This document shows positions 1-41,745 of a DNA stretch of 41,745 nucleotides, one piece after another. Numbering within the stretch: position 1 is the stretch's first letter; each line of letters starts with the position of its first letter. The translations under genes were made by a program, and so were the position numbers. Source of the DNA: a virus; IMG/VR virus record IMGVR_UViG_3300037258_000377, positions 1 to 41,745 of that record. The stretch is one strand, 5' to 3'. Under the pieces are notes generated by a model. That model did not search any database and was not told the origin of the DNA. It was given only the letters and a program-made list of their open reading frames with translations.

Positions 1-155
1 ATCGAGGCGAGCTCCTTGCGGTCTATCGCGGTGGTGAGCGGAATGTCCTTCACCGGCACGCCCTCATCGCCATGGAATTCGTTCCGCGTCGGGATTTGGT
101 TGCCGAGAGTCGCCTCGCGGCGGCCAAGTTTCAACAGCGATTTTTTCTTTGCCAT
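1..155 (-). CDS. Partial copy (N-terminus) of the 252-aa phage protein encoded at 40943-41701
   Basis: The first 51 codons of the protein encoded in full at the right end, cut off by the contig edge. The start is ATG at 155 and the protein begins MAKKKSLLKLGRREA. All five base differences from the right-end copy are third-position and silent. It is not a second gene: on the circular map it is the same gene. No function is recognised. Confidence 0.8.
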   Translation of the reverse strand, partial: MAKKKSLLKLGRREATLGNQIPTRNEFHGDEGVPVKDIPLTTAIDRKELAS

Positions 156-199
156 GGTTACGGGTCCTTGGGTTTGAGAGGGGCGCCATAAAATCGGGC
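1..199. repeat. Contig-end overlap, left copy
   Basis: This stretch matches 41547-41745. I count five mismatches, at positions 6, 24, 33, 39 and 72, and complete identity over 73-199, which is 127 bases. An exact 127-base overlap is what a de Bruijn assembler with k=127 leaves at the ends of a circular contig. It is therefore more likely an assembly overlap on a circular or circularly permuted genome than a true terminal repeat. The mismatches show that two closely related variants were present in the sample. Confidence 0.85.
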
Positions 200-463
200 A
201 TAAAATTCGGCGAAGGATTCGGTGCCGCCCTCGGGCTTGTTGCCGATCGCCTGGGCCTGCAATCGGTATTTCAAAATCAGGTCATGGATGCGGCGTTGCC
301 GCTGTTCAAAACGAACATCACCGAAAACCTGAGCCTTGGTGGAGTCAGGATCGCTCCCCGCCATCTTGGCGATGCGCCTGATCAACCAGAGCTCGATTTC
401 CCAACGGGAGAAATGCTCGTCGGCGTGGAGCTCCATCCGGCCGTCGACGAGCACCTGTTTCAC
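158..463 (-). CDS. Hypothetical phage protein (101 aa)
   Basis: I do not recognise a family. The product is mixed in charge with a Trp/Ile-rich helical stretch near residues 20-35 and a Tyr/Phe-rich C-terminus. Its ATG overlaps the stop of the upstream gene (460-648) by 4 bases, and it lies two bases before the ATG of the 252-aa gene that follows across the contig join. It is therefore an internal cistron of the leftward transcript, between the replication genes and the nuclease/terminase block. The + strand ORF over the same bases is a shadow. Confidence 0.75.
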   Translation of the reverse strand: MKQVLVDGRMELHADEHFSRWEIELWLIRRIAKMAGSDPDSTKAQVFGDVRFEQRQRRIHDLILKYRLQAQAIGNKPEGGTESFAEFYARFYGAPLKPKDP

Positions 464-648
464 TTGTGGGCCGCCTTGTCCCGCGCGGTCTTTGCCTCGG
501 CCTCCTCGGCGAGCGTTTTCTTGGACGGCGGAAGGCCGCGTTTTTGCTCCTTCGTTTCGCGGCCGGCGACCGCGGCGGGCTTGCCGTGCTTTGCCGGATT
601 GCCGGGCGTCGGCCGATCCTTAGCGGCGGGTGGATTGGTGATTGCCAT
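460..648 (-). CDS. Small Lys/Ala-rich hypothetical protein (62 aa)
   Basis: The start at 648 (MAITNPPAAK) is chosen because a good Shine-Dalgarno, GAAGGAGA, lies about 9 bases upstream; longer versions starting at 738 have no such site. The protein is low-complexity, rich in Lys, Ala and Pro, ending in a charged helix (EEAEAKTARDKAAHK). It is probably disordered. It overlaps the next gene by ATGA. Function unknown; nucleic-acid binding is only a guess from the charge. Confidence 0.65.
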   Translation of the reverse strand: MAITNPPAAKDRPTPGNPAKHGKPAAVAGRETKEQKRGLPPSKKTLAEEAEAKTARDKAAHK

Positions 649-701
649 TTCGGACTGTCTCCTTCGGTTGAAAAAATCGGGATGCTGTCTCGACGTGAGG
701 A

Positions 702-1052
702 TCATACGGGCTCGAAGGCGAGCTCGCCGGTGCGGCAAATCTTGACCGCCATGGAGGGCTTGAACGGCGCCTGGCAGTGCGGGCTTTCCTGCCAGGAGGT
801 CCAGGTGGCGCGGGTCTCAGCGGTCAATCGGGAAATCGGATCAAGCCCGACCACCATTCGGCGAAAGAATTCCGCCGGCGAGGCGAGATCATCGCCCTCG
901 ATGATGTAAGCCGAAAACTCCTCCACGAGCTCGGCGACGAATTTTCTCGCCGGCGCCAACTCCTCGCCGATGCCACCGCGAGTGGCCACGTGGCGAAGAA
1001 ACATCCGATTGCCGAGGTGCGAGAGATTCTCGAGGCGATTTTGGAAGCTCAC
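702..1052 (-). CDS. Hypothetical protein (116 aa) after the helicase-loader-like gene
   Basis: The start is the GTG at 1052, which overlaps the TGA of the upstream gene (GTGA). The longer frame to 1223 would run deep into that gene and its N-terminus looks like shadow sequence (Arg-rich). The protein has an acidic helical centre and ends with a compact segment containing three Cys/Trp positions (WTSWQESPHCQ, KICRTGE). I do not recognise the family. Its position right after two replication-type genes suggests a DNA-metabolism role, by context only. Confidence 0.7.
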   Translation of the reverse strand: MSFQNRLENLSHLGNRMFLRHVATRGGIGEELAPARKFVAELVEEFSAYIIEGDDLASPAEFFRRMVVGLDPISRLTAETRATWTSWQESPHCQAPFKPSMAVKICRTGELAFEPV

Positions 1053-1528
1053 TTTTTTTGCTCCAACCGGCGATCGGCATAGGCGATCGCGGGCACCGCC
1101 TCTCGAATTTCCTGCCGATCCTCGATCTCCCCGAAGTGACCGCAAAAGCGCCGCTCGATGAAATGCAGCCGATCGGTATCGCACATGGCGATCGCCTGAT
1201 AGCCGCCGATAATCCTCACGCACCGATCCACCAGGTCATCGCCCATCGGTCCGCCTCGCCATTGGCCGGATGCCGCCCAGGCAACCGCCTTTTCCCAGGC
1301 CTCGCCCGGCGTCGGCCGGCCCGCCTTGCGGAGATCCTGAAAATCGTTCGGCCCGATCCACTGCTTTTCGAGGATCAGCCTTTTCGCGGCGGCATCAAAA
1401 TCCTCGATCGACCAATCGGCGAAGGCTCCCCACCAAAGATCGATGGCCGCCGGATTCAGATCGATTTTCTTGAGCGCGCCGAGGCCGTTCAGGATTTTCA
1501 AAAAACGAACCTCGTCAGTGTCCCGCAC
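1049..1528 (-). CDS. G39P-like helicase loader candidate (159 aa)
   Basis: The start is GTG 1528, with GGAGG about 7 bases upstream; the frame above it belongs to the DUF1376 gene. The N-terminal part (about residues 5-60) resembles the helical domain of phage helicase loader/inhibitor proteins of the SPP1 G39P type: a hydrophobic helix, then L-W-W-G-A-F-A-D-W, then a helix around AAKRLILEKQW. In that family the N-terminal domain helps load the replicative helicase at the origin. Its place directly after a DUF1376 replication-organizer-like gene supports this. Without a profile search the assignment is tentative; a generic phage replication accessory protein is the alternative. Confidence 0.5.
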   Translation of the reverse strand: MRDTDEVRFLKILNGLGALKKIDLNPAAIDLWWGAFADWSIEDFDAAAKRLILEKQWIGPNDFQDLRKAGRPTPGEAWEKAVAWAASGQWRGGPMGDDLVDRCVRIIGGYQAIAMCDTDRLHFIERRFCGHFGEIEDRQEIREAVPAIAYADRRLEQKK

Positions 1529-2369
1529 GTGCAGCCCTCCGTTCCTCGAGCCATTGCTGGCTCGCCTCGATGTTTTTGTCGACTCGAATTTCCGATTTGG
1601 TGGCGCCGATGTCCCATGGCTCGGCATAGCCTTTGTTTTTGCCGAAGAAGGTCGCCGCCTGTTGAACGAGCTCCGTACGCTCCTTGCCCGACTCCCGGCA
1701 GAAATGCGCGTATCGCTTGACCCCTTCGACGAGCTCGTCCCAGGTGGTTCCCTCTCGGCGTCGGGCGCCGATCGCCTTCTCGGCATCGGGCCATCGCTGA
1801 CCGCCGGCTCGTTTCGGGTAGAGAGCTCGGATTAATTCCAATTCGCCGAGGCGCGCCGCCTGTGAAACAGGCGCTACAAGTTCTAACTCTGAAGTGACAT
1901 TTGCAATGTGCGCCTCTGATCTAGAACGGTTCGGAGTGGAGTGGAGTGGAGTGGAACGGAGTGGAAGCTTGGATTCTGCTACAAGCAAACTGGTAGCAGT
2001 GCTAGGGTCCGGTGATTGATTCTTAAGGTTTTTCGCTCGCGCGAGTCCTCCGAGCCTTCCCGCCGACTGTTTGGCAAATCGCCATGCAATCGAGTCCTCG
2101 CGAATACGCTCAAGCTTCCAATTCTGGCGTCGACCGGCTCCCACGAGGGGGAATTTCGGCTCTATAAACGACCAGGCGATGTTCCACTGGCGGACCGTCG
2201 CGCGGACAATTTCCCGGAGCTGGGTGGTGTCGGCCGGGAGGAACCCCATGTCCCACTGGGCATCGAGGAGCTCGCGGTAACAGCCGCGGGCCTCCAGCGG
2301 CCAGGCGCGGGTCGATCGCATGAAGTCGCCGGGGAACCACGGCAACATCGGGAACCCTTCCTCCGCCAT
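1515..2369 (-). CDS. DUF1376 (YdaU-like) replication organizer-like protein (284 aa)
   Basis: The N-terminus reads MAEEGFPMLPWFPGDFMRST, the hallmark of DUF1376: a W-x-x-G/x-D-F motif followed by an L-E-A-R-G-C-Y-R-E-L-L-D helix. This winged-helix-like domain is found in phage and prophage proteins in the position of replication initiators. A low-complexity linker follows (residues about 125-150, with STPLHSTP) and then a C-terminal domain with W-P-D-A and Y-A-H-F-C-R motifs. Start 2369 lies 2 bases after the upstream stop; earlier starts have out-of-family sequence. A pentanucleotide repeat lies in the linker. It likely binds the phage origin and recruits host replication proteins (inference). 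Confidence 0.75.
   Translation of the reverse strand: MAEEGFPMLPWFPGDFMRSTRAWPLEARGCYRELLDAQWDMGFLPADTTQLREIVRATVRQWNIAWSFIEPKFPLVGAGRRQNWKLERIREDSIAWRFAKQSAGRLGGLARAKNLKNQSPDPSTATSLLVAESKLPLRSTPLHSTPNRSRSEAHIANVTSELELVAPVSQAARLGELELIRALYPKRAGGQRWPDAEKAIGARRREGTTWDELVEGVKRYAHFCRESGKERTELVQQAATFFGKNKGYAEPWDIGATKSEIRVDKNIEASQQWLEERRAARAGH
1933..1962. repeat. GGAGT pentanucleotide tandem repeat
   Basis: Four exact GGAGT units (1933-1952), then GGAAC, then a further GGAGT. It lies inside the DUF1376 gene, in the linker between its two domains (encoding the Ser-Thr-Pro-Leu-His run on the minus strand). Gain or loss of one 5-base unit would shift the frame. Confidence 0.85.
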
Positions 2370-2371
2370 CG

Positions 2372-2596
2372 TCAGGCGGCCACTGCGTTCGGGTTCGGGA
2401 TCGGTTTTCGCAAGGGCATCCGATCGACCGTGAATCTTCCTCCGCTTCGGACCTGGATCTCGAAGGCACGCGTCGGCGGCACAAAGCCCCGCCACATGAC
2501 GATCGAGGTCCGGCTACAGCCGAGCGTATCGGCAAGTTTCTGAGGCCCGCCGAAATGCTCAATAATTTCGGCGGCGGTATGCATGGGTTGGCGCAT
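2372..2596 (-). CDS. Cro-like HTH transcriptional regulator (74 aa)
   Basis: First gene of the leftward operon. Residues about 7-40 form a Cro/YdaS-type helix-turn-helix: AAEIIEHFGGPQKLADTLG followed by CSRTSIVMWRG, with the usual Q-x-L-A and S-x-x-x-V-x-x-W spacing. It starts at ATG 2596, with GGGAGA about 10 bases upstream. It faces the rightward operon across a palindromic control region (2597-2716) and probably binds there to set the balance between the two units, as Cro does in lambda. No partner CI gene was found. A second Met at residue 5 is an alternative start. Confidence 0.8.
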   Translation of the reverse strand: MRQPMHTAAEIIEHFGGPQKLADTLGCSRTSIVMWRGFVPPTRAFEIQVRSGGRFTVDRMPLRKPIPNPNAVAA

Positions 2597-2625
2597 CGTC
2601 GGAAAGTCTCCCGTGGCAGCGGCGG

Positions 2626-2654
2626 ACTGTCGGCCAATCGGGAGCCGTCGTCAA
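2626..2654 (-). promoter_or_regulatory. Leftward promoter candidate
   Basis: On the minus strand, -35 TTGACG (2649-2654) and -10 GACAGT (2626-2631) with a 17-base spacer, about 30 bases before the Cro-like start codon. The -35 is 5/6 to consensus, the -10 only 3/6. A weak sigma70-type promoter, read by eye. Confidence 0.45.
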
Positions 2655-2663
2655 GGCGTTGAC
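2650..2663. promoter_or_regulatory. Palindromic operator candidate GTCAA-N4-TTGAC
   Basis: A perfect inverted repeat GTCAA GGCG TTGAC that contains most of the -35 boxes of both divergent promoters. A dimeric repressor bound here would block both. The neighbouring Cro-like protein is the obvious candidate ligand (inference). Confidence 0.5.
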
Positions 2664-2688
2664 CCGGCGTCCGTGTTTGGACTACATT
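2659..2688 (+). promoter_or_regulatory. Rightward early promoter candidate
   Basis: -35 TTGACC (2659-2664), 18-base spacer, -10 TACATT (2683-2688), with the first rightward ATG 29 bases further on. It is a good sigma70-type match and the only obvious promoter ahead of the recombination genes. Confidence 0.6.
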
Positions 2689-2716
2689 CGGCGGCGCCAC
2701 TCACAAGGGAGCCCGT

Positions 2717-2887
2717 ATGAAACATGCATTTTGGTGGGGCGGCGGAGCGATATTCATCGCCTTCGGCCTCGCTTTTTTCCGGCAGTTTTTCAAAGTCAAG
2801 ACCGACAATGTTCGCCGCCGCGATCGCCTTCGAGCCGCCCAGCGGTCCGCGGCGACCGACCTTCACGGCACTCGGGAGATCACCTGA
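2717..2887 (+). CDS. Small membrane protein, first early gene (56 aa)
   Basis: ATG 2717 is preceded by AAGGGAG. The protein has one N-terminal membrane segment (about residues 5-21, FWWGGGAIFIAFGLAFF) followed by a very basic Arg-rich tail, so it should sit N-out/C-in in the inner membrane. Its stop overlaps the next ATG (TGATG). Being the first gene after the early promoter, it may act on the host envelope or superinfection, but no family is recognised. It is missed by length-filtered ORF lists in this frame. Confidence 0.7.
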   Translation: MKHAFWWGGGAIFIAFGLAFFRQFFKVKTDNVRRRDRLRAAQRSAATDLHGTREIT

Positions 2888-3090
2888 TGCGCCTGCCGAA
2901 GGCGGATTCGATGCCGATGGCCCTCGCCTGCGATACCGCCATCACCGTCCTCGAGGCAAAATACGAGTTGCCGCCGGGCGTGAAGAAAGGCGAGGTCGAT
3001 CACGCCCTCACGATGCTCCGGACGATGCGATCGCGACTCCTCCGAGCCAACCTAGAACCCGAGGAGACTCCGAATGGCAACGCAAAATAA
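2887..3090 (+). CDS. Hypothetical early protein (67 aa)
   Basis: It starts MRLPKADSMPMALACD, with the ATG sharing one base with the stop of the gene before it (TGATG). The core is helical (DTAITVLEAKYELPPGVKKG then DHALTMLRTMRSRLL) and the tail hydrophilic. The last 17 bases overlap the bet gene, whose Shine-Dalgarno GAGGAGA lies inside it, so the two are probably translationally coupled. Function unknown. Confidence 0.7.
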   Translation: MRLPKADSMPMALACDTAITVLEAKYELPPGVKKGEVDHALTMLRTMRSRLLRANLEPEETPNGNAK

Positions 3091-3949
3091 ATCCGTGGCG
3101 AAAGTCGACGCGCCGAAACCCGGCACGGAGGTCTCCACGGTCGGCCGAAGCACGAGCCTGATCTCGAAGATGGCTGCGAAAATGCAGATGGAGCCGGAGC
3201 GGTTCCTCGACACTCTCAAGCAGACGGCATTCCGGCAGCGCGGGAAAAATGGCGCCCCCGCGGTGCCCGTCACCAACGAGCAAATGGCGATGCTCCTCCA
3301 CATCGCCGATAAATACGGCCTCGATCCGTTCGTCAAACAGCTCTACGCCTTCGCGAGCGATGGCGGGATCTCGCCGATTGTGCCGGTGGATGGCTGGATT
3401 GAGATGATCAACCGGCACCCGATGTTCGAGTCGATGGAGATCGAGACGCCGGAGCCAAAAACGCCGAAGGATGATTATTGGGTGGCGGTGACGATCACTC
3501 GCAAGGATCGCGCGAAGCCGATCCGCATCGAGGAATTCATGATCGAGTGCTGGCGCGATACCGATTCATGGAATTCGCACCCGCGCCGGATGCTCCGCCA
3601 CAAGGGCATCATCCAATGCGGACGCGTGGCGTTTGGCTATTCGGGAATTTTCGATCCCGATGAGGAGGAGCGGGTGTTCGCAGCGGCGAGAGATATCACG
3701 CCGGCAAGGGGTAAGCCCACGACCACCGAGCCGCAGCGGAGAAAATCGGAGCCCGCGGCGCACGTCGAGCCGGAGGGCTCGGCCGCGATCACACTCGATC
3801 AGGCCACCTCCATCGCCGATAAGCTCAAGGAGGAAGGCGTCGAGCTCAACGCCTTGTTAGCTCGATTTCAGATCGGCGCGCTCGAGGAGCTGCCATTCGT
3901 CATGTACGGCCAGGCGCTTGCGGCGATCGATGACCTCTCGAATTCATGA
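3074..3949 (+). CDS. bet: RecT/Bet-family single-strand annealing protein (291 aa)
   Basis: A phage recombination protein Bet homologue. The diagnostic core is at residues about 55-185: F-R-Q-R-G, then VTNEQMAMLLHIADKYGLDPF, the SPIVPVDGWIEMINRHP block, and the late RRMLRHKGIIQCGRVAFGYSGI block, all characteristic of the Red-beta/RecT superfamily. These proteins anneal complementary single strands and work with a 5'-3' exonuclease, here probably the next gene. The C-terminal 90 residues are Pro/Arg-rich then helical, the region that in Bet contacts exonuclease and host SSB. SD GAGGAGA is present. It would repair and recombine phage DNA in the cytoplasm. Confidence 0.93.
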   Translation: MATQNKSVAKVDAPKPGTEVSTVGRSTSLISKMAAKMQMEPERFLDTLKQTAFRQRGKNGAPAVPVTNEQMAMLLHIADKYGLDPFVKQLYAFASDGGISPIVPVDGWIEMINRHPMFESMEIETPEPKTPKDDYWVAVTITRKDRAKPIRIEEFMIECWRDTDSWNSHPRRMLRHKGIIQCGRVAFGYSGIFDPDEEERVFAAARDITPARGKPTTTEPQRRKSEPAAHVEPEGSAAITLDQATSIADKLKEEGVELNALLARFQIGALEELPFVMYGQALAAIDDLSNS

Positions 3950-4059
3950 GCGCCTCCGCCTCTGACCAGCGGGCGGGCCTCGCATGGCGCCGAGTCTTGG
4001 CAACGCGTCGCGGCCGGCCGCTACGGTTGCTCGGTGCGAGCCGGAAGTTGGTCGCTTGA
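3946..4059 (+). CDS. Possible coupled micro-ORF (37 aa)
   Basis: An ATG overlapping the bet stop (ATGA) opens a 37-codon frame (MSASASDQRAGLAWRRVL...) that ends at 4059, where its TGA overlaps a TTG codon in the exonuclease frame. This arrangement fits the ATGA-chain style of the genome. However, the protein is Arg-rich with no recognisable features and it overlaps the longer exonuclease reading, so it may be a chance frame. Confidence 0.3.
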   Translation: MSASASDQRAGLAWRRVLATRRGRPLRLLGASRKLVA

Positions 4060-4646
4060 TCACCTTCAACGCCGATCGGCACGAGTATCACCTCGGCGAT
4101 CGGCGCCTTCCGAGCGTCACGGAAGTCCTGAAGGCGATCACCAATTTCGACATGGTGCCGCCCGATATCCTCGAGGCGGCGCGGCTCTTCGGCCATCACG
4201 TCCATCTCGCCTGCCACTATTTCAACTTGGGCGAGCTCGACGAGCCGACGCTCCATCCGCGCCTGGCGCCGCGCATCCGCGGCTACAAGCGATTTCTCCA
4301 TCAAACCAAATTCAAGGTGCTCGCCTCCGAGGAGGTGGTGCATTCCGCGGACTTCGCCTACGCCGGCATGCTCGATCTGCGCGGCACGTTCCATGGGAAG
4401 TATTCGCTGGTCGATTTGAAGTCAGGCGCCGTGCCGCGATCGGTGGGTCCGCAGACCGCGGGCTATCAGCGCGCCTGCCGCGAGCCGCCGCGCCGGCGCT
4501 GGTGCCTGCAATTGCTCGATGACGATTTTCGGTTGATCCCGTGTAATGGCCTCGGTGACTGGGCCATGTTCCAAAGCTGCCTCAACATCTGGAATTTCAA
4601 CAATGCCAAAAGCAAATCTCGTAGACCTGAAGATCGAGCTGCCTGA
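3984..4646 (+). CDS. PD-(D/E)XK exonuclease, partner of Bet (220 aa)
   Basis: A RecB/lambda-exo-type nuclease. In order: PSVTEVL (about 43-49), an acidic pair ASEEVV (114-119), Y-A-G-M-L-D with the catalytic Asp at 131, the D-L-K motif at 144-146, and Q157-x-x-x-Y161 of the family's motif following the core. Such enzymes degrade 5' ends of dsDNA to give the 3' strand that Bet anneals. The start is unsure: ATG 3984 has no good SD; TTG 4056 (LITFNADRHEYHLGD), overlapping an upstream stop, would begin right at the conserved region. The C-terminus after residue 165 is Arg-rich and overlaps the next gene. Confidence 0.8.
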   Translation: MAPSLGNASRPAATVARCEPEVGRLITFNADRHEYHLGDRRLPSVTEVLKAITNFDMVPPDILEAARLFGHHVHLACHYFNLGELDEPTLHPRLAPRIRGYKRFLHQTKFKVLASEEVVHSADFAYAGMLDLRGTFHGKYSLVDLKSGAVPRSVGPQTAGYQRACREPPRRRWCLQLLDDDFRLIPCNGLGDWAMFQSCLNIWNFNNAKSKSRRPEDRAA

Positions 4647-5289
4647 CGACGAAACGGCGGCCGCCAATAAGTTTCTGGCGATCGCCGAGTCGGCGAGCAT
4701 CGACAACGCCGAGGAGATGGTGCTCGCCCAACAGGCGCGCGCCATGATCAATACCCAGCTCAAGGACCTCAACGAGAAGCGGCTCGGTATCACGCGGCCG
4801 ATCGATGCGGCTAAGCTCGCGGTAATGAAGCTCTTCGCGCCGGCCACCTCGACCCTGGAGCAGGCACTCAAAAAGATGGACGCCAAAATCATCGCCTACG
4901 ATGATCTCCTCGAGACGCAGCGGATCGACGCGCAGCGAAAGGCCGACGAGAAAGCCGAGGCCGACCGGAAGCGCCTCCTCGAGGCGGCCGATCGGAACGC
5001 GGCGAAGGGCAATGACAAGAAGGCCGCGGAGTTTGAGGATCGCGCCGCGATGACGGTCGCGCCGGTGATCGCCCAGCGCCAGGTGCGCGCCGCCGGCGTC
5101 TCGATTCCGAAGGTCTGGAAGCACCGGATCTTGGACGCCTCGAAAATCGTACGTACCTTTATGGCGCCGGACGAAAAGAAAATCGCCTCCACGGTGAAGT
5201 CGCTCGGCAAGGAGGCGGTCGACGTCATAGGCGCGGGCTCGATCGAGGTTTTCCAAGAGGCGCACATCGCCAGTGGGCGGGCGACGTGA
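4603..5289 (+). CDS. Conserved-type alpha-helical phage protein (228 aa)
   Basis: The start is MPKANLVDLKIELPD at 4603, inside the 3' end of the exonuclease gene; the longer frame from 4546 adds non-family residues. Residues about 60-165 are a long helical, Lys/Glu/Ala-rich coiled-coil region (RKADEKAEADRKRLLEAADR). The C-terminal globular part has S-I-P-K-V-W-K-H-R, F-M-A-P-D-E-K-K-I and a final V-F-Q-E-A-H. This type of protein is common beside RecT/exonuclease pairs in siphoviruses. Role unknown; an accessory to recombination is an inference from context. Confidence 0.8.
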   Translation: MPKANLVDLKIELPDDETAAANKFLAIAESASIDNAEEMVLAQQARAMINTQLKDLNEKRLGITRPIDAAKLAVMKLFAPATSTLEQALKKMDAKIIAYDDLLETQRIDAQRKADEKAEADRKRLLEAADRNAAKGNDKKAAEFEDRAAMTVAPVIAQRQVRAAGVSIPKVWKHRILDASKIVRTFMAPDEKKIASTVKSLGKEAVDVIGAGSIEVFQEAHIASGRAT

Positions 5290-5477
5290 GCTTCAAAACG
5301 CCTGGCCGAAAAACATGCACCGGCTGTGGTTGCACATACTGGGCGAGTGCGCGCAAGCCGCTCACGGCCTACTTCTGGCGCCAATCGCGAGAACCTGACG
5401 GCCTCCGCACACGCTGCAAGCTCTGTTGCCGAGAGCTGCCCTGCATGGTGAATCGCATCGCCAGGCGGGCATCGTGA
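5286..5477 (+). CDS. Small Cys-rich, zinc-finger-like protein (63 aa)
   Basis: GTG start overlapping the previous stop (GTGA). CTGCGC near residues 11-16 and CKLCC near residues 44-48 make two knuckles able to bind zinc; the rest is strongly basic. Similar small phage proteins bind nucleic acid or host regulators, but no specific family is claimed. It is the first of a run of very short cistrons. Confidence 0.6.
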   Translation: MSFKTPGRKTCTGCGCTYWASARKPLTAYFWRQSREPDGLRTRCKLCCRELPCMVNRIARRAS

Positions 5478-5590
5478 CGCCCCTCCACCGCTTCGCCGCC
5501 TTCTGCCTCGGCTGGCTTCTCTGCGGTTCCGGCGTGTACTGCATCTCGCAGGGCGCGCGGCTGCTGATCATCTGGTGGCGGGCATCATGA
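5474..5590 (+). CDS. Small membrane peptide (38 aa)
   Basis: GTG 5474 overlaps the upstream TGA, and its own TGA overlaps the next ATG. The residues MTPLHRFAAFCLGWLLCG begin a membrane-spanning stretch that continues to LLIIWWRAS. It is too short for the usual length filters, but the exact overlaps on both sides support it. Function unknown. Confidence 0.55.
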   Translation: MTPLHRFAAFCLGWLLCGSGVYCISQGARLLIIWWRAS

Positions 5591-5853
5591 CCCGCATCAT
5601 CGGCAAGGCGCCGATAGAACTGAGACACCCGCCGAAGGTCTCGATCCGCTGGCCCGATCAAATCCGGATCACCACCGGAGGATTCCAAGGCGCCGCCGGA
5701 AAAATGCGTGAATTCGGGGCTTTCGGGGATCTCTCGCCGGGCTGCGCGGCGATCCTGGTGGTGGAGCTGCGGAAAGCTCTCCGGCAGATTCGCATCGAGC
5801 GCGCCAAGTATTACGATAGCCAGGTGATCGAGGCTGAGAAGCCTCTTCCGTAA
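5587..5853 (+). CDS. Hypothetical early protein (88 aa)
   Basis: ATG 5587 (MTRIIGKAPIELRHPPK) in the ATGA overlap with the 38-aa peptide. A beta-rich N-terminal half (VSIRWPDQIRITTGG) is followed by a helix (AILVVELRKALRQIRIERAKYY). It resembles a small soluble alpha/beta protein; no family is recognised. Confidence 0.65.
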   Translation: MTRIIGKAPIELRHPPKVSIRWPDQIRITTGGFQGAAGKMREFGAFGDLSPGCAAILVVELRKALRQIRIERAKYYDSQVIEAEKPLP

Positions 5854-5869
5854 ACCAAAAGGGGAAATC

Positions 5870-6025
5870 ATGAAACCATTATTTCGATTGTCTTGGCTCG
5901 GGCTTGCTCTCTGCGGAGCGCTCGCGATCGGCCGCGCCTCGGGTGGCTCGACCGGTGGAGGCCATCCGGCAGGCGATCCGCCACCGGTTGATATCTGCAA
6001 AATCGTTCACTGCATAGCGGTCTAA
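5870..6025 (+). CDS. Small exported protein (51 aa)
   Basis: ATG 5870 with AGGGGAAA just upstream. The N-terminus is a signal-peptide-like stretch (MKPLFRLSWLGLALCGALA), then a Gly/Pro linker and a short tail with two Cys (DICKIVHCIAV) that could form a disulfide in the periplasm. A C-G-A motif near residue 15 is not a convincing lipobox. Function unknown. Confidence 0.6.
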   Translation: MKPLFRLSWLGLALCGALAIGRASGGSTGGGHPAGDPPPVDICKIVHCIAV

Positions 6026-6029
6026 GCTC

Positions 6030-6275
6030 GTGGCAAAAATGCACCCATCCAACCATCCGTCGAAGGACACCGTGCCGCACGATTTCGCCATCAACGAAAC
6101 AGGCACGGTGATCACCTTCCAGTTTCCGCCGGCGGCCACCGTGACGCTCACCGGCGAGGAGGCACGGGAGCTGCGGGAGTTTCTGAATCGGGCCGAGCTG
6201 CGCTCCGAAGCGGAGGCCGCCGCGCTCGCGCCCGGCCCGGTCGAGAAGCCCGATCCCGATCACCATTCGGTGTGA
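6030..6275 (+). CDS. Hypothetical protein (81 aa)
   Basis: GTG start (MAKMHPSNHPSKDTVPHD). A short beta segment (GTVITFQFPPAATVTLTGEE) leads into an acidic helix (ARELREFLNRAELRSEAEA) and a disordered Pro-rich tail. It overlaps the following gene by GTGA. The family is not recognised. Confidence 0.6.
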   Translation: MAKMHPSNHPSKDTVPHDFAINETGTVITFQFPPAATVTLTGEEARELREFLNRAELRSEAEAAALAPGPVEKPDPDHHSV

Positions 6276-6469
6276 TCGACGGGATTCTGTTTTGCGTCAA
6301 TTGCGGGCTGCGGTTTCGATCGAACGATCCGCAGTCCGCCCTCTCCCGCCGCTGCATCTGCTCGGGCTCCCTTCGCTTCGATCGGCGCGAGACGTTGCGC
6401 GAGCTCGTTGCATCGCACGATGCGCCGCTGGAGATCCTCGTCGCCCGGGTGCTCGCCATTAACGGATAG
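6272..6469 (+). CDS. Zinc-ribbon-like small protein (65 aa)
   Basis: GTG start in a GTGA overlap. C-V-N-C near residues 8-11 and C-I-C near residues 28-30 form a probable short zinc ribbon, followed by a C-terminal helix (ETLRELVASHD). Last gene before the 233-base gap; probably the end of the first early sub-operon. No family is claimed. Confidence 0.55.
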   Translation: MIDGILFCVNCGLRFRSNDPQSALSRRCICSGSLRFDRRETLRELVASHDAPLEILVARVLAING

Positions 6470-6702
6470 CTCGATTCCCCGTCAAGCAGAATCGCCCTCT
6501 CGATATGGGCTGAAATCCCGACCCACCCTCTACGATCGTATGTCTTTCGGCAGAGCCCCTTAAAACGCGGCTAATGCGGTTTCCCGCCTTTTCCCGACCA
6601 GTCGGCACATCTGGCTAATTATCGTCAAATGGCTTGGGGCCACATACGCAAACATTGCATAATTGCGTCGTTCTTCAACCCGTCCCTGAAGGAGCCATTC
6701 TG
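6470..6702. other. Intergenic region with small dyads and a promoter
   Basis: The longest non-coding stretch of the early unit. It holds a short dyad CCGAC-CA-GTCGG (6594-6605), a weak dyad around 6552-6572, and a promoter-like pair at 6634-6663. I see no tRNA or clear terminator. Confidence 0.5.
6634..6663 (+). promoter_or_regulatory. Second early promoter candidate
   Basis: TTGGGG (6634-6639), 18-base spacer, CATAAT (6658-6663), about 40 bases before the ATG at 6703. The -10 is strong (5/6), the -35 weak. It would drive the second early block. Confidence 0.45.
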
Positions 6703-7086
6703 ATGTCAGCAATCGATATTCTCGCGCGCCAGCGGATCACCCGCCTCACCGCGCGCCTCGATGTCTATCACTTCGCCCGCGAGCGCGGCTTCAACGTCGA
6801 GACCGATGCGGGTCACTCGCAGCTCGCCAAGCTCTTCCCTATCGGCGGGTGGGCCTACATCAACGCCGTGCCCTCGGAGCGCTCAGCCTTCATCGAGATG
6901 CCCTCGCACCTCCTCGCAAGCTGCGAGTGGGAGCTGCGAAATTTGAATGGCGGCCTCGAGGCATCCGGCAGAAGCGATTCGGTCGCCGCCGCGATCGAAT
7001 CGTGCGAAGGCGCGCACATCCGCGATCTCGAGGAGCGCGCCGATCGCTCGCTCGGGCTCGCCTACTTCAAACCGCAGGTGGGCTGA
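6703..7086 (+). CDS. Hypothetical early protein (127 aa)
   Basis: ATG 6703 (MSAIDILARQRITRLTARLD) with an excellent SD GAAGGAG (6688-6694). A soluble protein with an N-terminal helix, a central beta part (GGWAYINAVPSERSAFIEMP) and a helical C-terminus. It is the first gene behind the promoter at 6634-6663. Family not recognised. Confidence 0.7.
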   Translation: MSAIDILARQRITRLTARLDVYHFARERGFNVETDAGHSQLAKLFPIGGWAYINAVPSERSAFIEMPSHLLASCEWELRNLNGGLEASGRSDSVAAAIESCEGAHIRDLEERADRSLGLAYFKPQVG

Positions 7087-7088
7087 TC

Positions 7089-7220
7089 ATGTACCAAGTC
7101 ACCATCAAATGGGCCGATGGCAATGTCACGCGCGCCCTCGTGAACAAACAAACTCTTCGAGGCTTTCGCTTAACCGCGTGCCGCGGCGCCTCGATCAAGA
7201 TTGAGAAGGTGCGCTCGTGA
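7089..7220 (+). CDS. Small beta-strand protein (43 aa)
   Basis: MYQVTIKWADGNVTRALVNK then RGFRLTACRGASIKIEKVRS. Alternating hydrophobic residues suggest a small beta sheet. It begins two bases after the previous stop and its TGA overlaps the next GTG. Function unknown. Confidence 0.6.
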   Translation: MYQVTIKWADGNVTRALVNKQTLRGFRLTACRGASIKIEKVRS

Positions 7221-7483
7221 GCCGCCTCAATCAGGGGACACCCGAGCCCGAGACCCGCGTAGGCATTTGTTGCGGCGATGCCTGCCGCGAAACATCGATT
7301 TTCGAGAGCACCTGGGAATACGCTCCACTCTTCAAAATCCCGGGCCTTTCCCGCTATCGTTGCGCCGAATGCTTTGCGATCGAAATGGGCCACCCGCACC
7401 ATCTCGCGCCGCCCTGCACCTGTCACGCCGATCGCGCCAACGTGCTCATCGGCAATCACTTCGGGGAGTGTTTCTACCGCTGA
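7217..7483 (+). CDS. Cys/His-rich small protein (88 aa)
   Basis: GTG start in a GTGA overlap. Cys occur as ICCGDAC (about 18-23), C-A-E-C (about 49-52), and a His/Cys cluster HHLAPPCTCHAD (about 61-72) with a final C-F. This looks like a metal-binding module with two sites. No family is recognised; it is one of four or five such mini-proteins in the early unit. Confidence 0.6.
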   Translation: MSRLNQGTPEPETRVGICCGDACRETSIFESTWEYAPLFKIPGLSRYRCAECFAIEMGHPHHLAPPCTCHADRANVLIGNHFGECFYR

Positions 7484-7494
7484 GCTTCCAGCCT

Positions 7495-7516
7495 GTTGCA
7501 CGTCGCAGCGTGCAAC
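7495..7516 (+). promoter_or_regulatory. Perfect 8-bp hairpin upstream of the DUF932 gene
   Basis: GTTGCACG, loop TCGCAG, CGTGCAAC. No T-run follows, so it is not an intrinsic terminator. It lies 42 bases before the DUF932 start, in a 74-base gap, and could be an operator (TTGCACG-N6-CGTGCAA) or an mRNA control element. Confidence 0.5.
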
Positions 7517-7557
7517 TGGATGCAATCTCGCATCGATCGATAAATGGAAACCCGTAT

Positions 7558-8694
7558 ATGAAACCTGGAATTTCACTCGCCGAGCTCAACACCGAAGTCC
7601 AGCGCCAGGCCTCCGCCCGCGTGGATTATCTCGTCAACACTCAGGCGAGCCTGCGCATGGTTCGCCTCGAGGGCAACGTCGCGCTGGTTTCGCTCGATGA
7701 GGGCGCCGCCGAGCTGTCGCGTTGGGAGCTGACCGAAACCGCGCACGATCAGATCGCGTCCTGGATCGAGATCCCGCGCAAATACTACGATCGACTCCTC
7801 GTCGATCATCCCGACATGCTGATGGATAACGTCAACAAGCTTTTCGAGCGCGAGCCCGGCACACGCATGGTGCGAACGCTTGATGGGAAGTGCCGCGCGT
7901 TCATGAGCGATCGATACCGCCCGCTCGATAACGACATGGTTCTAGCCAACGTCCTGCCTCAGATTCTCGGCGCCGGCAAGGCTGGGGCTCGCGAGCATGA
8001 GGTGATTCGCTCGCAGATATCCGACAAGCAGATGGCGCTCACCGTTGTGTTCACCGACCCCGCCCTTCGTCAGAATCTCGGCAAGACCGCGCGCGGCGAT
8101 GCCGACGATATCGTGATGCCCGGCTTTCGGATCGAGAACTCGGAAGTGGGTCGCGGGAGCCTTCGCGAGCGAGGATTTTTCTACCGTTCTTATTGCAAGA
8201 ATGGATGCGTGTTTGGCAGCGCCGGCGAGTTTGACTTCCAGCGCAATCATGCGGGTGGCAAGCTCTCGGCCGATCTGCAACGGATCATTTTCACCGACGA
8301 GACCAAGAAAGCTGCCGACCAGGCCCTCATGCTCGAACTCCGCGACATGATCAACGCGATGGGCAACGCCGCCGTGACGACTCAGTGGGCCGACCAGCTT
8401 CGCGCCGCTAAGACGGGGGACAAGATCGCGAAGCCGATCGCCGCCATTGAGGTACTCGCCAAGGCAGTCGGGCTCCTCGAGGTCGAGAAGGACCAGGCGC
8501 TTGAGAACCTGATCGCCGAGGCCGACATGTCTCGATACGGGGCTCTCAATGCCATCACCGCCATCGCCAACAAGGCTGAGACTTCGGACGATCGAGCGTT
8601 GGAGCTCGAGGAGATCGGGGGCAGCCTTCTGACCATGAGCCAGAGCGAATGGAACCGGATCGCAAGCAGCGTGCGCGTGCCTGTAGCTGCCTAA
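7558..8694 (+). CDS. DUF932 phage/plasmid-like protein (378 aa)
   Basis: The start is MKPGISLAELNTEVQRQ at 7558; the 119 upstream codons of the open frame overlap two other genes and look like shadow. The protein matches the DUF932 pattern: an N-terminal helix, W-I-E-I-P-R-K-Y-Y-D-R-L, R-A-F-M-S-D-R-Y-R-P-L-D-N near residue 115, then a beta-rich centre and a long helical C-terminus. DUF932 proteins are abundant in phages and plasmids and are expressed early, but their activity is not established. Only a weak SD is visible. Followed by a terminator. Confidence 0.85.
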   Translation: MKPGISLAELNTEVQRQASARVDYLVNTQASLRMVRLEGNVALVSLDEGAAELSRWELTETAHDQIASWIEIPRKYYDRLLVDHPDMLMDNVNKLFEREPGTRMVRTLDGKCRAFMSDRYRPLDNDMVLANVLPQILGAGKAGAREHEVIRSQISDKQMALTVVFTDPALRQNLGKTARGDADDIVMPGFRIENSEVGRGSLRERGFFYRSYCKNGCVFGSAGEFDFQRNHAGGKLSADLQRIIFTDETKKAADQALMLELRDMINAMGNAAVTTQWADQLRAAKTGDKIAKPIAAIEVLAKAVGLLEVEKDQALENLIAEADMSRYGALNAITAIANKAETSDDRALELEEIGGSLLTMSQSEWNRIASSVRVPVAA

Positions 8695-8713
8695 GAGATT
8701 GATTCGATGGGTT

Positions 8714-8741
8714 GGGCGGGGACTTCACACCCGCCCTTTTT
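8714..8741 (+). terminator. Rho-independent terminator after the DUF932 gene
   Basis: Stem GGGCGGG (8714-8720), 9-base loop, CCCGCCC (8730-8736), then five T. It lies 20 bases after the DUF932 stop and 21 bases before the next start, so expression of the genes behind it depends on read-through or an unseen promoter. Confidence 0.85.
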
Positions 8742-8762
8742 CCACAAATGAGGATGATCCGC

Positions 8763-9296
8763 ATGAAAGCATTATTGTTAAGTTTGGGTGTGCTGCTATC
8801 GCACACCGCCCTCGGGGTGGGGCTCAATCACGTCGATCTCGACAGCCAGCCGTCGCCTGGGCTGCTCAAGGCCCAACTGGGGATGTCAGCTCAGCCCTTC
8901 GACGGTACGCCCCGTGGCGGGCTTCGTAGCGCGCCTGGGGCCTATTCGGGGTTCGCCATGGTGGATGGGATGTACCTGCGCACCTTCGTCCGAATCGGGC
9001 CGGAGGGGCGGGTGCAGATGATCCGCGTGACGTTCAACCCGATGCCCTACTGGGATCAGCTCGAGGACTTCATGATCGGGCGTCTGGGCAAGCCCACGAC
9101 CTCGGGGCACATCGTTCAGACGACCGCCCTGGGCGTGCGCGTCGACAACATCGAGCATGATTGGGTCGGCGAGGATCACGCGATGGTGAGCCTGCTCAAG
9201 TACATCGATCTGTCGACGGGCTCGCTCAGCCTCGAGACGGAAGCCTACATCATGGCGACGCGCGGCCCGGGCGCCGTCGTGCCGGTGCCGCAATGA
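8763..9296 (+). CDS. Predicted secreted protein (177 aa)
   Basis: The start MKALLLSLGVLLSHTALG at 8763 gives a clean signal peptide, and AGGA sits about 8 bases upstream; in-frame ATGs at 8748 and 8754 are alternatives. The mature part is beta-rich with a Gly/Pro linker and the segment FVRIGPEGRVQMIRVTFNP. The role is probably periplasmic. Superinfection exclusion or host envelope interference are possibilities only. It sits directly after a terminator and overlaps the next gene by ATGA. Confidence 0.7.
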   Translation: MKALLLSLGVLLSHTALGVGLNHVDLDSQPSPGLLKAQLGMSAQPFDGTPRGGLRSAPGAYSGFAMVDGMYLRTFVRIGPEGRVQMIRVTFNPMPYWDQLEDFMIGRLGKPTTSGHIVQTTALGVRVDNIEHDWVGEDHAMVSLLKYIDLSTGSLSLETEAYIMATRGPGAVVPVPQ

Positions 9297-9568
9297 CCGC
9301 GCCGGCGACGATCGCCGATCGGGCCAAGCAGCTCGTGGTGAAGCTGAAATTGCGCGAGCACCCCGAGCCCCGGCAGCTCACCGAGATCCGCAGCATCTAC
9401 GGCCTCACTCAGACGGAGGCGGGCCGGCTCTGTTTCTCATCCCTTCGCACCTGGCAGGGCTGGGAGGCCGGCGATCGCAAGATGCATCAAGCGATCTGGC
9501 AATGGTTCCTGCACGAGCTCGCAGCGCGCTGCCCGGTCAAGACGATCGCGGAGGTGCGCAATGGCTGA
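9293..9568 (+). CDS. HTH-type DNA-binding protein (91 aa)
   Basis: The start ATG 9293 overlaps the previous stop. Residues about 30-70 read IRSIYGLTQTEAGRLCFSS followed by RTWQGWEAGDRKMHQAIW, the arrangement of XRE-type HTH proteins of phages (L-T-Q-x-E-A, then W-Q-x-W-E-x-G). Likely a transcriptional regulator made late in the early unit, possibly acting on the leftward operon (inference). Confidence 0.75.
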   Translation: MTAPATIADRAKQLVVKLKLREHPEPRQLTEIRSIYGLTQTEAGRLCFSSLRTWQGWEAGDRKMHQAIWQWFLHELAARCPVKTIAEVRNG

Positions 9569-9749
9569 GCGACCCTCTTGCCCGAAATGCGGGAGCATCA
9601 ACATTGCTTTCGATGCGGCGGTGCGTTGGGACGAGGCCGATGGGGGATTCGACATCACCCACGTCTTTGAGCAATCCGGCAGTTGCGATGACTGCGAAGC
9701 CACGGACTTCTACGCCACGTGGGCCGAGCCCGAGAAGGTGATGGAATGA
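9561..9749 (+). CDS. Zinc-ribbon protein (62 aa)
   Basis: MAERPSCPKCGSINIAFD starts with a classic C-P-K-C-G knuckle, matched by C-D-D-C-E near residues 42-46, giving a four-Cys zinc ribbon around an acidic centre. It overlaps the HTH gene by 8 bases and the ASCH gene by 4. Small ribbons of this kind bind nucleic acid or protein; the specific role is unknown. Confidence 0.7.
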   Translation: MAERPSCPKCGSINIAFDAAVRWDEADGGFDITHVFEQSGSCDDCEATDFYATWAEPEKVME

Positions 9750-10159
9750 GAGCTATCACGCTTTGGCAGCCGTGGGCCTCGGCCGTGGCGCTCGGCCTCA
9801 AACGCGTCGAGACGCGATCGTGGAAGACTCCCTATCGGGGACCGCTCGCGATCCACGCGGCGAAATGCTGGAGGCCGATTCAGCGAGAGAAGTTCAAGGC
9901 GACCTGTATCCCAATCGGGAACGGGCTCCCCTTTGGGTCGATCGTTGCGACCTGCACGATGGTCGCGTGCGTCGCGGTCGAGTGGTGCAATCCAACGGAG
10001 GAAGAGCGTCTGTGGGGTGACTTCTCGGACGGGCGATATGCGTTCCTGCTCGAAAACATCCGCCCTCTGAAGCGCCCTCTGCCGATCGAGCGGGGCTCGC
10101 AGACGTTCTTCACCGTGCCCGACAAGCTGCTAGAGTCCCACCGCCGGCGCACGCCATAG
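9746..10159 (+). CDS. ASCH-domain protein (137 aa)
   Basis: MRAITLWQPWASAVALGLKR then E-T-R-S-W is the N-terminal signature of ASCH (PUA-like beta-barrel) proteins, followed by YRGPLAIHAAK and FGSIVATCTM strands, as in the family. ASCH domains are thought to bind RNA or modified bases and some members hydrolyse modified nucleosides such as N4-acetylcytidine. Last gene of the rightward unit, 26 bases before a strong terminator. An RNA- or modified-base-directed role is inferred from family only. Confidence 0.8.
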   Translation: MRAITLWQPWASAVALGLKRVETRSWKTPYRGPLAIHAAKCWRPIQREKFKATCIPIGNGLPFGSIVATCTMVACVAVEWCNPTEEERLWGDFSDGRYAFLLENIRPLKRPLPIERGSQTFFTVPDKLLESHRRRTP

Positions 10160-10182
10160 CCGGCGACTCCCCCGAGAGTGGT

Positions 10183-10710
10183 TCAGGGCGCCTGCGAGGC
10201 GCCCTTTTTTTCGGCCGCGATCGCTCGATCCCGCACGCCGTTATAGATCGTCGCGAGATCCTCCGTCCTCACTTGATTGGCATCGCAGGCGTTGAGGACG
10301 GCGGTGAGGTCGGCTTGGATGCGCTCAAGTCGGAGCTGAGCTTCGCTTTCGCCTGGAGGTAGTCCTGGCTCGGCTGCACCTTGGCAGGTAAGGGATCCGG
10401 GATGGGGCACGCCGTTCGGACGTAGCGCGTCGTTTGACAGCCCGCGAGCAATGCCAGCATTACCAGCATCGAGGGTGAGAAGTTTCGCATCATGGCTGAT
10501 CAGCACCTCTGAGATTTCGGCCGCCTGCGCGGTCTGGTCGGCCGCGGCATCGCTTGCCGCCGCCTGTTTCGTGATCGTGGTTGCCTGGATGCAGGCCTGA
10601 GCTCCCAACTTCTGCTCGCCGGCATTGTGGACGTGCCACCAGATGAAGGCGGCGAGGATGAGCGCCGCGGCGCCGGCGAGCTCGGCGGCGATCCGCTCGA
10701 GGGTGGTCAT
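10183..10710 (-). CDS. Rz: Rz-like i-spanin (175 aa)
   Basis: The inner-membrane spanin subunit, which joins the outer-membrane Rz1 to fuse the two membranes at lysis. An N-terminal membrane anchor (about residues 6-26, IAAELAGAAALILAAFIWW) is followed by a long helical periplasmic part rich in Gln/Ala/Glu. It begins in an ATGA overlap and is the last gene of the leftward unit. The identity rests on topology, length, position next to lysozyme and holin, and the nested lipoprotein frame described below. Its 3' end carries the + strand terminator hairpin. Confidence 0.85.
   Translation of the reverse strand: MTTLERIAAELAGAAALILAAFIWWHVHNAGEQKLGAQACIQATTITKQAAASDAAADQTAQAAEISEVLISHDAKLLTLDAGNAGIARGLSNDALRPNGVPHPGSLTCQGAAEPGLPPGESEAQLRLERIQADLTAVLNACDANQVRTEDLATIYNGVRDRAIAAEKKGASQAP
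10186..10211 (+). terminator. Terminator of the rightward unit
   Basis: GGGCGCC, loop TGCGA, GGCGCCC, then seven T (10205-10211). It lies just after the ASCH gene and inside the last codons of the converging spanin gene. On the minus strand no U-run follows, so it works for the + strand only. Confidence 0.9.
10269..10493 (-). CDS. Rz1: Rz1-like o-spanin lipoprotein, nested inside Rz (74 aa)
   Basis: Wholly contained in the Rz gene in another frame. MMRNFSPSMLVMLALLAGC is a lipoprotein signal with lipobox L-A-G-C (Cys 19), followed by a Pro-rich segment CPIPDPLPAKVQP typical of Rz1. The lipoprotein is expected to sit in the inner leaflet of the outer membrane and bind the Rz C-terminus. Full nesting is the lambda arrangement. 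The second Met is an alternative start. Confidence 0.85.
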   Translation of the reverse strand: MMRNFSPSMLVMLALLAGCQTTRYVRTACPIPDPLPAKVQPSQDYLQAKAKLSSDLSASKPTSPPSSTPAMPIK

Positions 10711-10964
10711 GGCGAGTCAGCCTCCTGCGCGAGGATCTTCTCCATCTCGGCCCGGAGCCGATCGTGCTCGCGCATGAGCCAGGCGCAACGCTCGCGCGTC
10801 ACCGTCACCTGCATCCGAAGCTCATCGCCGATCGCCGAGAGATGTCCCCGCGCGAGCTCCACCCGGTCGGTGGCCTCCGAAATCTTTCCGATGATGTTTT
10901 GCGTGTCCTCGATCGCCGCGAGAAGCCGCTTTCGATCGCCGATGAGATCCCTGATCTTGCTCAA
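10707..10964 (-). CDS. Coiled-coil protein of the lysis cluster (85 aa)
   Basis: Almost entirely helical and charged (DRKRLLAAIEDTQNIIGK, MREHDRLRAEMEKILAQE), no membrane segment. It sits between the C-tail-anchored 134-aa protein and Rz with ATGA overlaps on both sides. It may be a cytoplasmic partner of the membrane lysis proteins, but no family is recognised. Confidence 0.65.
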   Translation of the reverse strand: MSKIRDLIGDRKRLLAAIEDTQNIIGKISEATDRVELARGHLSAIGDELRMQVTVTRERCAWLMREHDRLRAEMEKILAQEADSP

Positions 10965-11365
10965 TGTCTGCTCCAGCCTATGACCGCGAGAATGATGGCG
11001 AAGAGGACGCCCAACGCGGCGATGAGTTTATAGATTCCGTCGAGCCTGCGGTTGATATTGGCGGCAAGCTCGTTTTGAAAATCGATCGACGCCGCCTTCG
11101 ACTGTTTCAGCTTGAGCGCGGCCACCACCTTTTCGAGCGAGCGCGCGTGTTCCTTCGAGGCGGTGGTCAGATCCTCGATCGCCTTGAACTGGTAGCGCGC
11201 CTCCTCTTCACTCGAATGCGTGCGCTCGCGGAGCACCTTGAGATTTCGCACCGTGGCATCGAGATCGGCGCCGGTGATGGTCTGGTCGAAATCATCTGGC
11301 GAGAGCTCGACCTGGGGCGCCGGCGGCCGGTGGTACTCTCCCGGCCAGCGATTTAATTTGGTCAC
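10961..11365 (-). CDS. Tail-anchored membrane protein, XhlA-like (134 aa)
   Basis: GTG 11365 overlaps the holin-candidate stop (GTGA); the frame above it is shadow. A long helical soluble part (about 40-105) leads to a single C-terminal membrane segment (LIAALGVLFAIILAVIGWSRH). This layout, coiled coil then C-terminal anchor, is that of haemolysin XhlA/holin-accessory proteins. A role as holin helper or antiholin is inferred from layout and neighbours. Confidence 0.6.
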   Translation of the reverse strand: MTKLNRWPGEYHRPPAPQVELSPDDFDQTITGADLDATVRNLKVLRERTHSSEEEARYQFKAIEDLTTASKEHARSLEKVVAALKLKQSKAASIDFQNELAANINRRLDGIYKLIAALGVLFAIILAVIGWSRH

Positions 11366-11592
11366 GGCGCATCGTTCCAACCAAAAAACGCCGCGATCGA
11401 ATTGTAGGTTCCGACCATCATCACGAGTGCGCCGAACCCCATGAGAAGCGTGCCCTCGTGCGGGAGGTGAACTTCCGGATGGCTCGCGAGCTGCGCCTGG
11501 ATACCGCCGGCGGCGATGCCGAGGCCGCCGAGCGTCTTGGTTCGGTGCCGCCAAACCCAAGAGAGCTTTTGCTTGCACTGATCGAGGATCAT
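11362..11592 (-). CDS. Holin candidate (76 aa)
   Basis: MILDQCKQKLSWVWRHRTKT then two hydrophobic stretches: LGGLGIAAGGIQAQLA (weak) and LLMGFGALVMMVGTYNSIAAFFGW (strong). It lies directly after the lysozyme gene (ATGA overlap). Size, basic N-terminus and position fit a small holin; three other small membrane proteins nearby are competing candidates. Confidence 0.6.
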   Translation of the reverse strand: MILDQCKQKLSWVWRHRTKTLGGLGIAAGGIQAQLASHPEVHLPHEGTLLMGFGALVMMVGTYNSIAAFFGWNDAP

Positions 11593-12062
11593 GCCACAGC
11601 ACCGCCCGCCTGCCTGTAGGCGGTCAGAAGCACGGCCACCTCGAGCTCGCGCTGGCCGGACGTGCCGCCGGGGAGAGAGGCCCAGACCGAATTGCATTTC
11701 GCAATCGCGGCCTCGATCTCCCCGGTGTTCACGAGATCGAGCGCACCGGCCCGCTTGATGAGTAGCACCGCCGCATCGTCCTGACACGGGCCGGTGAAGT
11801 TCGGCAGGTGAAGCTCGCCCTGGCATTCCGCCCACGTCGTATGGTTGATCTGATATCGGCCCGCCGCGGTCGAGAGCTCGCCGGCATACACGCCCTCGGT
11901 GATGAGGCCGCCCTTCCACTCGCCGGTGTAGAACGGATGATCGGCAAGGCTCTTCAACGTGGTGGAGTAGCCGTACACCACCCGATAGGGATCGGGCGCG
12001 CGATCGGTCCCTTCGGCGTGGGAGATCATCGAAAGGAACGCCGCGAGGTTCGGCGTGGTCAC
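11589..12062 (-). CDS. Endolysin, lambda R-like lytic transglycosylase (157 aa)
   Basis: A lysozyme-fold peptidoglycan-cleaving enzyme of the GH104/lambda R type. Visible family features in order: HAEGTD with the catalytic Glu at 17, G-Y-S-T-T then D-H-P, STAAGRYQI, a Q-D-D-A-A block followed by I-K-R-A-G-A-L, and C-N-S-V-W-A-S-L-P-G-G. All match lambda R in order and spacing. GTG 12062 is chosen because it overlaps the stop of the 32-aa peptide. No signal peptide, so it needs a holin to reach the wall. Confidence 0.93.
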   Translation of the reverse strand: MTTPNLAAFLSMISHAEGTDRAPDPYRVVYGYSTTLKSLADHPFYTGEWKGGLITEGVYAGELSTAAGRYQINHTTWAECQGELHLPNFTGPCQDDAAVLLIKRAGALDLVNTGEIEAAIAKCNSVWASLPGGTSGQRELEVAVLLTAYRQAGGAVA

Positions 12063-12157
12063 AGGCCGCCCTTCCGTTCCCAATCGCGGATGGCCCAGAG
12101 GCAGTAGCCGATGGCGGCAATTACCACCAGGGCGCCGATCGCGAGCGCGATCCTCAT
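12059..12157 (-). CDS. Membrane peptide before the lysozyme (32 aa)
   Basis: MRIALAIGALVVIAAIGYC then a short charged tail (IRDWERKGGL): one membrane span with a basic/acidic tail. Its TGA overlaps the lysozyme GTG, which supports it as a real cistron despite its size. It could be a pinholin-like or regulatory lysis peptide (inference). Confidence 0.55.
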   Translation of the reverse strand: MRIALAIGALVVIAAIGYCLWAIRDWERKGGL

Positions 12158-12167
12158 GGCTGTCTCG

Positions 12168-12356
12168 TTAGTGAAAAAGCTTGCCGAAGCCGAGGCAGAG
12201 CGCCCAGCCCAAGACGATGCCGGCAACGGCGATCGCAATCGCCTGCGCCTTATAGGCCGCCCACAGCTTTCCGAACGTCGCCTCTTCCACTTTGATCGCG
12301 GTTGCGACCGATGCCGCTTCGGCCTTCGCCTTGGTGATTTCCTCGGGGATGTTCAT
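12168..12356 (-). CDS. Small tail-anchored membrane protein (62 aa)
   Basis: MNIPEEITKAKAEAASVATA starts a helix; a hydrophobic segment (AIAIAVAGIVLGWALCLGF) lies near the C-terminus. The start at 12356 has GAGG upstream; the upstream extension to 12473 is unlikely. Part of the lysis cluster; holin or holin regulator are possible. Confidence 0.6.
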   Translation of the reverse strand: MNIPEEITKAKAEAASVATAIKVEEATFGKLWAAYKAQAIAIAVAGIVLGWALCLGFGKLFH

Positions 12357-12450
12357 CGGTGGGGCCTCGTGGTGCTCGGTGGAGAAAAGTGGGAGACGGC
12401 GCGCAGTTTGGGCCGCGCGCGCGTGCTCGGCGAGGACGCCGATCGCAGAT

Positions 12451-12633
12451 TCAGCCGGTAACGGGGAAGCCAACCGTGCTCGCCGTCCCGAATGTGGTTT
12501 GCGGCAACGGATAGGGTGGCTGGAAGGAAAACGGATTCTTGGTGATCTGAGCCGCCGCGTTGGTCGGCAGCGCTACCTCGGGTACGATCGCGCCCGAAGG
12601 AAGATTTTGCGGCGGCTTATAAGTGGTGCTCAT
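12451..12633 (-). CDS. Small Pro-rich protein (60 aa)
   Basis: MSTTYKPPQNLPSGAIVPEV, start 12633 in an ATGA overlap with the tail gene. Rich in Pro, Thr and Phe (FSFQPPYPLPQTTFG), with no membrane segment. Probably a virion-associated or tail-fibre accessory peptide. It is followed by about 94 bases of GC-rich non-coding DNA before the 62-aa gene. Confidence 0.55.
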   Translation of the reverse strand: MSTTYKPPQNLPSGAIVPEVALPTNAAAQITKNPFSFQPPYPLPQTTFGTASTVGFPVTG

Positions 12634-13586
12634 TGCCAGGGCAGACAAAGCGATCGGTTCGAGCACGTGTTGAAACCCCCGGAGGCGCCGAAAATCGCTC
12701 CCGCGGAAATGAACGTGAGGTCGTTCGAGCCAACCAGTGCGAAGGAGCTCGTCGTACCGACCGAGAAATCAGCGATCAGAACGCTGCCGGCGTAGGCCGA
12801 ATAGCGCACCACGGGATCGATCGTATAGATTGGCGCGACAAAACTCACGCTTGATTCCAAAAGCGTCGTCTGGGAATAGATGAAGGTCGAGCCGCCGATT
12901 GCCGACTCCCATCCGTTCTGCGGCGTCGAGGGAATGAGAGCGCCGCTCGCGAAGGAGATGACCTGCCCAAACCCGGCCGAGGTGGAGTTTCCCTCGGCGC
13001 TCGCGTTCTGCGATGGAGCGAGAATGCATATCCCGGTGCCGGTGGCATTTCCGCTTCCATCATTGGTGCGAAGGATCGCGAAGCCCGCCATTGCTCCGGT
13101 GAGAGTGGTGAGGACGGTGCCGCCATACTTCCATGCCATCCAGAAACATCCGCAGGCGGAGGTCCCGACATAGCAGTACCTCGAGGTTAGCGCCGTCGTG
13201 GTGGAAGAGGGCGCGAGTCCAACCGCAAGGGCAACGCGGGTCGAGACTGCGCCGCCGCCACCGTTACCGATGGTGCCGGAGCCATTGGAGCTCGTCCCCA
13301 CGGTGAGCCACATCATCGGGTCCGCGGTCGCGCCGGCCGCGCCGAATTCGAGCTTGAAGAAAATGGGCGCCGTCGATTGGAGCGAGTCGTTGAACCGACC
13401 AATGACATAGCCGGCAGACGTGTTGATCGCGGGAATCGCAACGGTCCCCGGATTGATCTGACCCGTATCGGAGGTCTGGGTCAATCCGATGGTCGTGAAC
13501 AGCGCGGTGATGATTTCCGAGATCCATGCCTCGAATTGAGCATTGGTGGTCTGGGCGACAACGGCGCTCACAGCGGAGGTGGTCAT
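12630..13586 (-). CDS. Putative virion surface/tail fibre-associated protein (318 aa)
   Basis: A Gly/Ser/Thr-rich, beta-strand-rich protein without charged coiled coils (for example IGNGGGGAVSTRVALAVGL). It opens with a short helical segment (QTTNAQFEAWISEIITALF) followed by I-G-L-T-Q-T-S-D-T-G-Q-I. Located right after two fibre-like genes and before lysis, so a distal tail or receptor-binding component is likely. No specific fold is recognised. Confidence 0.6.
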   Translation of the reverse strand: MTTSAVSAVVAQTTNAQFEAWISEIITALFTTIGLTQTSDTGQINPGTVAIPAINTSAGYVIGRFNDSLQSTAPIFFKLEFGAAGATADPMMWLTVGTSSNGSGTIGNGGGGAVSTRVALAVGLAPSSTTTALTSRYCYVGTSACGCFWMAWKYGGTVLTTLTGAMAGFAILRTNDGSGNATGTGICILAPSQNASAEGNSTSAGFGQVISFASGALIPSTPQNGWESAIGGSTFIYSQTTLLESSVSFVAPIYTIDPVVRYSAYAGSVLIADFSVGTTSSFALVGSNDLTFISAGAIFGASGGFNTCSNRSLCLPWQ

Positions 13587-14449
13587 GCGGGCTTTACCTT
13601 CAGGGTGATGAAAACGCTCGTGAACGAAGAAACCGCCGCGAGGGTGAAGAGGAAGACATCGCCCACAGCCACATCCTTGGTCCAGCCGGATAGCGTCGTG
13701 TTGTCGTAGCTCGTGCCGGCGCTGATGGCGGGAGCTCCGCCAGCCGTGATGTCATTGCTAGAGGTCGGCACCGCGCCCGCCGGGCATTTCCAAATATCGA
13801 TCGTGCAGCCTCCGGAGCCGCCGAGAGTATAAATCCGCGCCTCTTCGATGATCCCCGCATCGGCCGCGACTGCAAGTACCTCGTTGGTCGGGAGCGCAAG
13901 CGCGGAGCCCGCGAAGTTCACCCATTGCGCCCCGATGTTCCGGATGCTCGGAATTTTTACTAGCGCGACGCCGCCCGACTCCTCGAACACCTGAGCGCCC
14001 TCGAAGCGAAGCACCGAGACATCGAGCACCGTGGTCGCCGGCGAATCGATCGAGTCTTCGACCGCAAGCCCCGAGGCGGTCTCGACCAGCACCGAGCCAT
14101 CGGTCTCGGGCGTCACCGTGGCGCCGGCGAACTTGATATGGGTAACCTGGTATTTATCGCCGGCGGGCGAATCACCCACCTCGGAGACCTCCAGGCTCCC
14201 GCCCTCGATCTCGATCACCGCGACCTCGCCGCTCTCGCCCGTGACGGTCGCGCCGATAAATTTGAGCTTGGTCGCGCTCACCGGCGGTGAATCGCCTTCC
14301 TCCTCCACCTGAATCGCGCCGCCCCCGTGGCCCGTCTCGCCGGCGAAGGCATCGATCAGATCCCAGGCCTCATTGATCTTGACCTCGGGCTGAGCCTGAT
14401 TCGGATCGATGTAGGGAAGCCCGAGATTTGGCGTGGTGGTGTCGCTCAC
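13583..14449 (-). CDS. Fibre-like protein A with three internal repeats (288 aa)
   Basis: N-terminus TPNLGLPYIDPNQAQPEVK then INEAWDLIDA, as in DUF2793-type phage tail proteins. Three degenerate repeats follow (about residues 47-83, 86-126, 128-167), each with the pattern D-S-P ... L/I-x-F-x-G-A-x-V-x-x-E-(S/T)-x-G-x-(V/A)-x(V/L). The C-terminal domain (170-288) is beta-rich and ends FTSVFITLKVKPA. It is a paralogue of the next gene upstream. Probably a receptor-binding or tail-tip decoration protein. Confidence 0.7.
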   Translation of the reverse strand: MSDTTTPNLGLPYIDPNQAQPEVKINEAWDLIDAFAGETGHGGGAIQVEEEGDSPPVSATKLKFIGATVTGESGEVAVIEIEGGSLEVSEVGDSPAGDKYQVTHIKFAGATVTPETDGSVLVETASGLAVEDSIDSPATTVLDVSVLRFEGAQVFEESGGVALVKIPSIRNIGAQWVNFAGSALALPTNEVLAVAADAGIIEEARIYTLGGSGGCTIDIWKCPAGAVPTSSNDITAGGAPAISAGTSYDNTTLSGWTKDVAVGDVFLFTLAAVSSFTSVFITLKVKPA

Positions 14450-14455
14450 GCGCCT

Positions 14456-15043
14456 CTACCCCACCGTGAGATTGACTTGGACGCTGGTGAAGGTCGAGCT
14501 CGAATCGAGCGTGAACAGAAGCACGTCGCCCGGCAAGAGCTCGGTCTCCCATCCGGTGAGGGTCGAATCGTCGAGCGTGGTTGCCGAGGAGAGAACAATA
14601 TTATTGCCGCCGGTGAGATCATCGCCCGAGACCGGTGGGTAATGATTGGCAAGATTCGAGCGCCAAAGATAGATCGAAGCGTCACCCGAACCACCATCGG
14701 TGATCACCGTGCAGCGTTTGACCTTGCATCGCGCGCCGATGAACCGAAGCACATTGTTGATCGGCGGCAACAGGGCGGATAGATCGTTAGTCCAGGTGAC
14801 CGAGACCACCTGCGGGTTGACCGCGATAAGCGCCTTGCCATTGGATTCCTCCGAGACCACGGCGCCCTCGAAGGTGAGCTGCTTGACGTTGGCGATCGCC
14901 ACGTCCGGACTTTGACCCGCATCGGTGATATCGAGTGACTGGGCATCCAAAATATCCCACGCCTCGTTGATCTTGACCTCGGGCTGCGCCTGCGAGGGAT
15001 CGAGGTAGGGCAGCCCCAGGTTCGGCGTAACCGTATCGCTCAT
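14456..15043 (-). CDS. Fibre-like protein B, one-repeat paralogue of A (195 aa)
   Basis: It shares the N-terminus (T-P-N-L-G-L-P-Y-L-D-P-S-Q-A-Q) and a C-terminal domain ending FTSVQVNLTVG with protein A, but carries only one copy of the internal repeat (about residues 38-77, LTFEGAVVSEESNGKALIAV). The C-terminal halves share the pattern T-L-x-x-S-T-L-T-G-W and D-V-L-L-F-T-L. Likely arisen by tandem gene duplication with loss or gain of repeats. Confidence 0.7.
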   Translation of the reverse strand: MSDTVTPNLGLPYLDPSQAQPEVKINEAWDILDAQSLDITDAGQSPDVAIANVKQLTFEGAVVSEESNGKALIAVNPQVVSVTWTNDLSALLPPINNVLRFIGARCKVKRCTVITDGGSGDASIYLWRSNLANHYPPVSGDDLTGGNNIVLSSATTLDDSTLTGWETELLPGDVLLFTLDSSSTFTSVQVNLTVG

Positions 15044-18000
15044 GGTGGCGTGCCTTCGATGGTGAGAGGACCCGAGATGCAGGGCGTGCCGCGCCCGATG
15101 ATCGCGGACATCTGGTAGATCCGCACCGAGAGCGAGCCCGGAATCGGCGATCCGAAGTCCGCCTCGATCTCGGCGGCAGTATAGACGGCGAGCTCCGTGG
15201 TCGCGGCGAGCGTTCTAAACACCGTGAAGGGGCTCGCCGAGTGATCGAGAATATCAACCTGGAAGGCAAGCGTCGCCTCCGACAGCGGCATGTCGACGCC
15301 GGACATCAACGTGCGGCCGAGACGATCGCGCCGGGTCCAACTAATTTCGATGTTACCGCCCGATTGCCACGTCGCCACCGGATCGACCGGCGAGAAGGGC
15401 CGAAGCGCCATCGCATAACCGATGAAGGTCGTTTCCGTGCCGGTCGCGAGCCCGATCGAGATCGGCTCGTACACGCGCGCCGCGCCGATCTCCGCGGTGG
15501 AGAGCACCTCCCGATCGAGATCGGCGGCGACCAGGAGAGTGAACGCATCGCCAACCTCGGACGTCCCAATCACCCATTCGGTGCCGCGGCGGCCGCGCAG
15601 AAGTCTCGTGAGGCTCCATTGGGTGGGTGAGAGCTGCGTCGCATTGGCGAACTGGATGATTTCCCAACGCCGATCGGCTCCCATGGCGGCCGCATTTGCG
15701 CCAGCCAGGACGGCATCGTCCGTTCTCGACTCGAAGCTCATCGCGCTGGATGACACATTGACGATGATCTCCGTCTCGTTATCCCAGGTGAAAAACTCCG
15801 ACGCCGGCACCGCCTCCTCGAGCATGCCCACCGTCGTCTGATTGATCATGGTGAAAGCCGGCGCGAAGGTATGACCGCCATCGATCGATTTGTATACGGT
15901 GCAGCCCTTCCAATTGTTCCCGGCAGAGGGGTCCGCTTGGACGGCGACATAGAAGCCGGGGTCCGAGTCCGAGTCCTGAAGCGCCGGGAGATCGAGGTAC
16001 TCGGCATCGCTCGGAGATAGGAACGTCAAGGTTTGCGGCGTAAAGCCGGGCGGATCCGCGACCGCGAAGGAGATCACGGCGGCCTGATCATCGCGCACGC
16101 AGGAGAGCTTACGAAGGACCCCCGAGCTATTGGTATCGGAGACGATCCGCACGCGCGTCTCGATCCCATCGACAGGCACGAAGATGCAATCGCCTGGCTC
16201 GAGCTCGAGCCAGGATTGATCGACGGAAAACTCCTGCGTCGTCTGCGCGGCCCATGAATCAGCCCAAAGCACCTCAGCGCATTGCGCGGCCTGGACATCG
16301 CCCATCGCGACTGGAATATTGACATCGACATCGTTTACGGCGGAAGCCGATACCGCGAGGCGGAACGGGGAATCCTGTTCGCCGCCCTGGTAGTCCCGCG
16401 AGGTCGCAATGTAGTGAAAACGGATGGTGCGCGGGAGCGTCGAGATGTCCGCGCGCACCGTATTCATGGAGGGAGGCACGGTCGCCTGGGCATCGCTCGA
16501 TGAGGAGTCGTATGCGCCTATATCGTCGGTGGTGAGCGTCGCGACGCAGGGCTTGCCGCGCGCCTGGAAACGGAGCTTCGTGCCAGATTCGACCGCATCC
16601 CAGAAGCCGATCGAGCGAAGCGGCGTGAGGATGCTCGCCGCATCGGTGACTGTCGCGATCGAATAGCCGTCGACATTCACCGCCTCCATATCGGTGACAT
16701 CGATCGAGAAGAGACCGGCGCGCGCGCAGATCGCCGTAATGATCTCGGCAATCGAGACCGCCCCTCCGGAGCCGGTGCATACGGTTTCATCGAGCGAGTA
16801 GGCCCAATTCTGAACAGCCGGGTAGTCCGAATTCCAGACGAGACCGGAGGGCATCTCGCCCGCGGTCACGGCTGCATCGTAAGCCGCGGTCCAAAAGGCT
16901 TCATCGTCATACTCCGCGCCACCTTCCGGAACGCAGGGATTGAGCGGATAGATGGCCGCGCCGCCGCTACTGCCGAATTGCTGGAGCACCTTGTAATTGA
17001 TGCCGCCGCCGGTCACATAGGTCCAATCGGTGCATTTGATGAGCGAGCCATCCGATTGGACCGCATAGCCCGGAACGGTAACGGAAGGCGTAAGCCCGGC
17101 GCATGGCGGCAGCGGCAACCCAGGCGCGCGAGTGACCGAAATCTGTCCGTCCTGGACAAGATTAAGGTAGCCATTGCCCTCGAGATAAGGCGGCTCGAAG
17201 TTAGGGACGTTCGGCGAGGCGGGCGGCTGTTGGACGACATAGGTCATCTGGTGGGACTCCCACCATTGAAAGCCGATCGTGCCCTGAAGCGTCGGGTCCG
17301 GCGGCGTCGAGTAGAAATGATCCTCCGGCGGCACCGGCGCGGCGGTGTAGGAAATAAAAATGATCACGGGATCGCTCGTATCGAGCCACGCGTGCGGCGG
17401 CGCCGTGGGGATCATGAGCGGGTCGGTGCGATCTATCTGCTCGATGTAACCCGTCAAGCCCGGAATTGCGCAGCCGATATATTGCAGTTGCTCCTCGAAC
17501 ACCGCCTCCATCGCGGCATAGGCATCGCCCCAGTTCGAGTAGGTAAGCGATCCGTTGAAGCCGGGATAGCCAGGCCCGGAGGTATCGACCGCGTGGACCT
17601 GCCAGGTATTTATGTTCGATAGATTGGTGGGATCGGTGCCGTATCCGCCATAGAGCCAGGGGTAGAGCACCGAGTTGGAAAAGCCAGTGGTGTCCGTACA
17701 TTCGCCCGTGCCTGATTCGTACACCTCGAATTTGAAATTTGGATGCCGCCAGGCCTGCGCGGTCTGAAGCACTCGATTCGGATAAACGATGTACGCCGTG
17801 CCGCGAAACGCGGGCGTCGCGCCGATGCCTTGCTGAGCCTCGATCGTGGGATCGGGAAGCTGATCCTCGGTGCCGAGGTAGAGCACGAAGGTCTCCGCAT
17901 AGGCTGCGCTCGCCGCGAGACGATTGGCGTACTCCTGGTCGGTTTCCGCGACCTGGCCCGTCTGCGTATCGGCCTGAAGCTGCGGGCGGATGTCATAAAC

Positions 18001-18393
18001 GATCGTGCCGTTTTCCCAGATCCTCGAGACGCCCCCGATCGCCGCCGGCGCTCCATCCTGCACTGCCTCGCAAAGAAGGAGCGCGATCGATTGCGTGTAG
18101 CTATAGGTGGTCTGCTCAGGGCCGCCCTTGCCGCTGTTAGTCGTCTGGACATAGGGGGCAAGCCAGATCACGGTGCCGGCGACGCTCGCCGTGCCGAAGA
18201 TGATCGGGATCGGCGTGCCGATGGTGGCCTGCGTCGTGCGATTGTCGGTGAGCTGCGGGCCTGCCGGGAGCTGCGTCGGGAAAAGAGCCGCGCCGGCGAG
18301 CGAGCCGAGAACGAATCCCAACTGGGGATTCCCGAAGTAGGCACCGACCACCGTGCCTACGACGATGAGCGCGGCCTGGCCGACGTTACTCAT
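15040..18393 (-). CDS. Large tail-tip/host-specificity protein (1117 aa)
   Basis: The largest protein of the genome. It starts with a hydrophobic Gly/Ala-rich segment (ALIVVGTVVGAYFGNPQLGF) then IPIIFGTASVAGTVIWLAP, the N-terminal pattern of tail-tip hub proteins in lambda-J-like and GTA-type tails. The middle (about 540-850) has the hub-like parts (V-E-S-G-T-K-L-R-F, D-I-G-A-Y-D), and the C-terminal part has FnIII-like strands with R-G-R-R-G-T-E-W-V. It follows the NlpC/P60 gene, the usual order. It probably forms the central tip and contacts the receptor. It lacks the long N-terminal TIM-barrel domain of the GTA homologue. Confidence 0.85.
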   Translation of the reverse strand: MSNVGQAALIVVGTVVGAYFGNPQLGFVLGSLAGAALFPTQLPAGPQLTDNRTTQATIGTPIPIIFGTASVAGTVIWLAPYVQTTNSGKGGPEQTTYSYTQSIALLLCEAVQDGAPAAIGGVSRIWENGTIVYDIRPQLQADTQTGQVAETDQEYANRLAASAAYAETFVLYLGTEDQLPDPTIEAQQGIGATPAFRGTAYIVYPNRVLQTAQAWRHPNFKFEVYESGTGECTDTTGFSNSVLYPWLYGGYGTDPTNLSNINTWQVHAVDTSGPGYPGFNGSLTYSNWGDAYAAMEAVFEEQLQYIGCAIPGLTGYIEQIDRTDPLMIPTAPPHAWLDTSDPVIIFISYTAAPVPPEDHFYSTPPDPTLQGTIGFQWWESHQMTYVVQQPPASPNVPNFEPPYLEGNGYLNLVQDGQISVTRAPGLPLPPCAGLTPSVTVPGYAVQSDGSLIKCTDWTYVTGGGINYKVLQQFGSSGGAAIYPLNPCVPEGGAEYDDEAFWTAAYDAAVTAGEMPSGLVWNSDYPAVQNWAYSLDETVCTGSGGAVSIAEIITAICARAGLFSIDVTDMEAVNVDGYSIATVTDAASILTPLRSIGFWDAVESGTKLRFQARGKPCVATLTTDDIGAYDSSSSDAQATVPPSMNTVRADISTLPRTIRFHYIATSRDYQGGEQDSPFRLAVSASAVNDVDVNIPVAMGDVQAAQCAEVLWADSWAAQTTQEFSVDQSWLELEPGDCIFVPVDGIETRVRIVSDTNSSGVLRKLSCVRDDQAAVISFAVADPPGFTPQTLTFLSPSDAEYLDLPALQDSDSDPGFYVAVQADPSAGNNWKGCTVYKSIDGGHTFAPAFTMINQTTVGMLEEAVPASEFFTWDNETEIIVNVSSSAMSFESRTDDAVLAGANAAAMGADRRWEIIQFANATQLSPTQWSLTRLLRGRRGTEWVIGTSEVGDAFTLLVAADLDREVLSTAEIGAARVYEPISIGLATGTETTFIGYAMALRPFSPVDPVATWQSGGNIEISWTRRDRLGRTLMSGVDMPLSEATLAFQVDILDHSASPFTVFRTLAATTELAVYTAAEIEADFGSPIPGSLSVRIYQMSAIIGRGTPCISGPLTIEGTPP

Positions 18394-18802
18394 ACATCAC
18401 GAGCGGCACCGCCCAAATCGAATCGGTCCGCTTCAACCAGGGTTGCCCGTAGCCGTGCTCCACCACGCGGCCGACGCCGGCGAACGAATGGATCAGGGAC
18501 GTCCCGGTATAGATCGCGCCGTGGCCTGCCTCTTTGGCGAAGGGAAACTTGATGAGCACGAAAGCCGCGGGCTGGAGCGGAATCTCGCGAGTCATCGAGC
18601 CCAAGGTGATCCGGAGGAGCGACTGAGGGTTTCTCGCGTAATTCTTTGGCAAAAATTCGAGCGGCGTCGTGACCCCGAGCTCCGCCATCATCCCGGCGAT
18701 AAAGCCCAAACAATCGGCGCCGTTTCTCGATCGACCCTGATGCAGGAACCTCACGCCGACCCAGGTGCGCGCGTGCTCGATCACTTCTGCCGGCTCGATC
18801 AT
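18386..18802 (-). CDS. NlpC/P60-family tail assembly peptidase (138 aa)
   Basis: The start MIEPAEVIEHARTWVGVRF at 18802 is in an ATGA overlap. Catalytic Cys 31 in N-G-A-D-C-L-G-F, then His 94 in A-G-H-G-A-I-Y, then a further polar His in R-V-V-E-H, give the Cys-His core of NlpC/P60 (lambda gpK-like) enzymes. Such proteins sit at the tail tip and cut peptidoglycan during entry or act in tip assembly. The family and context agree. Confidence 0.88.
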   Translation of the reverse strand: MIEPAEVIEHARTWVGVRFLHQGRSRNGADCLGFIAGMMAELGVTTPLEFLPKNYARNPQSLLRITLGSMTREIPLQPAAFVLIKFPFAKEAGHGAIYTGTSLIHSFAGVGRVVEHGYGQPWLKRTDSIWAVPLVMYE

Positions 18803-19767
18803 GAACCGAGCTCCGTGGTCGTGGTGGGTCCCGCGGTGAGCGAATCGACCCCGGGGATAAAGACACCACGGCCGCGGAAGTTCGGAACATTGGCGTACAC
18901 GTTTTGGCAGGTGGAGAGCTGGCGATCGCATCCCGGAAGAAGCGTGAAATCATCACCCGTGTTGACCGCGTTAGGGAACTCGTCCCAAAATTCTATGAGG
19001 CCATCGTTTTTGTTCGGGTCAATCTTCACCTCGCGCGAATAGCCGGCGTTCAAGCCGCTCGTGAAGGTCAAGACGCCGCCCACGTAGCTGTAGCCCGAGA
19101 CCGGGCTTCCCTGATCGAGTGAGACGGCAAAGGCCGTCAAACTCGCGTTTGTATCGGCCTCCACCGTTCCGGTGATCTGAAAGCTCGCGACTGGAAACTT
19201 GCAGCGCGAGTCGCCAAATCGCACCACATCGCAGGAGGCCGTGCAGGTGCGGATGACATTCTGCGCCAAGGGCTGAGTGAGCCCCCGTACCTCGGTCGTG
19301 TATTTTCCGTCAGAGTTTCGAGTGATCGCGCCCAGGAACCCGGATTTCAAAACGAAGTAGCCGTGCGTCGGTGCCATCCAGTTGCAGATGAGGATATAGA
19401 CCGGCGCCTGATCGAGGAGCCCGGCCTCGATCTCGTCGACCGATACATCGAGGACCGTGTACTTGAGTGGGCTATCAATAAAGTCGGTTGGTGCGAGAGC
19501 GCCCGACACATCGAGATTATCGACTGAAAGATCGGTGGTCGAGGCGATGTCCCCCGCCGTCACGTTCGCCACGGCGTAATAGGTGCCCGCAAATTTTGCC
19601 GGTGAGTCGGCCGGTGAATCCACTCCGGATGAGGGGATGGTGATGTCCTGATCGTGCTCCGTGCCACGGATCACTTCGCCGTTGGACATTTCGATCAGCC
19701 AGAGAAAGGCGAGAGACGTGGTATCCGATTGCAGATCCGCGAGGAGCTCCGGCGGGATCGTCCTCAT
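18799..19767 (-). CDS. DUF2163/BR0599 tail protein (322 aa)
   Basis: Start MRTIPPELLADLQSDTTSL at 19767 (ATGA). Residues 15-170 look like DUF2163 (W-L-I-E-M-S-N-G-E-V-I-R, then T-D-L-S-V-D-N-L-D-V-S-G-A-L); the C-terminal part carries Cys in C-D-V-V-R-F-G-D-S-R-C and C-D-R-Q-L-S-T-C, the Phage_BR0599 pattern. In the GTA the homologue is an iron-sulfur-containing tail hub protein. It probably forms the hub with the tail-tip protein. Confidence 0.85.
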   Translation of the reverse strand: MRTIPPELLADLQSDTTSLAFLWLIEMSNGEVIRGTEHDQDITIPSSGVDSPADSPAKFAGTYYAVANVTAGDIASTTDLSVDNLDVSGALAPTDFIDSPLKYTVLDVSVDEIEAGLLDQAPVYILICNWMAPTHGYFVLKSGFLGAITRNSDGKYTTEVRGLTQPLAQNVIRTCTASCDVVRFGDSRCKFPVASFQITGTVEADTNASLTAFAVSLDQGSPVSGYSYVGGVLTFTSGLNAGYSREVKIDPNKNDGLIEFWDEFPNAVNTGDDFTLLPGCDRQLSTCQNVYANVPNFRGRGVFIPGVDSLTAGPTTTTELGS

Positions 19768-20405
19768 GCGAGCGGCAGCCGGATCTCCGCGAGCTGGACG
19801 GAGACGTTCATGATGTTGTAATTCGATATGGCGGGATTGAACTGCGCGTCGAAGCGCGCCCACACATCGAATTCCCCGCCCCAGCTCAACGGCGTTCCCG
19901 AGAACCCGCCGCCGATCGTCAGGAGCCCGTTGGCCTCATTGAGCGTCCAGTCGCTTTGCTCTTCGCCCGAATTGTTCGCAATCATGATGGTCGAGCCCCG
20001 CGGGCGCGTGATCTCGCGGAGCTGAATGGTCGAGCCCGCCGCATATTCTTTGATCAATCGGTAGCTCGACGGTGAATCGCCGGAGACCTCGAGGGGCATA
20101 TCGGTCGCCGCCGGCGTCGCATCGAGCCTGCACGATTTGTAATCGATCCAATCCTTGAAGCGAAAGCCGGACCACATCCCGCCCATCGCGTGCCAGAAGT
20201 ACAGGATCGATTCGATGTCGGCCTGCGGCTGATCGCCGAACGGGACGCCCGTATATTTCGAGAGAGGCCTCGACCAGACCCGCTGACGGCGCTCATACCC
20301 GCCCTCGCGCGAGGTGATCTTGACGAGATAGTTAGGTTCCGCCACGAAGCCGAAAGTTGGGCAGACGGGGAAACATTCGGCCGGGTCCGCGACGATCGTG
20401 CTCAT
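19764..20405 (-). CDS. DUF2460 distal tail protein (213 aa)
   Basis: Contains P-N-Y-L-V-K-I-T-S-R-E-G-G-Y-E-R-R-Q-R and F-W-H-A-M-G-G-M-W-S-G-F-R-F-K-D-W-I-D-Y, the core of DUF2460 (TIGR02217). The GTA homologue is the distal tail protein that starts tube assembly at the tip. It lies between the tape measure and DUF2163 genes with ATGA overlaps on both sides. Confidence 0.9.
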   Translation of the reverse strand: MSTIVADPAECFPVCPTFGFVAEPNYLVKITSREGGYERRQRVWSRPLSKYTGVPFGDQPQADIESILYFWHAMGGMWSGFRFKDWIDYKSCRLDATPAATDMPLEVSGDSPSSYRLIKEYAAGSTIQLREITRPRGSTIMIANNSGEEQSDWTLNEANGLLTIGGGFSGTPLSWGGEFDVWARFDAQFNPAISNYNIMNVSVQLAEIRLPLA

Positions 20406-22990
20406 CCGCCGTTGTTCCTCATGTTGGCCTGGCTCAAAGCACGCGCGGCCGCGGCTGCCGTCTGCATCTGCGAGGAGCGCGAGATCGTGCCGCCCGGTGC
20501 CTGCACGGTGAAATTGTTGGTGATGTTCGAGCCATTGCCAAAGGCCCCGTTGGGGACGATCTGCGTATCCTTCGCACCGGCATAGGCGAGCTCGGGGCCA
20601 TTCTCGCCCACCAGCGCCATGCCGCCCGCGGGGATCGTGCCGCCGCCGGCGAGGCCATCGATGCCGATCGTGTCGACGAGGTTCCCAACGCCGCCGCCGG
20701 CGCCGCCATTCTGTACGAGGTCACCGACCGGACCCAAGCCCGCGGCTCCCGAGCCCCCACCGAAGAGCCCGAACAGACTCCCGAATATTCCCGCGCCGCC
20801 GGCGCCGCTCGAGCTTCCGCCGAAGAGACTGGAGATACCGCCCGCGACGCCGCCGCCCGGGCCACCGGTGCCGAAGATCGATTGCGCGACGTTCTTCGAG
20901 ACCATCTGATCGATTTGGTTTTCGATGTCTTTGAAAAAAGACTTCAGGAACTTCTGAAACGACTCGCCGCCGGAGATCAGCTTGGAGAAATTATCGGCGA
21001 AGGCCGACTCCAAATTGTTCCGCACCTGGTTGGTGAGCGTGTTGGTGTCCTTGGTCAGATTGACGATCTGATTATCGAAATCCTGCGCCTGCTGCTTAAG
21101 CTTCGGCAGCCCCGAGTCGTCCGCGATTTTCTTCTGTGCCGCGTACACCTGATCCAATTGCGCGATCTCGGTGGTGCGCGCGCCCTCGAGCTGGGCTTGC
21201 GCCTGTAGATCGGTCAAGGCACCCTGCGCGACGGCCGCGTTTACCTTGGCTTCGACCGTCGCGTATTGTTGCTCGATGATGCTCGCCTTCTCGACCTCCT
21301 CATTGAACGCGGCCTGTGCCTCGGTGGCGGCTTTCAATTGCGCGAGCTGAGCCTGGCCGCCGGTATCGCCCGTGTCGGCGAGATTCTTCGAGAGGAGCTT
21401 GTTTTGGAAATCGAAGGCGGCCGCGGCAGCTTGGACCAAATGACCCTGCAACGTCTGGAGCTGTTGATCGACCGAGAACAGCGCATTTGTATCCTTAGCC
21501 TTGGTGAGCGAGATCGCGAGCTCGTTGATCTTCTCGCTCGCAGCGGCGCCGCCATCGGCCGACCGGGACAACGCCTCACCGAGCTTGCCCGTGGTTTCCT
21601 GGTACTTGATTGCCGCCACATCGCCAATCTCGAATTTCGTGACTTGCTCTTGGAGCTTGTCGGTGAAGTCGGTGATTTGTTTGGTGTCTTCCTTCGTTTG
21701 CAGCGCCAGGGCGTTGGCGCGGATTTCGGCGGCGAGTTTCTTGCCTTCGTCACCCGCCTTGGCTATAGCGTCGGCGAGCGGCCCGAATTGGAGCTTGTAA
21801 TTGACGAGTGCCGCCGAGCCCAGCCCGAAGGCACCACTCTGATCCTTCAGGTTTGCATTGAAACTCTGAAGCTCTTTGATGGCCTGATCGGACTCCGCTA
21901 CCGATTCGAGACTGACGCCGCTCGATAGAATCCGTTTCTTCTGCGCCTCGGCGGTCGAAATCTCCGAGAGCTGCGCGGCGGTGCCGGCCTCGAACACCGC
22001 CTGGATTTGAGCCTGGGAGCTTTTCGCCGTCGCGACGTTATCGGCGTTCGATTCCTTCCAGATCGCCGTCGCTTGGGAGAAGTTGCCGTGCGCGACGGCC
22101 ACCGCAATCGCGCCGAGCGCGCCGATCGAATCGCCGAACTGCTTGAACTCCGAGATGACTTCGATCACGCCGGCGGCCACGAGCTTGACGCCACCCACGA
22201 TGAGACCGGCGACCTCTGCGAACGCCTGGCCGGTCGAGGTCGAGGCGGTGAGCTGATCGGCGAGCGTGGAGAGCACCGGGAGCAATTGCGCCGCGAGCTG
22301 GTTGCCGAAACCCGATGAGAGGGTCGCCTTGATCACCTCGAATTTTTGGCTGAACTGCTCGGCGGCATCCGCGAGGGGTCCCGAGATGACGATGCCCGCG
22401 GCCTCGGCTTGCGCCTTGAAGTTGTCGAGGCCCGCGGCGCCCTGATTCAGGACCGGGATCATTTGCTGACCCGCCCGGCCAAAGAGCTGGATCGCGATCG
22501 CCGTCTTGTTCGGACCGTCCGCGAGATCCTTAAACTTATCGGCGACCTGGCCGAGCACCTGGTCCGGGGAGGCGTTCTTGATCGAGGCCAAATCGATGCC
22601 GAGCGCGCGGAAGGCCTCTCCGGCTTTGCTCGTCGCGTTGCCGCCGGCCTGGCTGATGGCCTGGTCGAGTTTCTTAAGGCTCGTGGCGAGATCGTCCTGC
22701 GAGAGCCCGGAGGCGGCCGCGGCGAGGCGCAAGCTCGATAGGCTCTCTACCGAGACGCCGGCGGACTGCGAGAGGCGTGCCAGGCTTGCGGCGCTCTCGA
22801 TGGAGGACGCGGCAAACTCGGTGAGCGCACCGACCGATAGGGCCGCGGCGAATTTATCGGCGAGCCCGGAGAGAAGGTCATCCTGGTCCTTGGCGAACTT
22901 CGAGAGCTTCTGGGTCGCCTGATCGAGCGCCTTGACGTACTGGCTGTTGTCAGCCTGCATCCGAACGACTAGGGAGGCGAGATCCGTCAT
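20402..22990 (-). CDS. Tape measure protein (862 aa)
   Basis: Sets tail length and passes out at DNA ejection. It begins ASLVVRMQADNSQYVKALDQ, a typical tape measure N-terminus, is helical and Ala/Gln-rich through the middle, and ends with a Gly-rich tract plus the common GGMALVGENGPELAY motif (about residue 805). At about 1.5 angstrom per residue, the rule of thumb for tape measures, the tail should be roughly 130 nm (estimate). It follows the G/GT genes as in lambda. Confidence 0.93.
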   Translation of the reverse strand: MTDLASLVVRMQADNSQYVKALDQATQKLSKFAKDQDDLLSGLADKFAAALSVGALTEFAASSIESAASLARLSQSAGVSVESLSSLRLAAAASGLSQDDLATSLKKLDQAISQAGGNATSKAGEAFRALGIDLASIKNASPDQVLGQVADKFKDLADGPNKTAIAIQLFGRAGQQMIPVLNQGAAGLDNFKAQAEAAGIVISGPLADAAEQFSQKFEVIKATLSSGFGNQLAAQLLPVLSTLADQLTASTSTGQAFAEVAGLIVGGVKLVAAGVIEVISEFKQFGDSIGALGAIAVAVAHGNFSQATAIWKESNADNVATAKSSQAQIQAVFEAGTAAQLSEISTAEAQKKRILSSGVSLESVAESDQAIKELQSFNANLKDQSGAFGLGSAALVNYKLQFGPLADAIAKAGDEGKKLAAEIRANALALQTKEDTKQITDFTDKLQEQVTKFEIGDVAAIKYQETTGKLGEALSRSADGGAAASEKINELAISLTKAKDTNALFSVDQQLQTLQGHLVQAAAAAFDFQNKLLSKNLADTGDTGGQAQLAQLKAATEAQAAFNEEVEKASIIEQQYATVEAKVNAAVAQGALTDLQAQAQLEGARTTEIAQLDQVYAAQKKIADDSGLPKLKQQAQDFDNQIVNLTKDTNTLTNQVRNNLESAFADNFSKLISGGESFQKFLKSFFKDIENQIDQMVSKNVAQSIFGTGGPGGGVAGGISSLFGGSSSGAGGAGIFGSLFGLFGGGSGAAGLGPVGDLVQNGGAGGGVGNLVDTIGIDGLAGGGTIPAGGMALVGENGPELAYAGAKDTQIVPNGAFGNGSNITNNFTVQAPGGTISRSSQMQTAAAAARALSQANMRNNGG

Positions 22991-23582
22991 TTACGCTTCG
23001 CCTTCGATTTGGCGTGAGCGGCGGCATTCGCCTTCAACATCGCGAGGAAGGAGAGCGCATTTTTCTCTTTCTGCTGTTTTGCGGGGACGAGCATGAACTG
23101 GCTGAGCGGCGGCAATTTGGCTCCCTTTTTCATCACCGTCCGGAGGATCTGGACGCAGAGCATAGCCGCATGCAGGTTGTCACGGTAGGGACCCCAAGGC
23201 TCCTCCGCCCAATAGCGAGCCCATTGGCGGTGCTCGCCCATGCCCAGATTATCGATCTCCCCGAGACTCCGCCCGAGAAGCGATGCCAGCCGACACTGGA
23301 AAAGCTCCTCGGGCGTCAGTCGTTTTTTTCGGGCTTGTCGTCTTCCTTCGTGAGTCGGATCGCCTCCGCGGCAATCGCCTCCGAGTAGATCGAGGCCTTG
23401 CCCTCGAGCTCGGCGATCGACCATTTCGGATCGACCATTCCCGCATTGGCGACGAACAGCTCGAACTGGGTTTTGTCGCTCTCCAAGAGCTTGCGAGCCT
23501 GGCGCATGGTTTTCGCAGTCATCTCGGATACGGTGAACGTGTCCCCGCGGATCACGATCGAGTTGGTGCGAAGGCCCGTCAC
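22987..23582 (-). CDS. Tail assembly chaperone GT, made by -1 frameshift
   Basis: Full-length fusion product: translation starts at 23582, shifts -1 at A-AAA-AAC (23322-23328) and continues in the frame ending at 22987. The downstream (T) part begins KKRLTPEELFQCRLASLLG and ends in a Lys/Ala-rich tail. In lambda the G and GT products bind the tape measure and tail tube subunits in tail assembly; the position here, between tail tube and tape measure, is the same. An alternative is separate translation of the T part, but no good start is seen. Confidence 0.82.
23316..23582 (-). CDS. Tail assembly chaperone G (88 aa)
   Basis: Unshifted product, ATG or GTG-type start at 23582 (MTGLRTNSIVIRGDTFTV), in an overlap with the tail tube stop. 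Helical after a short beta start; the end D-D-K-P-E-K-N-D spans the slippery site four codons before the stop. It corresponds to lambda gpG by position and layout; the sequence family is not otherwise claimed. Confidence 0.8.
   Translation of the reverse strand: MTGLRTNSIVIRGDTFTVSEMTAKTMRQARKLLESDKTQFELFVANAGMVDPKWSIAELEGKASIYSEAIAAEAIRLTKEDDKPEKND
23322..23328 (-). promoter_or_regulatory. -1 frameshift slippery heptamer A-AAA-AAC
   Basis: In the G frame the codons read GAA AAA AAC GAC TGA. The last A of GAA plus AAA AAC is a canonical X-XXY-YYZ heptamer, and a one-base backward slip enters the T frame exactly. The stop codon follows one codon later. No pseudoknot was examined. Confidence 0.85.
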
Positions 23583-24040
23583 GCGTAGAGGACCGGGCCG
23601 GAAATCTTCGCCGTGAATTTCACGACGTTCTGCTTGTCGATCGAGGGATCGACTTCCCAGGACAGCATCGCGGCGTTGAAGCTGAAGAGGGCGAAGGGCG
23701 AGTCGATTCCCATTTGGATCTGGAAATTCCGATTGCCCTTGGCCTTGACGGTCGCGATCAGGTCATCCTGGATCGTCTTATCGGCACCGGCGGTCACGGT
23801 GAAGTTGGAGGAGAAACTGAACTCGTTGCCATCCGAGAGACCGGGGATGTAATGCTTCGAGCCGCCGTTGCAGAACGTGGTCACGTCCACCTGGTCGTTC
23901 TTCTCGCCGACGCCGCCGATGTCCGTCACCGCGCAGAAGGCCTGGAAAGTCTCGGGCGATTCGCCGTTGCCCACCGCGAGCACGGCGTTGCCGACAAAGG
24001 CCGTCTCCACATCCTGGGTGTCCGGATTGAAATCAGTCAT
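23579..24040 (-). CDS. Major tail tube protein (153 aa)
   Basis: The building block of the tail tube. Beta-rich with D-V-T-T-F-C-N-G-G, P-G-L-S-D-G-N-E-F-S-F-S and a C-terminal strand pair ending K-F-T-A-K-I-S-G-P-V; the D-V-T-x-F and S-G-P-V patterns recur in siphovirus tail tube proteins of the lambda V/HK97 type. It lies between the tail-completion gene and the G/GT chaperones, the standard place. The preceding gene stops 4 bases upstream. Confidence 0.85.
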   Translation of the reverse strand: MTDFNPDTQDVETAFVGNAVLAVGNGESPETFQAFCAVTDIGGVGEKNDQVDVTTFCNGGSKHYIPGLSDGNEFSFSSNFTVTAGADKTIQDDLIATVKAKGNRNFQIQMGIDSPFALFSFNAAMLSWEVDPSIDKQNVVKFTAKISGPVLYA

Positions 24041-24043
24041 GTG

Positions 24044-24451
24044 CTAGTCCTCCAAGTACCAAACGTTATAGAGCTGCGTTACACGGATCACGCCCGGTTC
24101 GGGATCGGTGAGCGGGAACTCGTTGGTGAGAAAAATATGGTTGACCGAGGTGCCGCCCATCATCCCTTGAAAATCGACCAGCGCAGCCCTAAGCGCCGCG
24201 GCGAGGCCCCACGCATCCTGCCCTTTGAGGCCGAAAGAATCAATTTGCATGTCAGCGTTCACGAGCTTGGAGGTGCCGCAGAACTTCACCTGGCGCGTGG
24301 TCTGGGTGCGCGTGATGAGCACCTGCGGGAGCGCGGTCGCGCGGCCGCGCACCACGCCGAAGACGTTTTCGCCGGCGAGCTCGGCGACGGCATCGATCGC
24401 CAGAATGAAGTCGCGAAGGTCCGACTCGAAGATTTGGACGCCGGTGGTCAC
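24044..24451 (-). CDS. Tail completion/terminator protein, DUF3168-like (135 aa)
   Basis: GTG 24451 overlaps the previous stop (GTGA); the frame above is shadow. Order: N-terminal helix (FESDLRDFILAIDAVAELAG), a strand with P-Q-V-L-I-T-R-T, then D-M-Q-I-D-S-F-G and a helix A-L-R-A-A-L-V-D-F, as in DUF3168/gpU-like tail terminators that cap the tube at the head end. Position between HK97 gp10-like and tail tube genes supports it. Confidence 0.75.
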   Translation of the reverse strand: MTTGVQIFESDLRDFILAIDAVAELAGENVFGVVRGRATALPQVLITRTQTTRQVKFCGTSKLVNADMQIDSFGLKGQDAWGLAAALRAALVDFQGMMGGTSVNHIFLTNEFPLTDPEPGVIRVTQLYNVWYLED

Positions 24452-24882
24452 GAGGTCTTGGCCGCCTTCAGTACATCCTTCTGGAGCGAGGCCCGAAGCG
24501 CCGCCTCGCCATCGTCGCGGCCCTCGAGGAGCGCGCGACGAATCCACGGCTGAGCGCGCTGAAAGCGGGTGCCGAGCTCCACGTACTGGAGGATGTAGAA
24601 CGCGGCCTTACGCACGCCCAAAATGCCGCTCGCGATATTCTTGGCGGCGTTGATCGTGGTGATGGTGCGAAGCTGCGTCTTGGCGAAGCCCGGGGCAACC
24701 AGCAAGCCCTGATAGGTGCGATGCGGCTCGGTGCCTACCGGGATGATGGACTGGGCGATCCGAAGCGCCGGTTTGATTCCGGCGCCGACCGCGCGCCGAA
24801 GCGCCTTGCCATCATCGAGCTTCCCGAGAGCCTGGAGCTGACGGGTGAGCTGGGCCACGCCCTCGAGGGACGGCGTGCTCAC
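24448..24882 (-). CDS. HK97 gp10-like head-tail/tail protein (144 aa)
   Basis: MSTPSLEGVAQLTRQLQALG, A-L-R-R-A-V-G-A-G-I-K-P, I-I-P-V-G-T-E-P-H-R-T-Y-Q-G-L and Y-V-E-L-G-T-R-F-Q-R-A-Q-P-W-I-R-R-A match the HK97 gp10-like pattern (the Y-x-x-x-x-E-x-G-T and A-x-P-F/W-x-R motifs). It joins head and tail during assembly. Neighbours on both sides agree. Confidence 0.85.
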   Translation of the reverse strand: MSTPSLEGVAQLTRQLQALGKLDDGKALRRAVGAGIKPALRIAQSIIPVGTEPHRTYQGLLVAPGFAKTQLRTITTINAAKNIASGILGVRKAAFYILQYVELGTRFQRAQPWIRRALLEGRDDGEAALRASLQKDVLKAAKTS

Positions 24883-25307
24883 GTCGGGGCACCCTGTCGG
24901 AAGCCCGGCGAGTCGCGCAGCGTGCAGGTGAGATTCATATCGATCCGCGTGGTGGGATCGCGCACGGCGCCCAAGATGTCGTAAATCTCATTCACTGAAG
25001 GAGACGCACCCGGGTTGGTGCAATAGACGATTCGGAAGTTACCGATCGCGCCGGCGGTGAGCTCGGGCCGATATCGAATGCGGATGCGGGTCGAGAGCTG
25101 GCGCTCCACCTGGCTTGCGTTGAACTGCTCGTAAGGGCGCCAATCATCGAAGGCAAAGCGGACGTTCTCGGCCCACGCCGAATAGGTGGCAGTCGGCGAG
25201 CCCGTATCATCGACCGCGGGATTGCCGCTTGCATCGGTGTCGAGCTTTTCGATGGTGCAGATCAGGCGAAGATCGCCGGAATTGGCCTGACGGTACTTAG
25301 CGACCAT
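24879..25307 (-). CDS. Head-tail joining protein (142 aa)
   Basis: Looks like SPP1 gp16-like/phage head-tail joining proteins: an N-terminal R-L-I-C-T-I-E-K strand, Y-S-A-W-A-E-N-V-R-F-A near residue 45, and a C-terminal R-Y-R-P-E-L then I-Y-D-I-L-G-A-V-R-D-P, typical of that family. It overlaps the upstream small gene by 11 bases and the next by 4. Confidence 0.8.
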   Translation of the reverse strand: MVAKYRQANSGDLRLICTIEKLDTDASGNPAVDDTGSPTATYSAWAENVRFAFDDWRPYEQFNASQVERQLSTRIRIRYRPELTAGAIGNFRIVYCTNPGASPSVNEIYDILGAVRDPTTRIDMNLTCTLRDSPGFRQGAPT

Positions 25308-25533
25308 TGCCCGCTCCGACCCGCGGCAGAGCTTCGGACGTTGCCAAACTGGCTGACGTGCTTACCGAAGATGCCGCGGGCGGGGCCGAAGCCCCCGGGG
25401 GTCGCGCCGTGGTATAGGTTATGGTGAGGCTAGCACCTTTTTTGGCGGCCATCTTCCGCTCTAACGATTCGAGACGCTTGCGGATCGCCGCCGGCGTATA
25501 GGCCCGAAACTTCGCGCAGGTGCCGCAGCTCAC
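25297..25533 (-). CDS. Small Cys-Gly-Thr-Cys protein of the head-tail region (78 aa)
   Basis: GTG 25533 in a GTGA overlap. It starts MSCGTCAKFRAYTPAAIRKR with a C-x-x-C, a helix, and an Ala/Ser/Pro-rich low-complexity end. Not recognised. The tail end overlaps the joining-protein gene; the exact overlaps make it a probable real cistron. Confidence 0.5.
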   Translation of the reverse strand: MSCGTCAKFRAYTPAAIRKRLESLERKMAAKKGASLTITYTTARPPGASAPPAASSVSTSASLATSEALPRVGAGNGR

Positions 25534-26036
25534 ACGCCCATCCCGATCCGATAGGGCCAGAGCAAATTCTCGGCGGTCGTTTCGAGGAGCGCCATGTTGT
25601 CGATGTTGCGATCGAACAGAATTTCGATCTTGAGCAAGATTGCTTCCTTCACATCACGCCGGAGCGGCTTCGAGTCATCCTGCATGATCGGGTTCGCCTT
25701 CCAATGCGCGGCCCACTGCTCGGCGGTCCAGTCCTCGTTGCCACCAATGCCGTCGATCGGGAACGGCTGATCGCCGGGCTCGATCCAAACAGGCGGTCGG
25801 TGCGGCGAGTCTTTCGGATCGGGGAGCGGCACCGCGTTCGAGTCGGCCGGCGAGTTGAGCTCGAGGAGCTCGCCGAGCGATCGCTGCGTAAAGTTCTCCG
25901 CCCAATCGGTCGCGCCGCCGATGATCCGCAGAATGCGCTGATCATGGATGGTAAGGCCGTAGTCGATGGCGAGCTGATCCTTCGCCTCCTCGAGGGTGAT
26001 GTAAGGGCTCGCGCTCGCCGGGCTGTTGCCGCTCAT
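25530..26036 (-). CDS. Head-tail connector, gp6-like (168 aa)
   Basis: The start MSGNSPASASPYITLEEAKD at 26036 (ATGA). Features of gp6/gp15-like connectors: Y-I-T-L-E-E-A-K-D-Q-L, I-H-D-Q-R-I-L-R-I-I-G-G-A-T-D-W-A-E-N-F, and a C-terminal helix with V-K-E-A-I-L-L-K-I-E-I-L-F. These adaptors form a ring below the portal. The middle carries a Pro-rich insertion (residues 75-115). It normally follows the capsid gene closely, but here about 4.5 kb of transferase genes intervene. Confidence 0.8.
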   Translation of the reverse strand: MSGNSPASASPYITLEEAKDQLAIDYGLTIHDQRILRIIGGATDWAENFTQRSLGELLELNSPADSNAVPLPDPKDSPHRPPVWIEPGDQPFPIDGIGGNEDWTAEQWAAHWKANPIMQDDSKPLRRDVKEAILLKIEILFDRNIDNMALLETTAENLLWPYRIGMGV

Positions 26037-26770
26037 CGATAGTGCTCCCTGATCCAAGCGTGTTTCCGCTGCATCACCGGGTCCCACGGATCAACATGCC
26101 CGTGCATGATAACGATTTTGGCGGTGGGCGGAAGTCCGCCGCCCTGCTGTCGGATCTCATTACGGTACGAGAAAACGCCGTCGACGCGCGTGAACTTCGG
26201 CTCATTTGGACCAAGACACACGCCGATCCAGGCCTGATCGGAGCCTATATATTTCTTGCGAAGGCCAAGGATCGGCGCCGTGAGGGGATTGAATCGGTCC
26301 CAGAGCTGGGTGCGGGTGCCCGCCTTGTGCTGAATGAGCGAGCCGTTATAGGGCGTGCCGCGGGCGGTATCGCCGTACATTCGGAATTCAACATCTCGCG
26401 CGAAAAGCTGCGTGATGTCCGCAGTGATGATGACGTCCAAATCGATCGACACGAATCGAGGTCCGAAGAGCTCGGCGCCGTCCTTGGCGAACATCCGCAG
26501 GCGCCGATAGCAGGAGGGGTTGCCACGACCGTGAGGCGAGGGGACGTTCGCATAGGTGCTCCAAAGCTTGACCACGCGGACTTGCGGGTCGATGCCGATC
26601 GGATCGTCGGTGACGCATACGAGCTCGAAGGGCGAGTGGTAATGGCGGGTCAGCATCGAGAGAAGCACGTTCACCGTCTCCGGCGCGAACTTGGAGCGAT
26701 AGCCCGCCGGCGGCCTCCACTTCCAGCAAATGAAGGTGAGCACCTCGGCGCCGTTCGGATGAATGATCAT
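26033..26770 (-). CDS. GT-A-type glycosyltransferase-like protein (245 aa)
   Basis: Start MIIHPNGAEVLTFICWKW at 26770 (ATGA). A nucleotide-sugar transferase fold is suggested by F-E-L-V-C-V-T-D-D-P, R-L-R-M-F, and the D-L-D metal-binding motif in F-V-S-I-D-L-D-V-I-I-T (about residue 110), followed by G-S-L-I-Q-H and S-D-Q-A-W-I, as in GT8-like enzymes. The sugar and the acceptor are unknown. Last gene of the transferase cassette before the connector. Confidence 0.75.
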   Translation of the reverse strand: MIIHPNGAEVLTFICWKWRPPAGYRSKFAPETVNVLLSMLTRHYHSPFELVCVTDDPIGIDPQVRVVKLWSTYANVPSPHGRGNPSCYRRLRMFAKDGAELFGPRFVSIDLDVIITADITQLFARDVEFRMYGDTARGTPYNGSLIQHKAGTRTQLWDRFNPLTAPILGLRKKYIGSDQAWIGVCLGPNEPKFTRVDGVFSYRNEIRQQGGGLPPTAKIVIMHGHVDPWDPVMQRKHAWIREHYR

Positions 26771-27498
26771 GGGTGAATGCGCCGATAGGGAAACGAGAGC
26801 GCGAGCGGCTTCCAATTTTCGATCGAGTGCCGCTCGGTTTTGATCCGCCGAATATTCGCACCGTCCTCCGGAGCCTTTCGCTGATAGGTGGTCGTGGAGG
26901 CATCAGCTTGAGTCTCACGCGGCACGCGGATGATCCGCTCGGGCAGCGCGATAAAATTGGTGGCGACCGCCGAGAGTCGATCGCGAAAATCGGCATCGGT
27001 GCCGTAGTACCCCGCGAAGCGTTCATCGTAGCCGCCCATCGACCAGTACATGCGGCGCGTGAGAAGCCAGGAATTCGGGTGCGGCTTGTACGGCGTCTCG
27101 ATCAACTTCTCCGAGCCCGGCGCCGCGGCGAGCGTCGTGCGGGCGAACCGATAGACGTATTGCTTTTGGAGCTTCTCCAAGATGATCCGCGCGAAGGTCT
27201 GCTCGGGGACCAGGTGATCAATGTCCGTGAGGAGGAGCCAGCGGCTCGTGGCCTCATGGGCCGCGATGTTCCGAGCCGAGTCCTGATTCCAGCGCACATC
27301 GACACCCACCCGGTAGATGGCGAGCGGGCAGCCAATGTCGGCCGGCTGGGCCTCGCCGTCCGGAGATCCGTCATCCACCACGATCACTGCCAGGCTCGCG
27401 CGGAGATCGCCGCTCAGAGAGCGTATACGGCGGTAATGCAGCTCCAGCATGCCCGGGTTCATGTAATAGGGCAGGCAGAGGGTGACGAGGGCGCTCAT
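26767..27498 (-). CDS. GT2-like glycosyltransferase (243 aa)
   Basis: A GT-A fold family 2-type enzyme: V-I-V-V-D-D-G-S-P-D-G (about 38-48), N-Q-D-S-A-R-N-I, L-L-L-T-D-I-D-H-L carrying the D-x-D metal site, and G-G-Y-D-E-R-F-A-G-Y-Y-G-T-D-A-D-F, the acceptor-side motif. No membrane segment, so it is soluble. Substrate unknown. ATGA overlaps on both sides. Confidence 0.88.
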   Translation of the reverse strand: MSALVTLCLPYYMNPGMLELHYRRIRSLSGDLRASLAVIVVDDGSPDGEAQPADIGCPLAIYRVGVDVRWNQDSARNIAAHEATSRWLLLTDIDHLVPEQTFARIILEKLQKQYVYRFARTTLAAAPGSEKLIETPYKPHPNSWLLTRRMYWSMGGYDERFAGYYGTDADFRDRLSAVATNFIALPERIIRVPRETQADASTTTYQRKAPEDGANIRRIKTERHSIENWKPLALSFPYRRIHP

Positions 27499-27668
27499 CG
27501 GGTTCCCCGTGGAACAGCGTCTATGGGCCGGACAATTGGCTTTTTAGGGCGCCGCTTGGCCGATTTTAGACGCCGGGTATGTCTTTTTCGGTCTATCTCC
27601 GCGCGCGCCGCGACCAGCTCATCGGCGATCTTCTCCGCCCGTTCGGCGAATGTCAGGCGCCGCGCCAT
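27495..27668 (-). CDS. Small basic protein in the transferase cassette (57 aa)
   Basis: The start MARRLTFAERAEKIADELVA at 27668, whose 5' end overlaps the preceding gene by 16 bases. A helix followed by an extremely basic tail (KRHTRRLKSAKRRPKKP). Possibly nucleic-acid binding or a peptide accessory; nothing firm can be said. Confidence 0.5.
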   Translation of the reverse strand: MARRLTFAERAEKIADELVAARAEIDRKRHTRRLKSAKRRPKKPIVRPIDAVPRGTR

Positions 27669-28270
27669 CGAGCCTCCAGATCGGTCGGCGAGAGAGCCTT
27701 GAAGGCGCTCACGGTCGAGCGGCCCGCCGTGCGGCAAATGAAGGTCTCCGTGCCGGCCGCGCGCAGTTGCTGCTCGGCGAGCTTGAACTGCCCGGCCCAG
27801 TCGAGAAGCTTACCCGCCTTCGAGCCGCCGCCGTCCTTCCAGGGGTAGTCGGGGAACCAGTGCCGCTCGCCCTTCGGTCCGAGCATCATGTCGAAGCCGA
27901 CGAGGTACAGATCGCGCGGCCTCAAGTGATAGGCGAGATTCAGCGCACAGAAGCCCGAGTGCCCGCCATCGAGTCGGCCAGGTTCATCGGAGAGCCTGAG
28001 CGCCAGATGATCGTTCTCGAAGGGCGTCACGCATTCGTGGATCCGCCAGTCGATATTGACCAATGTTTTTCGCCGCAGCCAGAGCGGCTTGCCGAAAAGG
28101 CTCACCTGTTTGAATCGGCCCTCGGCCCACATCCGATCCATCGAGACGATCACATCGACGCGCGGCGCGTAGAGCGCCGCATCGTTGACCGCGATCACCA
28201 TGCCGGGCAGGTGCTCCAAGTTGAACTGCGAGGCCGACCAGCCGCCGGCGATGATGGTGATCGCCTTCAT
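27653..28270 (-). CDS. MAF/DUF115-like glycosyltransferase superfamily protein (205 aa)
   Basis: It starts MKAITIIAGGWSASQFNLEH, then I-A-V-N-D-A-A-L-Y, D-V-I-V-S-M-D-R-M-W, and later H-S-G-F-C-A-L-N-L-A-Y-H-L then L-Y-L-V-G-F-D-M-M. This is the pattern of the DUF115/MAF-type (sialyltransferase-like) superfamily, also common in phages as proteins of unknown role. It shares the layout with the protein encoded at 30017-30720. Probably a transferase acting on a nucleotide sugar; substrate unknown. Confidence 0.7.
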   Translation of the reverse strand: MKAITIIAGGWSASQFNLEHLPGMVIAVNDAALYAPRVDVIVSMDRMWAEGRFKQVSLFGKPLWLRRKTLVNIDWRIHECVTPFENDHLALRLSDEPGRLDGGHSGFCALNLAYHLRPRDLYLVGFDMMLGPKGERHWFPDYPWKDGGGSKAGKLLDWAGQFKLAEQQLRAAGTETFICRTAGRSTVSAFKALSPTDLEARWRGA

Positions 28271-28905
28271 GCGACCTCGAAGAGGTGCGTTTCAAATTTG
28301 ACGCCGTAGTGGATGCGCGCTCGATGCTTGAAGTGGGTGGTCATCTGTCGCATCCATTCGTAGCTCCGCTCGGGGTCCTTGATCGGGTGGCGCATGTCGA
28401 CGATGATTTTGGAGCCCGAGTGAGTGTAGGCCCGGACGAACTCCGCGTAACGCGCGGGCTCGATGTGAAAGCACCAGGCCTTCAGCGAGATCACGAGATC
28501 GAAAAAGCAGGGCGCGAGCATCGGACCTGTCGAATTTGCATCCAGGCAATGCACTTTCGGCACACCGTTCAACCTGAGGAACGTCTTGGCGATCTCCATA
28601 TCGTTGAAGGTCGTGGCGTGCGATTCGACGATGGCGCGGTCCGCGAAGCCGTCGAGCAACGTCACCTCGCATTGCTCGCCGAAGTGATGCGCGAGAAGGA
28701 TGTTGATCCCACCGAGCCCCGAGCCCACATCCAGGATCGAGTCGCACGTTGCCGGGAGGTAGGGCTCGATGCACCGAAAATCGCTCGCGAGCGTGTCGAG
28801 GTAGTGGTCGATCCAGGCGCCCTGATCGGCGCGGAAATCCGAGATTGCGCCGCGCTGCATCTGAAGGTACGGGATCGCCTCGGGCGGGATCGCGATTCCG
28901 ATCAC
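28267..28905 (-). CDS. SAM-dependent methyltransferase (212 aa)
   Basis: GTG 28905 is in a GTGA overlap; the upstream frame is shadow. Motif I is S-I-L-D-V-G-S-G-L-G-G, followed by an acidic residue after the second strand (T-L-L-D-G-F), and V-H-C-L-D-A-N, then F-F-D-L-V-I-S-L-K-A-W-C-F-H. A class I methyltransferase fold. The lack of a D/N-P-P-Y motif argues against an adenine-N6 DNA methylase; small molecule or sugar methylation is more likely. Confidence 0.85.
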   Translation of the reverse strand: MIGIAIPPEAIPYLQMQRGAISDFRADQGAWIDHYLDTLASDFRCIEPYLPATCDSILDVGSGLGGINILLAHHFGEQCEVTLLDGFADRAIVESHATTFNDMEIAKTFLRLNGVPKVHCLDANSTGPMLAPCFFDLVISLKAWCFHIEPARYAEFVRAYTHSGSKIIVDMRHPIKDPERSYEWMRQMTTHFKHRARIHYGVKFETHLFEVA

Positions 28906-30083
28906 GGCTTGACCACGGTGAGGGTCAAGTCCTTGCCGCTCATCATCTGGCTTTTCACAAACCAACCGAGGAGCTCCAGCTTCTCGATCCACCAATTCGC
29001 CGGATGCACCGAGAGGTGCGCGTTCCGCCCATCGGGTAGAATGGCGTTGGCGGGCTTGGTTGATATCACGAGGTAGGCGACCCTGCCCGTCAACCTCCAG
29101 ATGTGATCAAGTACCGCCTCTACCTTCGACGGTTCGACGTGCTCGAGGACATCGGTGCAGACCGTCATGTCGCAGGGCTTCGGCATTGAGGCCCGTGTCG
29201 GGATGCCGGGGTCGTACCCTGAGATCCGAAACTCCGCCTTCAGCGATTCCGCGAGCTTGTTCTCGCCGCACCCATAATCGAGCACCGTCTTTGGCTGAAA
29301 TTCGCGCCAGACCTCGCGCACCGCGTCCGTGTGCTTGCCGCCATCGGCGCCCCACTTCCTCTGATTGTGGAGCGTGACCAATTGCGCTCGATAGCCGGGC
29401 GTCGTCATATCGTCCATCTGGTAACGATAGGCGCCGGCGTGACGCATGAACATGCCGATGTGCCCGAGATCGAGGGCGTGGATGCCTTTCATCGCGAGCC
29501 GATACGCGAGCACCGTCGCCGTGGTGCCGAGGCAGAGAAGCACGCGCGCCGAGGTCTGCCCGATCTCCTCCTCGAGGCGATCGATCTCGGCATAGGCATG
29601 CTGGCGCGGTCCAATCACCTCTCGGACGGAGCTCGCCTCGCTCCCGATCATTTCTGTGGTGATGGATTTTTTATCGCCGACCACTAACACAACGTCGACG
29701 CCGCGCCAGAGCCCCCGGACTTGGCTCCAATAGGCCTCCGTGTCTATCCACGGAGCGTTGTCCGGCCTCGTAATGAAACTCGACCAATAGGCGCCCTTCC
29801 CCAAGAGCCCCGCGAACTTCGGCTGGCAATAGCGAAGCCAGCTCTCCTCGCGCGGGCAACCCGAGAAGGGGTTCGGGATGCCCACCATGCAATCGTGCCG
29901 GCCTTTCAGGATCGTCTTCAACTCCGCGGCGAGATTCGGGTCCGGCCGCTGCGAGGTGCAGCCACCGCCGACCGCGCAGCGCCACTCGCCATCACCGAAT
30001 CGCGCGATCGATTGATTCAGGCAATTTGCGAGAGTGCGCTCCTCGTCGAGCACATCGGGATATCTAAGGCCGGCTGGTCGCAC
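28902..30083 (-). CDS. GT-D glycosyltransferase::methyltransferase fusion (393 aa)
   Basis: GTG 30083 with an ideal SD AGGAGG about 5 bases upstream. Residues 20-215 look like a GT-D fold (DUF1792) glycosyltransferase: the hallmark R-F-G-D-G-E (D31-G-E33, the D-x-E metal motif), G-I-P-N-P-F, V-L-V-V-G-D-K, L-L-C-L-G-T-T-A and A-L-D-L-G-H-I-G. Residues about 255-393 are a class I methyltransferase: T-V-L-D-Y-G-C-G-E (267-275), then C-T-D-V-L-E-H-V (309-316). It could add a sugar and methylate it. The start overlaps the previous gene by 67 bases. Confidence 0.82.
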   Translation of the reverse strand: MRPAGLRYPDVLDEERTLANCLNQSIARFGDGEWRCAVGGGCTSQRPDPNLAAELKTILKGRHDCMVGIPNPFSGCPREESWLRYCQPKFAGLLGKGAYWSSFITRPDNAPWIDTEAYWSQVRGLWRGVDVVLVVGDKKSITTEMIGSEASSVREVIGPRQHAYAEIDRLEEEIGQTSARVLLCLGTTATVLAYRLAMKGIHALDLGHIGMFMRHAGAYRYQMDDMTTPGYRAQLVTLHNQRKWGADGGKHTDAVREVWREFQPKTVLDYGCGENKLAESLKAEFRISGYDPGIPTRASMPKPCDMTVCTDVLEHVEPSKVEAVLDHIWRLTGRVAYLVISTKPANAILPDGRNAHLSVHPANWWIEKLELLGWFVKSQMMSGKDLTLTVVKP

Positions 30084-30720
30084 AGTTCCTCCTGAATCGT
30101 TGAGCGTCGAAAGCAGCGAAGAGCGGTCTGCCGCGAACAGTTCACGACCTCGACGCCGGCGCCCTCGAGATCGCGCGCAAGGGTCGCCATGGCTGTCGCC
30201 CAGATCGGAAACCGTCCGCCGTTACCTAATCCCCGCGGGTGGTCCCCATGCCAGTGGCTTTTGCCGCCGGTGCGCTGGAAATCAAACCCGAGGAGGAGGA
30301 TACGCTTCGCGCCAAAGAGATAGGCCAGTGAAATCGCCTGGTAGCCGGAATTCTTGCCCGTGTGGATCGAGGTCGCCTCGCGCGAGAGGCCATTTCGATC
30401 CTGGCCGTAGATCCACGAAAGCCCGTACCGATCGCGGGCGGCGGTCGAGACGGTCCACATCTCGCCATGGAAGCACGTCGAGAGCTCGGGGAAATATCGG
30501 TTCCACCAGGTCGCATCGCAGCCGTAGAGACAGTCCGCCCAGAGCGCCAGGCGAAAGCTCGTGTTCACGACTATGGTTTTGGCTCGTCCTCGGCAGTGGT
30601 TCGCGTCCGCCGGCGTAGAGCTCGGCCCACTCGCGATAATGCAGACGGTCTCGCCTGCCCATCGTCCTTGAGGTCCGCCGAGTTTTGGTTTGCCGGATCG
30701 GGCGGGATTTCCGGCTCGTC
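30017..30720 (-). CDS. MAF/DUF115-like transferase, apparently made by -1 frameshift
   Basis: The annotated GTG at 30568 starts mid-domain (V-N-T-S-F-R-L-A-L-W-A-D). The same frame is open upstream and encodes E-T-V-C-I-I-A-S-G-P-S, the family's N-terminal nucleotide-binding motif, but has no ATG, GTG, TTG or CTG in the 51 codons from 30721 to 30569. Exactly there the preceding gene has a G-GGA-AAA slippery heptamer, and its -1 frame is this one. The later part has S-G-Y-Q-A-I-S-L-A-Y then I-L-L-L-G-F-D-F-Q. A one-base assembly or natural indel near 30655, with a start at ATG 30662, is the alternative. Confidence 0.65.
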
Positions 30721-30909
30721 TTTTCCCTTGTTGCGCTCCGCGCCGGTGAAGGCCTGGACGCGCGCGGGCCTCGGCACATCGACGCGGATTTCCTGCGCCT
30801 TGCCGGAGCTGATCAAATCGTTGCCGTAGGAATTCTCGGCGGTGAAGTTCTGGCCGTTCCGGATCATGCCGTATCGGCTCTTGAAGGTGCGAGTCGCCCT
30901 TAATTGCAT
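30571..30909 (-). CDS. Small protein downstream of the capsid gene (112 aa)
   Basis: MQLRATRTFKSRYGMIRNGQ, N-F-T-A-E-N-S-Y-G-N-D-L-I-S-S-G-K-A-Q-E: a short beta/alpha N-terminal domain of a kind often encoded just after the major capsid gene in HK97-type phages. After residue 60 it becomes a low-complexity Pro/Arg tail, which is the region read in two frames. Residues 61-63 (K-G-K) carry the slippery heptamer. Function unknown; the fused form is described separately. Confidence 0.65.
   Translation of the reverse strand: MQLRATRTFKSRYGMIRNGQNFTAENSYGNDLISSGKAQEIRVDVPRPARVQAFTGAERNKGKDEPEIPPDPANQNSADLKDDGQARPSALSRVGRALRRRTRTTAEDEPKP
30721..30727 (-). promoter_or_regulatory. Candidate -1 slippery heptamer G-GGA-AAA
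   Basis: In frame for codons AAG GGA AAA (residues 61-63 of the 112-aa protein), the heptamer fits X-XXY-YYZ, the same type as lambda's G-GGA-AAG. The -1 frame stays open for 51 codons into the downstream transferase-like gene. Confidence 0.65.
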
Positions 30910-30933
30910 TGCGTTAAATCCTCGTGGAAGTTG

Positions 30934-30975
30934 CCCCTCCCGACGCGGCCCGTATTTCCGCGCCGAGAGGGGGCT
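30934..30975 (-). promoter_or_regulatory. Long hairpin downstream of the capsid gene
   Basis: On the minus strand, GCCCCCTCTCG-GCGCGG, loop AAATACGGG, CCGCGT-CGGGAGGGGC: about 16 pairs with one bulge and two G-T pairs. It lies 15 bases after the capsid stop and 25 before the next start. No T-run follows, so it may be a stabiliser, processing site or attenuator rather than a full terminator. Confidence 0.75.
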
Positions 30976-30989
30976 CCCAAAATTCCCTA

Positions 30990-32351
30990 TCAGGCCGTAT
31001 CGCTAGAGCCCGCGGGGAAGCTTCCGTAGATGATCGCGGCAGGCCGCGTCACCGCCAACGCCAGGCGCTCCTCGCACAGAATCGTAACGAGGTTCTGGAT
31101 GAAATTGGTCCCGGTCTCGGTCGAGACGAGGATCTGCGCCTGCTCGCGATCGAAGATCATCGCGGCCAATTGGAACGCACCGACCAGGAAGTCGCCGGTG
31201 TTCATCGTGTAGCCCACGACCACAGGCACGCCCCAGAGCATCGGGGGAGTGGACTGGGAGGCGGACGCCAGGATGTACCGACCGAACTTGTCCTTGGTGA
31301 GCTCCAAGGCATGCCAGTCGATCGGCGAGAGTACGATGCCGGTGGTCGGGTAGAACGCCAACTGCACCTGCAACATCGCGTGGCGGATCACATCGATTCG
31401 GGTATCGTCCGCCTTCGCGTACGCATCCGAATAGGCGGTCGCCTGCGGCACGAGGCCGTTGATGTTGTCGCCCACGCCGTCGCCGAACAGCAATTGCTCT
31501 TCCTCGGCGTACTTGAGGCCCCACGAGAGGCGCGCATCGATCAGCGTCGCCAACTGTTTGAAGTCGGCGAGAATTTGCTTCGAGGCCTGAATCCAGTGAG
31601 CGATCGTCGACACGGCAACGTTCATGCGCTCGTACGTGATGTTGGACTGGGGCTTCGTCGCACCCTCCGACACCACCGCGGCATTGTTGGTGAACACCAA
31701 CTCCCGCACCCACTCGATCAGGTTCGTCTCGGTCGTGCCCTTCGCGAGCAAGTCCCGAACGGTCAGCGGCATGAAAGGCGGGATCACCGGAGTCGGCAGA
31801 AACTCGGGGAACGCACCACCGCCGCCCGATAGCGGCTGGCTGCCGATCGGCGCATAGGTGGTCTTGAACTTGTAGGGCGCCGACTGGCGCTTCAAGGTCG
31901 GACCCTGCGCGGCGAATGCCTTCCACTCATCGGACTCGATGAACCGATCGCCGAGCGATTTCAACTTCTCCGCACCGAAGCCGCCCTTGCCCAGAGTCAA
32001 AATGCGCTGCTCCAGAGCGAGAATCCGGGCGTCGGATTTTTCTTTCTCCGCCTGATAATCGGCGACCTTCTTGGCGCCCTCGGTGTTGAGCGTGGCGACC
32101 GCGGTCTTGGTGCCTTCCTGGATCGCGCCGAAGGTTTTCAGATCCTCTTCGATCTTTTTGTGGACCTTCGCTACTTCCTCGAAATGCGCCTTGAGCGCGG
32201 TGGCGACGGCGGACTTGATCTTTTCATCGTCCTCGCCTTCGCGAGCGAGCTGCACCACGCCTTCGTGCATGTAGCCCTCGTTGAACAGGACGCGGCTGGT
32301 CGCCATATCGATGACGCCGCGGGTGATGATGAACCGTGAGGCTCGTGACAT
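30990..32351 (-). CDS. HK97-type major capsid protein (453 aa)
   Basis: SD AAGGAG about 9 bases before ATG 32351. Residues about 30-130 are a charged coiled coil (the delta/scaffold domain, K-I-E-E-D-L-K, Y-Q-A-E-K-E-K-S-D-A-R); the rest is the HK97 fold, with P-P-F-M-P-L-T-V-R-D-L-L, E-W-V-R-E-L-V-F, A-H-W-I-Q-A-S-K-Q-I-L-A-D and W-G-V-P-V-V-V-G-Y. The prohead protease next door should remove the delta domain. The start could also be the Met at residue 16. Confidence 0.93.
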   Translation of the reverse strand: MSRASRFIITRGVIDMATSRVLFNEGYMHEGVVQLAREGEDDEKIKSAVATALKAHFEEVAKVHKKIEEDLKTFGAIQEGTKTAVATLNTEGAKKVADYQAEKEKSDARILALEQRILTLGKGGFGAEKLKSLGDRFIESDEWKAFAAQGPTLKRQSAPYKFKTTYAPIGSQPLSGGGGAFPEFLPTPVIPPFMPLTVRDLLAKGTTETNLIEWVRELVFTNNAAVVSEGATKPQSNITYERMNVAVSTIAHWIQASKQILADFKQLATLIDARLSWGLKYAEEEQLLFGDGVGDNINGLVPQATAYSDAYAKADDTRIDVIRHAMLQVQLAFYPTTGIVLSPIDWHALELTKDKFGRYILASASQSTPPMLWGVPVVVGYTMNTGDFLVGAFQLAAMIFDREQAQILVSTETGTNFIQNLVTILCEERLALAVTRPAAIIYGSFPAGSSDTA

Positions 32352-32363
32352 TTTGCAAGCTCC

Positions 32364-33041
32364 TTAAGCTGCGGGGTTAAAACTGGAAATGAATTCCGCG
32401 ATCGACTCAATGCGGTTGTCCGCATCCTTCTCGTCATCAGCCTCACGCTGTCCGAGCAACTTCGCCAGGCCGTGGCTCGCGATCGCCTTGGCCTGGGAAC
32501 GCGAGAAGCCTGCATCGCGCAGGTGCTCCTCGAATTGGGAGAGCGTCGGGAGTGCCCCGTCGCCCAAAATAGATTTGATCGCCGTGACCGATGCCTCGAC
32601 GTTTGCCGGGAAGGTGACGATCGAGCCTTCCCATAGATCGAGCTTCGTGAGCTGATTCACGTTGGTTTTGCCGTCGTAGCTTTCCTCATCGACGTTATAC
32701 CCGATCGACTGGCCGCGGATCACCTTCGCCTTGAGCAAGGTGTGGGCGATCTTCGCCTGCGGGATGTCATCGACGAGGAGCTGGCCCTCGACGTAGAGGC
32801 CCTTGTCGTCCTGGCTCATCTTGGTGTACGGACCCAAGGGTTGCGTCGAGTCGTGCTGCCAGAGCACGGGCGGCATCGCGCCTTTTTTCGACCAGGCATC
32901 GAGCGTGTCCGTGAAGGCGCCCGGCATCACGACATCGCGATACGAATCGGCGTTACCGAACACCGAGAGGTAGCCCGAGAATTCGCCCGACTTCTCGATC
33001 GCCTTGATGGTGAAGGGGACGTTGCGGTGTTTGAGTTTCAT
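32364..33041 (-). CDS. HK97-family prohead protease (225 aa)
   Basis: MKLKHRNVPFTIKAIEKSGE, F-S-G-Y-L-S-V-F-G-N, D-V-V-M-P-G-A-F near 37-43, L-W-Q-H-D with His 63, and V-I-R-G-Q-S-I-G-Y with Ser 112 are the U35 protease pattern (the His-Ser pair). It cleaves the capsid scaffold domain during maturation. The C-terminal 60 residues are helical and charged, perhaps a scaffold anchor. Located between portal and capsid as usual. Confidence 0.93.
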   Translation of the reverse strand: MKLKHRNVPFTIKAIEKSGEFSGYLSVFGNADSYRDVVMPGAFTDTLDAWSKKGAMPPVLWQHDSTQPLGPYTKMSQDDKGLYVEGQLLVDDIPQAKIAHTLLKAKVIRGQSIGYNVDEESYDGKTNVNQLTKLDLWEGSIVTFPANVEASVTAIKSILGDGALPTLSQFEEHLRDAGFSRSQAKAIASHGLAKLLGQREADDEKDADNRIESIAEFISSFNPAA

Positions 33042-33053
33042 GGGCCTGGGTCC

Positions 33054-34481
33054 TCAATGCGTGAGAAAACTGCCGTTCGCTTTCGGCGGCGGCGGTACGG
33101 CGGGCGGCTGAGCTCCGGGCGCCGCCGGCGGCTGACCCGGGAGCCCCTGCCCCGGCGGGGCGGGATGCGTTGGCTGGCCGCCGAGCTCCTCGAGCTTATC
33201 GAGCGGCACGAGGTTCGATTGGACGGTCAGCGTGTCGCCGCCATCCATCGGACCGAGATCCTCCTTCTCGCGGATTTCGTTCCGCGTCATCCAACCGTTC
33301 TGGCTCGCCGAGGCGTAGAGCGCCGAACGGGCCGCTTGATCGGCCGCGGTCAAATCGTCGAGGTCGATCGTCACAAAAAACTTGGCTTGCTGCCCCGGCT
33401 GCAAGAGCTGCTTGCCGCAGGCCTGCTCGATCCGCCGCACGTAGGGGCGAAGCGAGAGGGCCTGCCAGCCGAGAAGGAGCTGCTCGATCCCGGTGCCCCA
33501 GGCCGTGACGCCCTGGGCCGCATGACCGACGAGCACCGGCGGGACGCCGAACCACCGGCACACATCCTCGACCGCGTACTGGCGGCTCGCGAGCATCTCG
33601 ACATCCTGCGGCTTCATCGTCACCGGCGAGAAGGTGAGGCCGCCCTCGAGCACCATCATGCCGCCCGAGTCAGGGCCGCCCACGTTGAACGCGGCAAGCG
33701 AGTCGCGGAGCATGGTGCGCTGCTCGACCTTGAGGTACTTGTCCGATTGGATGAAGCCACCCGCCTTCATGCCGTTGCGGAAAGTATCGCTGGTCGACTC
33801 ATCGATCGCCTGCGCGATGCCGAAAGAATTTCGCGCGTATTGGATCACCGAGAGGCCCACGAGACCATCGAGGGTGCGACCCTTGACGTGAAACACCTGC
33901 TCGGCACCATAGTCGGCGGAACCCAAGGGCGAGTAATACCGATAGCGAATATTCCCCGGCGGGCTCGCGTCGGGCGAGAAGGCGATCGGCTGGCGGTACG
34001 GGACGATGTACTCCGGCCGGATCGGCTCGAGCGCAATCACATCGCCATTCACGTTTCGAGTCTGGAGCGAGATGCCATTGCCCCACAGCAAATCGCTCGC
34101 GACGGTGAAGGCCCAGAACTCGCAGGCCGACATTTGGGCGTTGGGCGAGAGCCCGAGGACGTTGAACAGCGGCTCGCCCCACGCCGGCGCCCCGAACTTG
34201 ACCTTGCCACTCGATCGCTTGTTGAGCACGAAGGGCAGGGTCGAGATCGTGTCGGTGATCAGCCAAATGCAGGCCCAGGCCGCGGCGATCGAGAGCGTGG
34301 TGTTGGGCGAGACCAGGCGCCCGGTATCCGAGCGCACGACGTTGATCGGCGGCTTCGCCTGACCGCCGGACGCCACCGGGTAGAAGCCGCCGGGCGTTCC
34401 CGGCGAGCCGTAGTCCCAGAGCGAGTTGAAAAACTCCGCCGTCTTTCGCAGCATCGGCATCCGCGGCAGTTTCAGCTTCAT
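33054..34481 (-). CDS. HK97-type portal protein (475 aa)
   Basis: Forms the DNA entry ring of the head. Features: A-A-A-W-A-C-I-W-L-I-T-D-T-I-S-T-L-P, H-V-K-G-R-T-L-D-G-L-V-G-L-S-V-I-Q-Y-A-R, and D-V-C-R-W-F-G-V-P-P-V-L-V-G then G-I-E-Q-L-L-L-G-W, all diagnostic for the Phage_portal family. A Pro-rich C-terminal tail (about 440-470) is outside the fold. ATG 34481 overlaps the terminase stop. Confidence 0.95.
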   Translation of the reverse strand: MKLKLPRMPMLRKTAEFFNSLWDYGSPGTPGGFYPVASGGQAKPPINVVRSDTGRLVSPNTTLSIAAAWACIWLITDTISTLPFVLNKRSSGKVKFGAPAWGEPLFNVLGLSPNAQMSACEFWAFTVASDLLWGNGISLQTRNVNGDVIALEPIRPEYIVPYRQPIAFSPDASPPGNIRYRYYSPLGSADYGAEQVFHVKGRTLDGLVGLSVIQYARNSFGIAQAIDESTSDTFRNGMKAGGFIQSDKYLKVEQRTMLRDSLAAFNVGGPDSGGMMVLEGGLTFSPVTMKPQDVEMLASRQYAVEDVCRWFGVPPVLVGHAAQGVTAWGTGIEQLLLGWQALSLRPYVRRIEQACGKQLLQPGQQAKFFVTIDLDDLTAADQAARSALYASASQNGWMTRNEIREKEDLGPMDGGDTLTVQSNLVPLDKLEELGGQPTHPAPPGQGLPGQPPAAPGAQPPAVPPPPKANGSFLTH

Positions 34482-36262
34482 GCCCGCACCGGGTTTGAGA
34501 AAAACGCGGCGGCATCGCCCTCATCATCGTCGGGGAGCGCCGCGCAGCCGAAGGCCATGAAGAGCGCGCAGGCGCCGTCGATCTTGTCGGGCGAACGGGC
34601 CTTGTTGGGCTTCACGTTCATGTTGGAATCGTAGGACGGCACCACGTTCGCCATGTGCCAGGTGAGCACCGGATCGCCGCCGTGGCGCAAATGCCCATTG
34701 AGGTAGGCCTCCTCGCAGAGTTTCATCGCCGGGGTGTAGCTGCGGGGTCCTTGGATGAATTGCATGAGGCCGTGCGGGTCCTCGGGGGTGGCGGCATCGA
34801 CGCCCTCATCGATCAAATTGTTGACGAGGTGCGCCGCGTTCCACGGATCGTAGGCTATTCGGCGCGGGGAAAAGCGCCTTATATCGAGAAGCATGTCGCG
34901 CAAAATGATGTTGTAGTCAATCGTTGCTCCCTCGCACTGTGAGACCAATCCAGTCTCGACCCACCCTGCGTAGTTGACTGACTTTCGCTCTGTACGGTGA
35001 GCGACCGCCTCGGCTGGCACCCAAAAACGGCCCCAAGTGTAGTAGGTTTTCTCGATAAGCCAAAGGAGCCGCCATGCCGCCATGTCGGTGGTGGAGGCCA
35101 AATCGAAGCCCGCCCAGCACGCCGCGCCCTCCATATGCTTCAACTCGAAGCCGCCGGCGCAGCGCCGCCACTTGGTCAGATTCGTCCAGCTCGAGGCGGC
35201 CGATGCGCGGCGATTCAGGCGCTTGATGCGAAACTCCGAGAGCGCGCCCGGCATGTTTTTCGCCTCGATCGCCATCTTTCGGATCTCCCGGATGATGATC
35301 GGATTGACCTCCATCAGCGGGTTCGCTTTGATCCACTTCGATTCGTCGAAGTCGCTATCCTCCTCGTCGATGGCATAAATGAGGGCAAGCACATGGTCCG
35401 CCTTGACCACGCGATTAAGAATATTCTCGGCGAAAGCGCGCAGCTCCGCCCACGGCCCCGGGCTCTCGTACCCCTCGGTGGTGGTGTAGAGGAAGAGCGG
35501 CGAGACCCGACCACCCGCAGCCGAGCGGAGCACATCGAGCAAATCGCGCGTCTTATGGGCGTGGATCTCGTCAAGCGAGACGTGCGACGGATTGAGGCCA
35601 TCTTGGGTCGACGCCTTCGAGTTGATCGGCTTGAACACCCCGCCGATCTCGTACCTCACCACGGAGGAGACGAAGGCCTCCAGGTCAAACTCATCGCGCA
35701 GCTCCGGAAGCGCCTCCACCATTCGCTTGGCGACATTGAATACGATGCGCGCCTGGCTGCCCGTGGTCGCCGCCGAGAGCACCTGAGCGCCGGTCTCGTT
35801 CTCGAAGCAAAGGCAATAGATCATGATCGCGGCGGCCAAGGTGGATTTGGCGTTCTTGCGGGCGACGGCGAAAAGCCCGGTGGTGAATCGGCGGGTGCCG
35901 TCGTGGCTCCGGAAGCCGAAGAGTTGCACCACGAAGAAAACGTGCGAGGCGTGGAGCGTTAGATTGGGCGAATCCCATTTGCCCTCGACGTGCGGCAACT
36001 GCTCGATGAAGGCGCAGGCCCGATTGGCTTGCGCCGGCGAGAATTCAAAGGGCGGGGATTTCGCCTGCGAGCGTTTCAAGTCCGCGATGAAGCGGCGCGC
36101 GGCGCAGCGCACCCAATGACCGAATTTCCGATTGCGTTTATCGGCGATCGCCTCTTCCGCGTAGGCAATCGCGATCAGCACATAGTCGGTCTCAATCGAT
36201 CTTGAGCTCTCGGAGCCGCCCGAACGCGGACTTGGTTTTCTTTTTGCCAGAGACTTTGACAC
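34478..36262 (-). CDS. terL: Terminase large subunit (about 594 aa)
   Basis: The packaging motor. ATPase: F-A-V-A-R-K-N-A-K-S-T Walker A type P-loop (about 140), Walker B L-D-E-I-H-A-H-K. Nuclease: A-G-F-D-L-A-S-T-T-D, I-A-Y-D-P-W-N-A, and K-I-D-G-A-C-A-L near the end. The start is unclear: GTG 36262 (VSKSLAKRKP) has GAGGA upstream but overlaps the small subunit gene by 71 bases; GTG 36181 would drop the conserved D-Y motif before it. I prefer 36262. Confidence 0.93.
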   Translation of the reverse strand: MSKSLAKRKPSPRSGGSESSRSIETDYVLIAIAYAEEAIADKRNRKFGHWVRCAARRFIADLKRSQAKSPPFEFSPAQANRACAFIEQLPHVEGKWDSPNLTLHASHVFFVVQLFGFRSHDGTRRFTTGLFAVARKNAKSTLAAAIMIYCLCFENETGAQVLSAATTGSQARIVFNVAKRMVEALPELRDEFDLEAFVSSVVRYEIGGVFKPINSKASTQDGLNPSHVSLDEIHAHKTRDLLDVLRSAAGGRVSPLFLYTTTEGYESPGPWAELRAFAENILNRVVKADHVLALIYAIDEEDSDFDESKWIKANPLMEVNPIIIREIRKMAIEAKNMPGALSEFRIKRLNRRASAASSWTNLTKWRRCAGGFELKHMEGAACWAGFDLASTTDMAAWRLLWLIEKTYYTWGRFWVPAEAVAHRTERKSVNYAGWVETGLVSQCEGATIDYNIILRDMLLDIRRFSPRRIAYDPWNAAHLVNNLIDEGVDAATPEDPHGLMQFIQGPRSYTPAMKLCEEAYLNGHLRHGGDPVLTWHMANVVPSYDSNMNVKPNKARSPDKIDGACALFMAFGCAALPDDDEGDAAAFFSNPVRA

Positions 36263-36659
36263 GGGTCCTCGCAGCGGGTGAGAAGCCGAGCTCGTCGGCG
36301 GCCTGGCGCATCTCCTTCGCCATATCGATGCGAACATTCAGGAAGGGGTTGCGCATGAAGCCGCCGCCGCCTGGCTGATTGACCACGGAGCCCGTCTCGC
36401 CGACGCGCCGGTTGGCATCCTCCCAGGTCTCCTTCGCGGCGCAGAATCGCTCGAGGACGTTGGTGTCGAGCTTTTTCAGTAAGCCGGCCGGCGCATCATG
36501 GATGCACTTCGCCCAGATTTGTTTTTGCCGGTCCGTGAGATGGTCCGGTGCCTCGAACAGATCGCCATCGGGCTCCGGCTCATCGACCGGCAACGGCCGG
36601 TGGCCCGGGTTTCCGGCGAGCAATTTCAAGTGAGTCGGTTTCGGTCGAGGCCCTGGCAC
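36192..36659 (-). CDS. terS: Terminase small subunit, P27 family (155 aa)
   Basis: MPGPRPKPTHLKLLAGNPGH is the standard P27-family start. Then a helix around L-T-D-R-Q-K-Q-I-W, L-E-R-F-C-A-A-K-E-T-W and N-P-F-L-N-V-R-I-D-M-A-K-E-M-R-Q-A-A-D-E-L-G-F-S-P-A-A-R, as expected. It recognises the packaging start site and works with the large subunit. The C-terminal tail is Lys/Arg-rich. Confidence 0.93.
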   Translation of the reverse strand: MPGPRPKPTHLKLLAGNPGHRPLPVDEPEPDGDLFEAPDHLTDRQKQIWAKCIHDAPAGLLKKLDTNVLERFCAAKETWEDANRRVGETGSVVNQPGGGGFMRNPFLNVRIDMAKEMRQAADELGFSPAARTRVKVSGKKKTKSAFGRLRELKID

Positions 36660-36674
36660 GGGCTCGATTCTGCC

Positions 36675-37109
36675 TCAACTCGTGTGCAACCGGCGCAGGA
36701 ATTCCTCGAGCGTGGGCGCAAGGTCACAGTGCGCCCAGAGCTCGGGCCGTTCATTTCGACCGAAGTAGGCGAGCGGTGGGCGGTCCAAAATCGAGAGCCA
36801 CTCTGCCATCGGCTCACCGTTTTGCCAGCGCGAATACCAGCCCACGGCGCAAATCCGCGCGACCACGAAACGCTCGTACATCATGAGCCATGCGGCGAAG
36901 CGATCGGCCGCCGGTGTCCGGAGGAGGAGATCCGTATCGATCGAATAGCGAAAGCGCGGCTCCTGATCCATCACCGCCATCATGATCCCGGTGCCGGCGG
37001 CAACCAGAAGCCAGTTGCCGCGGTGGAATCCCCAATCGATGCAGGTGATGCCGTAGCGGCGATTGGTCGCCTCGCGATAGAAGCTTGGTGCCGCCGGCGG
37101 GGGTTTCAC
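36675..37109 (-). CDS. Hypothetical protein between terminase and zinc-ribbon genes (144 aa)
   Basis: GTG 37109 overlaps the previous stop (GTGA). Trp/Arg-rich and compact: T-C-I-D-W-G-F-H-R-G-N-W-L-L-V-A, W-L-M-M-Y-E-R-F-V-V-A-R-I-C-A-V-G-W-Y-S-R-W. A weak D-x-D (I-D-T-D) occurs near residue 57. The many aromatic residues suggest a ligand-binding enzyme or a host-encoded-like fold, but I cannot name a family. Confidence 0.65.
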   Translation of the reverse strand: MKPPPAAPSFYREATNRRYGITCIDWGFHRGNWLLVAAGTGIMMAVMDQEPRFRYSIDTDLLLRTPAADRFAAWLMMYERFVVARICAVGWYSRWQNGEPMAEWLSILDRPPLAYFGRNERPELWAHCDLAPTLEEFLRRLHTS

Positions 37110-37330
37110 TTTGAATCGAGTGGTTTGGCCCACCAAGCGAAGCCACAACCGCCGACGCAAGTCAGTCTGATTTGATTGAGCGAAGGCTCCCACACCATGT
37201 TAGCCATCGGTACGCCGCACTTCGGGCACCTCCTCTCGATGCCACCGCCGAACGGGTATCCACCGTTGAGCTTTCGCGGCGGGGGTTTCCCGAACATTCT
37301 TAGCGATCTCTCAAAGGTCATTCCCCGCAT
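37106..37330 (-). CDS. Zinc-ribbon protein (74 aa)
   Basis: ATG 37330 has GGAGGAGG upstream. C-P-K-C-G (about 35-39) and C-V-G-G-C-G (about 58-63) form a classic zinc ribbon with W-E-P-S-L-N between. It overlaps the 144-aa gene by GTGA, so the two are probably co-expressed. Role unknown; DNA binding is possible. Confidence 0.7.
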   Translation of the reverse strand: MRGMTFERSLRMFGKPPPRKLNGGYPFGGGIERRCPKCGVPMANMVWEPSLNQIRLTCVGGCGFAWWAKPLDSK

Positions 37331-37352
37331 CTCTCGATTCCTCCTCCGCTGA

Positions 37353-38501
37353 TCAGGTGGACCAAGAATGCAGCCGATCAGCGTCCTCGGTCGGCATCGG
37401 CGAGCCCACGTACTCGAAGCTCGCCGTCATTCGATTCGAGGCGCGACTGTGCGCGAGCTGCGCGGCGAAGCGCCCGGTATCGGGGGCAGTCGTGCCAGGC
37501 GCTCGAATCATCCACCAGTCGGCAGAACGGATGGCACTCGCGATCTCGGCAGGATGGCCCGTATTCCTGAAAACCCGAAGCCCAAGACCGGCCCACATCG
37601 AGGCGAGGTACGTGATGAGCGTCGAGCCAATCCCCAACCCTTGAAAGTCGGGCAGACAAACGGATCGATGCCCGCGCACCGCTTTCCGCGAATCTTTGAG
37701 CTTGCCGAAAAAGGGCAGGTACGAGTGGAAGGCGACAGGCCGTCCGTCGAGAAAGGCGCAGAAACATGCGGCGCTCCGATTGAGCTCGGCGCTCAGATAG
37801 TGATGGTGGGAGAAGATTTTCCAGGCCGAATGCGGGACGCGGGAGATTTGGAGCTCGAGGGTGGGCCTTCGCCGAAGAGACCTCCACTCGAAGCGATTCT
37901 CGGAAGGCTCGTACACCCAGTCGGGTTGGAGCCACTCGTCGATATCGTAGTGGCAGGAGACGGCGACCAATTTCGATGCGCGCCGGCGCACCGTCTTAGC
38001 GATCGCGGAGCTTCCGATCTGCGCGACGCGCCGGTCGACGACAGACGTAAATTCGTCGATCACCGCGAGTGCCGGGAGCTCCGCCATCGCCCGCGCAATC
38101 GTCGCTCGGAATTGCTCGCCATTCGAGAGGACCGAAAACGGCCTGAGCCATGACGGCGGCGAGGAGAAGCCCACCGAGTTTAGGAGGCTCGTGATGTCCT
38201 TGATCGACATCTCGGCCGGGAAATCGTCCACCAAGGCTGAGTCGGACCGCCATTGAAAACCTCGCACGTATTCTGCCGACCAAAGTTCCCGCGCGATGGT
38301 GGACTTGCCCGAGCCCGAAGGGCCGACGATGAGCCCGACGTTCCAATCGCGATCGTCGATTGGAAGCTCGACCTCCCATGACACCGCGGACTTCTCCGCC
38401 GGCGGCACGTCGAAAATTCCCTCGAGCTGCATCACCCGACCCGTCCGATTGATCGGCGTCGAGACGGAGATCCGCCGCTTTAGCGCACCAGTGCTCGACA
38501 T
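37353..38501 (-). CDS. ABC-type ATPase fused to a GNAT acetyltransferase domain (382 aa)
   Basis: Start MSSTGALKRRISVSTPINRT at 38501. ABC part: Walker A G-P-S-G-S-G-K-S-T (60-68), signature L-S-N-G-E-Q (125-130), Walker B L-A-V-I-D-E (145-150), H-loop S-C-H-Y-D (182-186). No membrane segments, so it is a soluble ATPase, not a transporter. GNAT part: H-H-H-Y-L-S-A-E-L-N, V-A-F-H-S-Y-L-P-F, and Q-G-L-G-I-G (287-292), the acetyl-CoA-binding motif. Phage ABC::GNAT proteins of this form exist; Mu Mom, a DNA-modifying protein, is also GNAT-like. It follows a ParB-like gene with a 22-base overlap. Confidence 0.85.
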   Translation of the reverse strand: MSSTGALKRRISVSTPINRTGRVMQLEGIFDVPPAEKSAVSWEVELPIDDRDWNVGLIVGPSGSGKSTIARELWSAEYVRGFQWRSDSALVDDFPAEMSIKDITSLLNSVGFSSPPSWLRPFSVLSNGEQFRATIARAMAELPALAVIDEFTSVVDRRVAQIGSSAIAKTVRRRASKLVAVSCHYDIDEWLQPDWVYEPSENRFEWRSLRRRPTLELQISRVPHSAWKIFSHHHYLSAELNRSAACFCAFLDGRPVAFHSYLPFFGKLKDSRKAVRGHRSVCLPDFQGLGIGSTLITYLASMWAGLGLRVFRNTGHPAEIASAIRSADWWMIRAPGTTAPDTGRFAAQLAHSRASNRMTASFEYVGSPMPTEDADRLHSWST

Positions 38502-39040
38502 TTGAAGCCCTCGGCGGTGAGTTTCTCCAAGAGCTGACGCTGGCTGAGCTCGCCGGCGCACGTCACGAGCACGTCATAGGCGCTCGGAATGAACTCGAAG
38601 CCGTCCGTTTTCTTGCGGCCATCGCCCAGTTTCACCGTCAAAGACTCGAATTCTTGCAGGCCAACTCCGGTAAAACCGAGCAAATCCGCGGCTTTTAGCT
38701 CGGAAAGTTCGGCTGTGAGGAGCTTCATGTCCCATCCACCGTTCTCGGCGAGCTTATTGTCGGCGATCAGGTAGGCCCGAAGCTCAGTCTCCGACCAATC
38801 GCCGCCGATGGTGATCACCGGCACCTGTTTCATCGCGAGCTGCCGAGCGGCGGCGAGACGTCCATGGCCCGCGATGATCGTGCCGTCCTCGCGCGCGAGA
38901 ATCGGTTGCGTCCAGCCGAATTTGCCGATCGAGGCCACGAGCTCCGCCACCTGCTCGGCGGGATGCGTCTTCGCGTTCTTCGGGTGCGGCTTCAGCCAAT
39001 CGAGCCGTTTCAAAACTACCTTCGGTGCCGATTTGCTCAT
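38480..39040 (-). CDS. ParB-like N-terminal-domain protein (186 aa)
   Basis: Residues about 10-110 follow the ParB/sulfiredoxin fold: N-A-K-T-H-P-A-E-Q-V-A-E-L-V-A-S-I, F-G-W-T-Q-P-I-L-A, G-T-I-I-A-G-H-G-R-L-A-A-A-R (the nucleotide-binding G-H-x-R box) and V-P-V-I-T-I. The C-terminal part has no HTH I can see. Phage proteins with this domain are often next to DNA-modification or terminase genes. DNA binding, nicking or CTPase action are all possible; none is shown by sequence alone. Confidence 0.85.
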   Translation of the reverse strand: MSKSAPKVVLKRLDWLKPHPKNAKTHPAEQVAELVASIGKFGWTQPILAREDGTIIAGHGRLAAARQLAMKQVPVITIGGDWSETELRAYLIADNKLAENGGWDMKLLTAELSELKAADLLGFTGVGLQEFESLTVKLGDGRKKTDGFEFIPSAYDVLVTCAGELSQRQLLEKLTAEGFKCRALVR

Positions 39041-39198
39041 GATCCTCGCTGCCTCACCTTGCGGACTGCCTCGAAATGATTGTGGGCACCGTCGCTCGCG
39101 TTGGTGAGCAAGCGCTCAAACCGAATGATGACGATGGTCTGCCAAACGGCGAGCGCGCAGTTGAGCGCGACCAGGCCCGCAAGCACATGGACGCTCAT
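39037..39198 (-). CDS. Small membrane protein (53 aa)
   Basis: MSVHVLAGLVALNCALAVWQ then T-I-V-I-I, one N-terminal membrane span, followed by a soluble tail with His/Arg. It is flanked by exact ATGA overlaps on both sides, which supports it although it is too short for most gene finders. Function unknown. Confidence 0.6.
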   Translation of the reverse strand: MSVHVLAGLVALNCALAVWQTIVIIRFERLLTNASDGAHNHFEAVRKVRQRGS

Positions 39199-39455
39199 GG
39201 CTGCGCCGCCGTACAACCGCGGAGCTGCTCGATCGATGAGGCCGCCGCCTTCGCGGCGAGCTCAATCGCGGCGATCGCCGCCATGGCCTGGCTCGAGTCC
39301 ACCTCGAGCTTGACGGTGAAGGTCTCCACGCCGGTGCCATTGTTGGCGCGGAGCTTTTTGAGCGCGACGATCTGCCGCGCCTGATCGCCGATGCAGACGA
39401 ACGCGGTGGCGAGAAGGATCGCGAGGACGCCGGCGAGAATCTGCCAGCCGATCAC
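39195..39455 (-). CDS. Small membrane-anchored protein (86 aa)
   Basis: GTG 39455 in a GTGA overlap. MIGWQILAGVLAILLATAFV is one membrane span, and the rest is a soluble helical domain (E-V-D-S-S-Q-A-M-A-A-I-A-A-I-E-L-A-A-K). Function unknown. Confidence 0.6.
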   Translation of the reverse strand: MIGWQILAGVLAILLATAFVCIGDQARQIVALKKLRANNGTGVETFTVKLEVDSSQAMAAIAAIELAAKAAASSIEQLRGCTAAQP

Positions 39456-39640
39456 GACACGCCCTCAGCCGCCGAGAGAAGCGCATCGGCATCGGCCGCG
39501 GCCGCCGCTGCATAGAGCTCGCGCTCCGCCTGGTCCGCCGGCGGCTGCCGGAAGAGCCGCACCGCGTAGAAAACGGCGGCAGCGATTTGAATTTTCTCGG
39601 CCCGATCGTCACGCGGCCGCGGTTGATCACCCTTGCCCAT
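39452..39640 (-). CDS. Hypothetical helical protein (62 aa)
   Basis: MGKGDQPRPRDDRAEKIQIA starts with a disordered segment and continues as an Ala-rich helix (A-D-A-D-A-L-L-S-A-A-E). It has a strong SD, GGGGGAGGG, in front of ATG 39640. Function unknown. A 111-base gap with no gene precedes it (39641-39751). Confidence 0.6.
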   Translation of the reverse strand: MGKGDQPRPRDDRAEKIQIAAAVFYAVRLFRQPPADQAERELYAAAAAADADALLSAAEGVS

Positions 39641-39751
39641 GGACCCTCCCCCTTTTTGGGACCTGCGCCCGCCGGTTCCTCAACCTGCGCGCGGAAAATA
39701 AACGGGAAGGACGCGATCGCCAAAGCGGCCTGCTCCCACTTTCGACCCGCC

Positions 39752-40123
39752 CTACCCCCGGATCCACCCTCGGGCGGCTCTACCTGGCCAAGGCCTGCCG
39801 GCCTTCGTCCGTGCCGTCTGGGTCGCCCTCGTCTTGCGGCTGTGGTGAGTGTCACACAGCGATTGGAGGTTGTCGTCCTCCAGGCGAAGTTCGGGTGCGT
39901 CCACGATGTCGATGATGTGATCGACCTGTGTGCCTGGCACGGTGCGGCCTTCACGGCGGCAGTGCCGACACAACGGCTCCCGCTTGAGGTGCAAGGCCCG
40001 GCACCGCTTCCAGGCCTCGTCATAGCCTCGCTCCACGGTCGTGCCGCGTTGGCGCGGCGCGGCCTGTGCCAACGGCGATTGGCGCACCCGCAATGGCTTC
40101 AGGGTGCAGGGCCGGCGAGGCAT
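39752..40123 (-). CDS. HNH endonuclease (123 aa)
   Basis: Zinc-stabilised HNH: C52-R-H-C55, D68-H69 (Q-V-D-H-I-I), N85 (E-D-D-N-L-Q-S-L-C90) and H93-H94-S-R-K. HNH proteins beside terminase genes are needed for packaging in several cos phages such as HK97, where they make the enzyme complex cut the genome ends. Here it is about 3 kb from terS, separated by the ParB/ABC genes, so free-standing nuclease action is also possible. The N-terminus is Arg-rich. Confidence 0.88.
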   Translation of the reverse strand: MPRRPCTLKPLRVRQSPLAQAAPRQRGTTVERGYDEAWKRCRALHLKREPLCRHCRREGRTVPGTQVDHIIDIVDAPELRLEDDNLQSLCDTHHSRKTRATQTARTKAGRPWPGRAARGWIRG

Positions 40124-40126
40124 GGC

Positions 40127-40219
40127 CTACCACGGCCACACGGCGGCGATGATGGATATCACCAGCAACAGCATCAACAGATTCCCAATGCGGTCGTATT
40201 CTGGCGTTGGCGTTTTCAT
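40127..40219 (-). CDS. Small membrane peptide (30 aa)
   Basis: MKTPTPEYDRIGNLLMLLLV then I-S-I-I-A-A-V-W: one membrane span with a short soluble head. ATGA overlap at its start and 3 bases before the HNH gene. The length alone leaves doubt, but the overlap argues for a real cistron. Confidence 0.5.
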   Translation of the reverse strand: MKTPTPEYDRIGNLLMLLLVISIIAAVWPW

Positions 40220-40698
40220 GGCGCCTTCCAGCCCAAGCGGATCAGCATTCGGATGATGGTCTCGATGGCATACTCCGATCGCACCTGAGTTTGCTCGAAC
40301 CTCAGGACTGTCCAGCCAAGAAGGGCCGCGGTGTTGTACTTGACGCAATCCTCTCGGAATCCGGCAATGGAGGCGTGGCGGCCGCCCATAATCCATTGGC
40401 CATCATCGCCACGGCGCATGGTAAGGCCCTCGATTTCAACGGCGAGCTTCCAGGGATACGGCTTTTCCTGGTGCCAGGCGAAGTCGAATTTCCAGCGGCG
40501 TTTGATGATCTTGGCGAACATCAACTCCCTCACCGGCACCGGCAATCGCCTCGCCTTGCATTGGTCGAAAAACAAATCCGCCATGTCCGGCCGCTTCGGA
40601 TCGGCCTCGGATTTCGGCGGCTTCAGCACCAGAACTTTGCCGGTTTTCTCCGCCTTGAAATCATCCCACTCCGAGGATGCCGACTTGGCGGCCATCAT
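40216..40698 (-). CDS. PD-(D/E)XK-like endonuclease (160 aa)
   Basis: Start ATG 40698 (MMAAKSASSEWDD) in an ATGA overlap. Core: W-K-F-D-F-A-W, A-V-E-I-E-G (the E-x-E/K catalytic strand), G-G-R-H-A-S-I-A-G-F, D-C-V-K-Y-N-T-A-A-L-L-G-W-T-V-L-R-F, the pattern of phage nucleases of this superfamily (VSR- or resolvase-like). It could process replication or packaging intermediates. No Holliday-junction specificity can be read from the sequence. Confidence 0.8.
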   Translation of the reverse strand: MMAAKSASSEWDDFKAEKTGKVLVLKPPKSEADPKRPDMADLFFDQCKARRLPVPVRELMFAKIIKRRWKFDFAWHQEKPYPWKLAVEIEGLTMRRGDDGQWIMGGRHASIAGFREDCVKYNTAALLGWTVLRFEQTQVRSEYAIETIIRMLIRLGWKAP

Positions 40699-40946
40699 CG
40701 TGATCGCCGCATTTGCGGCTTCTCGACGGACGGCAATTGCGGCTGAAGCGGCTGGCCGAAGGTGAGCTGGCTGAGCCAAAGCTTTCCGCCATTGGCTTTC
40801 AGGGCATCGATTTCCTCGGGCTCCAACTGCCAACAGGAAATCACCGTGGACCATGGATCGCGGGCCTGGTAAACCGGCAACGGCTGATATTCCGGTTGGT
40901 TTTTGGCGAGCGTCACCGTGACCTCCGGAAACTCAATCGGCTTCAC
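40695..40946 (-). CDS. Hypothetical phage protein (83 aa)
   Basis: GTG 40946 in a GTGA overlap. A Trp-rich beta-type centre (D-P-W-S-T-V-I-S-C-W-Q-L) precedes E-P-E-E-I-D-A-L-K-A-N-G-G-K-L-W-L, a pattern common in small phage proteins of this size with unknown function. It precedes the nuclease gene and is likely co-translated with it. Confidence 0.65.
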   Translation of the reverse strand: MKPIEFPEVTVTLAKNQPEYQPLPVYQARDPWSTVISCWQLEPEEIDALKANGGKLWLSQLTFGQPLQPQLPSVEKPQMRRSR

Positions 40947-41701
40947 GGCCGAACCTCTCGGCCGTTCCGCCGGCGAATCTTGGGCGGCGCCGCTTCCCGA
41001 TCGGCCACGAGCTGGCGGGTGATTTCCCTTTCGCGTTCGTGGGCCTTCTCGCGCTCCTCGTCCGGCGTGCCGAGAGCCTGCAAGGCCGGAGCGATCTCCT
41101 CGAGGGCCACGGGAGAGGCGGGCTCCGTGCCAGGTGGCACCGGCGTCGGCTCCTCGCCGGGCGGCGGCGGCGTTTCGGTCAGCGGCAACTGGGCCTGATC
41201 ATCGGCCGGCAGTTCCTCGACGGAACCCAACTCCATCACCATTTCGATTTTCCGGCTGAGCCAATGATCGAGGATGCGCAAATCATCCTCGGTGGTCGGA
41301 TGGTAGGAGGCGCGAAACTTCATCTCCGACAGGCCGCCAACCTTCGGCTCGATGACGGTGATGGCAACGGTCACGCCGGAGAGATCCAGCTTCTCCTCGG
41401 TGAGGCCGACGATGAGTCGCAGGGTGCATTTCTCGAATTTGCCGATCACGTAAATTTTCGTGTCCGCCTTGCCTTGCCAGATCGGTGTCGGTGGCTGGCC
41501 CGGCAATTCGGAAAAAATCAGCGCCGCGGCGGCGGGCTCCCGAAGGATCGAAGCGAGCTCCTTGCGGTCGATCGCGGTAGTGAGGGGAATGTCCTTCACC
41601 GGCACGCCCTCATCGCCGTGGAATTCGTTCCGCGTCGGGATTTGGTTGCCGAGAGTCGCCTCGCGGCGGCCAAGTTTCAACAGCGATTTTTTCTTTGCCA
41701 T
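40943..41701 (-). CDS. Hypothetical phage protein, 252 aa
   Basis: It starts MAKKKSLLKLGRREATLGNQ at 41701. Residues 30-170 look like a folded alpha/beta domain (F-E-K-C-T-L-R-L-I-V-G, V-A-I-T-V-I-E-P), 175-215 are a Pro/Glu linker, and the C-terminus is a charged helix (E-R-E-K-A-H-E-R-E-R-E-I-T-R-Q). Family not recognised. The N-terminal 51 codons are duplicated at the left contig end by assembly overlap. It lies between the 101-aa gene (across the join) and the nuclease cluster. Confidence 0.7.
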   Translation of the reverse strand: MAKKKSLLKLGRREATLGNQIPTRNEFHGDEGVPVKDIPLTTAIDRKELASILREPAAAALIFSELPGQPPTPIWQGKADTKIYVIGKFEKCTLRLIVGLTEEKLDLSGVTVAITVIEPKVGGLSEMKFRASYHPTTEDDLRILDHWLSRKIEMVMELGSVEELPADDQAQLPLTETPPPPGEEPTPVPPGTEPASPVALEEIAPALQALGTPDEEREKAHEREREITRQLVADREAAPPKIRRRNGREVRP

Positions 41702-41745
41702 GGTTACGGGTCCTTGGGTTTGAGAGGGGCGCCATAAAATCGGGC
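41547..41745. repeat. Contig-end overlap, right copy
   Basis: Matches positions 1-199 with five mismatches, all in the first 72 bases; the last 127 bases are identical. See the left copy for interpretation. Confidence 0.85.

Follow-up and report, generated by a model that had tools for sequence, protein, structure and literature searches.

The window, i.e., the whole 41.7-kb stretch of DNA that was analyzed, is an IMG/VR virus contig without a host genome. On its minus strand, the gene of a major capsid protein is directly followed by a small gene (hereafter the donor gene), the distal part of which overlaps the coding sequence of a sialyltransferase-like enzyme in another frame. The features discussed below are the following (all on the minus strand):

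30990–32351, minus: major capsid protein gene with the HK97 fold (Pfam PF05065, 2.9e-48; PHROG 10, 8.9e-65), directly upstream of the donor gene
30571–30909, minus: zero-frame donor gene, whose unshifted product has 112 amino acids (PHROG 2616, 1.8e-6)
30784–30909, minus: N-terminal domain, residues 1–42, with the element order b-b-b-b-a-b (AlphaFold), gpFI-C-like by a profile match to the C terminus of lambda gpFI
30721–30727, minus: putative slippery heptamer G-GGA-AAA in the zero-frame phase, read from the sequence; the aligned sites of relatives are GGGAAAA or AAAAAAA
30692–30715, minus: predicted stimulatory hairpin GCCGGA...UCCGGC, 5 nt past the heptamer (RNA folding)
30017–30721, minus: −1 frame part of the predicted fusion, 234 amino acids, linker plus sialyltransferase-like enzyme (PHROG 4603, 4.6e-49), with the stop codon at 30019–30017
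30620–30643, minus: first core motif of the enzyme, CIIASGPS, upstream of any start codon, with invariant A-G-P-S columns in the enzyme alignment A2
30571–30727, minus: double-coding stretch, i.e., zero-frame tail and −1 frame N terminus of the enzyme, the frames being read from the sequence
28902–30083, minus: next gene, a GT-D glycosyltransferase fused to a methyltransferase (Pfam PF08759, 1.1e-25; PF13489, 1.3e-8), whose GTG start overlaps the end of the enzyme
27653–28270, minus: a further enzyme of PHROG 4603, starting at an ordinary ATG, which serves as an internal control in the window

The enzyme frame is open from 30913 to 30017 (minus strand), and its earliest possible start is the GTG at 30568, which lies inside the enzyme domain. 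A preliminary description of this DNA had already placed the first start of the frame in the middle of the enzyme, and this holds with TTG included. There are 51 startless codons between the heptamer and this GTG, or 115 counting from 30913, and it is in this stretch that the residues ETVCIIASGPS are encoded, with the core motif at 30643–30620. The heptamer at 30727–30721 was likewise correctly assigned to the phase of the donor gene, with the enzyme in the donor's −1 frame; after a −1 slip at this site, 63 residues of the zero frame are continued by 234 of the enzyme frame, and translation of this continuation confirms the length of 297 amino acids given earlier. The slip is the only evident way to an intact enzyme.

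The final 22 codons of the enzyme frame (30017–30083, minus strand) overlap the next gene at its GTG start, and this tail is not conserved, since the relatives stop near "CFxRxxLExxL". The genes after the enzyme encode transferases and methyltransferases: from 30083 down to 26033 (minus strand), within the head module, overlapping genes were found for the GT-D and methyltransferase fusion, a methyltransferase, the second PHROG 4603 enzyme, a family-2 glycosyltransferase, and another glycosyltransferase, a run that looks like a glycan-building cassette. Elsewhere in the window, beside the terminase region (37353–38561, minus strand), the translation of an ORF resembles an ATP-binding domain with an acetyltransferase-like part after it.

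The PHROG 4603 profile matched by the enzyme is annotated as "alpha-2,3-sialyltransferase", and the conserved core of the enzyme is invariant in alignment A2; a Pfam scan of the enzyme gave MptE-like only below the cut-off. The structural model of the enzyme has a pLDDT of 90, and human sialyltransferase ST6GALNAC2 is seemingly its most plausible solved relative, by a weak match (probability 0.99, TM 0.47, E 0.005). The small domain is modeled with a pLDDT of 98 over residues 1–40 (AlphaFold). Its profile scores 10.4 bits against the C terminus of lambda gpFI, compared with at most 5.2 bits for 200 shuffles, with only 21 to 27 residues aligned. A fold search of the PDB with the small domain returned ribosomal protein L9-type structures, GINS, and Bacillus subtilis YqbF, all with E > 0.1, and a PDB sequence search with either profile alignment gave no significant match. 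In lambda, the gpFI gene occupies the slot directly after the capsid gene, i.e., the slot of the donor gene, and gpFI reportedly uses its C-terminal domain to bind the head protein (Popovic 2012; described in part in PMC4493119). The helical N-terminal domain of the gpFI type is absent from the small protein, whose small domain begins at residue 1, and for this reason we do not file it as gpFI. Taken by its weak sequence match and its same gene position, the N-terminal domain appears to resemble the capsid-binding domain of gpFI; that it docks on the capsid protein has, in our estimate, about an even chance.

We compared 134 non-redundant enzyme loci collected from IMG/VR, GTDB genomes, and phage records, at an identity cut of about 82%. 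No start codon precedes the GPS motif in 75 of the 134 loci, and in all 75 an ORF in the +1 relation (which places the enzyme in its −1 frame) runs past the motif. The −1 relation of the enzyme to the small gene was found in every one of the 86 loci in which the two overlap, and the nearest match to the N-terminal domain lies in the same phase at 76 of 76 loci. The donor gene directly follows the capsid gene at 77 of 82 loci, and its zero-frame stop lies 55 to 106 nt beyond the GPS motif in 80% of the relatives. The whole open frame of the enzyme is startless at 72 of the 86 overlap loci versus none of the 32 non-overlap loci (Fisher p 3e-18); where no overlapping small gene precedes the enzyme, an ordinary start was found at every locus (32/32). 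Relatives that have an ordinary start but lack the heptamer, which the preliminary description had set against its own reading, occur only where the enzyme is not out of frame behind the small gene.

From the end of the small domain, or from the slip window, to the motif, the 86 overlap loci contain a single ATG, GTG, or TTG among 1,952 enzyme-frame codons. Please note that we dropped this depletion as a sign of selection, as codon shuffling also predicts few such codons (1.4 expected in that window). The basic character of the zero-frame tail was likewise dropped as proof of a selected unshifted product, as this stretch is even more basic in its third frame. The window's small protein, used as a query in tblastn of phages and in a scan of IMG/VR, gave no match; a scan with another small protein returned 11 loci, at each of which the enzyme is read in the −1 frame, a result that is biased because the query included the overlap tail.

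Phages D3, PMG1 (CCCAAAG), and Psp6 have the same frameshift layout, and in D3 the small protein would pass into the enzyme frame at C CCA AAG. The annotated enzyme starts of D3 orf7 (L002, 2588–3046) and Psp6 gene 48 (L088, 2600–3061) lie inside the domain, so that the N-terminal strand and the GPS motif are left out of both enzyme records, as expected if the annotators found no upstream start. There are also PHROG 4603 enzymes that stand alone with their own start, i.e., PAJU2 gp10 and P7 hdmB. In phage P7 (L087, 1811–3810), an hdmA/hdmB/hdmC operon is annotated as head morphogenesis, and hdmB, with its own ATG, overlaps the small gene hdmA.

The comparison of homologues that had been proposed, for the heptamer and for the double-frame overlap, bears out both: the frame relation is the one given above, and heptamers of the form XXXAAAN or XXXTTTN occur in the zero phase at 36 of the 86 overlap loci, compared with 4.1 ± 1.9 by codon shuffling (maximum 11 in 1000), an enrichment of about nine times, and with 9 and 8 loci in the remaining two phases. 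GGGAAAA is the dominant heptamer, followed by AAAAAAA, CCCTTTG, and CCCAAAG, and within the group of the window the aligned site stays GGGAAAA or AAAAAAA despite differing residues (KGK, QGK, LGK, QKK, and EKK). Most loci without a strong heptamer have another signal, C CCY: C CCT or C CCC is found in the zero phase at 60 loci versus 31.5 ± 3.9 by codon shuffling, mostly grouped at a distance of 42 or 48 nt from the downstream motif, and 43 of the 86 loci rely on this four-base sequence and not on a classical two-tRNA −1 site. The codon before C CCY is one of ten different codons in 33 loci, encoding many amino acids and always ending in C, although the final C is partly a selection criterion of these 33 loci, the independent evidence being the codon-shuffle enrichment. 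At the loci L055, L199, L213, and L226 and about 35 others, a hairpin begins about 5 nt past the CCY codon of just one C CCY tetramer; the −1 shift apparently takes place at this tetramer, which would be mechanistically unusual. Seven of the 86 loci lack both signals, i.e., the strong heptamer and C CCY. The close relatives L021, L022, and L026 have GGG GAA GGT in the zero frame in common and are without a standard heptamer.

The hairpin predicted in the window (30692–30715) has a folding energy of −10.8 kcal/mol with a z-score of −2.35 for a 26-nt stretch, which is not significant over a 63-nt stretch. Among the relatives, the downstream hairpin signal is weak at heptamer loci (mean z −0.65); past C CCY the hairpin is GC-rich, with a mean folding z of −1.76 downstream versus −0.31 upstream. 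Arm pairing within the same locus reached 276, compared with a permutation mean of 268 and a maximum of 275 (5,000 permutations, relatedness uncorrected), and is partly a by-product of coding, as the arms encode the conserved G-R-W and A-S-G-P. We consider the GC-rich hairpin downstream of C CCY probable, and grade it no higher because the permutation excess is slight and the residues encoded by the two arms are conserved.

The small domain and the enzyme form one uninterrupted gene in at least four lineages (L028/L029, L130/L127, L060/L061, and L102). These natural fusions, which need no frameshift, are located as follows:

L028, 5821–6612: in-frame fusion gene, directly behind the capsid gene, i.e., in the slot of the frameshift pair in other phages
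L130, 2050–2844: in-frame fusion gene
L060, 5797–6600: in-frame fusion gene, N-terminal domain recognized weakly, mainly by eye and by weak profile scores
L102, 3629–4609: in-frame fusion gene, N-terminal domain recognized in the same weak way

As the same two domains are joined without interruption in these lineages, the fusion is likely the functional product of the frameshift loci as well.

We consider it highly probable that a programmed −1 ribosomal frameshift yields a fusion of the small protein and the enzyme. Most ribosomes would translate the small gene to its own stop and release the product of 112 amino acids. A fraction would slip back one base at G GGA AAA (30727–30721), possibly aided by the hairpin 5 nt downstream, and would then continue in the enzyme frame to give the fusion of 297 amino acids, composed of the N-terminal domain, the linker, and the sialyltransferase-like (PHROG 4603) enzyme. 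The gpFI-C-like domain may then bind the capsid protein and bring few copies of the enzyme onto the assembling head, where the docked enzyme could glycosylate the head or some other component of it, acting with the products of the following transferase and methyltransferase genes. Glycosylation of the head by a capsid-docked enzyme is, in our opinion, the likeliest role, and we propose it tentatively.

The frameshift reading, as it stood in the preliminary description, survives all tests applied here, i.e., those of the conserved phase, the missing starts, the in-phase slip sites, the ordinary starts at loci that lack the overlapping small gene, and the in-frame fusions. The enzyme may instead be translated alone, with a non-standard codon as its start or through re-initiation or coupling within the small gene. 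No ATG, GTG, or TTG is at hand, rare starts do exist in bacteria, and a few loci have a GTG or TTG farther upstream (D3 group, −22 codons). However, CTG, ATH, or ACG with an SD-like sequence occurs in the enzyme frame at only 2 of the 86 loci, compared with 12 and 11 in the other frames, and on this count we rejected rare start codons; moreover, the fixed −1 phase, the in-phase heptamers, and the in-frame fusions would be left unexplained, and the relatives away from the small gene all have ordinary starts. Separate translation is thus improbable. Slippage of RNA polymerase in place of a ribosomal shift is suggested by runs of 7 to 9 A in the relatives L007, L008, L010, L148, and L170, but long homopolymers are absent from the window's GGGAAAA and also from CCCTTTG, CCCAAAG, and C CCY, and the heptamer enrichment is phase-specific, which points to codons; we regard transcriptional slippage as highly improbable. 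In a single metagenomic contig, one might suspect gene decay or an indel from sequencing or assembly, and an indel near 30655 had been named as the thing to look for. The same layout at 86 non-redundant loci, from dozens of independent metagenomic contigs and isolate genomes and from the classic phages D3, PMG1, and Psp6, refutes both, and the core of the enzyme is intact with its residues invariant; the probability left to an indel or a pseudogene is negligible.

A different doubt concerns the purpose of the fusion rather than its synthesis. The N-terminal domain may be unrelated to the capsid and only stabilize or dose an enzyme that acts on host surface glycans: phage transferases often modify the host O-antigen, related enzymes without the domain exist, e.g., in PAJU2 and P7, and docking follows from weak similarity and position. 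On the other hand, the in-frame fusion lineages keep the N-terminal domain, the donor gene stands directly after the capsid gene at nearly all loci scored, and the domain has its gpFI-C-like profile match. We hold a capsid-unrelated domain to be possible, if somewhat doubtful.

The preliminary description knew of no transferase tethered in this way to a head-region protein, and we found no description of a frameshift between a small head protein and an enzyme in the open-access full-text literature; earlier mention elsewhere is possible. A frameshift that would tie a modifying enzyme to the virus shell appears to be conserved in many tailed phages and, apparently, unreported. It corrects the annotation of PHROG 4603 enzymes in known phages, as the starts of D3 and Psp6 sit inside the domain. 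The −1 frameshift sites known beyond the tail-chaperone class gain a large conserved group, in which the apparent C CCY type is included. A way is also suggested in which phages could direct a glycosylation enzyme to their own head, and the substrate of PHROG 4603 enzymes thereby becomes directly testable.

Lambda G/GT is a −1 shift at a G GGA AAR-type heptamer in a morphogenesis gene. Frameshifts of tail-assembly chaperones are conserved across phages (Xu, Hendrix and Duda 2004, as cited in PMC10885494). The window is alike in shift, heptamer type, morphogenesis gene, and conservation; however, lambda G/GT belongs to the tail module and joins two chaperone domains, whereas the frameshift described here lies in the head module and adds an enzyme. 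In Lactobacillus phage A2, in gene 10 of T3 and T7, and in Listeria phages A118, A500, and PSA (PMC5009743), frameshifted capsid proteins likewise place a C-terminal domain on a minority of copies by a shift in a head gene; these append structural parts, mostly Ig-like, in contrast to the predicted transferase of the window, where the donor is not the capsid protein. For TP901-1, a −1 frameshift was proposed to place a gpFI-like domain on the major head protein, with Western blots that showed no second band (Popovic 2012, as discussed in PMC4493119). As far as that account goes, the two cases share a gpFI-like domain as well as a −1 shift within the head module, but the gpFI-like part is the appended piece in TP901-1 and the donor in the window, where the enzyme is appended. 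PAJU2 gp10 and P7 hdmB belong to the same enzyme family and differ by their own start codon and by having no −1 overlap with a small head gene. The retroviral Gag-Pol frameshift (PMC5009743) is alike in logic, in that a structural domain carries few copies of an enzyme to the particle, as docking would do in the window, although the proteins are unrelated and the virus is an RNA virus. By this analogy, and tentatively, the loci may represent a widespread Gag-Pol-like strategy, in which a packaging-chaperone-like donor loads few copies of a sialyltransferase-like enzyme on assembling heads to glycosylate the capsid, with the shift made through C CCY and a hairpin in some lineages and hard-wired as a gene fusion in others.
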